Assembly: GCF_014217875.1 (NCBI RefSeq)
Contig: NZ_CP059060.1
Location: forward strand, 1,612,001-1,676,000
Origin: Synechococcus sp. LTW-R
GTDB taxonomy: Bacteria; Cyanobacteriota; Cyanobacteriia; PCC-6307; Cyanobiaceae
Length of the DNA: 64,000 nucleotides
Reading direction: 5' to 3'
How positions within the stretch are numbered: position 1 is the first letter of the stretch; each line of letters opens with the position of its first letter. Positions 1 through 64,000 of the stretch are shown piece after piece. The notes beneath the pieces are model-generated. The model was given only the letters and a program-made list of their open reading frames with translations. It ran no database searches and was not told the origin of the DNA. A program made the position numbers and the translations under genes.

Positions 1-269
1 AGGACGTGGACCCCGGCGTCAAAGCAGGCCATACCGACCCTGTGATGCAGCAGCGTCGGCACCGCGATGCACACGGCTTCGACCTCTTTGAGGAGATCGG
101 CGTAGTCAGCGAACCAGCGGCAACTGAACTGCTCCACCGCCAGCTGGCCGCGATCGGGGTCCGGGTCAGCGACACCAACGAGCTCGGCATCCTTGAGCAA
201 GCTGAGCACCCGGGCGTGGTGCCAGCCCATATTTCCAATTCCGATCACTCCAACGCGGACTGGCTTCAT
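1..269 (-). CDS. Gfo/Idh/MocA-family oxidoreductase, N-terminal part (cut by window edge)
   Basis: The first 89 residues of an NAD(P)-dependent oxidoreductase are visible; the rest lies beyond the left edge. The start is the ATG whose complement is at 267-269. The dinucleotide-binding motif GIGNMG is at about residues 10-15, inside a typical first beta-alpha-beta unit. A second strand ends in VADPDPDR near residue 41, and the hydrophobic strand EAVCIAVPT followed by LLHH near residues 69-80 matches the family's AVPT..H segment. Members oxidise or reduce sugars, inositols or related carbonyls. The substrate cannot be told from this fragment. It is the first gene seen upstream of the CNNM/CorC gene, on the same strand. 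Confidence 0.85.
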   Translation of the reverse strand, partial: MKPVRVGVIGIGNMGWHHARVLSLLKDAELVGVADPDPDRGQLAVEQFSCRWFADYADLLKEVEAVCIAVPTLLHHRVGMACFDAGVHV

Positions 270-303
270 GGCGTTGGAGTTCCGGCCCAGCCATTATCAG
301 GGA

Positions 304-1593
304 TCAGAGGTCGTGTTCGCTGCTGGATTCAGCCAAACGGCGACTGATCTCTACACGTTCAATCCGAGGGCCATCCATCGCCAGGACCTCGAACTGATGC
401 CCCTTCCAAAACACACTTTCCCCCGGTGAGGGGATGTGCTGAAGGCGCTCCAGAAGAAAACCGGCCAAGGTGTGGTGCTCATCGGATTCCGGCAGTTGGA
501 GGTTGAGCTCCCGGTTGAGCTCATAAATCTCGAGATCGCCGGCCACCAGCCAGCTGTGGTCCTGTAGCTGCTGCAGATCCTCCTCAGGGTTTTCGGGATC
601 CTCTTCCTCGCCGACGATCTCGCTGGTGAAGTCAGAAATGGTGACCAAACCCTCCGTACCGCCGTGCTCGTCCACCACCAACAGCAGCGGCTGACCACTG
701 CGAATTAAGGGCAGCAAATCCGCCACCGGGGTGGTTTCTTGCACCTTGGTCACCGGGGTGACGTAGGGAGCCAGAGGCGTATCGCGCTGCAGCAGGCCCT
801 TGGCAATCGGCTCAGCCAGACGGCGCAGGTCCAGCACCCCACGCACGTCATCAAGGGAACTGCCAAGGACGGGGAAACGGGCGTGATGGGTCGTGTGGAC
901 CGCTTCCATCAATTCGCCAAACCGCACCTCAAGCGGCAGGGTGACCATTCCGGAACGGGGCACCATCACCTCCCTGACCTGGGTGTCGCGCAGGGAGAAG
1001 AGCCCTTCCAACATGTCCCGTTCATCAGGCATCAAGCCGGTGACGCTGTCGGACTCAATCAGCGTTTCCAGCTCACCGGCGGAGAGGGCAGGCACCAACT
1101 GGTCCCAGTTGCGGGGCAAACCCAGCAGACGCAACACTCCATCGCCGAGGCGCTCCACTACGGCCAAAAATGGAGCCAGGGTTCGAATCAAGTTCTCCAG
1201 AACCGGAGCCAGGCGCAGGGCGGTGGCCTCCGGCCTGTGCAGAACCCAAGCTTTCGGCACCAACCCACCCACCAGGGTGGCCAGCAGCACCAACACGGCA
1301 AACACGCCAAAGTCCCACCAGACCTGCTGGCTGGAAGCGGTCGAGAGGCGCTCCGCCAGTGCACGGCCGCTCCAGCCCAGAGCCAACAGCGCCATGGCCA
1401 TACCGAGCTGGGTCGCCACTAAGGCCCGGCGCAAACGACGCTGCAGGCGGGCAACGGCGGAGGCTCCAGCGTGACCGTCCTCCTGCAGCAACTGAACCCG
1501 GGTCGGGCGCAGGCGGATCAGCGCAAACTCGGACGCCGCGAAGAAGGCCAGCAGGATCAGCAGGGCCGCCGGAGCCAGGAATCGCATCGCCAA
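304..1593 (-). CDS. CNNM/CorC (HlyC) family transport protein with CBS domains
   Basis: 429 residues with the usual three-part layout of this membrane family, linked in other bacteria to Mg2+/Co2+ transport or homeostasis and sometimes annotated as hemolysin. Residues 1-180 form the DUF21/CNNM membrane domain, with hydrophobic helices and the SEFA motif close to the N-terminus. A CBS-domain pair follows at about 200-330, beginning with the characteristic REVMVPRSGM segment. Residues from about 340 to 425 match the small C-terminal CorC/HlyC domain, including HTLAGFLLERL and FEVLAMDG. Length is normal for the family. It sits directly downstream of the tRNA gene on the same strand. The ion handled here is not visible from sequence. 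Confidence 0.9.
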   Translation of the reverse strand: MAMRFLAPAALLILLAFFAASEFALIRLRPTRVQLLQEDGHAGASAVARLQRRLRRALVATQLGMAMALLALGWSGRALAERLSTASSQQVWWDFGVFAVLVLLATLVGGLVPKAWVLHRPEATALRLAPVLENLIRTLAPFLAVVERLGDGVLRLLGLPRNWDQLVPALSAGELETLIESDSVTGLMPDERDMLEGLFSLRDTQVREVMVPRSGMVTLPLEVRFGELMEAVHTTHHARFPVLGSSLDDVRGVLDLRRLAEPIAKGLLQRDTPLAPYVTPVTKVQETTPVADLLPLIRSGQPLLLVVDEHGGTEGLVTISDFTSEIVGEEEDPENPEEDLQQLQDHSWLVAGDLEIYELNRELNLQLPESDEHHTLAGFLLERLQHIPSPGESVFWKGHQFEVLAMDGPRIERVEISRRLAESSSEHDL

Positions 1594-1597
1594 AGAG

Positions 1598-1670
1598 TGG
1601 GGGTCGCGAGGATCGAACTCGCCTAAGGCGGATTATGAGTCCGCTGCATTCACCAGATTGCTAGACCCCC
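1598..1670 (-). tRNA. tRNA with anticodon CAU (Met elongator or Ile2)
   Basis: The complementary strand folds as a 73-nt cloverleaf. It has a 7-bp acceptor stem GGGGGTC/GACCCCC with discriminator A, a D arm, and a 5-bp anticodon stem GCGGA/TCCGC with loop CTCATAA. The T arm is GCGAG-TTCGATC-CTCGC. The anticodon CAU is at 1637-1635 (minus strand). The 3' CCA is not encoded. CAU can belong to elongator tRNA-Met or to tRNA-Ile2, which reads AUA after lysidine modification by TilS. I cannot settle which from sequence alone. The D loop and acceptor do not look like initiator tRNA, since the first acceptor pair is matched. A protein gene ends inside this tRNA. Confidence 0.93.
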
Positions 1671-2178
1671 AGCGGGTGTGATCTACCACAGGCCACGCAA
1701 GGGGGGGTTCTGAAGGAGCAATCGGCGTGCTGGAGAGGCTGCAGCCACCCTGGGCCAACCCTTGGCAGAAGCCATTGGACAGATCGGCGGTCCGCCATGG
1801 CAGGGGAGTGCTCTGGTGATCGAGCAACACTTGATAGGTGTTCTCGACGGCCGAACCGTCCCAAACAATCGTCTGATCGGGGAAGCCAAGGCCCATCACC
1901 CGGTTGCCCTCGCGGCCGCCCATGGCAATACCCAGGACATCGGTGATCTGATTCACCACGCTCACCCCGCGGGCGTAGGGGGCGGTGTAACTGAAGAAGC
2001 GCTGCTCCATCAACACCGGCGTAGTCGTCACAGGAGCGCAGCGACTCACTTCCACCAACGGCGAGCCGTCCAGAGGGGCCTCGATGCTGGTGCGGCAAAC
2101 CACGGGCCCCGCCGAAACCGCCGGGATGGTCAAAACCGCCAAACCAGCAGGGAGAACAAGTGAGCGGAGCAACTGCAT
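1633..2178 (-). CDS. Secreted hypothetical protein whose 3' end overlaps a tRNA gene
   Basis: 181 residues, with no function recognised. The N-terminus is a clear export signal: MQLLRSLVLPAGLAVLTIPAVSAG, cleaved probably after VSA. The mature part has four cysteines (near residues 28, 47, 138 and 146) that could pair in the periplasm, and a conserved-looking centre with FFSYTAPYARGVSVVNQITDVLGIAMGG (quoted here as two adjoining stretches). The last 11 codons are read from tRNA sequence. The stop TAA is at 1635-1633, sharing one base with the CAU anticodon. An upstream stop would be needed to avoid this, and none exists. It lies divergent to pyrE across about 60 bases. The GC content and third-position pattern look like a genuine gene of the core genome. 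Confidence 0.7.
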   Translation of the reverse strand: MQLLRSLVLPAGLAVLTIPAVSAGPVVCRTSIEAPLDGSPLVEVSRCAPVTTTPVLMEQRFFSYTAPYARGVSVVNQITDVLGIAMGGREGNRVMGLGFPDQTIVWDGSAVENTYQVLLDHQSTPLPWRTADLSNGFCQGLAQGGCSLSSTPIAPSEPPLAWPVVDHTRWGSSNLVNAADS

Positions 2179-2238
2179 CCCCTTGGGCCGTGAGCTTTAG
2201 GCGCAAACTAGACAGACCGAGAGTCCGACGCCAGCGGA

Positions 2239-2823
2239 GTGACGACAACCATTTCCCTGCCTGCCACCAGCACCGAACAGCGGCAGCTGCTGCTGGAGCT
2301 GCTCGCCACGCGGGCCTACCGCCACGGCAACTTCACCCTGGCCTCCGGGCGCACCAGCAGTCACTACGTCAACTGCAAGCCCGTCAGCCTCAGTGGACTG
2401 GGCCTAGCGCTGCTGTCCGCACAAATGCTGGACCTGGTGGAGCCTGGTGCGGTGGCCGTCGCTGGCCTCACCCTCGGCGCCGACCCCCTGGTCAGTGGCG
2501 TCGCCCAAGCCGCGGCCTTGGCCGGGCAGGCGCTGGATGCACTGATCGTCCGCAAGGAGGCCAAGGGTCACGGCACCGGCGCCTGGCTGGAGGGCCCCCT
2601 GCCCGAACCCGGCAGCCACATCACCGTGCTGGAGGACGTCGTCACCACCGGCGGGTCCTCACTGAAAGCCGTCAAGCAATTGCGGGAAGCGGGTTACGTG
2701 GTCGAGCGCGTCGTGACGATCGTCGACCGCCAGGAGGGCGGCCTGGCCGCCATGCAGGAGGCCGGCCTCGAGCTGCGCAGCCTGTTCCAACTCGATGAAG
2801 TCGCAGCGGCACATCAGGCATGA
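2239..2823 (+). CDS. pyrE: Orotate phosphoribosyltransferase
   Basis: 194 residues, standard length. It converts orotate plus PRPP to orotidine 5'-monophosphate in de novo pyrimidine synthesis. The type I phosphoribosyltransferase signature [16 protein letters not shown] lies near residues 131-146, with the acidic pair ED and the TTGGS loop that bind [20 protein letters not shown] at about 108-123 matches the catalytic flexible loop. [17 protein letters not shown] near residues 32-48 matches the orotate-binding segment. The start is GTG at 2239, since no ATG precedes the conserved N-terminal helix in frame. Its stop overlaps the ATG of the following ygfZ-like gene (ATGA), so translation is probably coupled. 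Confidence 0.96.
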
Positions 2824-3680
2824 GCGCAGCCAGCCGCTGGGGCACCCCCGTCAGCTTGATTCGCCTAGAGGGCAGCGACACCCGTCGCTTCCTGCACGGC
2901 CAAAGCAGCCAAGCGATTGAGCTGGCCCAGCCCGGCACCTGCCTCGCCACCTGCTTGATCAGTCCCACGGCCCGCATGCGCGGCCTGGCCCTGGTGGCCG
3001 TGGATGACACCGGCGCCGATCTGATCGTGATCGCCGGCGACGGCGAGACCATCCGCAGCGGCTTGGATCGCGTGCTCTTCCCGGCCGACAACGTGCGCCT
3101 GGGGGCAGTGGAACCCGCCACCCTCTGGCAATGGCAAAGCGATATCGAAGTCGAGGGCGCCGAGCTGTTGCGACCTGGCGTCGACCTCGGCAGCGGTCGC
3201 GCTGCAGCAGCCCTGCTGCAGCGATCTGGATCCGAACTGCCGTCTTGGCTGGGAGCCCTGCCGCAATGGTCCAGTGAACAGGTGGAATCGAACCGGCTCC
3301 ACCACGGAATGCCCGCAGTACCCGGTGAACTCAACGACGACACCAATCCGTTTGAGCTCGGCCTGGCGGACTGGGTGAGCCTGAACAAAGGCTGCTACGT
3401 GGGCCAAGAGACCCTCGCGAAACTCGCCACCTACGACGGGGTCAAGCAGCAGCTGCGCTCTTGGCAAAGCACTGAAGCCGTTGAGCCAGGTACCACCCTG
3501 ATCAACGCTGCAGGTGAACGCGCTGGTGTGGTGACCTCGGCACAAGGCAACCGGGGCCTGGCGTTGATCCGGCGGTCTTGCCTGGATGCGACCTCACTCC
3601 AAGCCGGGACGGTCTCGCTGAGCCTGAGCAAGCCGTTGGGCTTCATCGATCCGCCGGTGGGAGCGGGCGGTCAGGGCTAA
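2820..3680 (+). CDS. ygfZ: YgfZ/GcvT-domain folate-binding protein
   Basis: 286 residues related to the aminomethyltransferase fold. YgfZ-type proteins bind tetrahydrofolate and support the assembly or repair of certain iron-sulfur enzymes. The signature KGCYVGQE is present at about residues 190-197, including the conserved cysteine. The N-terminal half, with [21 protein letters not shown] (given as adjoining stretches), is the usual opening of the family. The gene overlaps pyrE by 4 bases at its start, and its last bases overlap the end of the convergent RecB-like nuclease gene at 3677-3680. The role in this organism is inferred from the family only. Confidence 0.88.
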
Positions 3681-5134
3681 TTCCCGTTCTCCTCAAACAG
3701 CCAGCGCGCCACGACCCAAGTGGCCAGGGCGTCGTCGTGGTTGTAGCGGAAGATCCGGCGCAGGTTTTGGCGGGAGCCGCGGCCATCGGCGCCGGCTCCC
3801 CCCAGGCGCCAGCGCCGCCACCAGAGCAGCGCCCGAGCACCATCAACCCCCGGCTGACTCCAGCGGAAACCGAGCCAGCTGGCCACGGCTTTGAGGCCAT
3901 AGCTGTTGGTGGGCATCCACCAGTGCTGGCGCAGACGCTGATGCACATCCAGCATCCGGGCCCGCAACGCCTTGAGCTCCCGCTCGCGCACCCCGAGGCG
4001 CTGGCCCATCTTCACCAGGGCCAAGACCTCCGTCTCACCGAAGTGCAACACCGGCCAATCGGGATAGGCCTCGAGCAGACGCATCAGACGCTCCCACAGC
4101 CGCTCTTCGCCGTGCTCGAGCAAGGCCAGTATTGGGTGATAGGGCGCTTCTGACGCCTGAGCCAGATCCGGCCAGCTGCCATCGGGATTGCGGGGCAGGC
4201 GCACAAAGCCGTGCAAGAAATCGTCCCGGGCATCGGGATCAGATTCGATGTCGTAGATCAGCACCCCAGGGGCATCCGCCAATTCCGGCAAAGCCACCAG
4301 GGGATCACGCCGCAGCGGTTCGGCCTTCGCCTGCACCTGGGCCTGGGTCACCAGCTGCGGGGCAATTTCGGCGTGCTGCTCGCCGTAGGTCATCAGCCGA
4401 TCGGCCAGATCGCTTGGATCAGCCTGAGCCAGGGCCGTCAGGCGATCAATCCCCAGCTCAAGCAACATGTCGCGCCGCTTCGCGCCAATGCCGCTGACCT
4501 CGCTGAGGTGCCCTTCCGCCGCCGCCACTTGATCGCAGCTGGACTTCCAGCTGCAGAGCACGCACTTCTTGCGATCCGCCACCAACGGCGGCGGGGTGGG
4601 CCGGCGCAGGTCAGCGGCAAGGCGCTCCAGCGCCTCATCCAATTGACGCGGGAGGCTGCCGGCCAGGGGAACGGTCTCTTGCTGCAAGCCGCGCCCGGAG
4701 CCCGAAAGGACCAAGGCCGTTCGCACTGGTGCCTCTTGCACCTCCGCCAACAATCGACCCCAGAGGGCCAAGACATAGCGGTGCTCACGGGTGGTGCGCC
4801 GGCCGGGCCGGAACAGAACCGGCCGGTAGCTGTGGGCTCCCCATCGACTGGAGCCTTTGACCCGTTGCAGGAGAGGGGGGTGCGCTTCAACACCATCACC
4901 CTTCAGACGCAAGCCCACCAGTGCCGGAGCTCCCGCGCGGGCCGCCGCCTCGCCGTGGCCCGGGCGCTCTGGAAACAAGGTGGCAAAACTGCGGCGCTGC
5001 TCATCCAGCTGCAACTCCCGGTGGGAGGTCCAATGGCGCTGGCTGCTGTCGCCGTGGCAATCCAGCCAGGCGCGGCGCTTGCAGCGCAGCCAACTGCGCA
5101 ACAGCCGGTCGGTCAGCAGGATTTGGCCAGGCAC
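3677..5134 (-). CDS. TM0106-type RecB-like nuclease
   Basis: 485 residues, resembling the large predicted RecB-family nucleases (TM0106 type) found across cyanobacteria. The N-terminal half carries a RecB-like region, with a cysteine group CVLCSWKSSC near residues 190-200 that may hold an Fe-S cluster. Next is a helix-hairpin-helix segment, SEVSGIGAKRRDMLLELG. The C-terminal part from about 290 starts with LIYDIESDPD, whose acidic residues fit an RNase H-like exonuclease fold, and contains WPVLHFGETEVLALVKMG. The family is poorly characterised; a role in DNA repair or processing is inferred. It is convergent with the ygfZ-like gene (4-base overlap) and divergent from the phosphohexomutase. 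Confidence 0.82.
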   Translation of the reverse strand: MPGQILLTDRLLRSWLRCKRRAWLDCHGDSSQRHWTSHRELQLDEQRRSFATLFPERPGHGEAAARAGAPALVGLRLKGDGVEAHPPLLQRVKGSSRWGAHSYRPVLFRPGRRTTREHRYVLALWGRLLAEVQEAPVRTALVLSGSGRGLQQETVPLAGSLPRQLDEALERLAADLRRPTPPPLVADRKKCVLCSWKSSCDQVAAAEGHLSEVSGIGAKRRDMLLELGIDRLTALAQADPSDLADRLMTYGEQHAEIAPQLVTQAQVQAKAEPLRRDPLVALPELADAPGVLIYDIESDPDARDDFLHGFVRLPRNPDGSWPDLAQASEAPYHPILALLEHGEERLWERLMRLLEAYPDWPVLHFGETEVLALVKMGQRLGVRERELKALRARMLDVHQRLRQHWWMPTNSYGLKAVASWLGFRWSQPGVDGARALLWWRRWRLGGAGADGRGSRQNLRRIFRYNHDDALATWVVARWLFEENGN

Positions 5135-5234
5135 CCGTTGACGCTAGGTGGCCGTCTTCGGGTCCGGCACCTGGATCAACGCAGGCGGTGAGGCGGGCTG
5201 CTAGCACCATGAATAACGCCCGTGCCCTGCTCCG

Positions 5235-6701
5235 ATGGCTTCAGCGCCCCTGCCCTTGGAGGCCAGCCCAATCGCCTTCGGCACCGATGGCTGGCGCGGC
5301 ATCCTCGGCGTGGACATCACTGTCGAGAGGTTGCTGCCGGTGGCGGCGGCTTCGGCTCGGGAACTGGAGGCTTCGGCCCCGGCCGGCCTGACCAGCCGCG
5401 AAGTCGTGATCGGCTACGACCGCCGTTTCCTCGCGCCCGAACTCGCCGAAGCGATCTGCAGCGCCGTCCGCGGAGCTGACCTGGTACCGGTGCTGGCGGA
5501 GGCGCCCATCCCCACCCCAGCCGCGAGCTGGGCCGTGGTGGAGCGGCAAGCCATTGGCGCACTGGTGATCACCGCGAGCCACAACCCGCCGGAGTGGCTG
5601 GGCCTCAAGATCAAAGGTCCATTCGGGGGATCGGTAGAAGGGGACTTCACCCAGCGCGTCGAGCGGCGCCTACAAGCCGGCGGCATCTCCGTTCCGATCC
5701 AGGGGGAGACCCTGCGCTTTGACGCCATGGGGACCTACCTGGCCGGCCTCAAAGCCAAGGTCAACACCCAGGCCCTGAGCGACCGTCTCGAGCGCCTCGG
5801 CCTGCAGGTGATCGTCGATCCCATGCACGGCTCCGCGGCCGGCGGCCTCAGCCGCCTGCTGGAGGGCGCCGCCCAAAGCGATCACCTGCGCGAAATCCGC
5901 TCGAACCGCGACCCCCTCTTCGGCGGCAATCCACCGGAACCCCTCGCCCACTATCTGCAGGAGCTGATCGCGGAGGTGCGCGCTTCGACCCTGGCCGGCC
6001 GGCCAGCGGTGGGCATCGTGTTTGACGGCGATGGCGATCGCATTGCTGCGGTGGATGAGCAGGGACGCTTCTGCAGCACCCAGCTGCTGATGCCGCTGTT
6101 CATCGATCACCTGGCCCGCGCCAAGGGGCTGAGCGGTTCGGTCGTCAAAACCGTCAGCGGCTCGGACCTGATGCAACTGGTGGCTGAGGACCTGGGCTGC
6201 ACGGTGCTGGAGAAGGCGGTGGGCTTCAAATACATCGCCGCCGAAATGCTCAGCAGTGACGTACTGGTGGGCGGCGAAGAATCGGGCGGTGTGGGCTTCG
6301 GCAGCCACCTGCCGGAGCGCGATGCCCTCTACGCCGCGCTGCTGTTGATTGAAGCTCTCGTGGAGGGAGGCAAGCCCCTCGGCGTCCGGGTTAGCGAACT
6401 CCAGGAGCGCTGCGGTGGTGCCGCGGCCTACGACCGCTTGGACCTGCGCCTACGCGACATGGCCACCCGGCAACGGCTCGAGCAGTACCTGGCCAGCACG
6501 CCACCGACGGAAGTCGCCGGAGCCGCAGTGCAAGAGGTCATCACCACCGATGGCGTGAAACTGCGGCTGGGCCCAAGCCACTGGTTGATGCTGCGCTTTT
6601 CCGGCACCGAGCCCCTGCTGCGCCTCTACTGCGAGGCCCCAAGCGAGGTACGGGTGGCTGAAGTACTCAGCTGGGCCCGCCAGCTTGCCGAGGGAATCTG
6701 A
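5235..6701 (+). CDS. Phosphoglucomutase/phosphomannomutase family protein
   Basis: 488 residues, full length for the alpha-D-phosphohexomutase family, which interconverts hexose 1- and 6-phosphates. All four signatures are visible: the phosphoserine loop TASHNP near residue 113, the metal-binding loop DGDGDR near 262, the sugar loop GGEESGG near 346 and the phosphate loop RFSGTEP near 453. FGTDGWRG opens the protein. It could supply glucose-1-P or mannose-1-P, the precursors of nucleotide sugars used by the glycan loci nearby, but which hexose it prefers is not visible. Its final base overlaps the start of rdgB (TGATG), so the two form an operon. Confidence 0.93.
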   Translation: MASAPLPLEASPIAFGTDGWRGILGVDITVERLLPVAAASARELEASAPAGLTSREVVIGYDRRFLAPELAEAICSAVRGADLVPVLAEAPIPTPAASWAVVERQAIGALVITASHNPPEWLGLKIKGPFGGSVEGDFTQRVERRLQAGGISVPIQGETLRFDAMGTYLAGLKAKVNTQALSDRLERLGLQVIVDPMHGSAAGGLSRLLEGAAQSDHLREIRSNRDPLFGGNPPEPLAHYLQELIAEVRASTLAGRPAVGIVFDGDGDRIAAVDEQGRFCSTQLLMPLFIDHLARAKGLSGSVVKTVSGSDLMQLVAEDLGCTVLEKAVGFKYIAAEMLSSDVLVGGEESGGVGFGSHLPERDALYAALLLIEALVEGGKPLGVRVSELQERCGGAAAYDRLDLRLRDMATRQRLEQYLASTPPTEVAGAAVQEVITTDGVKLRLGPSHWLMLRFSGTEPLLRLYCEAPSEVRVAEVLSWARQLAEGI

Positions 6702-7288
6702 TGACCACCCTGGTGATCGCCAGCGGTAATGCCGGCAAAGTGCGTGAGTTCGGCCAGCTGCTGGAGGGCCTGGGCCTCAACACCCAACCCCAGCCCGAAG
6801 GGATCGAGGTCGAGGAGACCGGTGCCACTTTTGCCGCCAACGCACGCCTGAAAGCTGAAGCCGTTGCAAAGGCAACGGGGCAGTGGGCCCTGGCCGACGA
6901 CTCGGGACTGAGCGTGGATGCTTTAGGTGGCGCGCCTGGAGTGCACTCGGCCCGCTACGCCGCCACCGACGCCGCACGCATTGAGCGGCTGCTCCAGGAG
7001 CTCAACGCAGCCGGTGCGGACGCCCCAAGCTCGCGGTCAGCATGCTTTACCGCGGCTCTGGCTCTCGCTGACCCCAGCGGGCGCGTGGTTCTGGAAGTGG
7101 AAGGACATTGTCCCGGAGAAATCCTGAGAGAACGGCGCGGTGATGGAGGGTTTGGTTATGACCCCGTCTTTTACGTTGCAGAAGCTGGACTCTGCTTTGC
7201 AGAAATGTCCAAAGAGCTGAAGGCGGAATTGGGCCATCGTGGAAAAGCAGTCCAACGACTGAAAGCCGGGATCAGGAAGCTCCTCTGA
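6701..7288 (+). CDS. rdgB: XTP/dITP diphosphatase (RdgB/HAM1)
   Basis: 195 residues, normal length. It hydrolyses non-canonical purine triphosphates (dITP, XTP, ITP) to monophosphates, keeping them out of DNA and RNA. The N-terminal IASGNAGKVREF matches the nucleotide-binding SxNxxK motif. ADDSGLSVDALGGAPGVHSARYA (adjoining stretches) near residues 65-87 carries the catalytic aspartates, and GGFGYDPVF near 147 is the family signature. It overlaps the stop of the phosphohexomutase. It is the last GC-rich gene before the first surface-glycan block, which begins 10 bases downstream on the other strand. Confidence 0.95.
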   Translation: MTTLVIASGNAGKVREFGQLLEGLGLNTQPQPEGIEVEETGATFAANARLKAEAVAKATGQWALADDSGLSVDALGGAPGVHSARYAATDAARIERLLQELNAAGADAPSSRSACFTAALALADPSGRVVLEVEGHCPGEILRERRGDGGFGYDPVFYVAEAGLCFAEMSKELKAELGHRGKAVQRLKAGIRKLL

Positions 7289-7297
7289 CCACGAAGT

Positions 7298-8413
7298 CTA
7301 AGCAATAGCCTTAAATGAATTCAAAAGAAGCTGCGGATCAGTTACCGTCAAAACAGACGCATCACCAACAGCATTCAGGACAACAAATCTAGAACCAGAT
7401 GCAACACGCTTTTTGTCATTAACAAGACCCTCAACCAATTCGTTGGGAGTGGGATATTGATCCAGTCCAAGGTCGCAAAGAGCCCGTGGCAAACCAAAAC
7501 TTTTAAGAACCGACTTTGTAACTTGCAGCAATGAAGATCGAGACAAACGAAGAGGCTCTTTTGCGGACCTTAATTGATCAGAAAGGGAAGCGGCAACGAC
7601 CATGCCTAGAGAAACCGCTTCACCGTGACGCAGCGAGGAATGAGACAAGCCATAAAAGGACTCGATCGACTGTCCGAAGGTATGGCCATAATTAAGCAGA
7701 AGGCGTATAGATTTTTCTTTCAGATCTTCAGAAACATGACGAAGCTTTGTCGAAACAGACCAGTATACGACCTCTGCCAAATCCTGAAGATCTCGCGACA
7801 TAATAGAAGTGGAATTAGCTTCAAATGAAGCTACCATTCTCGAATCAGACGTCAGTGCCATTTTGAGAGCTTCGCAAAGGCCTGCCTTGTAGTCCCTTTC
7901 ATCAAGAGAAGTCAAAAAAGCAAGCTCCATAAAAGTTGCCACAGGATTATAATAAGAGCCCAAGAGATTGACCTGATTCCGATAGTTAATACCCGTCTTT
8001 CCCCCAACGGAGCTGTCAATCATCGCCGTCGTTGTTGTCGGAACGTGAACCAACGACACGCCACGCATGTAGGCACTGGCAACGAAGCCAACAAGATCGC
8101 CGATAACACCTCCACCGATGGCCACAAGCAGACCATCTCTAGGAAATGAAAGACTAAAGAGCCAATCAACAATGGCCTGGACAGCCACTAATCCCTTGGC
8201 ATCGATACCGCCATCAAGATAGAAAACAGGATAGTCAGCGAGTATCGAGGTAGAAGCAATCGGAGAACTTAAAGACGACTCAAAGTATTTGTCGCATACG
8301 ATTGCCACGCACTGAGCAGAAGCGAGATAATCGCTGAGCTCCTCTAGAACACCGCATCCGATCAGGATTGGATAACTATCACTACCAACAAATGCATTGA
8401 TATACTTTTTCAT
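7298..8413 (-). CDS. 3-dehydroquinate-synthase-like sugar phosphate cyclase
   Basis: 371 residues of the DHQS fold. Visible motifs are GGGVIGDLVGF and VPTTTTAMIDSSVGGKTGIN (NAD and substrate loops), GLCEALKMAL (metal Glu and Lys), LLNYGHTFGQSIE and LRHGEAVSLGM (two metal His). The Lys and Arg spaced upstream of LLNYGH (KLRHV and SIRLLLN) and a late DKK are also kept. The second His of the usual GHxxGHAIE motif is Gln here. DHQS makes dehydroquinate from DAHP; related cyclases make other carbocycles. It sits 2 bases after a KdsB-like gene and in an operon with an SDR and a TIGR04326-like surface-carbohydrate protein. I therefore infer a role in a glycan precursor rather than the housekeeping shikimate pathway. 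AT-rich codon use compared with its core neighbour. Confidence 0.82.
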   Translation of the reverse strand: MKKYINAFVGSDSYPILIGCGVLEELSDYLASAQCVAIVCDKYFESSLSSPIASTSILADYPVFYLDGGIDAKGLVAVQAIVDWLFSLSFPRDGLLVAIGGGVIGDLVGFVASAYMRGVSLVHVPTTTTAMIDSSVGGKTGINYRNQVNLLGSYYNPVATFMELAFLTSLDERDYKAGLCEALKMALTSDSRMVASFEANSTSIMSRDLQDLAEVVYWSVSTKLRHVSEDLKEKSIRLLLNYGHTFGQSIESFYGLSHSSLRHGEAVSLGMVVAASLSDQLRSAKEPLRLSRSSLLQVTKSVLKSFGLPRALCDLGLDQYPTPNELVEGLVNDKKRVASGSRFVVLNAVGDASVLTVTDPQLLLNSFKAIA

Positions 8414-8415
8414 GA

Positions 8416-9162
8416 TTAGAGATTATAGCCAGCTGCGAACAGTGGATCACTCTCCATCGCGACCCTCGCGCGCACAAGGTCATCTTGTACATCGACAGAA
8501 AACGAATCCCCATCCAAGGGAAGCGCTTGTAACCTCATATCATTTTCCAACGCCCTGAGGAGCTCAATACTTTCCACCTCCTCATTTGGCGAAGGACTAA
8601 GTGTTGAATAAACACGTAAAGCTTGCTTCGTAAAGCCTATAATGGACAAGTGCTTGTCAATAAAGTAACTAGGTGACGCATAAGGGCAAGGCAGTGATGC
8701 ACGCGTCAGGGTCATTATTCTTCCTGACAAAGACGACTGGACTCGCACGATAGTCCTAGGAGAAGAAGAAGATACCTTTAACGTTGGAATAACGATATCG
8801 ACAGTCAATGAAGACTTTATAGCCTCGGAAACAGCATCAATATGATCTGGGTTAATCAGAGGCTCATCACCTTGTATATCGACAATGTAGTCAGCATCGA
8901 TCGACTCAGCAACTGATGCAATACGTTCTGTACCGTTAAGAAAAGAAGAATCTGTTAAAACTGATTCAATGTCATAGTATTTGCAGACATCAGCAATCTT
9001 TTGGCTATCAGTACAAACGATCACTCGATCCAAGCAAGAAGCCATTTTTGAGCGAATGGCAACATGCGCTATAACAGGCATACCATGGATGTCTGCCAGA
9101 GCCTTTCCAGGAAGTCGCGTGGAGGCAAGCCTGGAGGGTATCAAGCCAACAACTTTAGACAT
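8416..9162 (-). CDS. kdsB: KdsB-like CMP-sugar synthetase (3-deoxy-manno-octulosonate cytidylyltransferase family)
   Basis: 248 residues, typical length. KdsB joins CMP from CTP to Kdo. The nucleotide-binding N-terminus GLIPSRLASTRLPGKALADI and the IVDIQGDEPLI strand (near residue 95) are clear family signatures, and TDSQKIADVC follows the second strand. The start ATG overlaps the stop of the upstream SDR gene (TAATG). No kdsA, kdsC or kdsD is visible in this window, and the downstream partner is a cyclase. The substrate may therefore be Kdo made elsewhere or a related sugar acid. Kdo is absent from many alpha-cyanobacterial lipopolysaccharides, which makes the exact substrate worth checking. 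Confidence 0.88.
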   Translation of the reverse strand: MSKVVGLIPSRLASTRLPGKALADIHGMPVIAHVAIRSKMASCLDRVIVCTDSQKIADVCKYYDIESVLTDSSFLNGTERIASVAESIDADYIVDIQGDEPLINPDHIDAVSEAIKSSLTVDIVIPTLKVSSSSPRTIVRVQSSLSGRIMTLTRASLPCPYASPSYFIDKHLSIIGFTKQALRVYSTLSPSPNEEVESIELLRALENDMRLQALPLDGDSFSVDVQDDLVRARVAMESDPLFAAGYNL

Positions 9163-9917
9163 TACTTAGACATCCATCCTCCATCACAGGGTATCACGGC
9201 TCCAGTCATATATGTGTTGTCAGGACCAATAAGAAAGCAAGAAAGCTTTGCTACTTCTTCACATGAACCCCAGCGCGCCATGGGTGTTTGCTGCAGTGTC
9301 CACTGGTATAGATCTGGTCGATTATCTTTGAAAGAGTCTGCATAGCTACTAGATACAAAACCAGGCGCAATGGCATTTATCTGGACATTTTTGGTGGCAT
9401 ATTCAACCGCTACAGAACGAACAAATCCTTCTAGCGCAGATTTAGAGGTTGCATAGGTTGACAGGTCCGCAAAACCTCGCGTTCCCACAATAGAACTTAC
9501 CACGAGAATATTAAGTGAGTGATTAAGTTGAGCGGCTCGCTTTATCAAAAACTTGGTCCACTCAATAACTGAGAGACAATTAACACTAAGGACTTTAGAG
9601 AATGTGTCCAAGCTGGCCTCTTCATAAGGCAAGCGTGAACGCATTCCAGCATTGAGAATAGCTCGTTGGATCTGCATGCCGTCATCAAGACAGTGGAAGA
9701 ATCGGGAAGTGGCGGAGGAGTCGACAACATCAAGATACGATACTAATGAGTTACTGGAGTTCACTTCAGCTAGTTCCTGAATAGAACTATTCTTCGATCT
9801 TGTGACTCCTATAGTGAGATCATTCCATGGACTGTGCAAGAGTTCTCTAAAACAAGCCAAACCAATTCCTTGGCCACATCCAGTAATTAGTGTTGAAGAT
9901 ATTGGATCGTCAGTCAT
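9162..9917 (-). CDS. SDR-family oxidoreductase
   Basis: 251 residues if translated from the ATG at 9917 (MTDDPISS), which places the Rossmann motif TGCGQGIG at residues 9-16, as usual for classical short-chain dehydrogenases. A TTG ten codons upstream is less likely. The catalytic YATSK motif is present near residue 152, with NILVVSSIVG ahead of it, and VQINAIAPGFV after it. The end GGWMSK is typical (usually DGG). Members reduce or oxidise NAD(P)-linked alcohols and ketones. It lies between the TIGR04326-like gene and the KdsB-like gene in one minus-strand operon, which suggests a nucleotide-sugar or cyclitol precursor as substrate (inference). Confidence 0.87.
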   Translation of the reverse strand: MTDDPISSTLITGCGQGIGLACFRELLHSPWNDLTIGVTRSKNSSIQELAEVNSSNSLVSYLDVVDSSATSRFFHCLDDGMQIQRAILNAGMRSRLPYEEASLDTFSKVLSVNCLSVIEWTKFLIKRAAQLNHSLNILVVSSIVGTRGFADLSTYATSKSALEGFVRSVAVEYATKNVQINAIAPGFVSSSYADSFKDNRPDLYQWTLQQTPMARWGSCEEVAKLSCFLIGPDNTYMTGAVIPCDGGWMSK

Positions 9918-9959
9918 GTTCTCAGAGCAAATTTGCACGTGACTCAAGTCGATACAGAT

Positions 9960-11921
9960 CTAGCTCGATAGTAGCGTAAGCCAATTGTTGTACTGTTGTG
10001 AGAAGAAGAATATTTCGGGTTTAGGGCTGTGATTGGTCCGGTAGTAAAGACGGCGGATACAACTTGCCAAAGTCGTGATGTCGGAAGCAGATTCAACGGA
10101 CGCAAGACTAGAAGAGGGACTTAAGTCAACCAGACGTCCTGACAGATAGTTGACTGATGGCAATTGGGAATAAAGGGTATCCACAACTGCACTAGTATTT
10201 GAATCGAGTACGGCCAAGTCATAGCTTTGAGCAATGGATGAAATCGATTTGGTTTCGATCTTCATGGGCAAACCAGGATACTGATTAGGATCAAGAATAA
10301 GTCTGCATTGGGGATGTAGTTTGACACCGATATCAAATTGATGCTTTGGATAACTTCTTTGAAGTATAGATACAGCTGTTATAGTTGCCTTCAAAAGCTC
10401 AGATGTAGCCAATGGTTGTGGACCAGAGACGAGCAGTATGGAACACAATTGCTGACGAAAGCGATCGGTTGCTTTGTCTTCATCAGTACGCGGGTGACCT
10501 AGGGCCTCGTAGCGAGTAGCTTCAACATTGGAGAAAAGAAGTGAATATTTATAAAAAGAAGTGAGCTGTTGTCGGTTAACTGATCCATTTGTAAGAATTC
10601 TATCCGGAAGATAACGTGCGTGGCAGATAGAATGGTTTGAAAAACACTCCGAAGGGAGGTGGAAGAAACGCAAATCCCAAAACCTGACAATGCTATGCGG
10701 ATAACCCAATGCCTCTATATTGTTATGCTTACGTAGTACTGCCAGCAGGCAGTATTCGAGGTCAAGATTTTCTTGAAGGAAAACAACCTTTACGCTGCCA
10801 CGATCCAAATAGAAGCGATTAAAGATATTAGTATATAGATAGTAATAGAGTAAGGACTTTAAGCAACCAGTACCAGCATGCCACTGTATGTAGGATTTAA
10901 ACGCAAGATGTGCTGCTGGTTGACTGGAACGTAAAAGTGCAACTGCGACCTGAGGAAGCTTTAGGAGGCTCTTTGACCAAGCGCATAAAGCCTGAAGAAG
11001 TACAAGTGGGGATAGGATGCTTTCAAAAAATAGTTGTCTCGAGCAGGAAGGAAGAGACTCTATAAGTTGCTGTGCTGATGCTGAACAAGCCTCTACGGAA
11101 GGGCTCACATAAGGAACATAGTGATGCAAGAGCTCAAAAGAGACTGCTTGCCGATTGAGATAGTGGAGTAGTTGGCCCCAATATACTGGACAAGCTGTTT
11201 CAGCATCCACACGCTGTAGGTAGCAATAGTAGTCTATGAATACGATTTTCTCCTCCTTTCGAGAAGTGGGTCTATCGGTGACCTGATGGGAATTCTCATT
11301 TCTCAGCCCTAAAGTAGAATAATAGAATCGTAGAGCCCATATGATTGCGGCAAACGGGCGCACCACGAGCTGTAAACAGACTCCACCTGCTTTTAAAGAC
11401 AAAGCGCAGAGGCTCACAAGAAAGCTATTCGGAAGCTTTTGATTGACTTGCCAGTGAGAAGTGCAAACAAGATCTCTATGAAAGAGTTGATTTATTAATG
11501 CCCTATTGTGCAAGGATGCATTCAGTGTTGCGACTTCTTTGATGCATTCTTGGTGAGCAATAGTGTATATCGTAGACAGCAAGATTAACTGGTCTAGCCA
11601 TGGTGACTTTTCGATATTGCACTTCTCGCCCACTGGACAAGGCCAAAATAACGAGAAGTAATCGTCAATAGCAAGATAGTCAACAAGTGAAGATGTGCCG
11701 ACCTCAATGGTTGCAACATCATTTAGAAGCTGCAATGTTTTTTCTCGGATTACGGTCTTATTGGCTTGGATATAAGATCCAAGGGAGTCCTTAAATCGAA
11801 AGTCTTGATTGAGGGAATACATATAGATTGAACGCTCTTTCCAGCTCAGGAGAAGGTCGCCTGATACGAACCTGTCTAACTGCTCCTCTGCCTTGCCGTC
11901 AAAAGAGATGTAGAGCTTCAT
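9960..11921 (-). CDS. Surface carbohydrate biosynthesis protein, TIGR04326-like
   Basis: 653 residues. It resembles the TIGR04326 surface-carbohydrate biosynthesis proteins (first noted in Leptospira-type O-antigen loci). The diagnostic stretch is ALGYPHSIVRFWDLRFFHLP (about residues 408-427), preceded by a strand with VVFLQENLDLEY and followed by LPDRILTNGS. Further on are GHPRTDEDK, the phosphate-like segment FDIGVKLHPQC, and a late SYDLAVLDSNTSAVVDTLY. These resemble the C-terminal half of GT-B or CDP-glycerol transferase-like enzymes. The biochemical activity of the family is not established to my knowledge. First gene of the minus-strand operon with the SDR, KdsB-like and cyclase genes; divergent from the FkbM gene across 91 bases. 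Confidence 0.7.
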   Translation of the reverse strand: MKLYISFDGKAEEQLDRFVSGDLLLSWKERSIYMYSLNQDFRFKDSLGSYIQANKTVIREKTLQLLNDVATIEVGTSSLVDYLAIDDYFSLFWPCPVGEKCNIEKSPWLDQLILLSTIYTIAHQECIKEVATLNASLHNRALINQLFHRDLVCTSHWQVNQKLPNSFLVSLCALSLKAGGVCLQLVVRPFAAIIWALRFYYSTLGLRNENSHQVTDRPTSRKEEKIVFIDYYCYLQRVDAETACPVYWGQLLHYLNRQAVSFELLHHYVPYVSPSVEACSASAQQLIESLPSCSRQLFFESILSPLVLLQALCAWSKSLLKLPQVAVALLRSSQPAAHLAFKSYIQWHAGTGCLKSLLYYYLYTNIFNRFYLDRGSVKVVFLQENLDLEYCLLAVLRKHNNIEALGYPHSIVRFWDLRFFHLPSECFSNHSICHARYLPDRILTNGSVNRQQLTSFYKYSLLFSNVEATRYEALGHPRTDEDKATDRFRQQLCSILLVSGPQPLATSELLKATITAVSILQRSYPKHQFDIGVKLHPQCRLILDPNQYPGLPMKIETKSISSIAQSYDLAVLDSNTSAVVDTLYSQLPSVNYLSGRLVDLSPSSSLASVESASDITTLASCIRRLYYRTNHSPKPEIFFFSQQYNNWLTLLSS

Positions 11922-12012
11922 TCATGCCCATGTGCCTGGTGCTGTGACAATGTCCGAGCTCGGAAGCTCTTGGGGTCATCTTAGTATAAACTGAATTTAC
12001 TGCGGTAGTTTC

Positions 12013-12786
12013 ATGCTGAGAAATATATTACGGTCTGGCTGGGATCTCAGATTTAAAAAGTATTTAAATGTCTATCGGGAAGGAGCTGCACTGTTTAAAG
12101 TGGCAGATTTTGGACCTACGTGCAGAATGCGAGCAAAAACTTTTGAGCTAAAAGAGCCGGAAACTCTTGAATGGATTGATAGTATGTGCGAAACAGACAT
12201 ATTAATCGACATAGGTTCAAATATTGGCTTGTATTCAATCTATGCGGGCATGCGCGGTATAACGACGTATGCAGTTGAACCAGATGCATTAAACTTCGCC
12301 CTATTAAATCTGAATATAAATAAAAACAAATCCGGAGAACGGGTATTGGGTTTTTGTGTGGCGCTCCACGATCACACATGCATATCGACTTTAGCTAAGC
12401 AAGATTTAGAATGGGGTGGAGCACTTAGCTGCTTCGAGGGCAACACTGACCAACACGGCAATTCATTCAGATCAGTTCATCAACAAGGTGCTTTTGGGTT
12501 GTCACTAGATAGTTTTTGCAAGTTAGGCAAGATTCATCCAACTCATATCAAGTTAGATGTTGACGGGAATGAGCTATTAGTTCTTAGCGGGGCAAAAGAG
12601 TGTCTTTCAAACACTTCACTGCGCAGCGTCTTAATTGAGTTAGATGAGAGCAATCCCAACCATGCTGCTTGCGTAGATATGCTGAAGCAATCAGGTCTTA
12701 AGTTGCAAATGAAATGCCAGTCAGAGCCTGTGGCCCGCGGGGCATACAATACTAGCTTTAATTATATATATAGGCGTGAAGATTGA
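12013..12786 (+). CDS. FkbM-family methyltransferase
   Basis: 257 residues. The SAM-binding region of FkbM proteins is clear: ILIDIGSNIGLYSIYAGMRG near residues 64-83, then YAVEPDALNFALLNLNIN, which binds the adenosine ribose through an acidic residue. LKLDVDGNELLVLSGA near 178-193 matches the conserved motif IKLDVDGxE of the family. FkbM enzymes O-methylate sugars or polyketides, and in polysaccharide loci they decorate glycans. The gene is AT-rich, on the + strand between two minus-strand blocks, and ends one base before the convergent unknown gene. The acceptor is not deducible. Confidence 0.88.
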   Translation: MLRNILRSGWDLRFKKYLNVYREGAALFKVADFGPTCRMRAKTFELKEPETLEWIDSMCETDILIDIGSNIGLYSIYAGMRGITTYAVEPDALNFALLNLNINKNKSGERVLGFCVALHDHTCISTLAKQDLEWGGALSCFEGNTDQHGNSFRSVHQQGAFGLSLDSFCKLGKIHPTHIKLDVDGNELLVLSGAKECLSNTSLRSVLIELDESNPNHAACVDMLKQSGLKLQMKCQSEPVARGAYNTSFNYIYRRED

Positions 12787-13620
12787 TCAAGGATGAAATA
12801 CGTCAAAACCAGTGCTTCTCGCTGGATTCTTAAATACAATTGGCCGACACAGTGGCATTGAGGATTTGACTACTAGATTTCCTTTGTAACCTGTAAAGGC
12901 TATGAATTCAGTGCCACGCGGAGGCAATGTTAGTTCGCACGTATCAAATTCGTTTTCCTTGCAACTTTTAACTCTTAGACTCATTTTTTTGACTGTCGGG
13001 TTGTTAAAGACTAGGTGATATTGGTCATCTTGAGAAAACGAGTATGCCGAAGTGAAGTCATAGGTTTGATTTCTCTTTACTGCAGCATAAGTATATTTAT
13101 TTTCGCTTAAAGCTATTCCACCAAAGTTGCCGTGCACAACGGAACCAATTGATAATCTTCTGACTTTATATATTAAATAGCCTCTATGCTGCAGCCCTCT
13201 AGATTGCATAAGTCTAGCGATTAGATCATTATGGGCATCTTCTAGGTGCTGCTGTACCGGTTTCACATGATGGGTGAATGATATATATTGATCACTGGTA
13301 GGTGGGCAGGGGAGGTTGACACGCAAAAAAGGATCCGAGGTTGCAGATATGTGCTTAGAGATTTCACAACCTTTGGTATCGTAAAATTTGAAGATATGAT
13401 GAACTGCAAGTGGTTCATCAAGCATCATTGAGTAAATATTCTCTGCAATAAATGTATTTGACTGAAATGCTGTTCCGTATATAAAAAAGTCACTATAGGA
13501 CTTGCCTTGATCAAGCTTTGAGCGCAAAGTGAATGGGGAATATGATCTGTTTTTGATGTGCTCGCCGACGATAATAGCTTTACGAAAGTTTTTTCTGTTC
13601 ATCAGTTGATTTGAAGCCAT
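12787..13620 (-). CDS. Unknown protein in glycan block, probable beta-sandwich C-terminus
   Basis: 277 residues, not recognised. No signal peptide or membrane segment is evident. The C-terminal half has a run of alternating hydrophobic strands (YHLVFNNPTVKKMSLRVKSC, then CELTLPPRGTEFIAFTG). That is the pattern of small beta-sandwich domains found in proteins whose line of sequence reads asset-of-strands, a 'proline-proline-glycine' turn and an aromatic strand. Middle segment: HFGGIALSENKYTYAAVKR-like region with several aromatics. It overlaps the 3' end of the upstream unknown gene by 19 bases in another frame, and the two have similar layout, so they may be diverged tandem copies. Function unknown; a surface-glycan role is suggested only by location. 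Confidence 0.6.
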   Translation of the reverse strand: MASNQLMNRKNFRKAIIVGEHIKNRSYSPFTLRSKLDQGKSYSDFFIYGTAFQSNTFIAENIYSMMLDEPLAVHHIFKFYDTKGCEISKHISATSDPFLRVNLPCPPTSDQYISFTHHVKPVQQHLEDAHNDLIARLMQSRGLQHRGYLIYKVRRLSIGSVVHGNFGGIALSENKYTYAAVKRNQTYDFTSAYSFSQDDQYHLVFNNPTVKKMSLRVKSCKENEFDTCELTLPPRGTEFIAFTGYKGNLVVKSSMPLCRPIVFKNPARSTGFDVFHP

Positions 13621-14492
13621 TTAGACTTCAGCTCAGATGTAAGCTTCATGTCATCACCCATCCAAAAATGCTCGGAAGGAGGGTGGGTATGTTCAACATT
13701 AATCTCCGGACCGGCTGATGAGCGGCTGCAATTAATGTAAATTGGTATAAAAGCACATGTTGTACATGTATAGGCATTAACAAGCAACTCATCCTTCTTG
13801 GTAATTTCATGCCAAGTGAAATGATTTTCAAGTGCGTTGAAACTTCCGACGGGCTTCCTCGATTTTGAATCAATTATATTAATTTTGTGCATTGCTTGAC
13901 TCTCCGCAGATCTTTTAAGATTCATCAGGAGCAGATAAGCTTTTTGGTGCTCATTTGTGCTGCAAGAAAGATAGTCAAAGGAAAGCATGGACCCCTTAAT
14001 CCTCGACATCGATGCTGGATACTCACCCTGATAAGAAGAGACGACTTCTCCGAGGAAAAATGAATATGTTGATCGCGGTGCGATGGGAACTCTATCAACT
14101 TTTAGTGCGGTGGGTTCTGGAAGCTCTTTCAAGCTTGCTTCGACTATTCTCTCGGATAGTGGGACTATCACTATCGTATTACTCCTATACTCAGGGTATA
14201 AAGACCTTGCAAAAGACGTCGATTCTCCACCTTCACATTTTCGAATCTCGATAAGCCTCCACTCCTGACCCATCAATGCGAAAACATGGAGCCACAGGTC
14301 GATCTCACCTCTGCCCTTACGAAGAGGGTTCAACAAATTGGTCGAGAGTCGATTCGTGACGATATTGGTAAAGCCAAGATTGGTCTCGATTTTAATCTGG
14401 CTATTGCCTGAATGGAAGGTGTATTCAGTCGGCAGTGGATAGTAATTGCTCATTGCACACAAGATGAAATCATCAACAGGGCCGACCTTCAA
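13602..14492 (-). CDS. Unknown protein in glycan block, possible diverged relative of its downstream neighbour
   Basis: 296 residues, not recognised. It begins MKVGPVDDFILCAMSNYYPL. The second half shows strand-rich sequence (MLSFDYLSCSTNEHQKAYLL, then SFNALENHFTWHEIT) resembling in layout the C-terminal half of the next gene. Its end lies 19 bases inside that gene. Cysteines cluster late (NAYTCTTCAF). No clear signal peptide or membrane helix is seen. Together the pair forms a two-gene minus-strand unit, ending against the FkbM methyltransferase gene. Codon use is AT-rich like the rest of the block. The start could also be the ATG at residue 14. No function is proposed. Confidence 0.6.
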   Translation of the reverse strand: MKVGPVDDFILCAMSNYYPLPTEYTFHSGNSQIKIETNLGFTNIVTNRLSTNLLNPLRKGRGEIDLWLHVFALMGQEWRLIEIRKCEGGESTSFARSLYPEYRSNTIVIVPLSERIVEASLKELPEPTALKVDRVPIAPRSTYSFFLGEVVSSYQGEYPASMSRIKGSMLSFDYLSCSTNEHQKAYLLLMNLKRSAESQAMHKINIIDSKSRKPVGSFNALENHFTWHEITKKDELLVNAYTCTTCAFIPIYINCSRSSAGPEINVEHTHPPSEHFWMGDDMKLTSELKSKWLQIN

Positions 14493-14513
14493 CGACTCAG
14501 AATGTTCCGCTGA

Positions 14514-14537
14514 AATGTCCTGATAGTTCAGGACATT
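14514..14537. repeat. Perfect 10-bp inverted repeat with 4-base loop
   Basis: AATGTCCTGA and its exact reverse complement are separated by TAGT. The element lies between the unknown gene (start at 14492) and the SIMPL gene (end at 14559), both on the minus strand. No run of T follows on either strand, so it does not look like a standard intrinsic terminator. It could be an operator for the unknown gene pair or an RNA hairpin ending the SIMPL transcript. Confidence 0.5.
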
Positions 14538-14558
14538 CTGCCTACTGAGGCTAAACCC

Positions 14559-15260
14559 TCATAAAATACAATAATCAAGCGCCAGGCTCACGGAGTTGCG
14601 CGGTGCAGGCGCCTCATCCGGATTGAAGCTGGCCGAAAGCGCGCGGTTGTAGGCCATCGGCCGGGGCACATAGCCACCACGCTGATTGATCCTCAGCAAC
14701 TGCACCCGCCGCAGTCCGAGGGCATCGGCCGTGGCCTGAGCTTGGCGCTTGCCATCTGCCAGGGCCTGGCGCATCAATTGGGCTTGCAAGGTCTCCGCAC
14801 TGCCGCTCTCAGCCAAAGAGGTGAAGCCGTTGAGGTTCACTCCGGGCAGCTTGCCGGCAGCCTGAATCACGGGGTCGTAATTCGCCTTGCTGACCTCGCC
14901 GGAGACATTGGTCGTCGCCCGCTGACGCCGCGGTCCGGCGCTGCCCCCACCAATCGCATAGGTCCTAGGCGCGGGAATCGTCATCCGCCCACTCACCAGG
15001 GGCGTCAAAGCGGAGCGCAACCGCTCCAGCCGAGCGTTGATCTGCTGCATGGCGTCGGCCTTAGTCGCCGCCTCCGCCGAGAGGCTCAGGTTGAAGCGGA
15101 AGGGATCGAAAGCGGTCGTGCCGCTTTGGCTGACCTGCAGCTGGTAAAGGGTGCCGCCGCATCGATCACCACCACCCGCCTGGGCGGGTTGAACCATGGC
15201 CAAGGGCATCAAGGCTGGCAACAAAGCGAAGCTGAAGGCGGCAGAACGCAAACGGAACAT
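14559..15260 (-). CDS. SIMPL (DUF541) domain protein, exported
   Basis: 233 residues with a signal peptide at residues 1-28 (LPALMPLAMVQPAQAGGG, cleavage likely after AQA). The mature protein matches the SIMPL/DUF541 family: a repeated beta-strand pattern with FDPFRFNLSLSAEAATKADA, NARLERLRSAL, and later ALADGKRQAQATADALGLRR, which is the conserved helix of the fold. The family occurs in periplasm or outer membrane in many bacteria; its biochemical role is poorly known. GC-rich, so part of the core block. It lies on the same strand as, and about 90 bases downstream of, the YCII gene. Confidence 0.82.
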   Translation of the reverse strand: MFRLRSAAFSFALLPALMPLAMVQPAQAGGGDRCGGTLYQLQVSQSGTTAFDPFRFNLSLSAEAATKADAMQQINARLERLRSALTPLVSGRMTIPAPRTYAIGGGSAGPRRQRATTNVSGEVSKANYDPVIQAAGKLPGVNLNGFTSLAESGSAETLQAQLMRQALADGKRQAQATADALGLRRVQLLRINQRGGYVPRPMAYNRALSASFNPDEAPAPRNSVSLALDYCIL

Positions 15261-15353
15261 GGCTCAAACGGCTGATGATTCCGGTCTAGGGGCGATCGAA
15301 GGTGCAGTCACAACCGGACCCAGCCGCAGCTGCGACTAAATCCAACTGGCCCC

Positions 15354-15650
15354 TCAGATCACCCCGAGATCACCCACCGCAGGGCACCACTGCTGCAGCG
15401 TCCACTCCACTCCGCCACTGATGAGCATCGGATCCTGCTTGATCAGCGCTTCGGCTTCGCGGTAATCCGCGGCCTGCAGCACCAGCAATCCCCCCCCACC
15501 CGGCTGACCCTCGCCGTCAACGAGGTAGCCGCTGCTAAGCACCAGACCGTCAGCGCGCCGTTGCTCGACCCAGCAGCGATGGGCATCGAGATGGGGCTTC
15601 ATCTGGGCGTAGGGCCTTAGAAAGCGCTCGGTTTTGATGAACCAGGGCAT
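15354..15650 (-). CDS. YCII-family small protein
   Basis: 98 residues with a ferredoxin-like YCII fold. MPWFIKTERF opens it, an R-x6-H-like segment (KPHLDAHRCWVEQRRADG) follows, then GGLLVLQAADYREAEALIKQ and a late WTLQQW. YCII proteins are small, mostly uncharacterised enzymes or binding proteins; some act as hydrolases or dehalogenases. Its ATG overlaps the stop of the carotenoid oxygenase gene (ATGA). The two are probably translated together, and the protein may act on or bind an apocarotenoid product (inference). Confidence 0.82.
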   Translation of the reverse strand: MPWFIKTERFLRPYAQMKPHLDAHRCWVEQRRADGLVLSSGYLVDGEGQPGGGGLLVLQAADYREAEALIKQDPMLISGGVEWTLQQWCPAVGDLGVI

Positions 15651-17092
15651 CAGGCCTGGGCCCAGCTCCCATGCAGACCATGGGGCACCGCCAAGGGGAG
15701 CTCCAGCACGGCCACTTCAGCCAGGCTGGCCGCATCCAGGATCACCAGATCGCTGGCGCAGCGGGCGCCGTTCCAAACCAGGCAAAGAACCCAGCCGTCA
15801 TCCTCTGCCGTGGCACCGGGGCGGGGCACCATCACGGGCTCACTGACAAAGCCACGGGGGGCCGCACTCCAAACCTTGCCCACACCTGTGGTCAGATCCA
15901 ACTTCTTGATCGCCTGCAGCGGGTCGTTCCCGCGCTCCCGCTCGGCCACAGCCATCCAGCTGTGGCGGGCGTCCAAACCCTGCCGCTCAGGGTTGACCAT
16001 CGCGAACTCACAGGTGCGGGCCTCCAGCACCTCCGTGCTGACCGCACCGCTGGTCAGGTGAATGCGGCAGCGCACCAGCTGACCTTCCGGGATCGATTCG
16101 AAATCGACCTGGCGGAAGTCCACATCCGGACCGATCGAGGGGAAATCGTCGTAGTAGATCGAATCCACCACCAGTTCCTCACCCTCTTCAAAGGCGTTGA
16201 GGTGGTGGAACACAAAGCCCTCAGGGGCCGGGATTTGCAGCGGCTTCCCTTCACCGCTGCGGGGGATCAACCAGAACTGTCCTTTCTCTCCTGGCTTTGA
16301 AGCCAGGCACTGGGCCGCACCCTTTTGGCCCAGGACAAAGCCGGTCGGGTTGAACGCCACCGCGTTCTGCAGGAATACCGCCCAGTGCGGGGTGATCGCA
16401 AAATCATGCAGGAAGGCAAAGCCCTTGAAGCTGTGACGGCTGTCGGCCAACAGCGCTCCGCTGCTGGAGAACTCCATCAGCCGGATCGTGCTGCGGGGGC
16501 CGGTCTTCACCCCGAAGGTCACCATGCGCGGCTCGCCGTGGTGGCCCGGGTCAAAGCGCGGGTGCGCACTGAATGCCTCCCCCGGCTTGAGCAACCCATC
16601 CAGCCGACTCAAGCCCCGGGTTTCCAGGGTCTCTGGGTCCAGGGCATGGGGCTCGGCGGCTTCCCAGAGCGCCAGCAACTGATCCCCGAGCCGCACCACA
16701 TGGGTGTTGGCGATGTTCTTCAGACGCAGGTCAAAGGCATTCGCGGCCAGACCGCCGGGCTTCTGGGTGCCAAAGACACCCCGAAAGAGGAATTTGTCCG
16801 CCCGCTCTTCGGCGTCAAAGCCCTCGGTCCGCACAAAGCGATTGCGCAGCTTGGCTTCGCCTCCCTCAAACGTCAGGGCCGTGATCATTCCGTCCCCATC
16901 GAAGGGATGATGCACCCACTTCCCGCCACGCTCGAGCCGGCCAGGACCGTTGCGATACAGCGTGCCCTGCAGCTCAGATGGGATCGCACCGCGAGAGGTA
17001 GTCAGCACCACCCCATCGAGCTCCACGCCAACGTTGCGGAAGGCACTGGCCCAATCCGAGCGGTCGTAGCCGAGTGCGGGGGCGACGGTCAT
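15650..17092 (-). CDS. Carotenoid cleavage oxygenase (RPE65/CCD family)
   Basis: 480 residues, full length for the family. These non-haem iron enzymes cut carotenoids or apocarotenoids with O2; in cyanobacteria the best-known member makes retinal from apocarotenals. Conserved His-containing segments are visible in order: AHPRFDPGHHGEPRM near residue 181, FLHDFAIT near 236, FHHLNAFEEG near 301, and the C-terminal VPHGLHGSW. These four are the expected iron ligands. GTLYRNGPGRLERGG near 45 is the family's N-terminal signature. Starts at ATG 17092. Its stop overlaps the YCII gene. Substrate length and cleavage site cannot be read from sequence. Confidence 0.9.
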   Translation of the reverse strand: MTVAPALGYDRSDWASAFRNVGVELDGVVLTTSRGAIPSELQGTLYRNGPGRLERGGKWVHHPFDGDGMITALTFEGGEAKLRNRFVRTEGFDAEERADKFLFRGVFGTQKPGGLAANAFDLRLKNIANTHVVRLGDQLLALWEAAEPHALDPETLETRGLSRLDGLLKPGEAFSAHPRFDPGHHGEPRMVTFGVKTGPRSTIRLMEFSSSGALLADSRHSFKGFAFLHDFAITPHWAVFLQNAVAFNPTGFVLGQKGAAQCLASKPGEKGQFWLIPRSGEGKPLQIPAPEGFVFHHLNAFEEGEELVVDSIYYDDFPSIGPDVDFRQVDFESIPEGQLVRCRIHLTSGAVSTEVLEARTCEFAMVNPERQGLDARHSWMAVAERERGNDPLQAIKKLDLTTGVGKVWSAAPRGFVSEPVMVPRPGATAEDDGWVLCLVWNGARCASDLVILDAASLAEVAVLELPLAVPHGLHGSWAQA

Positions 17093-17156
17093 GGGCGAAG
17101 ACGCTGTACAACCCCGACATCATCGCGTAACGGAGTGTTAAGCGGGCCCTGGGCGC

Positions 17157-18551
17157 TCAGCGCAGTCGAGTGTTTCGCAGCAAGAACGCTGAAGGCAGTG
17201 CGTAGAGAGCCAACATGAACGGTAGAACCTTCGCGAAGGCCATGAACTCACCCACACCACCAGTCACAACACCCAAGTAGAAAACAGGGACCAACAGAAA
17301 ACCCGCAACATCTAGAGAGAGGACCCTGATCAAGAACCAGAGCAGTACACAAATTCCTAGTCGGGAAACGGCGAGCCAGATGGCATATGACCAGACCGCT
17401 AAAGAACTCCTGAATTGAAGAAAGAATGGCAATGCCTGGGTCTCAACTAAATCAACTTGATTTTTCCCGTAGCATTGACCAATCAAATATTCAGGGAGAC
17501 GGGACGGCTCATAGCCGAGAAGCTTCCTAACTAAAAGAGGCTGAGAACCTACAAATTCTGAAGCCAAAGGCCCTTTGAACAAGCTCAACTCGGGTACAAA
17601 TGGGCACTTATCCTCTAAAATCAGATTTCGCGCATGAAGTGCCGTAGAGGAAGATCCCACTCCACTTAATCGATAGCCAAAATCAAGAGACAGACGCCGG
17701 TGCAAGGAAAACAGATGCTGCTCGATCTGGGCGAAATTTGGGGAAAAACCTGTCGGGCCAAACTGACCCTTAAGCACCGTCGGGAACGAGTACCCAACGA
17801 TTAATAATGCAAATAAGAGCACAAAAAGCGCGAGAAGCTTACGCAAACCATGCTGAAGCCAAACCCCAAAGAGTGACGCAAGCGAGAGCGCAAACGCAAC
17901 AGAGGAGATCAAACAGCATAGACGCTGGCGAAAAACAACAAACGCAATTATATTCAAAAGACATGCAGCCGACACAAAATAGAGAGATGATCGCTTCCTG
18001 ATAGAAGCCCCTAGAACACCAAGGGCGATTGCAGGCCCAGCAGGAATAGAGAAGTAGGTCGAAACAATTACCTTGTCAACGAGATTAAGCGAGCCGAAGT
18101 CAAAATATTCAGTACCAATGATTGGCCCAAAGCGGAAAGCAACGATCGCGAGAAGCAAAGTCCCAGCGAAGGCATAGATACGCAGGGAAAATGATTTAAG
18201 GATATACAATAACTTCAGCTCAAGTGAAGCAAGACGCTTAAGGCGATTATAAACCTGCGGCAAAGCAATCAGCAACAGGAGTGAAAGAACCGAAGAAGCC
18301 CCAACCATCAAAGCGGCTTTCTGAAATAAGGGAGGGTAAATATTCCAGTTGAGACCTAATGAAGGATTTTCAATGAGATCTGGCCTCAACGCTCCAACGA
18401 TGTTCGTCAGAGGACCAAAAAACCAAAACCAATATAACGAAATCAGCAGAGACGCAGCAAAGAGCAAAGAGCTTCTGCCATACAGCTGTCGGGAGACAAG
18501 ACATGCCCCAAGCATTGTCAAGGCGACCAAGAGCTCAAGAATTAAAAACAC
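17157..18551 (-). CDS. Multi-spanning membrane protein, probable O-antigen polymerase type
   Basis: 464 residues with about 10 to 12 hydrophobic segments spread through the length, a long hydrophilic loop at about residues 270-350 and a paired helix end. This is the layout of Wzy/O-antigen polymerase-like proteins, which join repeat units at the periplasmic face. The large loop holds FVPELSLFKGPLASEFVGSQ and similar polar stretches. There is no conserved motif that proves the activity. It is divergent from, and close to, a WaaL/ligase-like gene, and both are AT-richer than the core genes at either side. It may otherwise be a glycosyl-transferring membrane protein of another type. Confidence 0.65.
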   Translation of the reverse strand: MFLILELLVALTMLGACLVSRQLYGRSSLLFAASLLISLYWFWFFGPLTNIVGALRPDLIENPSLGLNWNIYPPLFQKAALMVGASSVLSLLLLIALPQVYNRLKRLASLELKLLYILKSFSLRIYAFAGTLLLAIVAFRFGPIIGTEYFDFGSLNLVDKVIVSTYFSIPAGPAIALGVLGASIRKRSSLYFVSAACLLNIIAFVVFRQRLCCLISSVAFALSLASLFGVWLQHGLRKLLALFVLLFALLIVGYSFPTVLKGQFGPTGFSPNFAQIEQHLFSLHRRLSLDFGYRLSGVGSSSTALHARNLILEDKCPFVPELSLFKGPLASEFVGSQPLLVRKLLGYEPSRLPEYLIGQCYGKNQVDLVETQALPFFLQFRSSLAVWSYAIWLAVSRLGICVLLWFLIRVLSLDVAGFLLVPVFYLGVVTGGVGEFMAFAKVLPFMLALYALPSAFLLRNTRLR

Positions 18552-18600
18552 ACTGCCTTCCCTGGCCTAGTATGGGGAAACTCCACTTGGGCTCAAAAAG

Positions 18601-19920
18601 ATGTTGGGCTCAATTGTAGCCTTCGCGCTTGGCCTCAACCTTCCCAGGTCAGTACTGCTATCCGGGATCGCCTTAGCTGGACATTCCGCATATCTACTGC
18701 TGCGTGAAAAAACAAGGGATAAAAAGTTTTCACCATTAAGAAGGGTCAGATCTAGTTTTCAAGGACCATATCTCGAAACTAGGGGCAATCAATGGCCACT
18801 GGTCCTTGTACTACTTCTAATTTTTGGTCTTCTTGTCACTTACTCTAGCCTGATTAACGGTCAAGGAAACATTTCTTTGACAATGGAATACTTGATATTA
18901 ATCCCCATCTGCATCTCTCTTGCCGCAAGCAGGCTGAATCACACAACCCTTAGAGAACTCACGCACCTAGCCATCTTCTACTCAGCAGGGAGCCTCGTCT
19001 ACGTTTTAGCATGCCTAATTCATACAAGATCACAGGGAAATTTCAATCTTTTTGCTCTGTTCTTTAAGCAATCACACAATGAACTTATTGCTCCCTGGGG
19101 ACACTTCAACAACGCTGTAAATCTAAGAACCATTGAACAGTCGCTGCTCTTCCCAATATCCTTGCTTCCCGTTTCGATAGTCGCTTTCGCAAGAGGTAAA
19201 AACAAAGGCACAGTCTGGCTTTTTGCTTTGATCAGTGGAACGCTTTCGCTTTCCCTTTCACGCGCATTCAATTCACACTTTCCTCTTGTTGCTCTGTGCG
19301 TGAGCAGCGCATTGGCACTAACCTCGCTTAACTCTAAATATATTCAAGCAAAACATTTTCTACTCAAACAGAAAAAGCTCATCACAATTTCCGCGGCGAC
19401 CTTAATTGCAACAATCGCAGGCTCTTATCTAACAGCAAAAAGCTGCATCATGATTGATGAGCGCTTCTCTAGGGCGGCTGAAGCAATCCGCCATTTGCCT
19501 TTATTACCACAACAAGGAACAGGCTTCTTGTTCTCATACCAAGAAGCATGCACGAATAAGACAGTCACCTTTGCCTCGACAGCAGGGGACTCCCTTCACA
19601 ATATTTTTCTCGACTTCTCTTTGCAGGCTGGGCTCATTGCTGGAGTATCTCTTTTCACATGCACTGCACTCTTGACCAGAAGAGTCTTTTCGAAGTTGTT
19701 TAAGTCTCTCAACAATAACAATCAGGATGACATCGGATCGACTCTCGAGATGAGCGCTGCCATTTCGATGATTGGTATATCCTGGGTTCTTTGGCTATTT
19801 CAACCAGTATCGAGTTCGAACTTCTCTATGTTTATTTGTTCTCTTTACTTTCTAGCACTGTGCTCAAGTGCAGTCCTAACCCATCCAGAAGAAAAGCCAC
19901 CAAGCCGGCTCACGAATTAG
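18601..19920 (+). CDS. O-antigen ligase/polymerase-like membrane protein
   Basis: 439 residues, with about 10 to 12 membrane segments. A large outside loop at about residues 290-335 contains [20 protein letters not shown] and [11 protein letters not shown]. The sequence [16 protein letters not shown] matches the conserved region of the Wzy_C/WaaL ligase family, in which a His in the outside loop is followed by two hydrophobic helices (H-N-x-x-L-x-x-x-x-x-x-G-L). Such proteins transfer polysaccharide to lipid A core or polymerise it. Divergent from the neighbouring membrane gene across 49 bases. Its last 11 bases overlap the end of the convergent hisB. Confidence 0.75.
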
Positions 19921-20524
19921 AGCCAGCCCGCTCCAACACACCCTTGCTGCTGGGCACCGCTCCAGCCCGGCGTGGATCCACCTCGGTGGCCAAGCGCAGC
20001 GCCCGAGCGAAGGCCTTGAAGCAGGCTTCCACGATGTGGTGAGAGTTCACCCCATCGAGCTGGCGGATGTGCAGGGTGAGGCCGGAGTTGTTCACCACTG
20101 CCACAAAGAACTCTTTGACGAGCTCGGTGTCGTAGGTGCCGATCTTCTGAGCGGGAATCTGCAATCCAAAGCTCAGGTGCGGGCGGCCACTGCAGTCGAG
20201 GGCCACCTGCACCAAGGCCTCATCCAAGGGCGCCACGAAGTGACCGAAGCGGTGAATCCCGCGCCGGTCCCCCAAGGCCTGGGCCAAGGCTTGGCCCACG
20301 GCGATGCCCACGTCCTCATTGGTGTGGTGATCGTCAATGTGGGTATCACCCACAGCCTTGATCTCTAGATCCACCAGCCCGTGGCTGCTGATCTGGTGAA
20401 GCATGTGATCGAGGAAGGGCACGCCCGTGGTTGCAGTGCACTGGCCCGTGCCATCGAGATTCAGCTTGACTCGCACATCGGTTTCACCGGTGACGCGATG
20501 GATCTCGCCTGTGCGCATGGTCAT
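19910..20524 (-). CDS. hisB: Imidazoleglycerol-phosphate dehydratase
   Basis: 204 residues, the single-domain form. It removes water from imidazole glycerol phosphate in histidine synthesis. The two metal-binding His clusters are visible: [19 protein letters not shown] with [21 protein letters not shown] near residues 36-80, and [18 protein letters not shown] near 164-181. The glutamates of the manganese site sit in the same segments (HxxE pattern). The start ATG at 20524 lies 24 bases after fabI, on the same strand. The 3' end overlaps the ligase-like gene's end by 11 bases. Confidence 0.96.
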
Positions 20525-20548
20525 GTCCTCCTCAGATCAGTCTGCCGC

Positions 20549-21328
20549 TCACATGCCGGTGATGCAGTAACCGGCGTCGACATAGATGGTCTGACCGGTG
20601 ATGCCGGAGGCCAGGTTGCTGGCCAGGAAGGCGGCGGTGCCACCCACCTCGTCCTGGGTGACGGTGCGGTGCAGGGGAGCCTTCTCCTCGACGTTGTGGA
20701 TCATGTCGAGGATGCCGCCAATGGCGGAGCTGGCCAGGGTGCGGATCGGACCGGCGCTGATGGCGTTCACACGCACCTGCTTCTCACCCAGCTCAGCGGC
20801 CAGGTAGCGGACGGAAGCCTCCAGAGCAGCCTTAGCCACGCCCATCACATTGTAGTTGGGAATCGCGCGCTCGGCGCCGAGATAGCTCAGGGTGATCACG
20901 CTGCCGCCATCGCTGAAGAGGGGCTTGGCGTGCTTGCAGAGCGGAGCCAGGGAGTAGGCACTCACCTCGAGGGCCCGGGCGAAGCCCTCGGGAGAGATGT
21001 TCGAGTAATCCCCGATCAGCTCATCCTTACCGGCGAAGGCCAGGCAGTGCACGAGGACATCGATCTGACCCCATTGCTCCTTGACCTTGGCAAACACCGC
21101 CTCGATTTGAGCAGGATCCTGCACGTTCAGTGGCTCAAACAGGGTGGGGGCCAGGGGGGCGGTCAGCTCACGCACCTTGCCTTCAAAGCGACCCTTGTCA
21201 TCGGGAAGGTAGGTCACCCCAAGCTGGGCGCCGGCGGCGTGCAGCTGCTGGGCAATGCCCCAAGCGATCGACTTGTTGTTGGCGATGCCGGTGACGAGGG
21301 CCTTCTTACCGCGCAGATCGAGAAGCAT
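20549..21328 (-). CDS. fabI: Enoyl-[acyl-carrier-protein] reductase (NADH), FabI type
   Basis: 259 residues from the ATG at 21328, which gives the family N-terminus MLLDLRGKKALVTGIANNKS with the nucleotide-binding TGIANNKSIAWG pattern. An in-frame upstream start at 21382 would add 18 residues not expected in FabI. The active-site segment SYLGAERAIPNYNVMGVAKA near residues 147-166 has the Tyr-x6-Lys arrangement (Y...MGVAK) typical of FabI, and LASSAIGGILDMI near 196 covers the substrate-binding loop. It reduces trans-2-enoyl-ACP in fatty acid synthesis. Upstream of hisB on the same strand; divergent from the photolyase-like gene. Confidence 0.95.
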   Translation of the reverse strand: MLLDLRGKKALVTGIANNKSIAWGIAQQLHAAGAQLGVTYLPDDKGRFEGKVRELTAPLAPTLFEPLNVQDPAQIEAVFAKVKEQWGQIDVLVHCLAFAGKDELIGDYSNISPEGFARALEVSAYSLAPLCKHAKPLFSDGGSVITLSYLGAERAIPNYNVMGVAKAALEASVRYLAAELGEKQVRVNAISAGPIRTLASSAIGGILDMIHNVEEKAPLHRTVTQDEVGGTAAFLASNLASGITGQTIYVDAGYCITGM

Positions 21329-21339
21329 GAATTGGGCAC

Positions 21340-22350
21340 TTGCGATTGGGGGATTCTCACCCAGCCACGGTCGTGGACTCAACTAGCCAGGATCAACAGA
21401 CCCCCAAGACGCCGCCGTTGGCCAGTCCCACCCTGCGCGGAGTGCCCCTGAATTGGGATGAGCACCCGGGCGATCTCCCCCGCCAGTTCTCAGACCGCAG
21501 CGAGCTCGAGCGCACACTGCAGCAGCTCTTTCCTGAGGCCAGTGGCGGCTTGAGCCCGATCCCAGGGGGCCGGCGCAAGGCGGAGGCCCTGCTGGGCAAG
21601 GTCCAACCGGAGCGCTATGCGAAAGCCCGCAACTTTCTCAGTGGCCCCGTTACCCGGCTCTCGCCCTACATCCGCCATGGAGCGATCAGCCTGGCGGAAG
21701 TGCGGGATGCGGTCTTTGCCCGCACCAAGCAACGGCAGACCAGCGAGAAGCTGATCAATGAGCTGGGCTGGCGGGACTACTGGCAGCGCCTCTGGGCTCA
21801 GCTCGGCGACGGGATCTGGAGCGATCAGGAATCCCTCAAGACCGGCCATCACCCCGGCGCTTACGCCGAATCGCTGCCGGCGGATCTAGCCGACGGTCAG
21901 ACCGGCTTGGCCTGCATGGATGGATTCATCCAGGAGTTGCACCAAACCGGCTGGCTCCACAACCACGCCCGGATGTGGCTGGCGGCGTATGTCGTGCACT
22001 GGCGGCGGATCCGCTGGCAGGCCGGCGCCCAGTGGTTCCTGCGCCACCTGCTCGATGGGGACCCGGCCAGCAACAACCTCAGCTGGCAGTGGGTGGCCAG
22101 CAGCTTCAGCCACAAGCCCTACTTCTTCAACCGCGCAAACCTGGAGCGCTACAGCGATGGCCGCTACTGCCAGGACTGCGAAGTGAGCGCCAAGGGCTGC
22201 CCATTTGAGGCCAGCTACGAGCAGCTCGAGCAGCGCCTGTTCCAGCAGCAAGCCGCGATCCGAGAGACGAGCGATCGCCCCAACCGCCGCCAACGCCCCT
22301 CGAGCTCCAAAGCCTCCGCCTTCAGCCGTCCCGCCAAGCCGAACCGATGA
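21340..22350 (+). CDS. Photolyase/cryptochrome-like FAD-binding domain protein (separate gene)
   Basis: 336 residues carrying only the C-terminal FAD-binding domain of the photolyase/cryptochrome family. TRLSPYIRHGAISLAEV (near residue 105), LINELGWRDYWQ, FIQELHQTGWLHNHARMWLA near 194 and DPASNNLSWQWVASSFSHKP near 229 are the classical segments. The usual N-terminal alpha/beta domain is missing here; about 95 low-complexity residues precede the first motif. The tail holds a Cys pattern C-x2-C-x6-C (CQDCEVSAKGC). The start is uncertain: TTG at 21340, or GTG at 21373. The stop overlaps by 4 bases with a gene coding an N-terminal photolyase-like domain, so the two may form one split enzyme or light receptor. 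Confidence 0.88.
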   Translation: MRLGDSHPATVVDSTSQDQQTPKTPPLASPTLRGVPLNWDEHPGDLPRQFSDRSELERTLQQLFPEASGGLSPIPGGRRKAEALLGKVQPERYAKARNFLSGPVTRLSPYIRHGAISLAEVRDAVFARTKQRQTSEKLINELGWRDYWQRLWAQLGDGIWSDQESLKTGHHPGAYAESLPADLADGQTGLACMDGFIQELHQTGWLHNHARMWLAAYVVHWRRIRWQAGAQWFLRHLLDGDPASNNLSWQWVASSFSHKPYFFNRANLERYSDGRYCQDCEVSAKGCPFEASYEQLEQRLFQQQAAIRETSDRPNRRQRPSSSKASAFSRPAKPNR

Positions 22351-22820
22351 ACCATCCGATCCTTTGGCTGCACGGCGACGCCTTGGGCCCCAGCAACCCC
22401 GCCCTGTTGGCCCACCCCGGTCAGCCGGCCGTGTTCGTCTTCGATCGCGAACTCCTGCGGGGCAAGAGTCCGACCACCGCCGATCCCCAGGACGCCGCGC
22501 CGGAGGCCGTCAGTCTCAAGCGCATCGGCTTTCTCTACGAATGCCTGTTGGAGTTGCCGGTCAGCCTGCGCCACGGGGATGTGGCCGAGGAGGTCCTGCG
22601 CTTTGCCCAGGCCCATGGCGCGGACGGCATCGTCACGAGCTCCAGCGCCGATCCCCGGGTGGAGAGCATCTGCCGCCAACTCGAGCAAACCCTGCCGGTG
22701 CAGCAGTTGGATCCGACGCCGTTCGTTGAGCTTGACGAAGGAGTGAATTTGGGGCGCTTCAGCCGCTACTGGAGGCAAGCCGAACGCGAGGTCTGGGCCG
22801 ACTGGGCGCCGCAGGCTTAG
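22347..22820 (+). CDS. Photolyase-type N-terminal alpha/beta domain protein (stand-alone)
   Basis: 157 residues. The sequence follows the photolyase N-terminal alpha/beta (antenna-binding) domain: ILWLHGDALGPSNPALLAHP opens it, then AVFVFDRELLRG, IGFLYECLLELPVSLRHGDV, and GADGIVTSSSADPRVESIC. In a normal photolyase this domain precedes the FAD domain in one chain. Here it starts 4 bases inside the end of the FAD-domain gene (ATGA), in reverse order. A complementary pairing of the two products is likely but inferred. It may have lost antenna binding. A further 1-kb convergent gene follows, overlapping by 4 bases at the end. Confidence 0.75.
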   Translation: MNHPILWLHGDALGPSNPALLAHPGQPAVFVFDRELLRGKSPTTADPQDAAPEAVSLKRIGFLYECLLELPVSLRHGDVAEEVLRFAQAHGADGIVTSSSADPRVESICRQLEQTLPVQQLDPTPFVELDEGVNLGRFSRYWRQAEREVWADWAPQA

Positions 22821-23302
22821 GAAGCTGCGTTCTCCTCAGGGGGACTGAGCAGGTCCCGCTCCTCCAGCATCGGGAAGGCGGGAGCCGTGACCTCAGAGGC
22901 GCTTCGGGGCGGCGCCACCCACTGCCAACGGGCCTTGGGTGCGCGGTGACGGCAGAGGGCTTGCAGCTCCTGCCGCAGGGCCCGCTCGACGTCCTTACGG
23001 TTAGCCGCCTCAAAAAACTCCTCACGCGAGGCCAAACCCGTGCTGAAGGGACGGCTGCCGTTGCCGTTAAAGAGCCGGGCCGGATCCACCAACCAGCGGG
23101 GCTTGCAGACTCCGGCCTCGCGGGTATCGGTGGCGAGCCAGATGTGCAGCCCATAGCCGTCGGGCTGGTTCAGAACCGCCAAACCGTCGTGGGGCTGGGA
23201 GCGCTGCAAGGGGTAGGTCGTCCAGGTGGCGCTGCGGTGGGCAGGCACGCACCCCAACAGAGCCAGGGCCAGGAGAGCTGCTGCGGGACGGGGCCAACCC
23301 AA
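22817..23302 (-). CDS. Predicted lipoprotein of unknown function
   Basis: 161 residues. The N-terminus has an Arg, a hydrophobic stretch and the lipobox LLGC at residues 15-18, followed by a polar mature region, so it is probably lipid-anchored. No known domain was recognised. Centre: VLNQPDGYGLHIWLATDTRE, then GVCKPRWLVDPARLF, and a Glu/Arg/Ala-rich helix near residues 95-115. It is convergent with the split photolyase gene by 4 bases and divergent from the thioredoxin-like gene across 42 bases. GC content and strand spacing fit a core gene. Confidence 0.7.
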   Translation of the reverse strand: MGWPRPAAALLALALLGCVPAHRSATWTTYPLQRSQPHDGLAVLNQPDGYGLHIWLATDTREAGVCKPRWLVDPARLFNGNGSRPFSTGLASREEFFEAANRKDVERALRQELQALCRHRAPKARWQWVAPPRSASEVTAPAFPMLEERDLLSPPEENAAS

Positions 23303-23344
23303 GGCAGTTCAGGGCACAATCAGCCCCATTCTGGTGGCGTTGTC

Positions 23345-23902
23345 ATGGTGCTCACCCCGTCTGAAATGTTGCCCCTGGGAACGCCCCTGCCGGAGTTCTC
23401 ACTGGAGCGGGCCGCAGGGGGGCGCTGGGAGACCGCAGCACTGAAGGCCAAGCCCGTGCTGGTGCTCTTCATCTGTGCCCACTGCCCCTACGTGATCCAC
23501 ATCGAGCCTGAGCTGGGTCGGCTGGAGCGGGACTACGGCGAGCAGGTGCAAATCGTGGCGATCTCGAGCAACAGCACGATCACCCACCCCCAGGACGGCC
23601 CCGAAGGCTTACGAGCCCAGGCCGAACGCCAAGGCTGGAGCTTCCCCTACCTCTTCGACGCCAGCCAAGCAGTAGCCAAGGCCTTCCAGGCGGCCTGCAC
23701 CCCTGACCTTTTCCTGTTCAACAGCCAGCACCAGCTCGTCTACCGCGGCCAACTGGATGGGAGCCGTCCCGGCAACGACGAAGCCCTCACCGGGACGGAC
23801 CTACGGGCTGCGATCGATGGCCTGTTGGCGGGCCGAGCCGTAAACCCCGATCAGCGTCCCTCGATTGGCTGCAACATCAAGTGGCATCCGGAGGAGGCCT
23901 AA
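23345..23902 (+). CDS. Thioredoxin-family (redoxin) protein
   Basis: 185 residues from the ATG at 23345. A thioredoxin-like fold is evident: LGTPLPEFSLERAAGG, then VLVLFICAHCPYVIHIEPEL with a CxxC pair (CAHC) at about residues 44-47. The C-terminal SIGCNIKWHPEE is characteristic of a thioredoxin-family group often annotated as redoxin or AhpC/TSA-like. It probably reduces or senses thiol oxidation; its partner is not known. A longer upstream reading frame exists in this phase, but it runs over the lipoprotein gene and is not credible. The stop overlaps slightly with an alternative upstream start of the aminotransferase gene. Confidence 0.88.
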   Translation: MVLTPSEMLPLGTPLPEFSLERAAGGRWETAALKAKPVLVLFICAHCPYVIHIEPELGRLERDYGEQVQIVAISSNSTITHPQDGPEGLRAQAERQGWSFPYLFDASQAVAKAFQAACTPDLFLFNSQHQLVYRGQLDGSRPGNDEALTGTDLRAAIDGLLAGRAVNPDQRPSIGCNIKWHPEEA

Positions 23903-23940
23903 AAGGCCGAGAACCGAATCAGGGCCTTAAGGTTGCCGGC

Positions 23941-25164
23941 ATGCAGGTGCCCCCTTTCAGCCTCACCGAACAGCTGGCGCAGCTCGGGCCTGAGCTGGAT
24001 GCAGCGGTTTTAGAGGTTCTCCGTAGCGGTCAATACATCGGCGGAGGGGTCATCGCGGCATTCGAGAAGGCCTTCGCCGAAAGCGTCGGCACTCCCTTTG
24101 CTGTGGGCTGCAACAGCGGCACCGATGCCTTGATCCTGGCCCTGCGCGGCCTGGGCATTGGTCCTGGCGACGAGGTGATCACCGCCTCCTTCAGCTTTTT
24201 TGCCACGGCCGAGGCCATCAGCGCGGTGGGCGCGACACCAGTCTTCGTCGACGTTGAGGAGAGCTCTTATCTGATTGATCTGGATCAGGTCGAGGCCGCG
24301 ATCACGCCGGCGACCAAAGCCCTGATCCCGGTCCATCTCTTCGGCCGGCCCGTCGACATGGAGAGGGTGAGTTCCATCGCTCAACGCCACAACCTGAAGG
24401 TGGTTGAGGACTGTGCCCAAGCCAGTGGTGCCAGCTGGGCAGGCCTCCCGGTGGGCAGCTGGGGTGATGTGGGCTGCTTCAGCTTCTTCCCAACCAAGAA
24501 CCTCGGCGGCGCCGGGGACGGCGGCGCGGTGACCTGCAAAGACGAAGCCCTCGCCCAACGGATGCGGGAGCTAGCGGTGCACGGGATGCCCCGGCGCTAT
24601 CTCCACAGCGAACTCGGCTACAACAGCCGCCTCGATTCCATCCAGGCCGCCGTCCTCAACGTCAAGCTGCCCCACCTGAGCAGCTGGGTCGAGAAGCGAA
24701 CCGCCATTGCCCAGCGCTATCGCGCAGAGCTGAGCGGCAGCAACGGCTTCGCCCTGCCCGAGGCCGGCCCAAAGGGGCACAGCTGGAACCAGTTCGTGAT
24801 GCGCGTCCCCGCCTGCAACCCCAGCCCCGCCTGCGGCTCGACTTGCACCCCATCCGCCGACAGCGCCAACTTCGGCCTGCCGGAAGCCTGCTGCCGCGAC
24901 TGGCTCAAACAGCAGCTGCAGGACGCCGGGGTGACGACGATCATTTACTACCCAATCCCGATCCACCGCCAGCCGGCCTACGCCCACCTGAATTACCCGC
25001 CCGGCTCGCTGCCGATCACCGAGCGCCTCTGCTCCGAGGTCCTCAGCTTGCCGATCTTCCCGGAGCTCAGCGCCGAACAGCAATGTCGAGTTATTGAGAC
25101 AGTACAGCAAATCACCACAGCAGAAAAATTAGCACAAACAAATAGCTTTCTTCACAACAAATAA
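23941..25164 (+). CDS. DegT/DnrJ/EryC1-family PLP-dependent sugar aminotransferase
   Basis: 407 residues from the ATG at 23941 (MQVPPFSL), which removes a leader of unlikely residues. NSGTDALILALRGLGIGPGDEVI (adjoining stretches) is the standard start of the PLP domain. VEDCAQASGASWAG near residue 157, and FSFFPTKNLGGAGDGGAV near 181 with the catalytic lysine in the KNLG motif, follow. The C-terminal IIYYPIPIHRQPAY is also typical. Such enzymes transfer an amino group to keto-sugar nucleotides for glycan synthesis, or act on related keto compounds. The last 80 bases are much AT-richer than the rest, marking the edge of a foreign segment. Confidence 0.92.
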   Translation: MQVPPFSLTEQLAQLGPELDAAVLEVLRSGQYIGGGVIAAFEKAFAESVGTPFAVGCNSGTDALILALRGLGIGPGDEVITASFSFFATAEAISAVGATPVFVDVEESSYLIDLDQVEAAITPATKALIPVHLFGRPVDMERVSSIAQRHNLKVVEDCAQASGASWAGLPVGSWGDVGCFSFFPTKNLGGAGDGGAVTCKDEALAQRMRELAVHGMPRRYLHSELGYNSRLDSIQAAVLNVKLPHLSSWVEKRTAIAQRYRAELSGSNGFALPEAGPKGHSWNQFVMRVPACNPSPACGSTCTPSADSANFGLPEACCRDWLKQQLQDAGVTTIIYYPIPIHRQPAYAHLNYPPGSLPITERLCSEVLSLPIFPELSAEQQCRVIETVQQITTAEKLAQTNSFLHNK

Positions 25165-25282
25165 TCCTCGATTGCCAAGACTTATCGATTCACTCGATCA
25201 CAAGAATACGTCACGCTAAAAATATGGCCATCCCAGAAAATACGACCCTCTCTCAGGATCAAGTTTCGTCGAACCTTAAGGA

Positions 25283-27166
25283 CTAATTTCCAAAGAAGAA
25301 TGAACCCGCCAACGGAATACGCCTCAGCACTCGAGTGAGCCTAGATCTGAGAATTTCAGCATCTCCTTTCAAGCATCCGTAACTTTCAGACTGCCAAGTC
25401 GACAAGAATACAGAGGTATTGTGTATCATTCTTTTTGAGTCAAACAGATATAGACATCCCTTTTTCTCAAAGCATCCTAATTTCTTTTCAGGGTCACCAA
25501 AGAAATTGGACCATACGGTCAAAGTCTTTAGGCGAAGCCAGCACCCATCCGGGAGCCTCTATATGCTCAGGCCATGGATTAACAGCATAAGCCCTAAATC
25601 GAGGATTAATAAATTGGAAACGCGAATGCGGGAAGATCCTCGGATTTCCGTTCGCTGAAATCGACAAAGCCTTCACCCGGCCAGACGAAAGAGCCTCAAT
25701 ACGCCTGCTCTCCCAAGGGGGATCTGCAACGTATCCAAGTTTGCCAGAAAGCCTATTTGCTTTCAGTAGCTTTTCTAGACAAGATACCTGATTGTAATAA
25801 GCAAAAGAAAAAGCCCTGTCGACCCTCCCCACAACCATGACAAACGTCATTAATATTGCCGCTAAAGCCGATAGCAAAAGCCCAAGGCCCAAAGCCCTTG
25901 GCCATCCCGAACAAGTCCTAGCTTTAAGGCTATCTAGACCAAGGCCAAGATTGAATTGCTCGGCGCCTTCAAGGCGACGCGAAAAACCTACGATGCAAGA
26001 AAGAATTATAGATATTCCAACCGGGAGAAAATAGGCAGGCACCAACAAGCATCGCCACAGGCTCCTATCAAAAAGGTTTTCAGGAAGAAACATATACAAT
26101 GATGCATTGATTACCATTGAAGAGCCAATTAGAAACAGTGTGCAGTCATCGATTAGGCAAATCTGCACCAAGACCAAACGGTCTTGGCTTGAATGCAAGA
26201 ACAGGCATCTGGAGGACAAAACACTAACCAATCCCACGATCGAAAAACAGAGACCTGCCGCCATGAGCAACACAAAAGGCTGAGCCAATAATTCCCCCCA
26301 TTAATTTGAATAGGCCGAGAATATGCCATTAAAAGACAGAGCTGATGCGACGTCTTCGCACTGGTGAAAACTCAAGTAATATTGAGCATACCCGATCAGC
26401 GAACCTAAGAATACAGAGAGAGTGCCGCAAGATAATCTTGAACTTTTCTTTAAATAGTCAGACTTATATTCATAGGCAAAAGCTAGCAGGCAGGCAAGAA
26501 AAAGCAATGGGATACTGGCCTGCAAAAAATGCAACCTATTACTAAATGATTAGATCATTGATAAGTAGAAAAGAGCAGAGATGATGATGAGTGAATGCTT
26601 CTTTTTTCGGGCATGACATGAAAGTATAAATATCAAGATGAAGCATGAAAGAACATTTAAGAGATTTCCACCATGCCTTGCAGGCAGGCCAACGGCATAA
26701 AAGATTTCTCGATACCACGGAAAAGCCAATAAGAGAGATAAGGCGACCAAACTAAATACAGTAAGCGAGGCAGCTTGCCTGCGAGAAGAGATTAAAGCAA
26801 CTAAGATAAGAGCCCCGACACACACAGGAGAACCTGAAAGGAATAGTACAGAGAGAAAGGATAAAGGGTTGATTCGCTACCCAGTCTTGAAATAAATGCA
26901 CTCAAATAATCAGGCCAAACGCTCGGAATGCGAGCATGAGTAATCTCGGACCACGAAAGACGCCCAGCAGATAAATGGACTAAATAATCAAAAGGCGCTA
27001 AATGATCGTTGTTAAACCAAAAGCTTCTTCCAGCAAGCCAATCAGAAGAACCAAGAAGAGTGATTAATAAAAGGAAAACCGGAGGCAGAAACCGAAAATA
27101 TGCTGAAAAGAATACTAGGGCTTTCTTGATCCGAAAAGACCAATCGCATGCTTTATTAAAGCTGAC
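25283..27166 (-). pseudogene. Decayed multi-spanning membrane protein gene
   Basis: On the minus strand a long hydrophobic protein can be read in pieces. From about 27166 to 26815 one frame gives ALVFFSAYFRFLPPVFLLLI and DWLAGRSFWFNNDHLAPFDY. A one-base shift near the CA repeat at 26818-26825 leads to the next piece, 26825-26550. In-frame TAA stops at 26552-26550 and 26303-26301 break the same frame. A second frameshift near 25500-25520 joins the tail (SNFFGDPEKKLGCFEKKGC) ending at 25283. Intact, the product would be near 620 residues with about 10 or more membrane spans, possibly a polysaccharide-related membrane protein (inference). No credible start is found; the 5' end may be cut at the photolyase junction. 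Confidence 0.75.
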
Positions 27167-27172
27167 TACAGA

Positions 27173-28621
27173 CTATCCAATTGTTGAGTATATCTCCTTG
27201 AATCGTCTCTGCTGGATTTTGTGATTAACTATCAATCTCGGATAGCCGCGACGCTCTATTGGGCTGATCTCACCGCTCAGCAAGTCCTTGGTGTTGACAT
27301 GCTTGAGCTCCGGTAGCCAACTGCGGATATAAACGCCTTGTGGGTCGAACTTGCTGGCCTGAGTTGCTGGGTTGAAGATCCGCAAGGGCTTGGGATCCAT
27401 CCCGCTGCTGGCACTCCACTGCCAACCACCATTGTTGGCCGCAAGATCCCCATCGACGAGGCGGGCCATGAAAGTGGTCTCGCCCAGGCGCCAATCGCAG
27501 ATGAGGTCCTTCACCAAATAAGAGGCGACGATCATCCGGCAGCGGTTGTGCATCCAACCGCTCTCGTTGAGCTGTCGCATCGCGGCATCAATGATTGGCA
27601 TACCCGTCAGCCCATCGCACCAAGCCTGATAGCGCTCAGGCGCGTTTTCCCAGGGGAACAACTTCCACTGGGGCCGGTACGGACCGTCGGCGAGCTCCGG
27701 GAAATGGAACAGCGCTTGTTGGTAGAACTCGCGCCACGCCAACTCCTGCTCCCACACCTGAATCGACTCGCGCTGCTCATCGCTGCGGACCAACGCCTTG
27801 GCTTGCTGAGCGGCATCCCAGGCCTGACGGGGACTGAGGGTCCCGAACTTCAAGGCTGCCGAGAGGCCTGACGTCCCAGCCTCTCCCGGCATGTTCCGGC
27901 CGGGCTCATAGGACAACAACGGGCCGCCATCACAGAAGGTTTGGAGTTGCTGAGCTGCCGCGACCTCACCCGGGCGACAGGGGCAGAGATCAACTCCGGG
28001 AAAGGTTTTGCCAAGGGACTCGAGAGACGGCAGGTCTCGGAGCAGTGGCAGTCGCTCTGGCAGCTCGGCCCCATGGGCTAACAGTCCCTGGGGAGCGGGC
28101 CGCAGCGCTAACTCTCCAGCCGCTGCCCTGCGCTCAACCTGGCCAAACCAATTGCGCTTGAACGGTCCGTACACCTTGTACGGATCTCCGCCGCCCGTCT
28201 TGAGGGCCTCCGGAGCAACCAGGAGCTGATCCCAGTCCACCAGGACCTTTTGCCCCTGCGCCTGAAGCGCCGCAGCCACCCGTCGATCGCGTTCACGCCC
28301 GTACGGCTCCACATCACGGTTCCAGGCGACGACACCAGCACCGATCGCCTCGGCCAACTGTGGCAATACCTCCGCAGGATCCCCTCGAAGCAGCAGCAAC
28401 TCACTACCGGCCTTGCGCCAATTGGCCATGAGTTCATTCAGGCTCTCGAGCAGAAACCAGACCCGAGCTGGCGCCATATCGGCGGCCGAGAGGATCGCCG
28501 GATCCAGCACAAACACCCCGGTGACCGCAGGGGTGGCTGCAGCCGCTGCCGCCAAGCCGAGGTTGTCGGCCAGGCGCAAATCGCGGCGATGCCAAAACAG
28601 CCAACGCTCCGGTGCCATCAA
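27173..28621 (-). CDS. phrA: Deoxyribodipyrimidine photolyase (class I)
   Basis: 482 residues, complete. It repairs cyclobutane pyrimidine dimers with light energy. The N-terminal alpha/beta domain opens with WLFWHRRDLRLADNLGLAAA. The FAD domain has LKFGTLSPRQAWDAA, WEQELAWREFYQQALFHFPE, AMRQLNESGWMHNRCRMIVA and GDLAANNGGWQWSASSGMDP. The C-terminal YPRLIVNHKIQQRRFKEIYS is slightly unusual: the last 20 codons or so are AT-rich compared with the GC-rich body, just where the decayed gene joins. It lies next to the pseudogene on the same strand. A second, split photolyase-type pair is at 21340-22820. Confidence 0.95.
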   Translation of the reverse strand: MMAPERWLFWHRRDLRLADNLGLAAAAAATPAVTGVFVLDPAILSAADMAPARVWFLLESLNELMANWRKAGSELLLLRGDPAEVLPQLAEAIGAGVVAWNRDVEPYGRERDRRVAAALQAQGQKVLVDWDQLLVAPEALKTGGGDPYKVYGPFKRNWFGQVERRAAAGELALRPAPQGLLAHGAELPERLPLLRDLPSLESLGKTFPGVDLCPCRPGEVAAAQQLQTFCDGGPLLSYEPGRNMPGEAGTSGLSAALKFGTLSPRQAWDAAQQAKALVRSDEQRESIQVWEQELAWREFYQQALFHFPELADGPYRPQWKLFPWENAPERYQAWCDGLTGMPIIDAAMRQLNESGWMHNRCRMIVASYLVKDLICDWRLGETTFMARLVDGDLAANNGGWQWSASSGMDPKPLRIFNPATQASKFDPQGVYIRSWLPELKHVNTKDLLSGEISPIERRGYPRLIVNHKIQQRRFKEIYSTIG

Positions 28622-28662
28622 TCAAACAAAATGAGGACAGTTAGCCCGGAAACGATAGAGGG

Positions 28663-29325
28663 TCACGAAATTTGACCGAGACGCAAATGCAGCAAAGACT
28701 CGACAAGGTTCCAGTCGGTAAGATCATCAACCTCAATACCATGAATACTGGACATCTCGTAGAGAGTGACAGGAGGTGCACATCTACAACGATGAAGAAG
28801 ATATGCTTCTCTTGAGAATATATAAAAAGCTCCGTTCTCAATCAAGCAACCATCCCAGTCCTGACGGCGCGGTCGCGCTTCTGGATTGTAATTAATAGGC
28901 CTACCATCCTCTCCCCACAAAAACTGATGCTTTCGAACGCATGAGACCAGCGGCCTTCGATTATTTTCCTTGAATAGTTTGATTGCTTCAGAAAGGTGCG
29001 CACCACGAGTCAACGGAGAAGTCGCCTGAATCAAGAGTATGTTTGAAGGACTTACAACACTAAAAAAGTGATCAATCACATCTTCGGTAGAAGAACTGTC
29101 CTGCGCCAATCGACTTGGCCGGTCAACAAACAATACACTTTGATAACTGTTTGCTATAGTTTCTTTAATCTCTGGGTCTTCTGTAGATATATAAACCGGT
29201 ACCTCAAGCTCCAGAGCGGCTTCAATAGACCAGAAGCATAAGGGCTTGAGAGCCATAGGCTTAAGATTTTTCCTCGGTATTCCTTTGGATCCGCCACGCA
29301 AAGGTATGAGGACAGCAAATTCCAA
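28663..29325 (-). CDS. CMP-acylneuraminate synthetase-like cytidylyltransferase (NeuA/PseF type)
   Basis: 220 residues. It belongs to the CMP-sialic acid synthetase family, which activates nonulosonic acids with CTP. The N-terminal signature is FAVLIPLRGGSKGIPRKNLK (loop that binds CTP), followed by EVPVYISTEDPEIKE. LIQATSPLTRGAHLSEAIKL near residue 91 and FLWGEDGRPINYNP in the middle fit the family. It lies downstream of the dehydratase and NeuB-like genes on the same strand, completing the activation step. Whether the product is CMP-sialic, -legionaminic or -pseudaminic acid cannot be told. An AT-rich block. Confidence 0.88.
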   Translation of the reverse strand: MEFAVLIPLRGGSKGIPRKNLKPMALKPLCFWSIEAALELEVPVYISTEDPEIKETIANSYQSVLFVDRPSRLAQDSSSTEDVIDHFFSVVSPSNILLIQATSPLTRGAHLSEAIKLFKENNRRPLVSCVRKHQFLWGEDGRPINYNPEARPRRQDWDGCLIENGAFYIFSREAYLLHRCRCAPPVTLYEMSSIHGIEVDDLTDWNLVESLLHLRLGQIS

Positions 29326-29349
29326 GATGTTATGAATGCAGCTCTTATC

Positions 29350-30279
29350 TTAAGCACAAGATGAAAACAAGTCAATTGCATCGCTTATAAAAGAATGCTT
29401 TTCGTACAGAGGTAGCTTTATGCCCTGATCCAACAGAAGGCTCTGCTTCATTTCAACTCGAGGAGGGTCATGAGGCCTCAATTCAGCATTGGCCGAATGC
29501 AGAGAATACGTCTTGCCCAGTTGAGCAGAAGTCAATTCAAGAACTTCACAGACAGAAAGGTGTAGATTTGAACCAATAAAATACTCTGGTCGCCTCTGAT
29601 CGTGATTCATCATGAGAATCTGCTTGACTGAGTTCATATAATCTATTGAAAAGCCCCAATTTCGGACTGGCAAAGCAGAATCGACGTTGATGTTGACATG
29701 CTCAAGTGGAGACTTCAGGAATGATCTAACAATTTTTGGGAAAAGAAAGCGTTGGTCAGAAAATTCAGAGATATGATTAAAGAGGTGCAATATAGAACAT
29801 CTACCCGTCAGCGCATGCAGCTGTCGTATGTGAGAATAAATCTGAAGCTTAGACAGCGCATAAGGACTTACAGCCGATAGCTTTGAATTTGGCCCAATTG
29901 ATGTCGAACAGTCAAAGATGTAGGCGGAAGATGCATGAAAGAAATACGATCCAGGAAAACGGAGCAAAGCCTCACAAATGTTTTTTGGAACTGTAAAGTT
30001 GGCAATGAAAGTTTCTTGCTTTGCAAAAAATGAACGACCGACAGAACTTTGCCCAATCAGATTAAAGACTACATCTGGAGCTTCACAGTCGAACAAACGA
30101 GTAATTCCCTCAACTGAGTAGTCAGCATGCTGAATGTAGCTTATATTTCGCTGCCGCCCGAATCCTCGCTGTGTAGCTGAACGTGAAACTGCAACAACTT
30201 CAAAGTTTGTATCCTGAGATAAGATTTCAACTAGAAGGCGTCCATCTTGCCCAGAAGCACCGAAGACTATGATCTTCAT
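29350..30279 (-). CDS. NAD-dependent nucleotide-sugar 4,6-dehydratase/epimerase-like (GMD-like)
   Basis: 309 residues of the extended SDR family. The N-terminal IIVFGASGQDGRLLVEIL gives the G-x2-G-x2-G nucleotide fold and resembles GDP-mannose 4,6-dehydratase, whose start is TGxxGQDGxxL. The middle has the active-site Ser-x-Tyr (HASSAYIF) and PYALSKLQIY, the YxxxK motif. In GMD a Thr-Glu pair follows the first SSE; here it is replaced by S-A, so the identity as GMD is unsure. It starts one base overlapping the NeuB-like gene's stop (TAATG). It may prepare the NDP-sugar of the same glycan. Confidence 0.8.
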   Translation of the reverse strand: MKIIVFGASGQDGRLLVEILSQDTNFEVVAVSRSATQRGFGRQRNISYIQHADYSVEGITRLFDCEAPDVVFNLIGQSSVGRSFFAKQETFIANFTVPKNICEALLRFPGSYFFHASSAYIFDCSTSIGPNSKLSAVSPYALSKLQIYSHIRQLHALTGRCSILHLFNHISEFSDQRFLFPKIVRSFLKSPLEHVNINVDSALPVRNWGFSIDYMNSVKQILMMNHDQRRPEYFIGSNLHLSVCEVLELTSAQLGKTYSLHSANAELRPHDPPRVEMKQSLLLDQGIKLPLYEKHSFISDAIDLFSSCA

Positions 30280-32165
30280 TAGCTATTCACAAGTGATGCG
30301 AGAAATAGCAAATCTTTCTTAAATCCAGCTCCTTGATCTAGATGACCCTGCCACGTCTCGACGATTGCAGAATTACCTGACAACTTATGCTTAAGAAGTG
30401 AAGACAGAAACGGATGCATTCTTTTGGTATGAACAAGGTTTAGGCCCTCGTCATCAATTCCACTAGCCCCAGCTAAATGATAATGGCCTGCATGGTCAGC
30501 GAGCAAATCTGAGTATGTTTCGAAAGAGACGCCGTAAAAGTTACATGCCATCATTAGGTGCGACAAATCAAGGCAAATCTTTTTATTATACTCTCGAGCA
30601 AACTCAAGAATTTCCTTCGGATGCGCAAAAGTATTCACGTAGCGCTGTCCCCCAAGGTACCAAGCTAACGCGGGAAGGGATTGAGGAAGTATGGAAATAG
30701 ACGGATATTCTGATATGCATTTATCAATAAAATCATTTATTTGTGGATACAATTTAGCCTTAGATGCGTCGTGCGAGTATTCAGTGTAAGATGAAAAACT
30801 AACCACCAGATTGAGTGGGTAGGAAAGTCGATATTGCTGATGAAAGTTTTTCAAGTGATCTAGGAGTATTTTGAAGCTATCTGTCGAACGAAGGGCCAGG
30901 TCTTTATCGTGTGAAAATGGATCAAATATCAGATTATCTTCGTATATATCTGGAGCATGAAAACCAATCCGATTGTCCTGTATGATGGTTTCAATTTCTC
31001 GGGGTATATCAGCAAAGACGTCTCGATATGACATATGGATTTCAAGATATGAAGATGGTATAGACTTGGAGAGAGGGGTAATGTCTCGATATCTAACTGG
31101 GAAGCCAATCAGGCGACCACTCATCAGTTCTGATAGATCACTGGAATCTTCTTCCGGCACAAATATTGAACGTGTAATCAGCTGACCTGCACTTAGTGGC
31201 GAGACAGTTTTTTTATGCATATATTTTGAGAAGGATTCTGGAGACAAGCCTTCGCCTGAAGGATAAAAGTCAAGTAATGATGGAGTTAAGACTGAACCGG
31301 CTGGAATATCGGACTTGGCAATAATAGACTTAGTCAAAGAGATCTTATTAAACTTTTCACCAGGGCCAATCGTTCGAGGCTGTTCACTGCCAAGCATTTG
31401 AAAAGCTCTTTGGCACTCGGATACATATTGGATTAATTCGCTAGGTTCAAGGCTTACCGAGTGGTCGTTTCCATAAGAATTACGATCAAGTGTTATGTGC
31501 TTTTCCAGAATAGTTGCCCCTAGAGAAACTGCTACCAAGCTGGCTGTCGAACCAAGGTCATGACTTGAATAGCCAATAGGGCAGCGACATTTTGTTTTTA
31601 AACGATTAATGTATGAAAGGTTGAGATGATGGTCTGGTGCAGGATAAGCAGAGTGGCAGTGGAATATTCCGTATTCAGAATCCGTTTTACCAAGGCGATT
31701 GATCAGATCATCCACCTCATCTTCTGAAGACATTCCAGTCGATATAAGAAAAGGCTTTCTTGTTTTGAAAACTTCTTCAAGCAATAATGTATTTCTCATA
31801 TCACCAGAACCTATTTTATAAGAGTCAACACCTAGAGATTCTGCAAATCTGAGTGAGTCCAGATCCCAGACTGAGAAAAATACATGAATATCCATCATAG
31901 TACATTCTCTCCAAATCTTTTCATATCCAGAAAAGTCTATGAATGTCTTTTTTATATATTCATCTACAATCTCGGATCCTATGTCTCTATGACCTTTGAT
32001 ATTCAAGAAAGTACTTGGTGATCTCAGCTGGAACTTGACTGAATCACAGCCCGCTTCTTTTGCAACTTCTGCCAACTCAATGGCGCTTGAGATAGAGCCA
32101 TTGTGGTTAAGGCCAACTTCTGCAATAATGGTCAGCTTTTCGGGATTAAACCAGTCTTGACTCAC
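30279..32165 (-). CDS. NeuB-type nonulosonic acid synthase fused to a second TIM-barrel domain
   Basis: 628 residues, about twice the usual 340-350. Residues 1-280 are the NeuB barrel: IIAEVGLNHNGSISSAIELA, DSVKFQLRSPSTF, DSYKIGSGDM, PIGYSSHDLGSTAS and TILEKHITLDRNSYGNDHSV. A SAF/antifreeze-like region (about 285-350) follows, with SIIAKSDIPAGSVLTPSLLD. The extra C-terminal 280 residues look like an AP-endonuclease/sugar-isomerase-like TIM barrel: YLEIHMSYRDVFADIPRE, IGFHAPDIYED, LNLVVSFSSYTEYS, RYVNTFAHPKEILEFA, KICLDLSHLMMACNFYG, and late AGHYHLAGASGIDDEG. NeuB joins PEP to an N-acetylhexosamine. The barrel may act on a precursor of that sugar (inference). Confidence 0.85.
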   Translation of the reverse strand: MSQDWFNPEKLTIIAEVGLNHNGSISSAIELAEVAKEAGCDSVKFQLRSPSTFLNIKGHRDIGSEIVDEYIKKTFIDFSGYEKIWRECTMMDIHVFFSVWDLDSLRFAESLGVDSYKIGSGDMRNTLLLEEVFKTRKPFLISTGMSSEDEVDDLINRLGKTDSEYGIFHCHSAYPAPDHHLNLSYINRLKTKCRCPIGYSSHDLGSTASLVAVSLGATILEKHITLDRNSYGNDHSVSLEPSELIQYVSECQRAFQMLGSEQPRTIGPGEKFNKISLTKSIIAKSDIPAGSVLTPSLLDFYPSGEGLSPESFSKYMHKKTVSPLSAGQLITRSIFVPEEDSSDLSELMSGRLIGFPVRYRDITPLSKSIPSSYLEIHMSYRDVFADIPREIETIIQDNRIGFHAPDIYEDNLIFDPFSHDKDLALRSTDSFKILLDHLKNFHQQYRLSYPLNLVVSFSSYTEYSHDASKAKLYPQINDFIDKCISEYPSISILPQSLPALAWYLGGQRYVNTFAHPKEILEFAREYNKKICLDLSHLMMACNFYGVSFETYSDLLADHAGHYHLAGASGIDDEGLNLVHTKRMHPFLSSLLKHKLSGNSAIVETWQGHLDQGAGFKKDLLFLASLVNS

Positions 32166-32198
32166 TCTTAAAACTTGCGATGCTCAACATTAGCACAG

Positions 32199-32231
32199 CC
32201 GTCCTAGCGGGACGGTATAGTTTTTAAACTA
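32199..32231. repeat. Hairpin and adjacent palindrome in a divergent intergenic region
   Basis: CCGTCC and GGACGG (32199-32204, 32210-32215) are separated by TAGCG. Directly after lies TAGTTT-TT-AAACTA at 32218-32231, a 14-bp palindrome. The region lies between the divergent NeuB-like and methyltransferase genes, so a terminator is not expected. It could hold regulator binding sites. The methyltransferase start at 32250 lies 18 bases beyond. Confidence 0.4.
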
Positions 32232-32249
32232 AGACTAAAAGCGATCTGC

Positions 32250-33068
32250 ATGAGCTTCCTCACAAGAAAATTCGCATCATTTCTTCGCCAAAAAGCCCAT
32301 CAGAGATTTGCTGATAGAGTATTTAATCATCGTAGAGTTATTGAAGATGAGTCAGGTCTCTTTTTTAGACTCGATCCTCTTCCTAAAGCAGACGAACTCG
32401 ATCAATATTACTCGAGCCTGTATTGGCAAGCTTTTAGGGGAGACAAAAAACCTGCTATGACCAATCGAGATTTATTGCACTTTAATTTGATTCGAGGTTA
32501 TATTACATTATTCAATGAGAAGCTAACAAATCGCATATTTTTAAATTTTGGGGCTGGACATGCTGGGATCTCTAAGCTAATGCGTTTGACTGGCTTTGAG
32601 GTCATTAACATAGAGCCTTCAGGTGATGGTGATTGCTTATTCTCTGAAAAGTATTCTGCTTATAACTCTATTCGAGAATATATAGAGCGAGACGGGCGAT
32701 CAGTAGATATTTTCTATGCCAGTCACTCCCTAGAGCATGTCCATGACATAGAAGAAACTCTTATTGATTTTAGAAAGGTCTCTTCTATGCAGACTTTATT
32801 TTTTATTGAGGTTCCGGATGGAATGTCCCCAATGAATGGGGCTCAACTTGGAAAGGTGGATGTGCCGCACACATATTATTTTAAAAAAGCCTTCTTCAAG
32901 TCTATATTCAACAATATTGATTTTCTAGCTTCTCTACCTTCGGGGTCTGAACTACTTGATAGACCAGCCTGTGGAGACATTAGTTACGAATCAACTGACA
33001 AGGGCATCATTCGATGTGTCGGATCTGGTATTAATCCTGAATTTAAGACTTATGGGCAAATCTCTTGA
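32250..33068 (+). CDS. Class I SAM-dependent methyltransferase
   Basis: 272 residues. The methyltransferase fold shows IFLNFGAGHAGISKLMRLTG near residue 96 (SAM-binding motif I, with G-x-G-x-x-G modified to GAGHAG) and EVINIEPSGDGDCLF (motif II, acidic residue after the second strand). ASHSLEHVHDIEETLIDFRK near 153 is the classic HSLEHV...P motif of Methyltransf_23 proteins; TLFFIEVPDGM follows. The N-terminal leader resembles that of glycan-locus methyltransferases. The substrate is unknown. Divergent from the NeuB-like operon; its end overlaps the convergent neighbour by 19 bases. Confidence 0.82.
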   Translation: MSFLTRKFASFLRQKAHQRFADRVFNHRRVIEDESGLFFRLDPLPKADELDQYYSSLYWQAFRGDKKPAMTNRDLLHFNLIRGYITLFNEKLTNRIFLNFGAGHAGISKLMRLTGFEVINIEPSGDGDCLFSEKYSAYNSIREYIERDGRSVDIFYASHSLEHVHDIEETLIDFRKVSSMQTLFFIEVPDGMSPMNGAQLGKVDVPHTYYFKKAFFKSIFNNIDFLASLPSGSELLDRPACGDISYESTDKGIIRCVGSGINPEFKTYGQIS

Positions 33069-34327
33069 TTTAAATATAAAATCAACTTGCTATTGCCATG
33101 ATCCAGTTCGATTGCATTAGAGATTTCTGATTGGTTAAGCAATTCTTTCCAGTCGTGTAATGGCATGTTGTATATATGCTGAAGGATATTCAAGAATTCT
33201 TCTTTGTCTGATGAATTTGTCCAGAAGGCGCCAGAGTTTTCAGGTTGAACAGACGGCCAACCATAATTCCAATCAGGCCAACCCAGTAGACTCCCTCTGC
33301 AGTGATAAAATACTGTTTTGTATCCCATCCTGAGAGACTCTAAGCACAGCGTTGAATCAACCCCAACTATACAGCTATAATTAGCTAGTATATCGTATGG
33401 CGAGTCTGTATCTCTTAGTACTAAGAATTCATAGTTGAAATCTGGATGACAATGCTTATCGTAAAATTTTTGCTCATGATTAGCTCTCAATTTACACCTT
33501 TGAGAAGAGAGAGTGGTCAGCTGCACTCCATTACATGAACACCATTCGGTGAGATGCTCAAAGAGTAAAGCGTTTGCCTTAAAAAAGTCATCATGCGTGA
33601 TCAAGGTCCCATCGCTCGAGCGGCAGAAATAAAGACTGCTTTTTTTCCTCCAATTCGATATGTAGAGAATACCTTTAGTAATGTCAGATAGTGGTAGTAG
33701 AGATCGCGAGCGTTGATTTAATCGATAGGAGCCAATAGATTCATAAGTACCGCTGACGTATGTTTTATATAAATCGCCAACAGGATTTGCAAAGACAAAC
33801 ATTCTGTCCAGCTCGTACCCTGATTCCCTTGTCGCATGAAGAGCGCTAAATATGTCATTGTTGAAGCTTCTTCTGCCATTCTGGACAAAGCAATATTTGG
33901 CCGCTGGATACATCCTCTTCAGGGCGTAGAACTCAGCATTGTTGTCTATAAGTGTGATGACAACAGATGGCTTGATCAGTGCAATGCAATGTCCATAGTA
34001 AGCCAATCTAAACTTTTCCCTCCCCCTTAAGGCGCTTAACAGCCCAAGAAAAACCGGAATTACATAATAGATCCCCCCCCTTGTGTCTAGCACAAATACT
34101 GAATAAGGCTTTAGTTCATTGAGGATAAGCTCTTCTGAGCATTCCTTATCAAAAATGACGACATCTGATCTCCGTAAAGGATGGAAAGAAAGCCTGGCTA
34201 AAAACAAGATTGCTTTATTGACTGCATTCAGCATGGAGAAGTAAAGACTAGGCAATAAAATACGCACGGATGGATTTCTTCCCTGAATTTCTGAAGTGTT
34301 CCTCTGCGGCAATCGTGAAACTTGCAT
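33050..34327 (-). CDS. Surface-polysaccharide (O-antigen) biosynthesis protein, LA_1612-like
   Basis: 425 residues. It recalls the putative O-antigen proteins of LA_1612 type. An amphipathic N-terminal region is followed by VVIFDKECSEELILNELKPY, a segment ALIKPSVVITLIDNNAEFY, and YPAAKYCFVQNGRRSFNNDI near residue 150. The C-terminal region has SPYDILANYSCIVGVDSTLC and ESLRMGYKTVFYHCRGSLLG, which resemble the C-terminal donor-binding part of CDP-glycerol or polysialic-acid transferases (a serine-threonine loop for the nucleotide). Biochemical function is unproven. A TIGR04326-like protein occurs in block A, so two members of poorly known groups sit in one window. Confidence 0.6.
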   Translation of the reverse strand: MQVSRLPQRNTSEIQGRNPSVRILLPSLYFSMLNAVNKAILFLARLSFHPLRRSDVVIFDKECSEELILNELKPYSVFVLDTRGGIYYVIPVFLGLLSALRGREKFRLAYYGHCIALIKPSVVITLIDNNAEFYALKRMYPAAKYCFVQNGRRSFNNDIFSALHATRESGYELDRMFVFANPVGDLYKTYVSGTYESIGSYRLNQRSRSLLPLSDITKGILYISNWRKKSSLYFCRSSDGTLITHDDFFKANALLFEHLTEWCSCNGVQLTTLSSQRCKLRANHEQKFYDKHCHPDFNYEFLVLRDTDSPYDILANYSCIVGVDSTLCLESLRMGYKTVFYHCRGSLLGWPDWNYGWPSVQPENSGAFWTNSSDKEEFLNILQHIYNMPLHDWKELLNQSEISNAIELDHGNSKLILYLNQEICP

Positions 34328-34344
34328 GGTGAAGGCTTGCCCTT

Positions 34345-34908
34345 TCAGTTTCCCAATAAAAACTGTTTAGCTCTGAACCAAGCGGTAACGCTCTTGCCGT
34401 CGAGGTACTCGTTCCCGCTGGCAATCAGCCGGTCGAGTTCCGCCGGCTTCATAAAGACGACCTCCAGGTCCTCATCGTCATCTCCTGGTGGCCGCTCGCT
34501 CAGTTCCGTGAGTTCACGGGCTAAAAAAAGGTGAATGACCTCATCTGAGTAGCCCGGACAGGGCAACAGTGCCCCCAGTGCATCCCAACGGGTCGCGGAA
34601 TAACCGGCTTCCTCTTGCAGCTCCCGCTGCATCGTGCTGAGTGGGGTCTCTCCTGGATCCAGGGTGCCGGCCGGGAACTCCAGCAGCCGTGTCGCCACCG
34701 CAAAGCGGTACTGGCGCAGAACCACGACCCGGCCATCAGCAAGCACCGGCACCGCAAGGGACGCACCAGGATGCTTCACCATCCCAAAAGTCCCAACAAC
34801 ACCCATAGGCAGCTCCATCCGATTGACCTCAAAACGCAGCTTGCGGACATCGAGGCTGGCCGTGGTCTCAAGCTGGCGAGCGGGCTCTGGAGCGGGCAAT
34901 GGCGCCAT
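34345..34908 (-). CDS. Nudix hydrolase (ADP-ribose pyrophosphatase-like)
   Basis: 187 residues. A full Nudix box is visible: GTLDPGETPLSTMQRELQEE with AGY following, which fits G-x5-E-x7-REUxEExGU exactly. The N-terminal fold, with VVVLRQYRFAVATRLLEFPA, matches ADP-ribose or nucleotide-sugar pyrophosphatases. It hydrolyses a nucleoside diphosphate linked to another moiety. It starts the next core block on the minus strand downstream of folK and is GC-rich. The start is ATG 34908. The precise substrate is not known. Confidence 0.9.
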   Translation of the reverse strand: MAPLPAPEPARQLETTASLDVRKLRFEVNRMELPMGVVGTFGMVKHPGASLAVPVLADGRVVVLRQYRFAVATRLLEFPAGTLDPGETPLSTMQRELQEEAGYSATRWDALGALLPCPGYSDEVIHLFLARELTELSERPPGDDDEDLEVVFMKPAELDRLIASGNEYLDGKSVTAWFRAKQFLLGN

Positions 34909-34952
34909 GGGGCTAGGTCAACAACCGATGCAATCAAGCATTGCAGTTGCAT

Positions 34953-35522
34953 CTACTCAGCCCATCCACCCCTAGGGGGCATCAGTAGCGGTGGCTGCTG
35001 CTCACCAGCCAAGACCTCGTCGAGCTGGGACTGAAAGCCTGCGTCGAGAGACGCCAACGGAGCAAGGACAAACGCCCTCTCGCTCCAACGGGGATGGGGC
35101 AGCTCCAACTCAGGGCTCTGGAGCTGCAAGGCGCCCCACCAGAGCAGATCGAGATCCAACGTCCGAGGACCCCAGCGCTCCTCTCGCACCCGATCAAAGT
35201 GCAGTTCCAAGGCCTGCAGCCGGCGCAATAGCCCAAGCGCCGCCACCGCGGTGGGTGCAGGTGGCTGATCCACGACCACTACCGCATTGATGAAATCAGG
35301 CTGGTTCAGTGGGCCACCGACGGGAGCCGTGCGGAACAGCGGCGACCAGCGCAGGCTCACTTCGCCCAAACAGGCCTGGATTTCGGCACTCAAGCGGGGA
35401 CGCAACGCGATCAGGGTCTCAATCGGCCCACCCGCTGCGCTGGGCAAATTGGCCCCGAGCCCAATTGCCAGGCCTTGATCAGCGAGACTGGCGCCCACGA
35501 CGAAGTCTTCCGGCGTCTCCAT
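34953..35522 (-). CDS. folK: 2-amino-4-hydroxy-6-hydroxymethyldihydropteridine pyrophosphokinase
   Basis: 189 residues from the ATG whose complement is at 35520-35522. It transfers pyrophosphate from ATP to the pterin in folate synthesis. [20 protein letters not shown] near residue 18 matches the opening ALGSN segment, [20 protein letters not shown] near 60 and the signature [15 protein letters not shown] near 117 identify HPPK. A longer reading frame continues upstream, but it runs antisense into chlD and has no HPPK-like sequence. The start codon overlaps that of chlD on the opposite strand (CATG). Upstream of the Nudix gene on the same strand. Confidence 0.92.
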
Positions 35523-37602
35523 GGTTGCAAGTGGTACTGCCGCCAGGGCCTTTCCCCTGGCCGCCATCACCGGCCACGGCACCCTGAAGCTTGCCCTGCT
35601 GCTGGCCGCCGTTGACCCAGGCCTAGGCGGTGTGGTGATCGCCGGCGGACGCGGCACCGGCAAATCCGTCCTGGCGCGGGGCCTGCATGCACTGCTGCCG
35701 CCGATCGACGTACTTGATGTCGGCGGCCATGACCTCAACACCGATCCGCAGGCTCCCGAGGACTGGGATGCCCCCACACGGGCCCGACTGACGGAACTGG
35801 GCGCAGACCCCACCGGCGTGGATCGCCAGGCTCTGCTGCCCACCAAGGTCATCCCTGCACCGTTTGTTCAGGTGCCCCTGGGCATCACCGAAGACCGTCT
35901 GGTCGGCTCGGTGGATGTCACGGCCTCCCTGGCCAGTGGTGACGCGGTCTTCCAGCCGGGCCTGCTCGCGGAAGCGCACCGCGGCGTGCTCTACGTCGAT
36001 GAGCTGAACTTGCTCGATGACAACGTCACCAACCTGCTCCTGGCTGCCGTCGGCAGCGGCGAAAACCGGGTCGAGCGCGAGGGCCTGAGCCTCTCACACC
36101 CCTGTCGCTGCCTGCTGATCGCGACCTACAACCCCGAAGAAGGGGCCATCCGCGATCACCTGCTGGATCGCTTTGCCATTGCCCTTTCAGCCAATCAGGT
36201 CCTGGAGCTCGATCAACGGGTCGAGATCACCCGCAGTGCCATCGGCCACGCCGAATCCAGCGAGGCTTTCCGCCAGCGCTGGCAAGAGGAGACCGACGCC
36301 CTCTCCACCCAGTTGCTGCTGGCCCGCCAATGGCTGCCGGATGTCCAGATCAGCCGAGAGCAAATCGCCTATCTGGTGAATGAGGCCCTACGCGGCGGCG
36401 TAGAAGGTCACCGCAGCGAGCTCTACGCCGTGCGCGTCGCCCGGGCCCACGCCGCCCTCAGCGGCCGAGACCAGGTCGAAGCCGAAGACCTTCAAGTGGC
36501 GGTGCGCCTAGTGATCGCGCCGCGGGCGATGCAGCTGCCGCCCCAGGATCCCGAGCAACAGATGGAGCCCCCACCGCCGCCGCCGCCGCAGGGCGAGGAG
36601 CCCCCGGAAAACAACAACGAGCAAGAGCCCGACGAACCCGAAGAGGACAACGAACAAGAAGACGAGCAGGAAGAAGAGGACACCCCGGAAGATCAGGCGC
36701 CGCCGTCGATTCCCGAGGAGTTCATGCTCGATCCCGAGGCGATCGCGATCGATCCGGACCTGCTGCTCTTCAACGGCGGCAAGGCCAAGACCGGCGGCAG
36801 CGGCAGCCGGGCGGTTGTCTTCAGTGACTCCCGGGGCCGCTATGTCAAGCCGATTCTCCCCCGCGGCCCGGTCAAACGGATCGCCGTGGACGCCACGCTG
36901 CGGGCCGCCGCGCCATACCAAAAGACCCGGCGCGAGCGGGAACCGCACCGCAAGGTCGTTGTGGAAGACGGGGACCTGCGGGCCAAGCAACTGCAACGCA
37001 AGGCCGGAGCCCTGGTGATCTTCCTGGTGGATGCCAGTGGATCGATGGCCCTCAACCGGATGCAAAGCGCCAAGGGCGCCGTCATTCGCCTACTCACCGA
37101 GGCCTACGAAAACCGGGATGAAGTCGCACTGATCCCTTTCCGCGGGGAAGCCGCTGAAGTGCTTCTGCCGCCAACCCGCTCGATCACCGCGGCGCGCCGA
37201 CGGTTGGAGTCGATGCCTTGCGGCGGCGGATCGCCACTCGCCCATGGCCTCTCCCAGGCCGCCCGCGTTGGTGCCAATGCCATGGCCACCGGAGAGCTGG
37301 GCCAGGTGGTGGTTGTGGCGATCACCGACGGTCGAGGGAACGTTCCCCTGAGCCGCTCCCTCGGTCAGCCCCAGCTGGAGGGTGAAGAACCGGTGGATCT
37401 CAAGGAAGAGGTCAAACAGGTCGCCAGCAAGTACCGCTCCCTCGGGATCAAGCTGCTGGTGATCGACACCGAGCGCAAGTTCATTGGCAGCGGCATGGGC
37501 AAGGACCTCGCCGACTCCGCCGGCGGCAAATACGTCCAACTGCCCAAGGCCAGTGATCAAGCGATCGCCGCGATCGCCATGGAGGCCATCAGCGCGGTCT
37601 GA
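35521..37602 (+). CDS. chlD: Magnesium chelatase subunit ChlD
   Basis: 693 residues, normal length. With ChlI and ChlH it inserts Mg2+ into protoporphyrin IX, the first committed step to chlorophyll. The N-terminal AAA+ domain has [16 protein letters not shown] (Walker A, near residue 41) and [13 protein letters not shown] (Walker B). A proline- and acid-rich linker spans residues 340-400, including a [14 protein letters not shown] stretch. The C-terminal integrin I (VWA) domain has [16 protein letters not shown] with the MIDAS DASGS near 502. The ATG is two bases from the folK start (CATG). Confidence 0.97.
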
Positions 37603-38490
37603 TCAATGGCGTGCTTCAGTCTTCTCGGGATAGACCTCGTCAAAGAAGGCGCCGAGGCCAATCGCCACGCTTCGCAGGCCATCCATGAAGCGCTTGTCGG
37701 AGGTGAGCTTCTCGATGTCACCACCCACCCGATCCAGGGTGGTGGTGAGCTCCTCCAGGTTGGCGACCGTTCCCTTCAGTTCGCTGAGGGTCTTCGGGTT
37801 ATCCAGGGCCCGCACAAAGTTGAGGATGTGGGCCGTGGACGCGTTGAGGTTGTTGATCGTCGGCTTGACGTCGCGAACGGTGGTCTGCAGGTCGTCGATC
37901 AAGCCCTGACCGTCCTTCATGAAGGCCGTTGCTTCGTTCGCCGTGGTATTGATGCTGCTGATCGTCGTGGAGAGTTTGGGAATCAGCTTCTCCTTCTCCG
38001 CCTGATCCAACAGCTGTTGCAATGTCGCTGTCACCTGACTCAAGGTCGCGGCACTCTTGCCCTGAATCACGGAGCCGTTGCACACCGTCAACGCACGGTT
38101 GCAGTTGATCGCCTTTGGGCCCGGCGTGCCCTTGGGGAGCGGCTTGATCGGTGCGGTAAGGGCAACCACCGCATCCCCACCGAGCAGGGAAGCCGCCTCG
38201 ACGCGCGCATCCAAGGGTTGGGGCAGCTGCAGGTTGGGTTGATCAATATCGATCTGCACTTCCACCGCCGTGGCCGTCGGTGTGACCTCTTGAACGTGAC
38301 CAACGGTCACACCGCGGTAGGTCACCGCCGAGCGGGGAGCCAAGCCAGCGGCATCCGCAAAGTTGGCTTGGAAGCGCCAGGTGCGGTTGCTAACCGAAAC
38401 CCCTTTCAACCAGAGCCAGAACAACCCAGCCGAGCTCACTGCCGCGAGCAGGGTGAAGCCGACGATCGCTTCTTTAACACTGCGGCGCAT
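37603..38490 (-). CDS. MlaD/MCE-domain lipid transport protein
   Basis: 295 residues. An N-terminal membrane anchor (VGFTLLAAVSSAGLFWLWL) precedes the MCE domain: FQANFADAAGLAPRSAVTYR and GVTVGHVQEVTPTATAVEVQ, which is the standard MlaD opening. A long helical C-terminal region follows with coiled-coil features (LSQVTATLQQLLDQAEKEKL, SSINTTANEATAFM, and others). This is typical for cyanobacterial or plastid TGD2-like proteins that ferry lipids between membranes. Its stop meets the chlD stop: the genes converge. The partner ABC ATPase gene lies 5 bases upstream. No MlaE-type permease gene is seen in the window. Confidence 0.9.
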   Translation of the reverse strand: MRRSVKEAIVGFTLLAAVSSAGLFWLWLKGVSVSNRTWRFQANFADAAGLAPRSAVTYRGVTVGHVQEVTPTATAVEVQIDIDQPNLQLPQPLDARVEAASLLGGDAVVALTAPIKPLPKGTPGPKAINCNRALTVCNGSVIQGKSAATLSQVTATLQQLLDQAEKEKLIPKLSTTISSINTTANEATAFMKDGQGLIDDLQTTVRDVKPTINNLNASTAHILNFVRALDNPKTLSELKGTVANLEELTTTLDRVGGDIEKLTSDKRFMDGLRSVAIGLGAFFDEVYPEKTEARH

Positions 38491-38495
38491 GGGGT

Positions 38496-39305
38496 TTAGA
38501 GCTCCGCGGGTTGCATCGGTCCGCTGAGACTAGCCGTGCGGAACTGAAGCACATAGGGATTGGTTGTGGTCCGAAAGTCCTCCACACTTCCCTGCCAGCG
38601 GAAGAGACCGTCGTATAGCAAGACCACCCGATCGGAGGTGCGCTCGATCGTGCTCATCACGTGGCTGACCACCACCGAACTGCCTCCCGCGATGTGGGTG
38701 GTTTGAACAATCAGGTCTTCGATGCGGGTGCAGGCCACCGGATCGAGGCCGGCGGTGGGTTCATCGAAGAGCAGCAGGGGGACATTCCCCACGGGCTGGC
38801 TGGGGTCACTGATCACGGCGCGGGCAAAGCTGACCCGCTTCTGCATGCCGCCACTGAGCTCACCGGGATAGAGATCCTCCGTACCTGAGAGGCCAACCGC
38901 TTCAAGCGCTTCGGCCACGCGCTGCCGAATCTCCCGCTCGTTGAGGCGGCTGAAGCGATCAAGCAAAAAGCCGACGTTCTGGCGCACTGTCAAGGACGCC
39001 AGCAGGGCCGGGTTTTGGAAGACCGTGCGCACATCGGGCGGGTTGCGCTGATCCAGCCGCAGGTAGGTCTGGGGCACGCCGTGGATCTTCAGACGACCAC
39101 TGCTGGGCAGGAGTAAACCCGAGAGCAGGCGCAGGATCGTGGATTTGCCCGCACCGGAGGGCCCCACCACCGCCAAACGCTCTCCCGCGTTCAAGGTCAA
39201 ATCAACGTCGCTCAGCACCGTGTTGCGGCCCCAGCGCACGCTGACGTCATCCATCTGGACCACTGGGGTGGTGGATTGCACCGGATCCTTCACGAATAGG
39301 GGCAT
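38496..39305 (-). CDS. ABC transporter ATP-binding protein (MlaF-like)
   Basis: 269 residues from the ATG at 39305 (MPLFVKD). An ATG at 39335, overlapping the divergent yvcK start (CATG), is an alternative. Walker A is GPSGAGKST, the signature is LSGGMQKR, and Walker B is LLLFDEPTAGLDP, followed by the switch histidine region. The LSGGMQKR signature with a Met is usual for MlaF-type ATPases. It is likely to power the MlaD-containing lipid transporter with the adjoining gene. The permease subunit is expected elsewhere in the genome. Same strand and only 5 bases from the MlaD gene. Confidence 0.92.
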   Translation of the reverse strand: MPLFVKDPVQSTTPVVQMDDVSVRWGRNTVLSDVDLTLNAGERLAVVGPSGAGKSTILRLLSGLLLPSSGRLKIHGVPQTYLRLDQRNPPDVRTVFQNPALLASLTVRQNVGFLLDRFSRLNEREIRQRVAEALEAVGLSGTEDLYPGELSGGMQKRVSFARAVISDPSQPVGNVPLLLFDEPTAGLDPVACTRIEDLIVQTTHIAGGSSVVVSHVMSTIERTSDRVVLLYDGLFRWQGSVEDFRTTTNPYVLQFRTASLSGPMQPAEL

Positions 39306-39333
39306 CTTGGCGGTTTCTCCGTAACCTGGCTCC

Positions 39334-40761
39334 ATGCCGGCTCGAGGACACCGAAGAGGGAACCGTTCGAGACCGCGCCCAAGTTGGGTCGGCAACGGAG
39401 ACCTTCGGCAAAAAGACCTCGTCAGCCGCTCCAAGCGCGCCGCCCGCTGGCTGCAGCCGGGGCTCGTGGTTAAGCGTTGGATGCTGACCTCAGGCGTTGG
39501 CCTATTTCTGCTTTTTCTTGGGGCCGCGGTCTGGGCTGACCTGCAGCCGATCTACTGGCTGCTGGAGTTCATCCGCTGGTCCCTGGCCAACATCACCACC
39601 GTGCTCCCCCGCGAGATCACCGGACCGCTGGTGCTAGTGGTAGGCGGCGGACTGATCTGGCTCGGGCAAAGCCGGAGCTTTGGGGCGATCCAACAGGCGC
39701 TAGCCCCTGATCGCGACACCCTGCTGGTGGATGCCCTGGCCGCCAAGAGCCGGCTGAACCGCGGCCCCTCGATCGTGGCCATCGGCGGTGGCACAGGGCT
39801 CTCCACCCTGCTGAGCGGGCTGAAGCGCTACAGCAGCAACCTCACGGCGATCGTCACCGTGGCCGATGACGGCGGCAGCTCAGGTGTGTTGCGCCGCGAG
39901 CTCGGGGTCCAGCCCCCTGGTGACATCCGCAACTGCCTGGCGGCCCTGGCCACAGAAGAACCGCTGCTGACCCGACTCTTTCAGTACCGCTTCCGCGCCG
40001 GCACCGGCCTCGAGGGCCACAGCTTCGGCAACCTCTTTCTCTCGGCCCTAACCGCCATCACCGGCAGCCTTGAGGGCGCGATTACCGCCAGCAGCCGGGT
40101 TCTGGCGGTGCAAGGCACGGTTGTCCCCGCGACCAACGCCGATGTGAAGCTCTGGGCGGAACTGGCCGATGGGCGCCGGATTGAAGGGGAATCCCAGATC
40201 GGGCATGCCACCAGTCCGATCGTGCGGGTGGGCTGCATCCCCGAGCGGCCGCCTGCTCTACCGAAAGCCCTCGAAGCCATCGCTAACGCCGATCTGATCG
40301 TGCTGGGACCTGGAAGCCTGTACACCTCGCTGCTGCCGAATCTGCTAGTTCCGGAGCTGGTGCAGGCGATCAGCCGAAGCAAAGCCCCGCGCCTGTACAT
40401 CTGCAATCTGATGACCCAGCCCGGGGAAACCGACGGACTTGATGTCGAAGGGCACCTGCGGGCGATTGAGTCGCAGCTGGCCAGCCTGGGGATCCAACAG
40501 CGGCTGTTCTCCTCGGTGCTTGCCCAAGAGGATCTCGGCACATCGAGCCTGGTGGAGTACTACCGCCAACGCGGGGCCGATCCAGTGGAATGCGACAGCC
40601 GGAAACTGCGAAGTCAGGGCTACGACGTCACCATCGCTCCATTGCAGGGGGCTCGGCCCACTTCAACCCTGCGCCATGACCCCCGCAGTGTTGGCCTGGC
40701 GGTGATGCGCTTCTACAAGAAGCACCGCCGGGACAAGGAGAAAACCCAAACGCCTCAGTAG
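39334..40761 (+). CDS. yvcK: YvcK/CofD-like (UPF0052) family protein with N-terminal membrane helices
   Basis: 475 residues. The core is the CofD-like domain: [20 protein letters not shown] near residue 148, [20 protein letters not shown] and [14 protein letters not shown] follow, then [20 protein letters not shown]. The family helps growth on gluconeogenic carbon and cell-wall precursor supply in bacteria; cyanobacterial roles are less known. Two membrane helices at about residues 52-70 and 90-108 precede the core, which is normal in cyanobacteria. The start may also lie further in. Convergent with ndhJ, overlapping by 7 bases. Confidence 0.9.
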
Positions 40762-41303
40762 GCGTCCTGCATCTCGTAGAAGTCCGGCTGGACGTAGTCC
40801 TTGCGCAAGGGGAATCCCTTCCAGTCTTCGGGCATCAACAGACGCTTGGGTTGAGGGTGCCCCTCAAAACCAATGCCGAACATGTCGAAGGTCTCACGCT
40901 CGGGCCAGTCAGCGCCTCGATAGAGCGGGTAGAGGCTTGGAATCGTGAGATCACCATCACGGGACAAGAAGACCTTGAGGCGAACCTCCTCAGGCTTGAC
41001 GTCTGCCGGAAGGTGCTGCGAGGCGGTGGACTGATCAGCCAGGCAAGCCAACTTGACCAGGTGGTAGAAGCTCACCAACTGGCCTCCAGGGCCCTCGTCG
41101 TAGCCACCCTGCACCTGCAGGTAATCGAAACCCGATGCTTTCAAGGCCGCAGCGATCACAGGAAGAAAGGGCGCCTCAACGCCAATCACTTCAACGCCGA
41201 GGTGATCGGGCTCGAGCAGCTGGTGATCAAAACCCTGGCTGGTGAGCCACTGGCTGACCAGGCCAGCCTGGGGTGCAGTAACGGCAGCGGTGTCCTCAGG
41301 CAT
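40755..41303 (-). CDS. ndhJ: NDH-1 complex subunit J
   Basis: 182 residues, equivalent to NuoC. Part of the peripheral arm of the cyanobacterial NDH-1 complex, which carries electrons from ferredoxin to plastoquinone. The signature [20 protein letters not shown] with [12 protein letters not shown] is present near the C-terminus. It is last of the ndhC-ndhK-ndhJ operon, 5 bases after ndhK. The order is the one typical of cyanobacteria and chloroplasts. Confidence 0.97.
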
Positions 41304-41308
41304 CGATC

Positions 41309-42058
41309 TCAGGCTTGCTCAGCGGGAATGGAGGCTTTGGCGGAGGCGGCAACGGGCAGGCCAGCGGCAGCCTGAAGGGCCGCCTGCTGGGTTTCAGCAC
41401 GGAGATAGCGACCATCCACGATTGGCTCGACCTGCTTCATCTCGTGAGCAACCGTGAAGTAGCGATGGGTCGGCATCAGGTTGCCGCGCTCGGAGAGGGC
41501 TTCGTTGCCGACCTTCTTACGCAGCTTGACCACCGCGTCAAAGATCGCCTCGGGACGGGGCGGGCAACCAGGCAGATACAGATCAACGGGGATCAGCTTG
41601 TCAACGCCGCGCACCGCTGTGGTGGAATCCGCCGAAAACATCCCTCCTGTGATCGTGCAAGCGCCCATGGCGATCACGTATTTGGGCTCAGGCATCTGCT
41701 CGTAGAGACGCACAAGGGCCGGAGCCATCTTCATGGTCACGGTGCCAGCCACAATCAACAGATCCGCTTGGCGCGGGCTGGAGCGAGGCACTAGGCCGAA
41801 GCGGTCAAAGTCGAATCGCGAGCCGATCAGGGCGGCGAACTCGATGAAGCAGCAGGCTGTTCCGTAGAGCAGCGGCCAGAGGCTGCTGAGGCGGGCCCAG
41901 TTGTGCAGGTCATCGAGGGTGGTCAGGATGACGTTCTCGGAGAGATCCGAGGTGACTGCTGGAGCCCCAACAGGGTTGCAGCTGGATTCGCGTTGATCGC
42001 GCAGAGCGGCAACCGAGAGGGCTTCGGCCATGCCGGATGTGACAGGGGAGGGGGTCAT
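41309..42058 (-). CDS. ndhK: NDH-1 complex subunit K
   Basis: 249 residues, NuoB type. It binds the N2 [4Fe-4S] cluster. The cluster ligands are visible in [13 protein letters not shown] (two Cys) near residue 65, [10 protein letters not shown] near 131, and [10 protein letters not shown] near 160. A further marker is [20 protein letters not shown]. The first 35 residues are a variable leader. Middle gene of the ndhCKJ operon; 6 bases from ndhC. Confidence 0.97.
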
Positions 42059-42064
42059 CTCAGA

Positions 42065-42427
42065 TCAGCTCCACTCAAGGGCGCCCTTGCGCCAGGCGTA
42101 GGCCAAAGCCACCACCAGGATGGCGATGAAGACCAAGGCTTCAATGAAGGCAAGCAGCCCCAAGCGGTGAAAGGCCACTGCCCAGGGATAGAGGAAGACG
42201 GTCTCCACATCGAAAATCACGAAGACCAGCGCAAACATGTAGTAGCGGATGTTGAACTGAATCCAGGCACCGCCGATGGGCTCCATGCCCGATTCGTAGG
42301 TGAGATCCCGTTCACCCACCCGTGACTTTGGGGAGACGAGCTTGTTGGTGACGAGCGCCAGCACGGGCACCGCCGCTGCGATCAGCAGGAAGCCGAGGAA
42401 GGCGTCGTAACCGGAGAGAACGAACAC
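42065..42427 (-). CDS. ndhC: NDH-1 complex subunit C
   Basis: 120 residues from the GTG at 42427 ([16 protein letters not shown]), which gives the size and start expected for NdhC (MFVL-x-GYDAFLG). A longer frame upstream to 42469 is not supported. Three membrane helices are evident, and the conserved [20 protein letters not shown] segment lies between the first and second. [17 protein letters not shown] follows. First gene of the ndhCKJ operon. Confidence 0.96.
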
Positions 42428-42615
42428 AGGGCGAAAGCGGCCCAACCTGGAGGGCAGTCTGGCATCCACCTCTCAGGACTGGGAACGGGCTGGAAGCTCA
42501 GAGAATCGATGTCTCAGTAGGGAGAACGTCTGAGAAGAAGCACCCTCGGCCTTGAAGAGGCTGCCTCACCGGTCTCGACCTTCTTAAAGTCCACGTCACC
42601 GATCAGTGGCTGCCG

Positions 42616-43017
42616 ATGAGCGAGGACACCCTCCCGGAGGAACTCAATTCGCCAGAACCAACAGCAGAGAGCACCGAGATCGCTGTTGAGGCCACTGACG
42701 ACCCTGACACGCACCGATTCGAGTGCCGCGCTTGCGGCTTCGTCTACGACCCCGATGAGGGCGTCAAAAAACTCGCCATCGAGGCCGGGACACCATTCAG
42801 CGCTCTCGACCCGGACACTTTTCGCTGCCCGGTCTGCCGCAGCAAAACGCTCGCCTTCAAGGACATTGGGCCCCGGAACAAGCCCAGCGGCTTTGAGGAG
42901 AACCTGGGCTACGGGCTTGGCGTGAACACGCTGACGCCTGGACAGAAGAATGTCCTGATCTTTGGCGGCTTTGCCTTGGCGATCGCCTTTTTCCTTTCCC
43001 TCTATTCCCTTCGCTGA
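42616..43017 (+). CDS. rubA: Rubredoxin with C-terminal membrane anchor (RubA type)
   Basis: 133 residues. An acidic leader precedes the iron-binding rubredoxin fold: FECRACGFVYDPDEG (Cys-x2-Cys near residue 36) and FRCPVCRSKTLAF (second Cys pair near 73). A C-terminal membrane span follows, NVLIFGGFALAIAFFLSLYS. In cyanobacteria RubA aids assembly of photosystem I and II, and its gene lies before ycf48 and the psbEFLJ operon, as it does here. Confidence 0.95.
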   Translation: MSEDTLPEELNSPEPTAESTEIAVEATDDPDTHRFECRACGFVYDPDEGVKKLAIEAGTPFSALDPDTFRCPVCRSKTLAFKDIGPRNKPSGFEENLGYGLGVNTLTPGQKNVLIFGGFALAIAFFLSLYSLR

Positions 43018-43023
43018 GCTCAG

Positions 43024-44010
43024 TTGATGAAACGCCTGCTCTCGTCGTTGACCGCACTCCTGGTGGCGATTGTGCTGACTGGTTGCGTCAGCACCTCACT
43101 GCCGACGGCACAAGCCAGTCCGTGGGAAGCCGTCGACATCCACACAAAGTCGAACCCGCTGGACCTGGCCTTCACGAACGGCCAGCACGGGTTCCTCGTC
43201 GGCAGCAACCGCTTGATTCTCGAGACCAACGACGCCGGGGCGTCTTGGACCGAAATGGCCCTGGATCTGCCGGAGGAAGAAAACTTCCGCCTGATCAGCG
43301 TTGACTTCTCGGGAGACGAAGGGTGGATCGTCGGTCAACCGGGCCTGCTGCTCCACAGCGAAGACGCTGGGCAAAATTGGAGCCGATTGTTCCTCGACAC
43401 GAAGCTGCCGGGCGAGCCGTACATGGTCACGGCCCTCGGTCGAAACAGCGCGGAACTGGCAACCAATGTCGGCGCGGTGTACCGCACCACTGATGCGGGC
43501 AGCTCTTGGCAGGCCCAAGTGGAAGACGCCGCAGGAGCAATCCGCGATCTACGTCGCAGCCCGGAAGGCAACTACATCAGTGTGAGCAGCCTGGGCAACT
43601 TCTTCGCGACCTGGAACAAAGGCGAGGCGCGATGGACACCCCACCAACGGGAAAGCAGCCAGCGCCTGCAGGCAATGGGATTCCAACCCAATGGAAATCT
43701 CTGGATGGTGGCCAGGGGCGCGCAGCTGCGCTTCAACGACGACGCCCGGCAACCCGACGAATGGGGCAAGCCCGTGGTGCCCATCACCAATGGCTATGGC
43801 TACCTCGATATTGCCTGGGATCCGAGCGGTGCGATCTGGGCCGGGGGAGGCAGCGGAACCCTACTGGTGAGCCAAGACGAGGGCAAAACCTGGCAGAGGG
43901 ATCCGGTGGGTGAAGAGCAGCCGACCAACTTCAGCCACATTGCCTTCTTCCATGATGGCAAGGGCTTTGTCCTCGGCGAGCGAGGCTCGCTGCTGCGCTG
44001 GATCGGTTGA
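43024..44010 (+). CDS. ycf48: Photosystem II assembly factor Ycf48/HCF136
   Basis: 328 residues. The signal peptide ends in a lipobox (VLTGC at residues 17-21), so it is a lipoprotein facing the lumen. A seven-bladed beta-propeller follows with repeated blade motifs such as GASWTEMALDL, AGQNWSRLFLD, AGSSWQAQVED and GKTWQRDPVG. It assists the formation of the D1 reaction-centre complex. Six bases after rubA. Confidence 0.96.
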   Translation: MMKRLLSSLTALLVAIVLTGCVSTSLPTAQASPWEAVDIHTKSNPLDLAFTNGQHGFLVGSNRLILETNDAGASWTEMALDLPEEENFRLISVDFSGDEGWIVGQPGLLLHSEDAGQNWSRLFLDTKLPGEPYMVTALGRNSAELATNVGAVYRTTDAGSSWQAQVEDAAGAIRDLRRSPEGNYISVSSLGNFFATWNKGEARWTPHQRESSQRLQAMGFQPNGNLWMVARGAQLRFNDDARQPDEWGKPVVPITNGYGYLDIAWDPSGAIWAGGGSGTLLVSQDEGKTWQRDPVGEEQPTNFSHIAFFHDGKGFVLGERGSLLRWIG

Positions 44011-44030
44011 GCAACAACGCTCTGTAACCA

Positions 44031-44058
44031 AGCGGCCGGGCTCATCTCGCTGGCCGCT
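44031..44058. repeat. Inverted repeat between ycf48 and psbE
   Basis: AGCGGCC (44031-44037) and GGCCGCT (44052-44058) can pair as a 7-bp stem with a 14-base loop. It lies 20 bases after ycf48, followed by a T-containing stretch (GCCTTTAAGAT). It could end ycf48 transcription or control psbE expression. The sequence TTTAAGAT at about 44067-44074 resembles a -10 element for psbE. Confidence 0.4.
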
Positions 44059-44098
44059 GGCTTGCCTTTAAGATCGCCAAGCTGAACGCTTCCAGACC

Positions 44099-44347
44099 AT
44101 GGCCGCCGGCTCTACGGGTGAACGCCCGTTCTTCGAAATCATTACGAGCATCCGCTACTGGGTGATCCACGCAGTGACCCTGCCGTCGATCTTCCTGGCT
44201 GGCTTCCTGTTCGTGTCAACCGGCCTCGCCTACGACGCCTTCGGCACCCCACGTCCGGATGCTTACTTCCAGGCTCAAGACGCCAAGGCACCTGTGGTGA
44301 GTCAGCGCTATGACGCCAAGTCCTCGCTCGACCAGCGCCTGAAATAA
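44099..44347 (+). CDS. psbE: Cytochrome b559 alpha subunit
   Basis: 82 residues. Single membrane helix of photosystem II with the haem-binding His in [20 protein letters not shown] (IHAVT). The rest, [16 protein letters not shown], is highly conserved. First gene of psbEFLJ. Confidence 0.99.
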
Positions 44348-44350
44348 GCC

Positions 44351-44488
44351 ATGACTCAAGTCCCTGCAAGCACCACCCCGCGCAACTACCCGATCTTCAC
44401 GGTCCGGTGGCTTGCCGTTCACGCCCTTGGCATCCCCACGGTGTTCTTCCTGGGAGCCCTAGCGGCAATGCAATTCGTCCGCCGCTGA
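44351..44488 (+). CDS. psbF: Cytochrome b559 beta subunit
   Basis: 45 residues. The haem-binding His is in [20 protein letters not shown]. It pairs with PsbE. The start is 3 bases after psbE. Confidence 0.98.
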
Positions 44489-44499
44489 GGTCCCGATCA

Positions 44500-44619
44500 A
44501 TGGAACGCAACCCCAACCCGAACAATCTCCCGGTTGAACTGAACCGCACCAGCCTCTACTTGGGCCTGCTGTTCGTCTTCACCTGCGGGATTCTTTTCTC
44601 CAGCTACTTCTTCAACTGA
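44500..44619 (+). CDS. psbL: Photosystem II protein L
   Basis: 39 residues with a single membrane helix. [20 protein letters not shown] is the characteristic segment. The start ATG is at 44500, 11 bases after psbF. Confidence 0.98.
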
Positions 44620-44621
44620 TC

Positions 44622-44627
44622 AGGAGG
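44622..44627 (+). promoter_or_regulatory. Strong ribosome binding site for psbJ
   Basis: AGGAGG lies 7 bases before the psbJ ATG. It is a full match to the 16S rRNA tail and stronger than those of the other genes in the operon. Confidence 0.75.
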
Positions 44628-44634
44628 ATCTGAG

Positions 44635-44835
44635 ATGAGCGGCAAGAAATCCGGACTTCCCGACGGAAGAATTCCCGATCGCCTTCCTGACGGTCGTCCA
44701 GCTGTTGCTTGGAAGTCGCGGTGGACTGAAGGCGTGCTGCCTCTGTGGCTAGTAGCAACGGCCGGCGGGATGGCTGTAATTTTCGTTGTTGGCCTGTTCT
44801 TCTATGGTGCCTATACAGGCGTGGGTTCAGCTTGA
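44635..44835 (+). CDS. psbJ: Photosystem II protein J
   Basis: 66 residues. The single membrane helix is [20 protein letters not shown], followed by [31 protein letters not shown] is conserved in cyanobacteria. Last gene of psbEFLJ. Confidence 0.98.
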
Positions 44836-44858
44836 ACCAGAGGAAAACACGTAAATCA

Positions 44859-44881
44859 CCCCTCCACAAGAGGGGCTTTTT
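44859..44881 (+). terminator. Intrinsic terminator of psbEFLJ
   Basis: Stem CCCCTC/GAGGGG with a five-base loop (CACAA), then CTTTTT. It lies 23 bases beyond psbJ. Confidence 0.85.
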
Positions 44882-45337
44882 AATGTTGGTCAGTTTGCTA
44901 GCCGAAGGACCCGATACGGGACACAGATAAACGGTTGAGCAGCAAAAGAATCAACATGCTTTTGGAGACATCACAATAAGACATGCGCCTAACAGTCAGA
45001 TGTTTTTGATGCCGCAGTTTTAGAGTGGTAGATACGGTGTGTTAATTACCTGGTTGCATTTTACGAAGCTGCAGCTTTTAATGACATTGAAGCGCCGTAG
45101 GAAGTGAAATTGGCAGTGCTGTTCAGAAGAGGTGCTGCCAGCTTCGTAGACCAAATGCGTGGAAACAGCTGCATGATTCCAAGAATCATGTGTGATTGGT
45201 TGAGGTTAACACGGTACCGGTGCTGAAGGACAGGACCCTGTGATCGAGGCCGTGGTTCGAGCACCGGGATATTCAGCACCGGAGAAGCAGATATTGCTGA
45301 TCATTGAAGATCAGGACAGGGAAGAGAGCGATATAGA
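44882..45337. other. Gene-free stretch between psbJ and block E
   Basis: No gene could be supported. A 72-codon frame is open on the minus strand (45061-45279, starting GTG), but it has no recognisable domain. It may be a leftover of an older gene. The genes often seen after psbJ in relatives were not found. Base composition moves from GC-rich to AT-rich here, making this the left edge of block E. Confidence 0.5.
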
Positions 45338-46711
45338 GTGTGCCTTAGAGGATCGATTGAGAAAAGGATGAATTGGAGAGCACCTTGGCTTAGGGATAGG
45401 GCGTTGCCTCTTTTATTGGCGACTCTAGACGTGGGAATGATTCTGGCTACATATGGCACTGTTGCGAGGGTACGCACAGGGATGTGGTCGATACCTGGCA
45501 ATGGAGCGGCTTTCGCTACATGCTGCTGGCTGATGACTAGTTATATTCTGGGAAGGTATTCAAATAAAGCAAGAGGCACGTCGCCAAGATTATTCAGGGA
45601 AACAGTACTACAGGTGGGGATTGCATCATCTATTATCTGGATGGGATTTATCGTTCACTCTTGGAGCTATCAGGTAGTTGACGCTCAAACAAGATTCCGT
45701 GGGTTTGTAGTTCCGGTTGCAACGATTATTGCTGTCCTTGGGGTGTGCTCGCGCTTATTATTAATGAATATGAGCAAGAATGCACGAAAGCAAAGGTGGC
45801 TGATCATTTGCTCTGAGAGAGAAAAAGATGTACTCAGAATGGAACTGGGGCCATCAGAACTAGAGCAATTAACATTTTGCGGCCTAGAACAAATAAAAGA
45901 TACGTGGTATGCAGGAACGAATATTGCAATAGGCGAGGACGTAGAACCAATAAGTATTGACTACTTCTTCTTGGCCAACTTGAAAGCGGGGGGAACAAAA
46001 GTATTACGTCTGAATGACTGGTGCGAGAACACTTTGAACAGGATACCGTCAGAGTTGATTGACGAAAGATGGTTTTTGCTAGAGGATGGATTTGCAGTAC
46101 AGCCAGGTCGAATATGGTGGAGGGTCAAAAGAATTGGAGATGTGTTGACTGGCCTGATTGTAGGAATAGCGACAATTCCGATAGTGGCACTAGCAGCCTG
46201 TGCAATTAAACTGGAAGACAAAGGACCAGTGCTATACGGGCAAGAAAGAACTGGTATATATGGAACGCGGATAAAGATATGGAAACTTCGAAGCATGAGG
46301 GTTAACGCGGAAAAAAACGGGCCAGTATGGTCAAAGAAAGGAGATGTAAGGGTTACTAGTGTCGGTAAAATAATTAGAAAGACAAGGATCGACGAACTCC
46401 CGCAACTTTGGAACGTAGTATGTGGGGACCTGAGCCTGATAGGGCCTAGACCTGAAAGACCACAGATAGAAGAGGAGCTTGAAAAGCATATAGCGAACTA
46501 CAGAACAAGGGAATGGATACGACCAGGATTGAGCGGATGGGCTCAAGTGTCATATCCATATGGTGCGAGTCTTGAAGACTCAAGGGCGAAGCTGGCTTAT
46601 GATTTATATTATCTCAAGAATGCGGGGTTCTTAATGGATATAATGATACTTCTAAAGACCATTAGGTTAGTAATAAGGGCCGAAGGAAGTGTTCCCGAAA
46701 GCGAGAGATAG
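45338..46711 (+). CDS. Sugar-1-phosphate transferase initiating polysaccharide (polyprenyl glycosylphosphotransferase)
   Basis: 457 residues. Several N-terminal membrane helices precede a less-conserved middle and the bacterial sugar transferase domain at about 260-450: RVKRIGDVLTGLIVGI, GPVLYGQERTGIYGTRIKIW (donor segment), KLRSMR, RKTRIDELPQLWNVVCGDLS, LIGPRPERP and RPGLSGWAQV. It transfers a sugar-1-phosphate to undecaprenyl phosphate, starting the repeat unit. The start is uncertain: GTG at 45338, or ATG at 45368. First gene of a long + strand operon, AT- and purine-rich. Genes of the family usually open such loci. Confidence 0.92.
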   Translation: MCLRGSIEKRMNWRAPWLRDRALPLLLATLDVGMILATYGTVARVRTGMWSIPGNGAAFATCCWLMTSYILGRYSNKARGTSPRLFRETVLQVGIASSIIWMGFIVHSWSYQVVDAQTRFRGFVVPVATIIAVLGVCSRLLLMNMSKNARKQRWLIICSEREKDVLRMELGPSELEQLTFCGLEQIKDTWYAGTNIAIGEDVEPISIDYFFLANLKAGGTKVLRLNDWCENTLNRIPSELIDERWFLLEDGFAVQPGRIWWRVKRIGDVLTGLIVGIATIPIVALAACAIKLEDKGPVLYGQERTGIYGTRIKIWKLRSMRVNAEKNGPVWSKKGDVRVTSVGKIIRKTRIDELPQLWNVVCGDLSLIGPRPERPQIEEELEKHIANYRTREWIRPGLSGWAQVSYPYGASLEDSRAKLAYDLYYLKNAGFLMDIMILLKTIRLVIRAEGSVPESER

Positions 46712-46716
46712 TTAAT

Positions 46717-47649
46717 ATGCTGATATGGGTCGATAGCGAAGATGGGTCGAGAGGAGGATCAGTCTATTTGAAGAGATGTCATCAGTCGGCATTAGATAGT
46801 GGTAAGACTAGCAAATACATAGACATAAGCAGTACACGCAAAAAGATCAAGGTCATTTTAAGTTCATGGTGGTCCGGAAACGAGATAAGGGGAACTGTTC
46901 CTCGAGAGATACCTACACTTATATGGTGTAAGAATAAAAGGGGTTATATACAGAGTCCACCGGAAGAGTGGTCAATATGCTCAAGAATAGCAATGAGATT
47001 GTTTTTGAGCACCAATGGCTGTACAGCTGCATGTGTATCACGTACAACGAGAGACTCCGCGAAAGAGGAAGGGTTTGGAGTACTAGATATTGAATATGCA
47101 AGAATACAGGAGGTTGCGGATACAAGAGATTTAGAGGTAAAAGACAACGAGGGGAGGAAGATCGTCTTTATAGTTATGGATAATGGCTTGATAGACAAAG
47201 GTTATTTACGGCACTTGTCAATAATAGATGCAGTTTCTAGTAGTCGTGAAGTGGTGGTTGAGGTTTATGGAGCAGGAGGAAACATTAGATACGGCGCTGG
47301 GGCTGTGGTAAGACATCATGGATACAAAAGCAATCCTTTTGATCATGCAGCAAAAATAAATGTTAGTAACTACATATTCTACTTAGGTTGTTCTCGTTTC
47401 GAAGGTCTGCATATGGCCGTCGTGGAGGCAGCGATAGTCGGCATTCCAAGTATATTAAGTGATATACAAGCCCACAGAGAGCTTCAGTCAATTGCTGGTG
47501 AGAAGTTACTGATAGGGAGCTGTGTTTCGAACGACATTGAGATATTGAGGAACCACCTTGATGACAAGAGCTACAGACAAGCAATGGACAGGTGCGGTAA
47601 ACTGGCTAAAAGGTTTAAAGATGCAGGCAACGAACGCAGAGAAGGATAG
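46717..47649 (+). CDS. Glycosyltransferase (GT4-like, GT-B)
   Basis: 310 residues. The C-terminal half has the GT-B donor site: FYLGCSRFEGLHMAVVEAAI with VGIPSILSDIQAHRELQSIA matches the E-x7-E motif (EGLHMAVVEA). The N-terminal half begins LIWVDSEDGSRGGSVYLKRC and is less typical, with RGGS perhaps a loop near the acceptor. The enzyme adds a sugar to the growing repeat unit. Follows the initiating transferase by 5 bases. Donor and acceptor are unknown. Confidence 0.75.
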   Translation: MLIWVDSEDGSRGGSVYLKRCHQSALDSGKTSKYIDISSTRKKIKVILSSWWSGNEIRGTVPREIPTLIWCKNKRGYIQSPPEEWSICSRIAMRLFLSTNGCTAACVSRTTRDSAKEEGFGVLDIEYARIQEVADTRDLEVKDNEGRKIVFIVMDNGLIDKGYLRHLSIIDAVSSSREVVVEVYGAGGNIRYGAGAVVRHHGYKSNPFDHAAKINVSNYIFYLGCSRFEGLHMAVVEAAIVGIPSILSDIQAHRELQSIAGEKLLIGSCVSNDIEILRNHLDDKSYRQAMDRCGKLAKRFKDAGNERREG

Positions 47650-47658
47650 GTAGAGAGA

Positions 47659-49101
47659 GTGCCGGCAGCGATAGTAGCAAGCTTGTCATTGGTTGCAATA
47701 TGCATTGCACAGATAGCTTGGGTAGTAGGTAAGAGGAGGAAAGAAGCAAAGGGTTTAGCAGTAATTGCACCAAGCGCGATATTTATTATAGGAATACTGG
47801 CAAGGTTTGCCATGGGTTCCCTTATAGTAAGCTTAACACCTGAAAAGCTAGTTCTAGATGGTGAATATAGGCAGTATCTGGTGTCTTGGCTATACAGTAG
47901 CGATACAGTAATGATCTGGACGGGGTATCTGCTTGCTGGTAGCACAGTGTTTGGATTGCTAGAGAGATATAAGGTAAAAAGACAGGAGGTAAGAACGAGA
48001 GATGTAAAAGAGATGGGATGGTTTGAATTGATCAACAAAAGCAAGAAAAGAGTTTATGGGTACGGGCAGATAAGATGCGTAACAACAAGTATTCTCTGCT
48101 TGTATTTTATAAGTTCATGTATTTCTGCCTGGACGGGCTCAATGGACAGAGGTGCCAGTTATAGCTATTGGGCAGAGATGATATTTAGACCGGAGGCTGT
48201 ATTTATAGCGTTTGCGAGGTTGAGGCAGATAGGTTATTTCCTGCTTCCACTAGCATGGAAAGATTCGAGCAAGATGCTAAAGGTCTTCTTTGTAGTAGTT
48301 GCGACAATTCCACTCGTTATGGAATCGATCGCTGGCGGAAGAGGATCGGTGCTATATCCACTGATTATGATCTTTTTTGGAATTATATGTAATAGGTTAG
48401 AGAAGAGGAAATTGATAATTTATAGCGCTTTGTTAATATTATTGCTTGGGTTTGCTGTTCCTTACATGGCCGCCTATAGAGATGGGGCATCAATGGGAAA
48501 AACAAGTCATAGAGACATACAAGGTAGATTGGGCGCATTGCTTACGGGTGTCAAGGCTGAAAGGATCGTTTATAGGTACATGGCGCTAGGAAGAGAGATG
48601 TATGCCTGTAGCGATGGTTTTATTATTGAGGCAGCGAGAAGAAAGGATGAAAAGAAATATGGAGTAAGTGACCTAAGCTTAGAAGATTTAGGGAAGATAT
48701 GGATACCACGCTGGATTGCAAGCGATCAAGAGTATGAAAAGGGTGACGGTGCATCGATTGCCAAAGGATTGATGGGAGTTGAAAACAAGACATGGTTTCC
48801 CTGTATAACTACACCTGCTGATCTATTTCGCAGGGAGAGATGGCTTGGTGTACTAGCCGGTGGGGGAATAATGGGGATGATCATATGGTTCTTGGATAGA
48901 CTCTGGCTAGAAGCAGGAAGAAAGAGAAGATCCATAGACACACTATTGTTAACACTGCTTCCAGTTACATATGTACAGGCGGGCATGTACGGAACATTGA
49001 GGGAGTTGATTTGGCAGCTAGCGTGGGAATTGCCTAAGTACGTAATATTGTTCTGGGTACTGAGTAAAGGTCTAAGATGTATTCAAGCACTTAGAGAATA
49101 A
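47659..49101 (+). CDS. O-antigen polymerase (Wzy-like) membrane protein
   Basis: 480 residues, about 10 to 12 membrane segments, with GTG start at 47659. Between helices in the middle is a positively charged loop, and a longer outside loop appears near residues 290-380, with YMALGREMYACSDGFIIEAA and other polar runs. This fits Wzy proteins, which join repeat units in the periplasm. There is no invariant motif, so the call rests on membrane layout and on the neighbours. Located between glycosyltransferase genes in a Wzx/Wzy-type locus. Confidence 0.7.
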   Translation: MPAAIVASLSLVAICIAQIAWVVGKRRKEAKGLAVIAPSAIFIIGILARFAMGSLIVSLTPEKLVLDGEYRQYLVSWLYSSDTVMIWTGYLLAGSTVFGLLERYKVKRQEVRTRDVKEMGWFELINKSKKRVYGYGQIRCVTTSILCLYFISSCISAWTGSMDRGASYSYWAEMIFRPEAVFIAFARLRQIGYFLLPLAWKDSSKMLKVFFVVVATIPLVMESIAGGRGSVLYPLIMIFFGIICNRLEKRKLIIYSALLILLLGFAVPYMAAYRDGASMGKTSHRDIQGRLGALLTGVKAERIVYRYMALGREMYACSDGFIIEAARRKDEKKYGVSDLSLEDLGKIWIPRWIASDQEYEKGDGASIAKGLMGVENKTWFPCITTPADLFRRERWLGVLAGGGIMGMIIWFLDRLWLEAGRKRRSIDTLLLTLLPVTYVQAGMYGTLRELIWQLAWELPKYVILFWVLSKGLRCIQALRE

Positions 49102-49104
49102 GGC

Positions 49105-50199
49105 ATGGAAATACACAGAAAGGACCGGCTAGTTGTTTGCTCTTCACCAAATGGCAGGGGAATTGCGAAGTATGCGGAGTACTTGATGGAAATGGTAGAA
49201 GGTACTTTAATAACATGCGATAAGAGGACTCGTTGGTTTGTGCTTTGGGAGCTCTTTGGAATTCTAGGTTATACGAGAGAATTAGTAAGTTCAAAAGAGA
49301 TATATTTTTCAAATTCAAGAGTATCGCCGCTGTTGTGGATGGTCCTTGATTGGGGGAAGGTTACTATCGTCGTCCATGATGTAATGGATACGAATGCGGA
49401 AAGGAGGTGCGGAACCGAACATTTAGGAGCAAGAATGAAGCTAAGAAGAGAAGTAAACTCTTGGATATTGAGACGTTCAATTGAGAAAGCGAGCAGGATA
49501 ATATTCAATAGTCAGTACACTGAGCGTGAAGTAAGGCGATGGATAGGCATGGATTATGGGAGGACCTGTGTCATATATCCACCTCCATCTTTTGAAAAGC
49601 TGGTGACAAAAGAAAGGGTTAAGGCAAGAAGAGAGAGGGGGGGCAAAGAGATATTAAAGCTGCTAACAGTAACAGGAACAACAAAAAACAAGGCGCATGA
49701 GGCATACAAAGAATTTCACGAGACTCTAGAAGCTAGGGTAGGAATGAGAATAGAGCTTGTAATTTATGGGATAGAACTAATAAAGGCAAGAGGCGAGTTC
49801 ACGAGATGGGCGATGGACAGGCGAGACAGAGTAACAGTAAAGTACGGGCGAAGTGAGGAAGAACTGATGGAGGACTATTTAGATTGCGATATTGTCGTCT
49901 CATTGTCAACTGAAGAAGGATATGGGATGCCAGTTGCTGATGCATTGGGTTTCGGCATTCCAGTAGTTGCAAGGTCTATCGGGTCATATCGTGAAATAAA
50001 GGAAAACTTAGATGATTGCGAAATCATACATCTGGCAGATGATCTAGGTCAGTGTGTTGAGAGAGCTGCCAGGCTGATTTCGGAATCAGACGGAAAGCGG
50101 GGAAGGGAGGAAAGGTATGAACGATACAGGAGGTTTTGCAGAAGAAATAGGGATGTAGCCAACTCTCTGCTGGAAGAGATGGCTGGGAGATACTCATAA
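49105..50199 (+). CDS. Glycosyltransferase, GT4 family
   Basis: 364 residues. The C-terminal donor domain has LSTEEGYGMPVADALGFGIP near residue 272 (E-x7-E), VVARSIGSYREIKENLDDCE follows. N-terminal region includes SSPNGRGIAKYAEYLMEM, typical of a first GT-B domain with a Gly-rich loop. Codons AGA/AGG are strongly preferred for Arg. It adds a hexose or similar sugar to the lipid-linked unit. Translation overlaps the next gene by one base. Confidence 0.85.
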   Translation: MEIHRKDRLVVCSSPNGRGIAKYAEYLMEMVEGTLITCDKRTRWFVLWELFGILGYTRELVSSKEIYFSNSRVSPLLWMVLDWGKVTIVVHDVMDTNAERRCGTEHLGARMKLRREVNSWILRRSIEKASRIIFNSQYTEREVRRWIGMDYGRTCVIYPPPSFEKLVTKERVKARRERGGKEILKLLTVTGTTKNKAHEAYKEFHETLEARVGMRIELVIYGIELIKARGEFTRWAMDRRDRVTVKYGRSEEELMEDYLDCDIVVSLSTEEGYGMPVADALGFGIPVVARSIGSYREIKENLDDCEIIHLADDLGQCVERAARLISESDGKRGREERYERYRRFCRRNRDVANSLLEEMAGRYS

Positions 50200-51398
50200 T
50201 GAGGGTATTAATGGTATGTATATCTGACCCAGGAGATGGCAAGAAAGGTGATACAAAGCTAGTAAGAAATAGACAGATAACGCTTGAGCGAATGGGCTGT
50301 ACGATAGATATATTGTATTTTGAGTGGGGGTTGTTCAAGAGTTCAATAAAGATCAAGAATGGTGTGGGCCGGGAAGGCGTTGACATCGTTGCACAGATAG
50401 GAGCGAGAAGAATAGTTGTATGGCTACTATCGAAAGGCCGCGAGCTGAAAGGGAAGCCTATTCAGACTTGGCTGTCATTTGCGCTAGCTGGGTCATGGGG
50501 TGGGCGTCTGGGAACAATATTCTCGTCTTATACGACTATTCACTTTTTTCATATAAGGAGCGTTGGACTGTGGAAGTTGGCTCCAGAAAAGACACGAGTT
50601 ATAGCCGACCTAATAGACTCCTACACACTAAACATCGGGAACTGGATTAAGATAGAGAAAAGGTGGTGGGCAAAGTTGCTTCTGCGGGAAGAATACAAGA
50701 AAATGTACAGCATGGAGTTGGGTATAGAAGATTACGTTCGCAATACGTTTAAGAGTACAGTGGCTACAGTCGCAACTCCGGATTTAGAGCATATAGGGGG
50801 AAGCACTATACGAAAGGTAGTGATACCTGTTGGCATCGAGATTAAGTCACTAGCGAGAAGAACTGAAGAATGCAGTGGAATCGAGTGCATATTTTTTGGG
50901 AATCTAGACTATAGGCCCAATATAGATGCATGTCATGTAATTATCGATGTAGCAAGAGAGCTAAGGGTAAGGAGGCGAGATAGTTCAATAAGAATAACCG
51001 TGGCCGGGAGGAATATCAGTCGAGGCCTAAAGAGTATGTTGTCGAGGCAAGGGGTAACTGTGATATCACCTGTAGAGAATATGTATGATTTGGTAAAAAG
51101 CAAAGATGTGGCAATTCTACCGATGGTCAGTGGAAGCGGTATGCAATCAAAGATCTTAGAGGCAATTTCCTGGGGGGTGCTTGTTATGGCGACACACAGA
51201 ACAGCAACTCCACTAAAGCTGATACGAGATGAAGATTATATCGAGGTAGAAACTGCAGGAGATATAGTTGAGAGACTTCTAGATGTTGCGAACGGCAGGT
51301 TTGAGATGGATACAATTAGAAGGAAAGCGCACAAACGGATAGGGGTTTTTGGATGGGAAAAGACATGCGAGAGGTTGATAGAAGAATATGCTCGATAG
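50199..51398 (+). CDS. Glycosyltransferase, GT4-like (GT-B)
   Basis: 399 residues. The second domain has GIECIFFGNLDYRPNIDACH and ILPMVSGSGMQSKILEAISW near residue 308; GVLVMATHRTATPLKLI follows. These match GT4 enzymes in which an E-rich loop is replaced by SGSGMQSKILEA. The N-terminal part opens MRVLMVCISDPGDGKKGDTK. It resembles predicted transferases of sugar donors in exopolysaccharide loci. Purine-rich + strand gene, 1-base overlap with the upstream gene. Confidence 0.82.
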   Translation: MRVLMVCISDPGDGKKGDTKLVRNRQITLERMGCTIDILYFEWGLFKSSIKIKNGVGREGVDIVAQIGARRIVVWLLSKGRELKGKPIQTWLSFALAGSWGGRLGTIFSSYTTIHFFHIRSVGLWKLAPEKTRVIADLIDSYTLNIGNWIKIEKRWWAKLLLREEYKKMYSMELGIEDYVRNTFKSTVATVATPDLEHIGGSTIRKVVIPVGIEIKSLARRTEECSGIECIFFGNLDYRPNIDACHVIIDVARELRVRRRDSSIRITVAGRNISRGLKSMLSRQGVTVISPVENMYDLVKSKDVAILPMVSGSGMQSKILEAISWGVLVMATHRTATPLKLIRDEDYIEVETAGDIVERLLDVANGRFEMDTIRRKAHKRIGVFGWEKTCERLIEEYAR

Positions 51399-51445
51399 TT
51401 GAAACCCAACTGTGTAGTACTATCATAGGAGAGTGTGGTTGATCG

Positions 51446-52513
51446 GTGAATTATTTAGACCATTACAGGGAGAAGAAGGTCTTGCTGACCGGCCATACGG
51501 GCTTCAAAGGGTCATGGCTGGCCATATGGCTACGTATGTTGGGTGCACAGGTGTATGGTTACGCTCTCCCAGCCAGCGAGCGATCTCTGTATAGAGATGC
51601 GTCAGTTGCAGAGCTCATGAAGGAAGAGAGGCTAAGCGATATCGGTGAGGATGGTGGATTAGAGGCTTTTATTAAAAACATAAAGCCAGATATTGTGTTT
51701 CATTTGGCGGCAGAGGCGATTGTAGGAAATGCGCATAAAAATCCGATAGATGCCTGGCAGACTAATGTCATGGGTACATTAAGATTGTTGAATGCCCTAA
51801 AGAATGACAATAGAGAGTGTAGCTTAGTGGTCATAACAAGTGACAAGTGTTATGAGAACAATGAGTGGGTGTGGGGATACAGAGAGAAAGATGAGCTCGG
51901 TGGGAAAGATATGTATAGCGCTTCAAAAGCAGCGGTTGAGATCCTTGTTCGTGGATTCGTTTACTCATATCTGATGGAAGAAGGAAATAAGCTGATGTTG
52001 GCGACTGCACGCGCTGGGAATGTCATTGGTGGGGGTGACTGGTCAGATTACAGACTGGTCCCGGATTGCATCCGGAGCTGGGAGAGAGGTAGAACGGTTG
52101 AATTAAGAAACCCTCGGTCAACTCGTCCTTGGCAACATGTGCTTGAGCCATTGAGGGGTTACTTGCAGTTGGGTTACTCTCTTTCTATCGATCGGTCGTT
52201 TCATGGTGAAGCATTTAACTTTGGTCCAGATGCAGCAAACTCGAGAGGGGTAGGGGATTTAGTGAGGGAGCTCAGCCTAAAGTGGGAAGGAGTGGATTGG
52301 GCGGAAACGGACGGGAAGACAGAGTTTGGCGAAAGTTCACTGCTTGCACTAAATTGCGACAAAGCCGCTGCAAGACTGAAATGGAGACCAGTTCTTAGCT
52401 TTACGCAGACTGCAAGTATGACATCAGAGTGGTATTTTTTGCATAACGAGGGATCGGAAGCGGAAGAACTTTGTAAAGAGCAGATTTGTACGTACGTAGA
52501 CATGCTCAAGTGA
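51446..52513 (+). CDS. rfbG: CDP-glucose 4,6-dehydratase
   Basis: 355 residues from the GTG at 51446. VLLTGHTGFKGSWLAIWLRM is the diagnostic N-terminus of CDP-glucose 4,6-dehydratases. VVITSDKCYEN near 130 replaces the usual TSD..Y; SASKAAVEILVRGF holds the Tyr-x3-Lys pair (YSASK). AGNVIGGGDWSDYRLVPDCI and RPWQHVLEPLRGYL are also typical. It makes CDP-4-keto-6-deoxyglucose, precursor of 3,6-dideoxyhexoses. A ribosome-binding AGGAGAG lies about 17 bases upstream. Works with the glucose-1-phosphate cytidylyltransferase two genes downstream. Confidence 0.93.
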   Translation: MNYLDHYREKKVLLTGHTGFKGSWLAIWLRMLGAQVYGYALPASERSLYRDASVAELMKEERLSDIGEDGGLEAFIKNIKPDIVFHLAAEAIVGNAHKNPIDAWQTNVMGTLRLLNALKNDNRECSLVVITSDKCYENNEWVWGYREKDELGGKDMYSASKAAVEILVRGFVYSYLMEEGNKLMLATARAGNVIGGGDWSDYRLVPDCIRSWERGRTVELRNPRSTRPWQHVLEPLRGYLQLGYSLSIDRSFHGEAFNFGPDAANSRGVGDLVRELSLKWEGVDWAETDGKTEFGESSLLALNCDKAAARLKWRPVLSFTQTASMTSEWYFLHNEGSEAEELCKEQICTYVDMLK

Positions 52514-52514
52514 C

Positions 52515-52973
52515 ATGGTATTAGTATCAAATGTAGAGATGGTAAAGGGTACTGAGACGTCGATTATAAAGTTCATGCAGAATTCTGATGAAGTATACAA
52601 AGGTTTTGGGGAGGCCTACTTTTCTTTGGTTCCGTGTGGAGTAGAGAGATATTGGAAGATTCACAAGAAGGCCACTTGCAACATCTTGGTGCCCTGTGGA
52701 AGAGTGGTATTTGTTATTGCTGAGTATGATTTTTCCAGCTGGAGGTTTGTTGAGTTGGGGGGGGAACCTCAGAAGAGGTTAACTATACCGCCAATGAATT
52801 GGTACGGGTTTCAGGGTTTAGGAGATGCGGGGTCGATCATTGCAAATATCATTGATATAAGGCATCAAGATGAGGAAGTGGATGCGGAACAAAAAGAGCT
52901 AATGCTCAACGTGCCAAAGGCTAAGGTATTATGGCTCAAGAGGACAATTAAGGATCCAGTCTTATGGAAGTAG
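52515..52973 (+). CDS. dTDP-4-dehydrorhamnose 3,5-epimerase-like (RmlC-family) protein
   Basis: 152 residues, short cupin. YWKIHKKATCNILVPCGRVV and LTIPPMNWYGFQGLGDAGSI follow the RmlC pattern, in which a His-containing strand precedes a beta roll. The catalytic His is in IHKK. In CDP-glucose loci such proteins epimerise the 4-keto-6-deoxy sugar. Located between the dehydratase and cytidylyltransferase genes. Start at ATG 52515; it overlaps the next gene by 10 bases. Exact reaction not proven. Confidence 0.75.
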   Translation: MVLVSNVEMVKGTETSIIKFMQNSDEVYKGFGEAYFSLVPCGVERYWKIHKKATCNILVPCGRVVFVIAEYDFSSWRFVELGGEPQKRLTIPPMNWYGFQGLGDAGSIIANIIDIRHQDEEVDAEQKELMLNVPKAKVLWLKRTIKDPVLWK

Positions 52974-53734
52974 TGATATTAGCCGGAGGTCTTGGCACGC
53001 GATTATCGGAATACACAGACAAGATTCCGAAGCCGATGGTCCCTATTGGAGGGAAACCGATTCTTTGGCACATTATGCAGCGCTTCGCGGAATATGGACA
53101 TAAGGATTTCATAATTGCACTTGGCTACAAGAGTGAGCTTATCAAAGATTACTTTCTAAGATTCGCACAGCTCAACTCAGATTTCAGGATTGACCTGGAG
53201 AAAGGCACGATAGAATTGATAAACTCATCCAACACTGATTGGAAGGTAACATTAGTAGATACAGGAGAAAAGACGGCAACTGGTGGAAGGCTTAAAAGAC
53301 TTGATGACTATATTCATGGAAGTACATTTATGATGACGTACGGTGATGGTGTATCAGACATAGACATCGATGAGTTAATTAGATTTCACGAAGAGTATGG
53401 GGGATTGGCAACTGTGACGGCCGTGCGTCCGCCGACGCGTTTCGGTGAACTTACTATTACCAAGAATAAGGTGACAAGGTTTGCGGAGAAACCTCAGATG
53501 GATGATGGATGGATCAGTGGAGGGTATTTCGTATTGAACAAGAGAGTACTAGAGTTAATAGAAGACGAAGAGGAGATGTTTGAGCGGAACGCTCTCGAGA
53601 CTTTGGCGGAAAGAAATCAGCTAAATGCCTACAGACATCATGGATTCTGGCAATGCATGGACACTAAAAGAGACTTGGATACTCTTGAGGAGATCTGGGT
53701 ATCTGAAAGGAAAACCCCGTGGATAGGCAAATAG
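52964..53734 (+). CDS. rfbF: Glucose-1-phosphate cytidylyltransferase
   Basis: 256 residues. The N-terminus MEVVILAGGLGTRLSEYTDK holds the nucleotidyltransferase signature (LAGGxGTRL), and KPMVPIGGKPILWHIMQRFA is diagnostic for RfbF. MTYGDGVSDIDIDELIRFHE near residue 125 is the metal-binding segment. GEL TITKN.. with VTRFAEKP, then GYFVLNKRVLELI are also seen. It makes CDP-glucose from CTP and glucose-1-P. Next to rfbG-like and RmlC-like genes, together forming the CDP-sugar part. Confidence 0.95.
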   Translation: MEVVILAGGLGTRLSEYTDKIPKPMVPIGGKPILWHIMQRFAEYGHKDFIIALGYKSELIKDYFLRFAQLNSDFRIDLEKGTIELINSSNTDWKVTLVDTGEKTATGGRLKRLDDYIHGSTFMMTYGDGVSDIDIDELIRFHEEYGGLATVTAVRPPTRFGELTITKNKVTRFAEKPQMDDGWISGGYFVLNKRVLELIEDEEEMFERNALETLAERNQLNAYRHHGFWQCMDTKRDLDTLEEIWVSERKTPWIGK

Positions 53735-53741
53735 GATTGAT

Positions 53742-54674
53742 ATGGCAGTAGCACTTGTCGGGCCTACAAGTTATATAGCTGAGCGTCTGGCTAGTGCGTT
53801 AGATGAAGCTGGAAAGAACTACCATCTGATCAGCCTCAGGAATAAGGGTGAAGCAGAATATAAGACAAGGAGGAGTGTCACCTCTAAGGATGAGTTAACT
53901 GTAGATATGATAAAGGATTTGGGTATAGATTCTGCTATTCTTTGTGCGTCAATGAGTGCCGGAGAGTGTGAGCAGAATCCAGATAAGGCACATTACATAA
54001 ATACAGAACAAGTGGTAGCGACGGTAGATGCTCTTGCTAGAGGAGGAACGAAGAGATTCATGTATCTATCGACAATAAAGGTTTATGGCGAAGGTTTAGA
54101 AGGGAGAATCACAGAAAGAACAAATGCAGCTCCTACTACTATTTATGGAAAGACACATTATAATACAGAAGTTACCTTGAGAAGGCTTGCATCACAGCGG
54201 GGTATAGAAGTGCTGATGGTAAGAATGTCAAATGTATTTGGTCCGCCAGTCACTAACAAAGATTCAGTCTGGTCATTGGCAGCGAATTGCTTTGCGCGAC
54301 AGATGGCATCCAAGGGGTTGATCGATGTGAGAAGTCCGAAGGTGATGCGGAATATACTTCCAATGGAAAAGCTGATTAACTTCATAACAGCATGGTTAGA
54401 AAGAGGTATTAATGCACACAGAGTTGAAGTAGTCAACTTAGGAAGTAGTACGACGCTATCAATGAAAAGCCTGGCTGAACTGATCCAAGAGTGCTATTGC
54501 GGACGGCTTGGAGTGGATGACATACGTTCAGTTGCTAATACAGAAAAGGCTGCATTTCAATTCTCGACAGACCATTCATCAGGCTTAATGAGTATTGCAA
54601 GGGCGGACGATGAGGAGGTAGTCTTATTTGAGATGAAGAGGTTGTGCGACACTAGCAGAAAGCTATTTGGATAG
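53742..54674 (+). CDS. NAD-dependent epimerase/dehydratase (SDR) with variant active site
   Basis: 310 residues of the extended SDR type. Nucleotide fold: VALVGPTSYIAERLASALDE, though the usual G-x-x-G-x-x-G is G-P-T-S-Y-I-A. MYLSTIKVYGEGLEG holds the Ser near residue 110. The Tyr-x3-Lys motif is Y-G-K-T-H in IYGKTHYNTEVTLR, with His in place of Lys. VRMSNVFGPP follows. It may reduce the 4-keto group of the CDP-sugar. Directly after the cytidylyltransferase gene (7 bases). The missing Lys could mean altered activity. Confidence 0.8.
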   Translation: MAVALVGPTSYIAERLASALDEAGKNYHLISLRNKGEAEYKTRRSVTSKDELTVDMIKDLGIDSAILCASMSAGECEQNPDKAHYINTEQVVATVDALARGGTKRFMYLSTIKVYGEGLEGRITERTNAAPTTIYGKTHYNTEVTLRRLASQRGIEVLMVRMSNVFGPPVTNKDSVWSLAANCFARQMASKGLIDVRSPKVMRNILPMEKLINFITAWLERGINAHRVEVVNLGSSTTLSMKSLAELIQECYCGRLGVDDIRSVANTEKAAFQFSTDHSSGLMSIARADDEEVVLFEMKRLCDTSRKLFG

Positions 54675-55581
54675 ACCTGTGAAAAGAGTATCTATTGTAA
54701 TGCCAACATACAATCGTGGCTACTGCTTAGGAGACACGATTCAGTCGGTTTTGAGTCAGACATACAGAGAGTGGGAATTATTGGTCGTAGACAATATGTC
54801 GAAGGACAATACAAAGGATGTGATAGAGTCCTTTGAAGATGCAAGAGTAAAGATGATACAGATACAGAATCATGGTGTAATCGCGATTTCGAGAAATTGT
54901 GGAGTAGCCGCAGCAACTGGAGAGTTAGTTTCGTTTATGGATTCAGATGACCCATGGCTACCAGAAAAACTAGAAGTTTCTGTTAGACTAATAGAGTCGG
55001 GAATGGACTTTGTATACCATGACTTATACTTGACTGACGGCAAGGATAGAAGCAGAGATAGGACTACGAAGGTCTCCAGAAGGCTCAGAAGGCATGTGCT
55101 TGAAGACCTCATAACAAACGGGAATGGAATCAACACATCAAGTGTCGTAACGAAGACAGAGCTAGTGAGAAGAGTCAATGGATTCTCTGAGTCTCGTGAG
55201 TTGATAGGAATCGAAGATTACGACCTGTGGGTAAGATTGGCTGAAGTAACTGATAAGTTTGGGTTAATATCATCACCCATGGGGTACTACACGATGGACG
55301 GTAGTGGCACCCTAAATAGAGAGCTGGTTGAGAGGAGCCTTTTGAGTATTGCAAGGCTTCATAACGAGCTACATATGCGCATTTGCGGATCTACTCCCGG
55401 ATGGATCAATATTGCTCTGGCAAGGATTTGCTTAAGGAAGAATCCAGCTGATGCGATGAGAATAGCAACAAAGGTTTTGACCGGGGAGAATCGATTAGGA
55501 GTGAGGATGAAAGCATTAGTAATAGTTTTTTTGGCAATACAAGGGAGAGTTGGAAAGGTGTTTCGTGAGAAGATTAGATAA
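54667..55581 (+). CDS. Glycosyltransferase, GT2 family (GT-A)
   Basis: 304 residues. VSIVMPTYNRGYCLGDTIQS near residue 8 is the donor-binding opening; LLVVDNMSKDNTKDVIE, then SFMDSDDPWLPEKLEVSVRL with the metal-binding DxD (DSDD), follow. YYTMDGSGTLNRELVE comes later. A TTG at 54667 or GTG at 54679 may start it; no ATG is near. Last gene of the + strand operon; convergent with the MBL-fold gene by 8 bases. Adds an unknown sugar. Confidence 0.88.
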   Translation: MDRPVKRVSIVMPTYNRGYCLGDTIQSVLSQTYREWELLVVDNMSKDNTKDVIESFEDARVKMIQIQNHGVIAISRNCGVAAATGELVSFMDSDDPWLPEKLEVSVRLIESGMDFVYHDLYLTDGKDRSRDRTTKVSRRLRRHVLEDLITNGNGINTSSVVTKTELVRRVNGFSESRELIGIEDYDLWVRLAEVTDKFGLISSPMGYYTMDGSGTLNRELVERSLLSIARLHNELHMRICGSTPGWINIALARICLRKNPADAMRIATKVLTGENRLGVRMKALVIVFLAIQGRVGKVFREKIR

Positions 55582-56899
55582 ATAGCCGCTTAAGCTTTCG
55601 CATCTGCGAGATAGACCAGTCCAGGGGTGGTTGTTGAGATTCGTAGTGTGAGAACATAGCCTTAAGTTCAGCATGTGTTCGGATCCCCCCGTTGTCTGCA
55701 TACTTTGTCACAAGATAATTAAAATTAGGTTTATAGAGGGAATTGCAGTTATCAAGATAGACACGCATAAAGTTGGCAATCAGCAGGTCGTCAAATATAT
55801 TGGTCCTAATTGCTCTCATGAGAGAGGCTGAGGGTGCGTGAAATCTTATAGAAGACCTTCCTGAGCCGCGGAAGACAGTGTGAGTGAAGTTTCCAACACA
55901 TAGTTGAATCTCGTGGAAAAGCTTCCTTAATGGCTGAATCGAGGAGAAATAGTCATAAGCCATGGCAAGCTGTGCTGGAGTGAGTTGGGTTGACCAGTCA
56001 TCCCCAAATACAGTCTCTGGTATGGGTACAGACACTTGATTGGGTTGGGGATTAATAGATTCATACTGGTAGGTTTCTCCCTTCAGATAGACTTTGATGA
56101 AAGGTGGCAGGATGGATTGATACATAGATGGTTGAAAGCCGACGTAGTAAGAGTCAATGGGTGTTGTATATTGATTGGCCCAAATTGAGTCTCGTCGTTG
56201 ATATTGATGAAAAGAACTGAAAGGAATGGCAACCTTGAGATGAAAACGATTCAGGTATGACTGAATTTCGCGACCAATTTGCCGACCAGCAGTCCTAACA
56301 GGGTTGAGACGGGAACCAGTTATATCAAATAGATTGATCATGTCAGCATCACCATAACCATGCAACCCAAGATAAAAAGAGTTGGAATACTGCCGTGCGA
56401 TTTTACGTAGGGAGGTCTCGAATCCTATTCCACCACTATCGTTGAGGTTGGCCACAAGAGTTTTACGACGAAGTGGATCTGTGAGTTCTACAAGGATGGC
56501 GGAGTCATGTAGACTATTGTTGAACAACATGATTCTGGTGTTGTTTCCGATAGAGTGCCATTTTTTGGATGGGAGAGCGATTACGCGAAAACCAGCACCT
56601 CTAAGTTCTTTCTCTACTCTGCTACCCCAATGCTGAGCTATTAGTAAGACGGCGTGCTTGAAATTGCGCAGCGACGCCAGATTAAGGTGGTCAGGGTGAA
56701 AGTGTGAGATGAATATGTATGGACACTTTTTAATGTTTTGACGCTGCTCATCAGGGACCTTGAAAGGTAAGGACCATGATCCGAAATAACAAGGATGTTC
56801 ATCAAGCCATACGTCTGTCGCCAAGAGAGGCTGGCCTGCATCGTGGATGATAAGCGTGGCATTGCCAATTGTCTCAAAACCAGTATGTATGTTGCTCAT
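55574..56899 (-). CDS. Metallo-beta-lactamase-fold hydrolase in glycan locus
   Basis: 441 residues from the ATG at 56899 (MSNIHTGFETIGNATLIIHD). The metal-binding motif FISHFHPDHLNLASLRNF near residue 62 (HxHxDH) is intact, and LLATDVWLDEHPCYFGSW precedes it. The N-terminal half is the MBL fold; the C-terminal half, with PFSSFHQYQRRDSIWANQYT, lacks a recognised domain. Some MBL proteins of this broad type act in nucleotide-sugar or sialic-acid-related chemistry. Function here is not known. Minus strand, after the GT4/GT2 genes. Confidence 0.8.
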   Translation of the reverse strand: MSNIHTGFETIGNATLIIHDAGQPLLATDVWLDEHPCYFGSWSLPFKVPDEQRQNIKKCPYIFISHFHPDHLNLASLRNFKHAVLLIAQHWGSRVEKELRGAGFRVIALPSKKWHSIGNNTRIMLFNNSLHDSAILVELTDPLRRKTLVANLNDSGGIGFETSLRKIARQYSNSFYLGLHGYGDADMINLFDITGSRLNPVRTAGRQIGREIQSYLNRFHLKVAIPFSSFHQYQRRDSIWANQYTTPIDSYYVGFQPSMYQSILPPFIKVYLKGETYQYESINPQPNQVSVPIPETVFGDDWSTQLTPAQLAMAYDYFSSIQPLRKLFHEIQLCVGNFTHTVFRGSGRSSIRFHAPSASLMRAIRTNIFDDLLIANFMRVYLDNCNSLYKPNFNYLVTKYADNGGIRTHAELKAMFSHYESQQPPLDWSISQMRKLKRLFI

Positions 56900-56954
56900 T
56901 AGATAGATCCCCAAGGATGCCGAAATGAATAGGTTACAAAGGATGTAGTAGTGA

Positions 56955-58172
56955 TTATTCGGATGTTTGGAAGAGCTCCGAAATCAATGTATTGTATGCT
57001 TGCAAGGATTTGTCAATTCCAAAGTGTTGGCTATATGTTTTTCTTGCATTGGCCGAAAGGCGCTGGAGTATCAAGGGATTGCGATTTAGATACCGAAGAG
57101 AGTTGGCTACGCCTACAGGATCACCTGGATCAAGAACAATGCCACACTCATTGGCCATAATAAGCTTTGCTATCTCGGTACTATGGCGGGCCAGGAGTAA
57201 CACAGGTTTGCCACTTGAGATAATGCCATAGAATTTTGAGGGGGCAACAGTATCTTCACTACCTGGTATCAGGCCAATGGCGGCCACATCGCATGCACCA
57301 AGAGAATAAGGTAAACGAGATCTATCTTGATAAGGGTGCAATGAGACATTAGTCAATCCATAGTACTGAGTATATTCACGGATCTGTCGTCTCTTAGCCC
57401 CACCTCCTACAAAGAGAAAATGGAAGTTCTCTGCCTCTAGAATACGAGCAGTCTCAAGGAGGGTGATAATCTCATGCAATCGGCCAAAGTTACCAGAATA
57501 CTGAATGGTGAATGTATTGTGAACGTTCCATTCACGAGCAATTGGGTTTTGTTTTTTCTCTATAGGCAGTGCCTGCTCGACCGCCCAGTTATGGATAACG
57601 GTTACCTGATCAGACGGCAGCTGGAACTGACTCAGGCAACGAGAACGCATAGAATGACTTAGAACTATTGTCTTGTAGCTGAATTTGCAGACTTGCTGAA
57701 TGACAAATACCCAGGCATTAGAGACAGGTCCTCTGGCGGGCAAAACACCGGTCAGCTGAGCGGACCTAGGGAAAAGATCTTGAAGAACAAATATGTACTT
57801 AACTCCAAGTAGTAAGCGCACTATCAGGCCAACGATAGCAATAAATGGAGGATTGGAAACAACTAGAATAACTTCATTATTGCGGCGACGCGTAATGGTT
57901 TCAAATAGAGACCAGATAACAAATGTAAGGCCGTTTAACGACTTTGAAAGTATATTGATGTTTCCTGAGCCTGAAAAGGGACTCCTTGTAATGAATAGGT
58001 CGGGTAGTTCTTCACCACTGTGAGAAGTTTCGGTTAAGACCTGAACCTGATGACCTTTAGATGCAAGGCCAGATGCTAAATCTGTAATCAATTGGGCGGT
58101 GGCAGCAGTACTGGGGTGAAAATGCTGGCTGATAATAGTCAGATTGCCAGTGCCCTGAAGACAGTCACTCAT
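56955..58172 (-). CDS. Glycosyltransferase, GT4 family (WcaI-like)
   Basis: 405 residues. LTIISQHFHPSTAATAQLIT opens the first GT-B domain. FTIQYSGNFGRLHEIITLLE near residue 218 is the start of the second domain, and KFYGIISSGKPVLLLARHST with ECGIVLDPGDPVGVANSLRY ends it. The E-x7-E motif is replaced by a KFYG-type loop, as in WcaI-like enzymes. It adds a sugar in exopolysaccharide. The next gene upstream on the minus strand overlaps it by 4 bases. Confidence 0.87.
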   Translation of the reverse strand: MSDCLQGTGNLTIISQHFHPSTAATAQLITDLASGLASKGHQVQVLTETSHSGEELPDLFITRSPFSGSGNINILSKSLNGLTFVIWSLFETITRRRNNEVILVVSNPPFIAIVGLIVRLLLGVKYIFVLQDLFPRSAQLTGVLPARGPVSNAWVFVIQQVCKFSYKTIVLSHSMRSRCLSQFQLPSDQVTVIHNWAVEQALPIEKKQNPIAREWNVHNTFTIQYSGNFGRLHEIITLLETARILEAENFHFLFVGGGAKRRQIREYTQYYGLTNVSLHPYQDRSRLPYSLGACDVAAIGLIPGSEDTVAPSKFYGIISSGKPVLLLARHSTEIAKLIMANECGIVLDPGDPVGVANSLRYLNRNPLILQRLSANARKTYSQHFGIDKSLQAYNTLISELFQTSE

Positions 58173-58996
58173 AACGGAAGCCCCGACCTATGTCGTCTAA
58201 GTTGAATAAGCTTAGTGATGGTCATCAGATCATAAAAGCTTATAAGCAAACAATAGAGCAGTGCTTGCCAGCCCTCAAGAAAACCAAATTGAAAGAGATA
58301 TTTCTGGATAAATCTAAGTAATGGCCTCAATAGCCAGAGAGAGGAAGTGAGGGCTCGAAGGCGACGCTTTCTAGAAGAACGGAGTGTCTTGGTGGAAAGA
58401 TACTGGTCAATTTCAATGGCATCCCAAGATGAATAACGTTGGTGGCGTTCGAGCCAGTCATCAATTCCTTTGCTAAAAGCAAAGTGCTCGTAAGGGATGT
58501 GAATCCTGGAAATCAAAGCAGTATCAGAAAAAGATTCCCAAACACCACCTTGAAAGCGCACCGCTTCTCGCTGAAGAAGACGTGGGTGCCAGTTGGGAAA
58601 CCCTTGCGTACGTTTTAACCACTTTCCAAGAAACCAATACCTGGGTGTTAGTTCATACGCGTTGAATCTACTAGTTGCTGTGATAAGTTTTCGAATCTCT
58701 TCAGCAAGGACGGGACTAACTTCTTCATCAGCATCAATGAAAAGAACCCATTTGCTGCGGAGACCACATCGATCAAGAGCCCAGTTTCGTTGCTCTGTAA
58801 TTTGAAACGGCCTTGCTTGCTTGTGTACTATGAATCTTGCATTGTTTTGCCTTGCAACGGCCTCTGTAGAGTCGACGCTTCCACTATCAAGCACAAGTAG
58901 CTCATCGCACCATGCAAGAGAGCTCAATGCACGAGGTAGGTTATGCTCTTCATTAAGGGTTAGCACAACTGCAGCTATTGATGAGAGCTTATCCAT
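58169..58996 (-). CDS. Glycosyltransferase, GT2 family (WaaE-like)
   Basis: 275 residues. IAAVVLTLNEEHNLPRALSS, WCDELLVLDSGSVDSTEAVA, and WVLFIDADEEVSPVLAEEIR with the DxD (DADEE) identify a GT-A transferase like WaaE, which adds a heptose or glucose in LPS core. RYWFLGKWLKRTQGFPNWHP, RLLQREAVRFQGGVWESFSD also match. A helix at 220-250 may attach it to the membrane. Overlaps its neighbours by 4 and 8 bases. Confidence 0.9.
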   Translation of the reverse strand: MDKLSSIAAVVLTLNEEHNLPRALSSLAWCDELLVLDSGSVDSTEAVARQNNARFIVHKQARPFQITEQRNWALDRCGLRSKWVLFIDADEEVSPVLAEEIRKLITATSRFNAYELTPRYWFLGKWLKRTQGFPNWHPRLLQREAVRFQGGVWESFSDTALISRIHIPYEHFAFSKGIDDWLERHQRYSSWDAIEIDQYLSTKTLRSSRKRRLRALTSSLWLLRPLLRFIQKYLFQFGFLEGWQALLYCLLISFYDLMTITKLIQLRRHRSGLPL

Positions 58997-60149
58997 GTGA
59001 CAGAATACGCTGATAGATGTGGTAAGCTTTTTGTGAGATCAGGGATTGAGAGAAATTAGATTTAACGAAAGACTCAGATAGTTTTCCGGGACGTGTGGAT
59101 GATAAAGCCGTGAGAAGCATTTGGGTCCACTTGTCTGGATCGCGAACATCCATATAGACACCGGGAGTTCCTACAAGCATGTGCCCAACTCCCACCTTGT
59201 CGCTCACTAAAGCACCACACCCACAAGCTAGTGCCTCGATAACTACATTACCAAAGTTTTCATGGCGGCTCGGCAGCAGAAGCCAATCTGCAGCGTTATA
59301 GGGCGCAATTAAATCCGCAGCGGGCAATGAAGGAAGCCAGGTTGACCGGTCAATCAAACCATTCTGCTCAAATGCACGACGAAGACGAAGAGTCGTTCCA
59401 TCTGAGTCTTGTCCAATAAACAAGATATGCCAAGGTATGTGTGTTATTGCCTTGAGCGCATGTGGAAGGAGGTCAAGACCCTTCTTGTGGTGCATTCTTC
59501 CTGAGACGAGAAAGAGTCGTTGATCCCAAGGAATTCCAGTGCTGTTACGCCAGTCTTTTCCAATTGCAGGCTGGCACGACAGTTGAGAAAGATCTACAGG
59601 ATTAGGCAAAGTGAAAGTTGGGGTATTAGGAGAAAGCCAATCAAGCTCAGTAACCTCCTGGGTGGTGGTGCAATGCAACGCCGCTGCACGCTGAAGCAAT
59701 GGACGCTCCTTGAGCAAAAAATAAGGAACTTTCTTCCAAAGACCACGTCGCCATGAATAGGGCCCTAGGGCTCCGCGAGTTGTTTGTATAACGGGTACTC
59801 CAGCGGCATGAGCTGCCTTTTGAATCGGAACACCGAGTGGCTGCCAAATCGAGCTTAGGTGAAGAAGTTCGGCCCAGGACATATGAAAAGGCAAAGCTTT
59901 GACTAATGCCTTTGAGCGGATAACTCTAACGTTATGATCGACTGGGTAATAAATCACCTCAACGCCGTTTACGTTCTGCGGAAGACCTAATTGATCAAGA
60001 GGAAAGTTAGGGAGACCAGCATTCGTCGTAATGACGCGAATATCAACACCCTGACGAACAAGGCCCTCACAAAGACGAGAAACGCTAAGAATGGGTCCAC
60101 CATATTGCCAGGCAGGCACATATACCGGCAGAAAGTGGAGAACACGCAT
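58989..60149 (-). CDS. Glycosyltransferase, GT4 family
   Basis: 386 residues. First domain: LHFLPVYVPAWQYGGPILSV, with AAHAAGVPVIQTTRGALGPY. Second: RLFLVSGRMHHKKGLDLLPH near residue 215, LLPSRHENFGNVVIEALACG near 292 (E-x7-E as ENFGNVVIE), and GALVSDKVGVGHMLVGT. It is a retaining GT-B enzyme. Last gene upstream of the flippase; overlaps it by one base. Confidence 0.93.
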   Translation of the reverse strand: MRVLHFLPVYVPAWQYGGPILSVSRLCEGLVRQGVDIRVITTNAGLPNFPLDQLGLPQNVNGVEVIYYPVDHNVRVIRSKALVKALPFHMSWAELLHLSSIWQPLGVPIQKAAHAAGVPVIQTTRGALGPYSWRRGLWKKVPYFLLKERPLLQRAAALHCTTTQEVTELDWLSPNTPTFTLPNPVDLSQLSCQPAIGKDWRNSTGIPWDQRLFLVSGRMHHKKGLDLLPHALKAITHIPWHILFIGQDSDGTTLRLRRAFEQNGLIDRSTWLPSLPAADLIAPYNAADWLLLPSRHENFGNVVIEALACGCGALVSDKVGVGHMLVGTPGVYMDVRDPDKWTQMLLTALSSTRPGKLSESFVKSNFSQSLISQKAYHIYQRILSHG

Positions 60150-61585
60150 TAACTTCTACTTCTCAGAGTTGTATACAAAAAGGAGAGGTCATGACGTTGA
60201 AACAAGACGACCATAAGAAACACAAAGGCATATACGTAAGGTATAGAGACTATGGAATATGATTCAATACTTTGAATCAGCAACAATACAGCCAAAGCAG
60301 AGCTAGTCAGTAAGAGTGGAAGCATTCTCAGTGGCTTCTGCAAGTGCTTTGCCACAGGAAGACCAAATACTAATAGGGGTATAGTGACATACATTAAACG
60401 AACTATCAAGTAGGCGGCAATCCCAGCCGTAGGAATCCAGAGCCAGCCCAACACAGCAGCAATAATAGCTGAAACATTCTGCCAAATCCCATAGTCCCGG
60501 GCTTTGCCTGAAGCTAGCAGTGGCTGAACTACTAATTGAGAAAGAGATTCGAACAGTGCGGTGATTAACAACAAACGCGTCGGTAGAATTGCTGAGGTAA
60601 AGTCGGTCCCAAATAGCCATGAGATAATGAATTGATCGAAAATGGAATAAGCCAGAAGAACCTCCAGAAGCACGAACCAGATAATACGTAAAGGTTTTTC
60701 CAATTGTTGTACTTGATGTGCAAAGGTTGATTCACCTCGCAACCTAAGAAACAAGACTGGTACAAGTGTCGCGGGAAGGAAAGCGAACAACTGTTGGAGA
60801 ATCTGGCCAACTCGCAAGTAGCCAATATCAGCTAACCCCGATCCATTAGCCACTCTGATTAGCAAGGGATAGAAGATCATTGAGGCTAGCAAGTTCGCTG
60901 CGTAGAAAGGGAAACCGCGTTTTAAGAGTTGATCCAGACTGGGACGTAGTAGCGGCCAGATGCTTAGCGGTGTCCAGAGGTGGCCCAAAAGCCTCTTCAG
61001 CCACAAGCACTGTGCAAAAGCGATTAGGGTCCATCCAGCCATTGCCCCAAAGACACCAGCATATAAGGATAAGAATGCGGCAGATAGTAAACGTAGGGGA
61101 TAGAATAGGCCTTGTCTCAGTGCCAGTGGGGATGTGCGGTGACTAACCAACAGGACTTCCCAAGCTGATGCAGAGATACACTCACAGAAGATCATCAAAA
61201 GGAGTAAGCACGTTATACCAATTCGGTATTCTCGCAACAATGAAGCAGGAAATAACCCCTGTCCAAACCAGATCCAAATGGATATTCCAATACAGACTAA
61301 TATGGTTGATACGCTGCATAATTGGGCTAAAGCACGCGAGAACTGAACACCACGTTCTGTCTCTAGAGCTTGAGTCTGGCCTCCCAATTCAAAGTTAAGT
61401 GCATAATCGCCACCACATCGCACAAGAGTGTCACTAGTCTGCACCGTTGTGGTCACCAAATTAAAGAGACCAAGATCAGTAGGGCCAAGCCAACGACTTA
61501 GTAGCAAATTGCTAGCAAATCCGATTACACGCCCGACGGCCGCTCCGCTTGCCAGGTGAAACCAGCCTCGACGCATAATTGTCAT
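60149..61585 (-). CDS. Flippase of the polysaccharide transporter (Wzx/MATE) family
   Basis: 478 residues with about 12 to 14 membrane helices. N-terminal HLASGAAVGRVIGFASNLLL and LGPTDLGLFNLVTTTVQTSD match the Polysacc_synt family opening. It moves lipid-linked repeat units across the membrane. There is also FPFYAANLLASMIFYPLLIR in the middle. With the Wzy-like protein at 47659 this gives a Wzx/Wzy-type route. Overlaps the upstream gene by 4 bases. Confidence 0.9.
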   Translation of the reverse strand: MTIMRRGWFHLASGAAVGRVIGFASNLLLSRWLGPTDLGLFNLVTTTVQTSDTLVRCGGDYALNFELGGQTQALETERGVQFSRALAQLCSVSTILVCIGISIWIWFGQGLFPASLLREYRIGITCLLLLMIFCECISASAWEVLLVSHRTSPLALRQGLFYPLRLLSAAFLSLYAGVFGAMAGWTLIAFAQCLWLKRLLGHLWTPLSIWPLLRPSLDQLLKRGFPFYAANLLASMIFYPLLIRVANGSGLADIGYLRVGQILQQLFAFLPATLVPVLFLRLRGESTFAHQVQQLEKPLRIIWFVLLEVLLAYSIFDQFIISWLFGTDFTSAILPTRLLLITALFESLSQLVVQPLLASGKARDYGIWQNVSAIIAAVLGWLWIPTAGIAAYLIVRLMYVTIPLLVFGLPVAKHLQKPLRMLPLLLTSSALAVLLLIQSIESYSIVSIPYVYAFVFLMVVLFQRHDLSFLYTTLRSRS

Positions 61586-62577
61586 AGCTTCAAAACGGCA
61601 TCTAACAGACGTAGTGCCGAGTTACGGGTTGTGTGGTGACGTACCCAACGCTGTGAAGCATGAAGTAAACGGTGAAAGACTTCTGGATGAGCTTCTAAGG
61701 CTGACATTTGCTCTTGAAGATCAGGCCAATGTTGGTAACTAAGACAGTTCAAGCCAGCTTGCAACCCATGAGGGGCGCAAGTAACCGGTTTAGTTTCTAA
61801 CTGTCTGACACAGGGCAATGCACCCGCTGCTGCGATCTCATAGTGCCTTAGGCAATCCCAGCCGCCCCTCTTAGTAGTTACGGCAAAGCGAGAGAGCGCA
61901 AGATCGTCGTAGTATGCATTCTCAGAGTCAAAGGCATAGGAAGTGTGCAAACCGCAAGCTTTTGCGACCTCAGGATCGACACAATGGCTAGCGATACGCT
62001 GCTTTTTAATCGCAAAGTCAAGGGGTCGGATCTTATCGGCGGGAATGGAGAAACTCGTAGGAAAGACACGACACCAGCGACCTTGATTAGCTGCCCCCTG
62101 CAACTCACGCTTGAAGTAGAAACAGCGGCCAGATCGAATAGGGAAAGGCTGCCAACCAAACCGGCGAAGACGTGTTCCACTTCGATGGAAAAGACGGGTG
62201 TCGTCGTCCCCATCGAGCAAAACAACCGGCACAGTCTGTAGCAGTGGTGCAAGATCGAGGAGTTGCCCCCACTGGCGCCAGATTTGGCCGACGATAACAA
62301 GATCAAATGATTGCCGCTCTAGTCGTTGAATAATGAATGATCGATCAACTGTTCGGTCATTGAGGTTTCCATATAACGTAAACCCCCCTCCGCGCACGGC
62401 GCTCCCTGAGCCAGTAGGAATAGAATAGGACTCGCGATAGAGTATATACTTCTGCGGATAATCAGTGACTTCATGCCCCAAAGAAATGAGACCCTGCAAG
62501 ATTGAGTCAGCTAAATAGTCTTCACGAGATTCCGTTAGAAAGAGAATTCGCAAAGGCGTTTCTGGATATGTAGCCAT
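61582..62577 (-). CDS. Glycosyltransferase-like protein (GT1/GT4-type C-terminal region)
   Basis: 331 residues. RILFLTESREDYLADSILQG opens it, FDLVIVGQIWRQWGQLLDLA follows, and VVLLDGDDDTRLFHR is a possible site. The C-terminal half with WDCLRHYEIAAAGALPCVRQ and LSYQHWPDLQEQMSALEA resembles the GT domain that ends many exopolysaccharide transferases (E-x-x-A-A-G-A-L-P). Specificity unknown. Its stop overlaps the flippase start by 4 bases. Confidence 0.72.
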   Translation of the reverse strand: MATYPETPLRILFLTESREDYLADSILQGLISLGHEVTDYPQKYILYRESYSIPTGSGSAVRGGGFTLYGNLNDRTVDRSFIIQRLERQSFDLVIVGQIWRQWGQLLDLAPLLQTVPVVLLDGDDDTRLFHRSGTRLRRFGWQPFPIRSGRCFYFKRELQGAANQGRWCRVFPTSFSIPADKIRPLDFAIKKQRIASHCVDPEVAKACGLHTSYAFDSENAYYDDLALSRFAVTTKRGGWDCLRHYEIAAAGALPCVRQLETKPVTCAPHGLQAGLNCLSYQHWPDLQEQMSALEAHPEVFHRLLHASQRWVRHHTTRNSALRLLDAVLKL

Positions 62578-63548
62578 TAGATGGGTGGCAGCAGTGGCTT
62601 TTCTGTTCCACGTAAACGCAAACGGGCTGGAAATGAGCGAATGAGTGCGTAAGTGGTCCGCCGCAATCCAATGGTGCGGTGAATAGCTAGCAGTTGACTC
62701 AACGTCTGGCGAATGCCAATACGGGGACTTGCCTTAAGTGTGTTCCAGAGCTGAAATTGCCCATGATGAGACGCCCATCGAAATCGCTCGGAAAATTGTG
62801 TAAGGAGAGGATGGTTGAGGAGAACCCTAAGGATTTCAAGTGTTTCTAGGAGTTCCCGCTGGGATTTTTGATTGCTAACAGAAAGCTGCCCTTGGTGAAC
62901 ACGTACCCTAGCAACGGGGTCACGGCTGATCAATGATGGTGTTTGGAGACAGGCTCTTATTAGCCATTCCCAATCAGCTGCCTGGGTCCACTCTGAGCGC
63001 CATGGACCAGCATCAGCAAAAAGTGTCTGGTGTATCAAGAGCCCGGTGATGTTCCCGTTAATGCTGCCGTAACGCAACAGTGGTTCTAAAAGATCACCAG
63101 GAAGAAAACATTTAGTCTCCGGCACGAAGCGATCATAGAACTTGCTATTGACGTCATAACGCAAATGGCCATTGACATCAATTGACTCGTAAGAAGACAA
63201 AATCAGTCTTGTGTCAGGATAATCATGAATCTTCCTCTTAAGCGTTCTGATTGCATCAGGAGTGAGCTCGTCATCACTACAGAGTATGAGCTGCCAAGGT
63301 GTCTTTACCTCAAGAGTTGCCTGATTCAGGTTGGCAAAAAGCCCGATATTGTGCTCACGGCGCGCGCAGGAAACGCGCTTGTCATGTAACTGTTCCGCGA
63401 TTAGTGCTGCGGTCTCAAGATCCGAACCGTCGTCTGCGATGTGTAAACGCCAGTCAGGATCAGTTTGAGCATAGACGCTGGAAAGAGCTGCCTTGAGTAG
63501 CGCGGAGCGACCATACACAGGAAGAATGATCGTGATCAAGCAGTTCAT
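62577..63548 (-). CDS. Glycosyltransferase, GT2 family (GT-A)
   Basis: 323 residues. ITIILPVYGRSALLKAALSS near residue 6, LHIADDGSDLETAALIAEQL, and LILCSDDELTPDAIRTLKRK with the DD pair of the metal site identify it. WTQAADWEWLIRACLQTPS near 190 is the acceptor segment. It adds a sugar to the polysaccharide. Overlaps its two neighbours by 1 and 4 bases. Confidence 0.9.
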   Translation of the reverse strand: MNCLITIILPVYGRSALLKAALSSVYAQTDPDWRLHIADDGSDLETAALIAEQLHDKRVSCARREHNIGLFANLNQATLEVKTPWQLILCSDDELTPDAIRTLKRKIHDYPDTRLILSSYESIDVNGHLRYDVNSKFYDRFVPETKCFLPGDLLEPLLRYGSINGNITGLLIHQTLFADAGPWRSEWTQAADWEWLIRACLQTPSLISRDPVARVRVHQGQLSVSNQKSQRELLETLEILRVLLNHPLLTQFSERFRWASHHGQFQLWNTLKASPRIGIRQTLSQLLAIHRTIGLRRTTYALIRSFPARLRLRGTEKPLLPPI

Positions 63549-64000
63549 ATCAGCTCCATCAGACTCAATAGGGAAATGAGTTGATCGGGGTCAATCGAAA
63601 AGTTATCTGTCTTTGGATCGCAATGAGTCGCAAGAAGATGGCCATGCTTGAGATCAAGCTGATCAGCCATCGCGTAGTAGTGAGAATAATTGCCAGGCCT
63701 AGGAAGAAGTTCGATAATGGCAGAAGAAGGAGCACAAGCAATCATGTTGGCGAAGCCAGCACCATGAGGTCCGATAACGACAGCGCTTTCAGAAAATAGG
63801 TGCAACTGTGCTTCGACAGGAAGAGACTCAAGACAATAACTCTGAAAACCATATGGACTGAGAGCCGTCATGAGTTTTTGCTCATTGAGGCAACGCCTGG
63901 TGCGTGCGTTGGTTCTTGATAGATAGATCCGACGCCATGGGCAGATCGCTAATCGAAGTTGGGAGTGACATAGGTTCGTGAGCCACTTAAGCTGGGCAGG
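63545..64000 (-). CDS. Glycosyltransferase family 61 (DUF563) protein, C-terminal part (cut by window edge)
   Basis: The last 151 residues of a GT61-type protein are visible; the rest lies beyond the right edge. RRIYLSRTNARTRRCLNEQK is the diagnostic segment (R+-x-Y-x-SR...RR-x-x-NE). LFSESAVVIGPHGAGFANMI matches the conserved GPHGA region, and IIELLPRPGNYSHYYAMADQ with its invariant aromatic pair follows. It probably transfers xylose or another sugar. The reading frame stays open across the window edge from 63874 to 64000. Overlaps the GT2 gene by 4 bases. Confidence 0.92.
   Translation of the reverse strand, partial: PAQLKWLTNLCHSQLRLAICPWRRIYLSRTNARTRRCLNEQKLMTALSPYGFQSYCLESLPVEAQLHLFSESAVVIGPHGAGFANMIACAPSSAIIELLPRPGNYSHYYAMADQLDLKHGHLLATHCDPKTDNFSIDPDQLISLLSLMELI

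Follow-up and report, generated by a model that had tools for sequence, protein, structure and literature searches.

Two neighbouring genes of Synechococcus sp. LTW-R share the two domains of a photolyase between them, with the FAD domain encoded first and the alpha/beta domain second, which is the reverse of the usual order. This raises the question of whether the two products act as one enzyme and, if they do, on which lesion. The window that was analysed is the whole stretch of 64,000 nucleotides around the pair, and the features referred to below are:

21340 to 22350, plus strand: phr4, predicted catalytic FAD-domain subunit of the Fe-S short photolyase-like (SPL) type (from PF03441, the 1owl alignment, start codons and the tree)
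21913 to 21915, plus strand: codon of C192, the first predicted Fe-S ligand (in GLACMD; C in 189 of 193 relatives)
21961 to 21975, plus strand: N208 to M212 (NHARM), aligned equivalents of N349 and M353 of Anacystis photolyase, which contact the cyclobutane pyrimidine dimer (CPD)
22168 to 22200, plus strand: codons of C277, C280 and C287 (C-x2-C-x6-C), the other three predicted Fe-S ligands
22231 to 22347, plus strand: Phr4 tail, rich in Arg, Ser and Pro and poorly conserved, at the position of the linker of natural fusions (from the alignment and the fusions)
22347 to 22350, plus strand: ATGA overlap of the phr5 start and the phr4 stop, read from the sequence
22347 to 22820, plus strand: phr5, putative alpha/beta (antenna or lid) subunit (from PF00875 matches of homologues, the family profile and the predicted fold)
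27173 to 28621, minus strand: complete class I CPD photolyase (phr3 type), context outside the pair

The sequence-only reading had described a 4-base overlap between the two genes and had placed the first one at 21340-22350. The overlap (ATGA) and the stop at 22350 are as described, but 21340 is just the mechanically called ORF start and lies 12 bases from where the divergent fabI likely begins, and the true start of phr4 is probably farther downstream, at GTG 21373, TTG 21418 or GTG 21442. The divergent stretch that separates phr4 from fabI on the minus strand (21328-21442) is very short and probably holds both promoters. The ATGA makes translational coupling of phr4 and phr5 likely, and overlaps of -4 or -1, the usual sign of such coupling, are found in 46 of 118 split pairs. 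The complete photolyase gene noted in the same window is also present, with the specification that it lies on the minus strand; the best NCBIfam match of its product is the class I 8-HDF type, at a score under the model cut-off.

Phr4 is a photolyase FAD domain (PF03441, E = 7.4e-24), with the HNHARM and SWQWVA motifs that had been recognized from the letters at residues 207-212 and 248-253, respectively. As a single sequence, Phr5 (157 residues) gives a weak match to PF00875 below the cut-off (E = 0.008) and only chance matches against the PDB, and a family profile was required. PF00875 is matched by 10 of 18 diverse Phr5 homologues, and the profile retrieves solved photolyase/cryptochrome N-domains (E = 3e-5 to 2e-3), as well as ordinary photolyase N-domains in whole genomes (E of about 1e-6 to 1e-8). 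Profile comparison with ordinary photolyase N-terminal domains gives an hhalign probability of 99% over 126 columns (single-comparison E = 9e-18). The predicted structure of Phr5 (pLDDT 89, pTM 0.79) shows an alpha/beta fold with five strands, and photolyase N-terminal domains are its closest matches (Foldseek E = 9.5e-5; VIA Z 12.2, rmsd 2.5, 114 residues); universal stress proteins, a common related fold, rank next (Z of about 9-11). These results confirm that Phr4 is the FAD domain and Phr5 the photolyase alpha/beta domain, in reversed order, and the second protein does fold in the way that had been anticipated. The RRDLR stretch usual in antenna domains is absent from Phr5, and we know of no pigment for this protein.

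The window pair is the ortholog of phr4/phr5 described by Haney et al. 2022 (PMC9426592), and the arrangement is thus already known. In that work the pair was found in all marine Synechococcus and in half of six Cyanobium strains, and fused as phr6 in two further Cyanobium strains, and four cysteines were noted. The domains, their order, the adjacency of the genes, the four cysteines and the lineage are alike in the published genes and in the window. The differences concern the cysteine spacing, which is 85-3-6 in the published strains versus 85-3-7 in the window Phr4, and the junction, where seven G-C pairs between the ORFs are stated for those strains and the window has the 4-base ATGA overlap. 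Disruption of phr4, in RS9916 only and possibly polar on phr5, lowered survival of UV-C 20-30 fold and had no effect with UV-B, while phr4/5 protected E. coli after UV-C, with no significant difference between light and dark. The same paper left the choice between a frameshift and two subunits open and suggested 6-4 specificity from the Fe-S cysteines, whereas we favour two chains and CPD specificity. What is new here is the evidence for two subunits, the spread of the pair over many phyla and a partner for the "short" photolyases.

The two proteins are near-obligate partners. Among 386 cyanobacterial genomes Phr4 occurs in 82, Phr5 in 83 and both in 81 (Fisher p = 4e-80, with genomes counted without correction for relatedness). 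The exceptions are a different, longer protein (G176, L133), a Phr5 at a contig edge (G047) and a genome with a broken Phr5 only (G497). The genes are adjacent or fused in most relatives, in line with the order predicted from the window; in 22 of the 81 genomes Phr5 lies outside the fetched phr4 locus, and for 12 of these 22 both genes share one contig, 26 kb to over 2 Mb apart, while two others are at contig ends. Beyond cyanobacteria, we used a GTDB scan that was led by Phr4 only, and was therefore blind to Phr5, with the best 80 of 586 matches as the sample. Within these best 80, 76 are members of the clade and all 76 have Phr5, which is fused in 22, in the locus in 46 and elsewhere in the genome in 8 (in one of the last, L208, at contig ends). 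The other 4, from Burkholderiales, lack the cysteines, are about 400 residues long and have a C-terminal domain of their own. The 80 loci come from Deinococcota, Planctomycetota, Verrucomicrobiota, Acidobacteriota, Chloroflexota, Pseudomonadota, Actinomycetota, Cyanobacteriota, an Eremiobacterota MAG and a bin labelled Paceibacterota; the clade spreads over about nine phyla as labelled in MAG record titles, and some of the MAGs may be mis-binned. In three sampled Actinomycetota genomes Phr5 is encoded about 1-1.5 Mb from the short photolyase gene. A pair that recurs in scores of genomes is far beyond chance, and since Phr4 and Phr5 travel together even when their genes are far apart, they are most likely separate subunits that assemble.

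Several observations were made alongside this survey. In the genome with the broken Phr5 (locus L303) phr5 is disrupted by a frameshift and phr4 is absent, and the two seem to decay together. Another genome, G407, has a full pair and in addition an incomplete one whose genes overlap by ATGA (L134, G407:C1:291000-296500). Large Deinococcus plasmids also carry the pair (L138, L139, L174, L175), fused in three species and split with a 4-base overlap in one, and transposase genes lie near two of them. A search for a phage origin gave 16 pattern matches in viral contigs, none of which was confirmed as a relative, and only distant matches (about 27-31% identity) in GenBank phage records.

We compared the junctions of the two genes across 188 Phr4 sequences by means of a FastTree tree; of the sequences, 117 have phr5 as a split neighbour, 41 are fused and 30 have no neighbour in the locus. 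The fusion state changed at least 10 times on this tree, or 5 times if only well-supported branches are counted. Haney et al. 2022 (PMC9426592) raised +1 frameshifting as a possibility, by which phr4/phr5 would be read as one fused protein through programmed ribosomal frameshifting. This proposal is compatible with how closely the two genes adjoin, in the window as in many strains, and with the existence of natural fusions. All three relative reading phases are nevertheless common among the 117 split pairs (68/27/22), with at least 33 phase changes on the tree, and the genus code g5 alone displays all of them (L011, L019, L058). Furthermore, the window junction would need a -1 shift and not a +1 shift, and in many pairs the genes are unlinked or stand tens to hundreds of bases apart. 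The frequency of the three phases, together with the repeated change of fusion state, argues against programmed frameshifting and in favour of two assembling chains. On the basis of this phase survey we rejected the frameshift, which we regard as very improbable.

Many relatives have natural fusions, in which both domains, again with the FAD domain first, are connected by a linker of roughly 23-53 residues. One of them, from a Cyanobium MAG (L245:2956-4377), was folded as a single chain with pLDDT 91.5 and pTM 0.92, the latter value indicating a confident prediction of how the two domains lie relative to each other, even though their order is reversed. The docking of Phr5 on Phr4 is thus modelled confidently, from one prediction of a natural fusion. 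When the FAD half of this model is compared with solved photolyases, the best matches are Fe-S 6-4 enzymes (Z 17.1, rmsd 3.6, 269 residues), and class I enzymes fit slightly less well (Z 14.1, rmsd 3.5, 248 residues).

Residue numbering was transferred to Phr4 by alignment with Anacystis photolyase (1owl). The class I CPD pocket set E283, W286, N349, M353 and W392 is present in Phr4 as E141, W144, N208, M212 and W251, and the FAD contact N386 corresponds to N245. These residues are kept in 179 (E141), 190 (W144), 192 (N208), 175 (M212), 193 (W251) and 193 (N245) of the 193 aligned sequences, in which M212 is replaced by L in 17 and E141 by Q in 12. At the class I N349 position Phr4 has N208 and not His. 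The equivalent of the outermost electron-transfer tryptophan (W306 in E. coli) appears to be missing from Phr4 in the alignment. Judged from these positions, the active site is of the CPD type and not of the 6-4 type.

The C-x2-C-x6-C pattern reported for the tail of the FAD protein corresponds to C277, C280 and C287, and a fourth conserved cysteine, C192, can now be added. All four are present in 186 of 193 sequences, as is each of the last three; all are lost in four sequences, the last three are lost in two, and one sequence is truncated. This pattern of joint presence and loss is as expected for the ligands of one cluster. L132, L242, L243 and L219 are natural Fe-S-less versions, which have lost the four Fe-S cysteines but retain Phr5 as a partner as well as the residues for CPD and FAD.

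The genome of the window has a single match to the DPRP N-domain (PF04244), at 631 kb, and none in the phr4/phr5 pair. By motif comparison, the DPRP-type photolyase encoded there has HHIQRL at the N208-M212 stretch and four cysteines of its own, and this protein (L309, G000:C1:631340-631993) is likely an Fe-S 6-4 photolyase. Phr2 of most marine relatives is reported to have lost the four cysteines, unlike L309.

We consider it probable that Phr4 and Phr5 form a heterodimeric Fe-S CPD photolyase. Phr4 would be the catalytic subunit that binds FAD, with C192, C277, C280 and C287 probably holding a [4Fe-4S] cluster. Phr5 would be a chain of its own, with its translation coupled to that of phr4 at the ATGA, and would dock non-covalently on Phr4 so as to cover the FAD side, where it may carry an antenna pigment. 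The complex would most likely split CPDs with blue light, acting beside the class I CPD and the 6-4-type photolyases of the same genome.

The specificity suggested in PMC9426592 would instead make the pair a 6-4 photolyase, as the four cysteines like those of the FeS-BCP 6-4 enzymes and the slightly better fit of the fusion's FAD half to their structures might indicate. We find this unlikely, given that the class I CPD residues are kept, that 6-4-type enzymes, including the one of this genome, have His at the N208 position, and that the genome already has a 6-4-type enzyme with four cysteines; moreover, one Fe-S SPL is reported to repair CPDs (Xu et al. 2021), and the SPL class is described as one of CPD repair enzymes in PMC9649867. 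Given the CPD-type residues and the 6-4-type enzyme already in the genome, CPDs are the probable substrate of Phr4/5, contrary to what PMC9426592 suggested. The proposal that the pair has a different job, such as light sensing, would make it a cryptochrome-like blue-light sensor instead of a repair enzyme. The related Fe-S protein CryB of Rhodobacter sphaeroides regulates genes (PMC9178010), the E. coli test gave no significant light effect (PMC9426592), and the apparent absence of the W306 equivalent points the same way. However, the CPD-binding residues are clearly conserved, as is the N386 equivalent, and the phr4 mutant has a UV-C survival phenotype (PMC9426592), which together make repair likelier than signalling; the sensor is now less supported and seems to us quite improbable.

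It is also conceivable that Phr4 is sufficient alone and that Phr5 is an independent protein which merely travels with it. A single-chain Fe-S SPL of Rhodococcus fascians is reported to repair CPDs (Xu et al. 2021); if so, repair in vitro would not strictly depend on Phr5. The SPLs are likewise described in PMC9649867 and PMC9178010 as having no alpha/beta domain. Against this stand the near-perfect co-occurrence of the two proteins even when unlinked, the at least 5-10 switches between fused and separate forms, and the confident docked model of the natural fusion, and we judge the independence of Phr5 to be improbable.

The heterodimeric CPD photolyase that we propose shares features with several known families. 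With the SPLs (Xu et al. 2021; SePhrC of S. elongatus, PMC9178010) it has in common a chain with no alpha/beta domain, the Fe-S cysteines and class I-like CPD residues. Their definition as proteins without any alpha/beta domain does not describe what is found, as a partner adjoins the window Phr4 and is present in all 76 clade members among the best 80 of 586 matches. In one genome of the S. elongatus group (G186, L124), which has a class I photolyase almost identical to the Anacystis enzyme, phr5 follows the SPL gene after 3 bases. NewPHL and Phr7, which are inverted-topology, single-strand CPD photolyases, have the same FAD-first order, but they form a separate clade, lack the Fe-S cysteines and are single chains. 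The prokaryotic FeS-BCP (6-4) photolyases PhrB and CryB share four equivalent Fe-S cysteines and the fold of the FAD half, but have the normal domain order, a DPRP N-domain in the chain and a His-containing lesion pocket. Finally, class I CPD photolyases (Anacystis, E. coli) share the lesion and FAD residues with Phr4, but are single chains of opposite order with neither the Fe-S cluster nor the short Cys-rich C-terminal end.

In a maximum-likelihood tree of FAD domains (62 rows, from which DPRP and Phr1 rows were excluded because of their too long branches), SPL/Phr4 (95/98), NewPHL (100/100) and the normal-order class I enzymes (100/100) form separate clades, and the window Phr4 falls outside the NewPHL clade. 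The difference between normal and inverted order amounts to one change on this tree, in which normal order is represented by class I only. The C-terminal domains of Persicobacter-like and Burkholderiales proteins resemble Phr5 (hhalign 96% and 90%, respectively), and most of them have an F-S-x-x-W motif; for the alphaproteobacterial NewPHL Z-domain versus Phr5 the hhalign probability is 22%. Cysteine-less proteins of about 400-450 residues with the FAD domain first (L252, L253, L254, L256, L133, L170, L273-L275) have such a Phr5-like C-terminal domain with F-S-x-x-W, as inverted photolyases between SPL and NewPHL; their hosts are Burkholderiales, Bacteroidota, Actinomycetota and a deep-branching genome of the cyanobacterial phylum. 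The simplest account, on an unrooted tree, would be one rearrangement to FAD-first followed by splitting and refusion.

We lean towards extending this account to the whole Fe-S "short photolyase" class, which would be obligately two-subunit (or re-fused), with a reversed order that arose in a single rearrangement, after which the halves were split, unlinked and fused time and again. If this is true, an alpha/beta half is present somewhere in the genome of each member, and none of them is an antenna-less ancestor. The existence of a partner weakens the use of the "short" photolyases as antenna-less ancestors. Programmed frameshifting and 6-4 specificity, which the literature had put forward as guesses, are now less likely and are directly testable. 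The fused, adjacent and unlinked versions found in nature offer a ready set for the role of the antenna domain, and the pair would, if our reading is true, be the first photolyase known as a heterodimer of a catalytic and an antenna/lid subunit.
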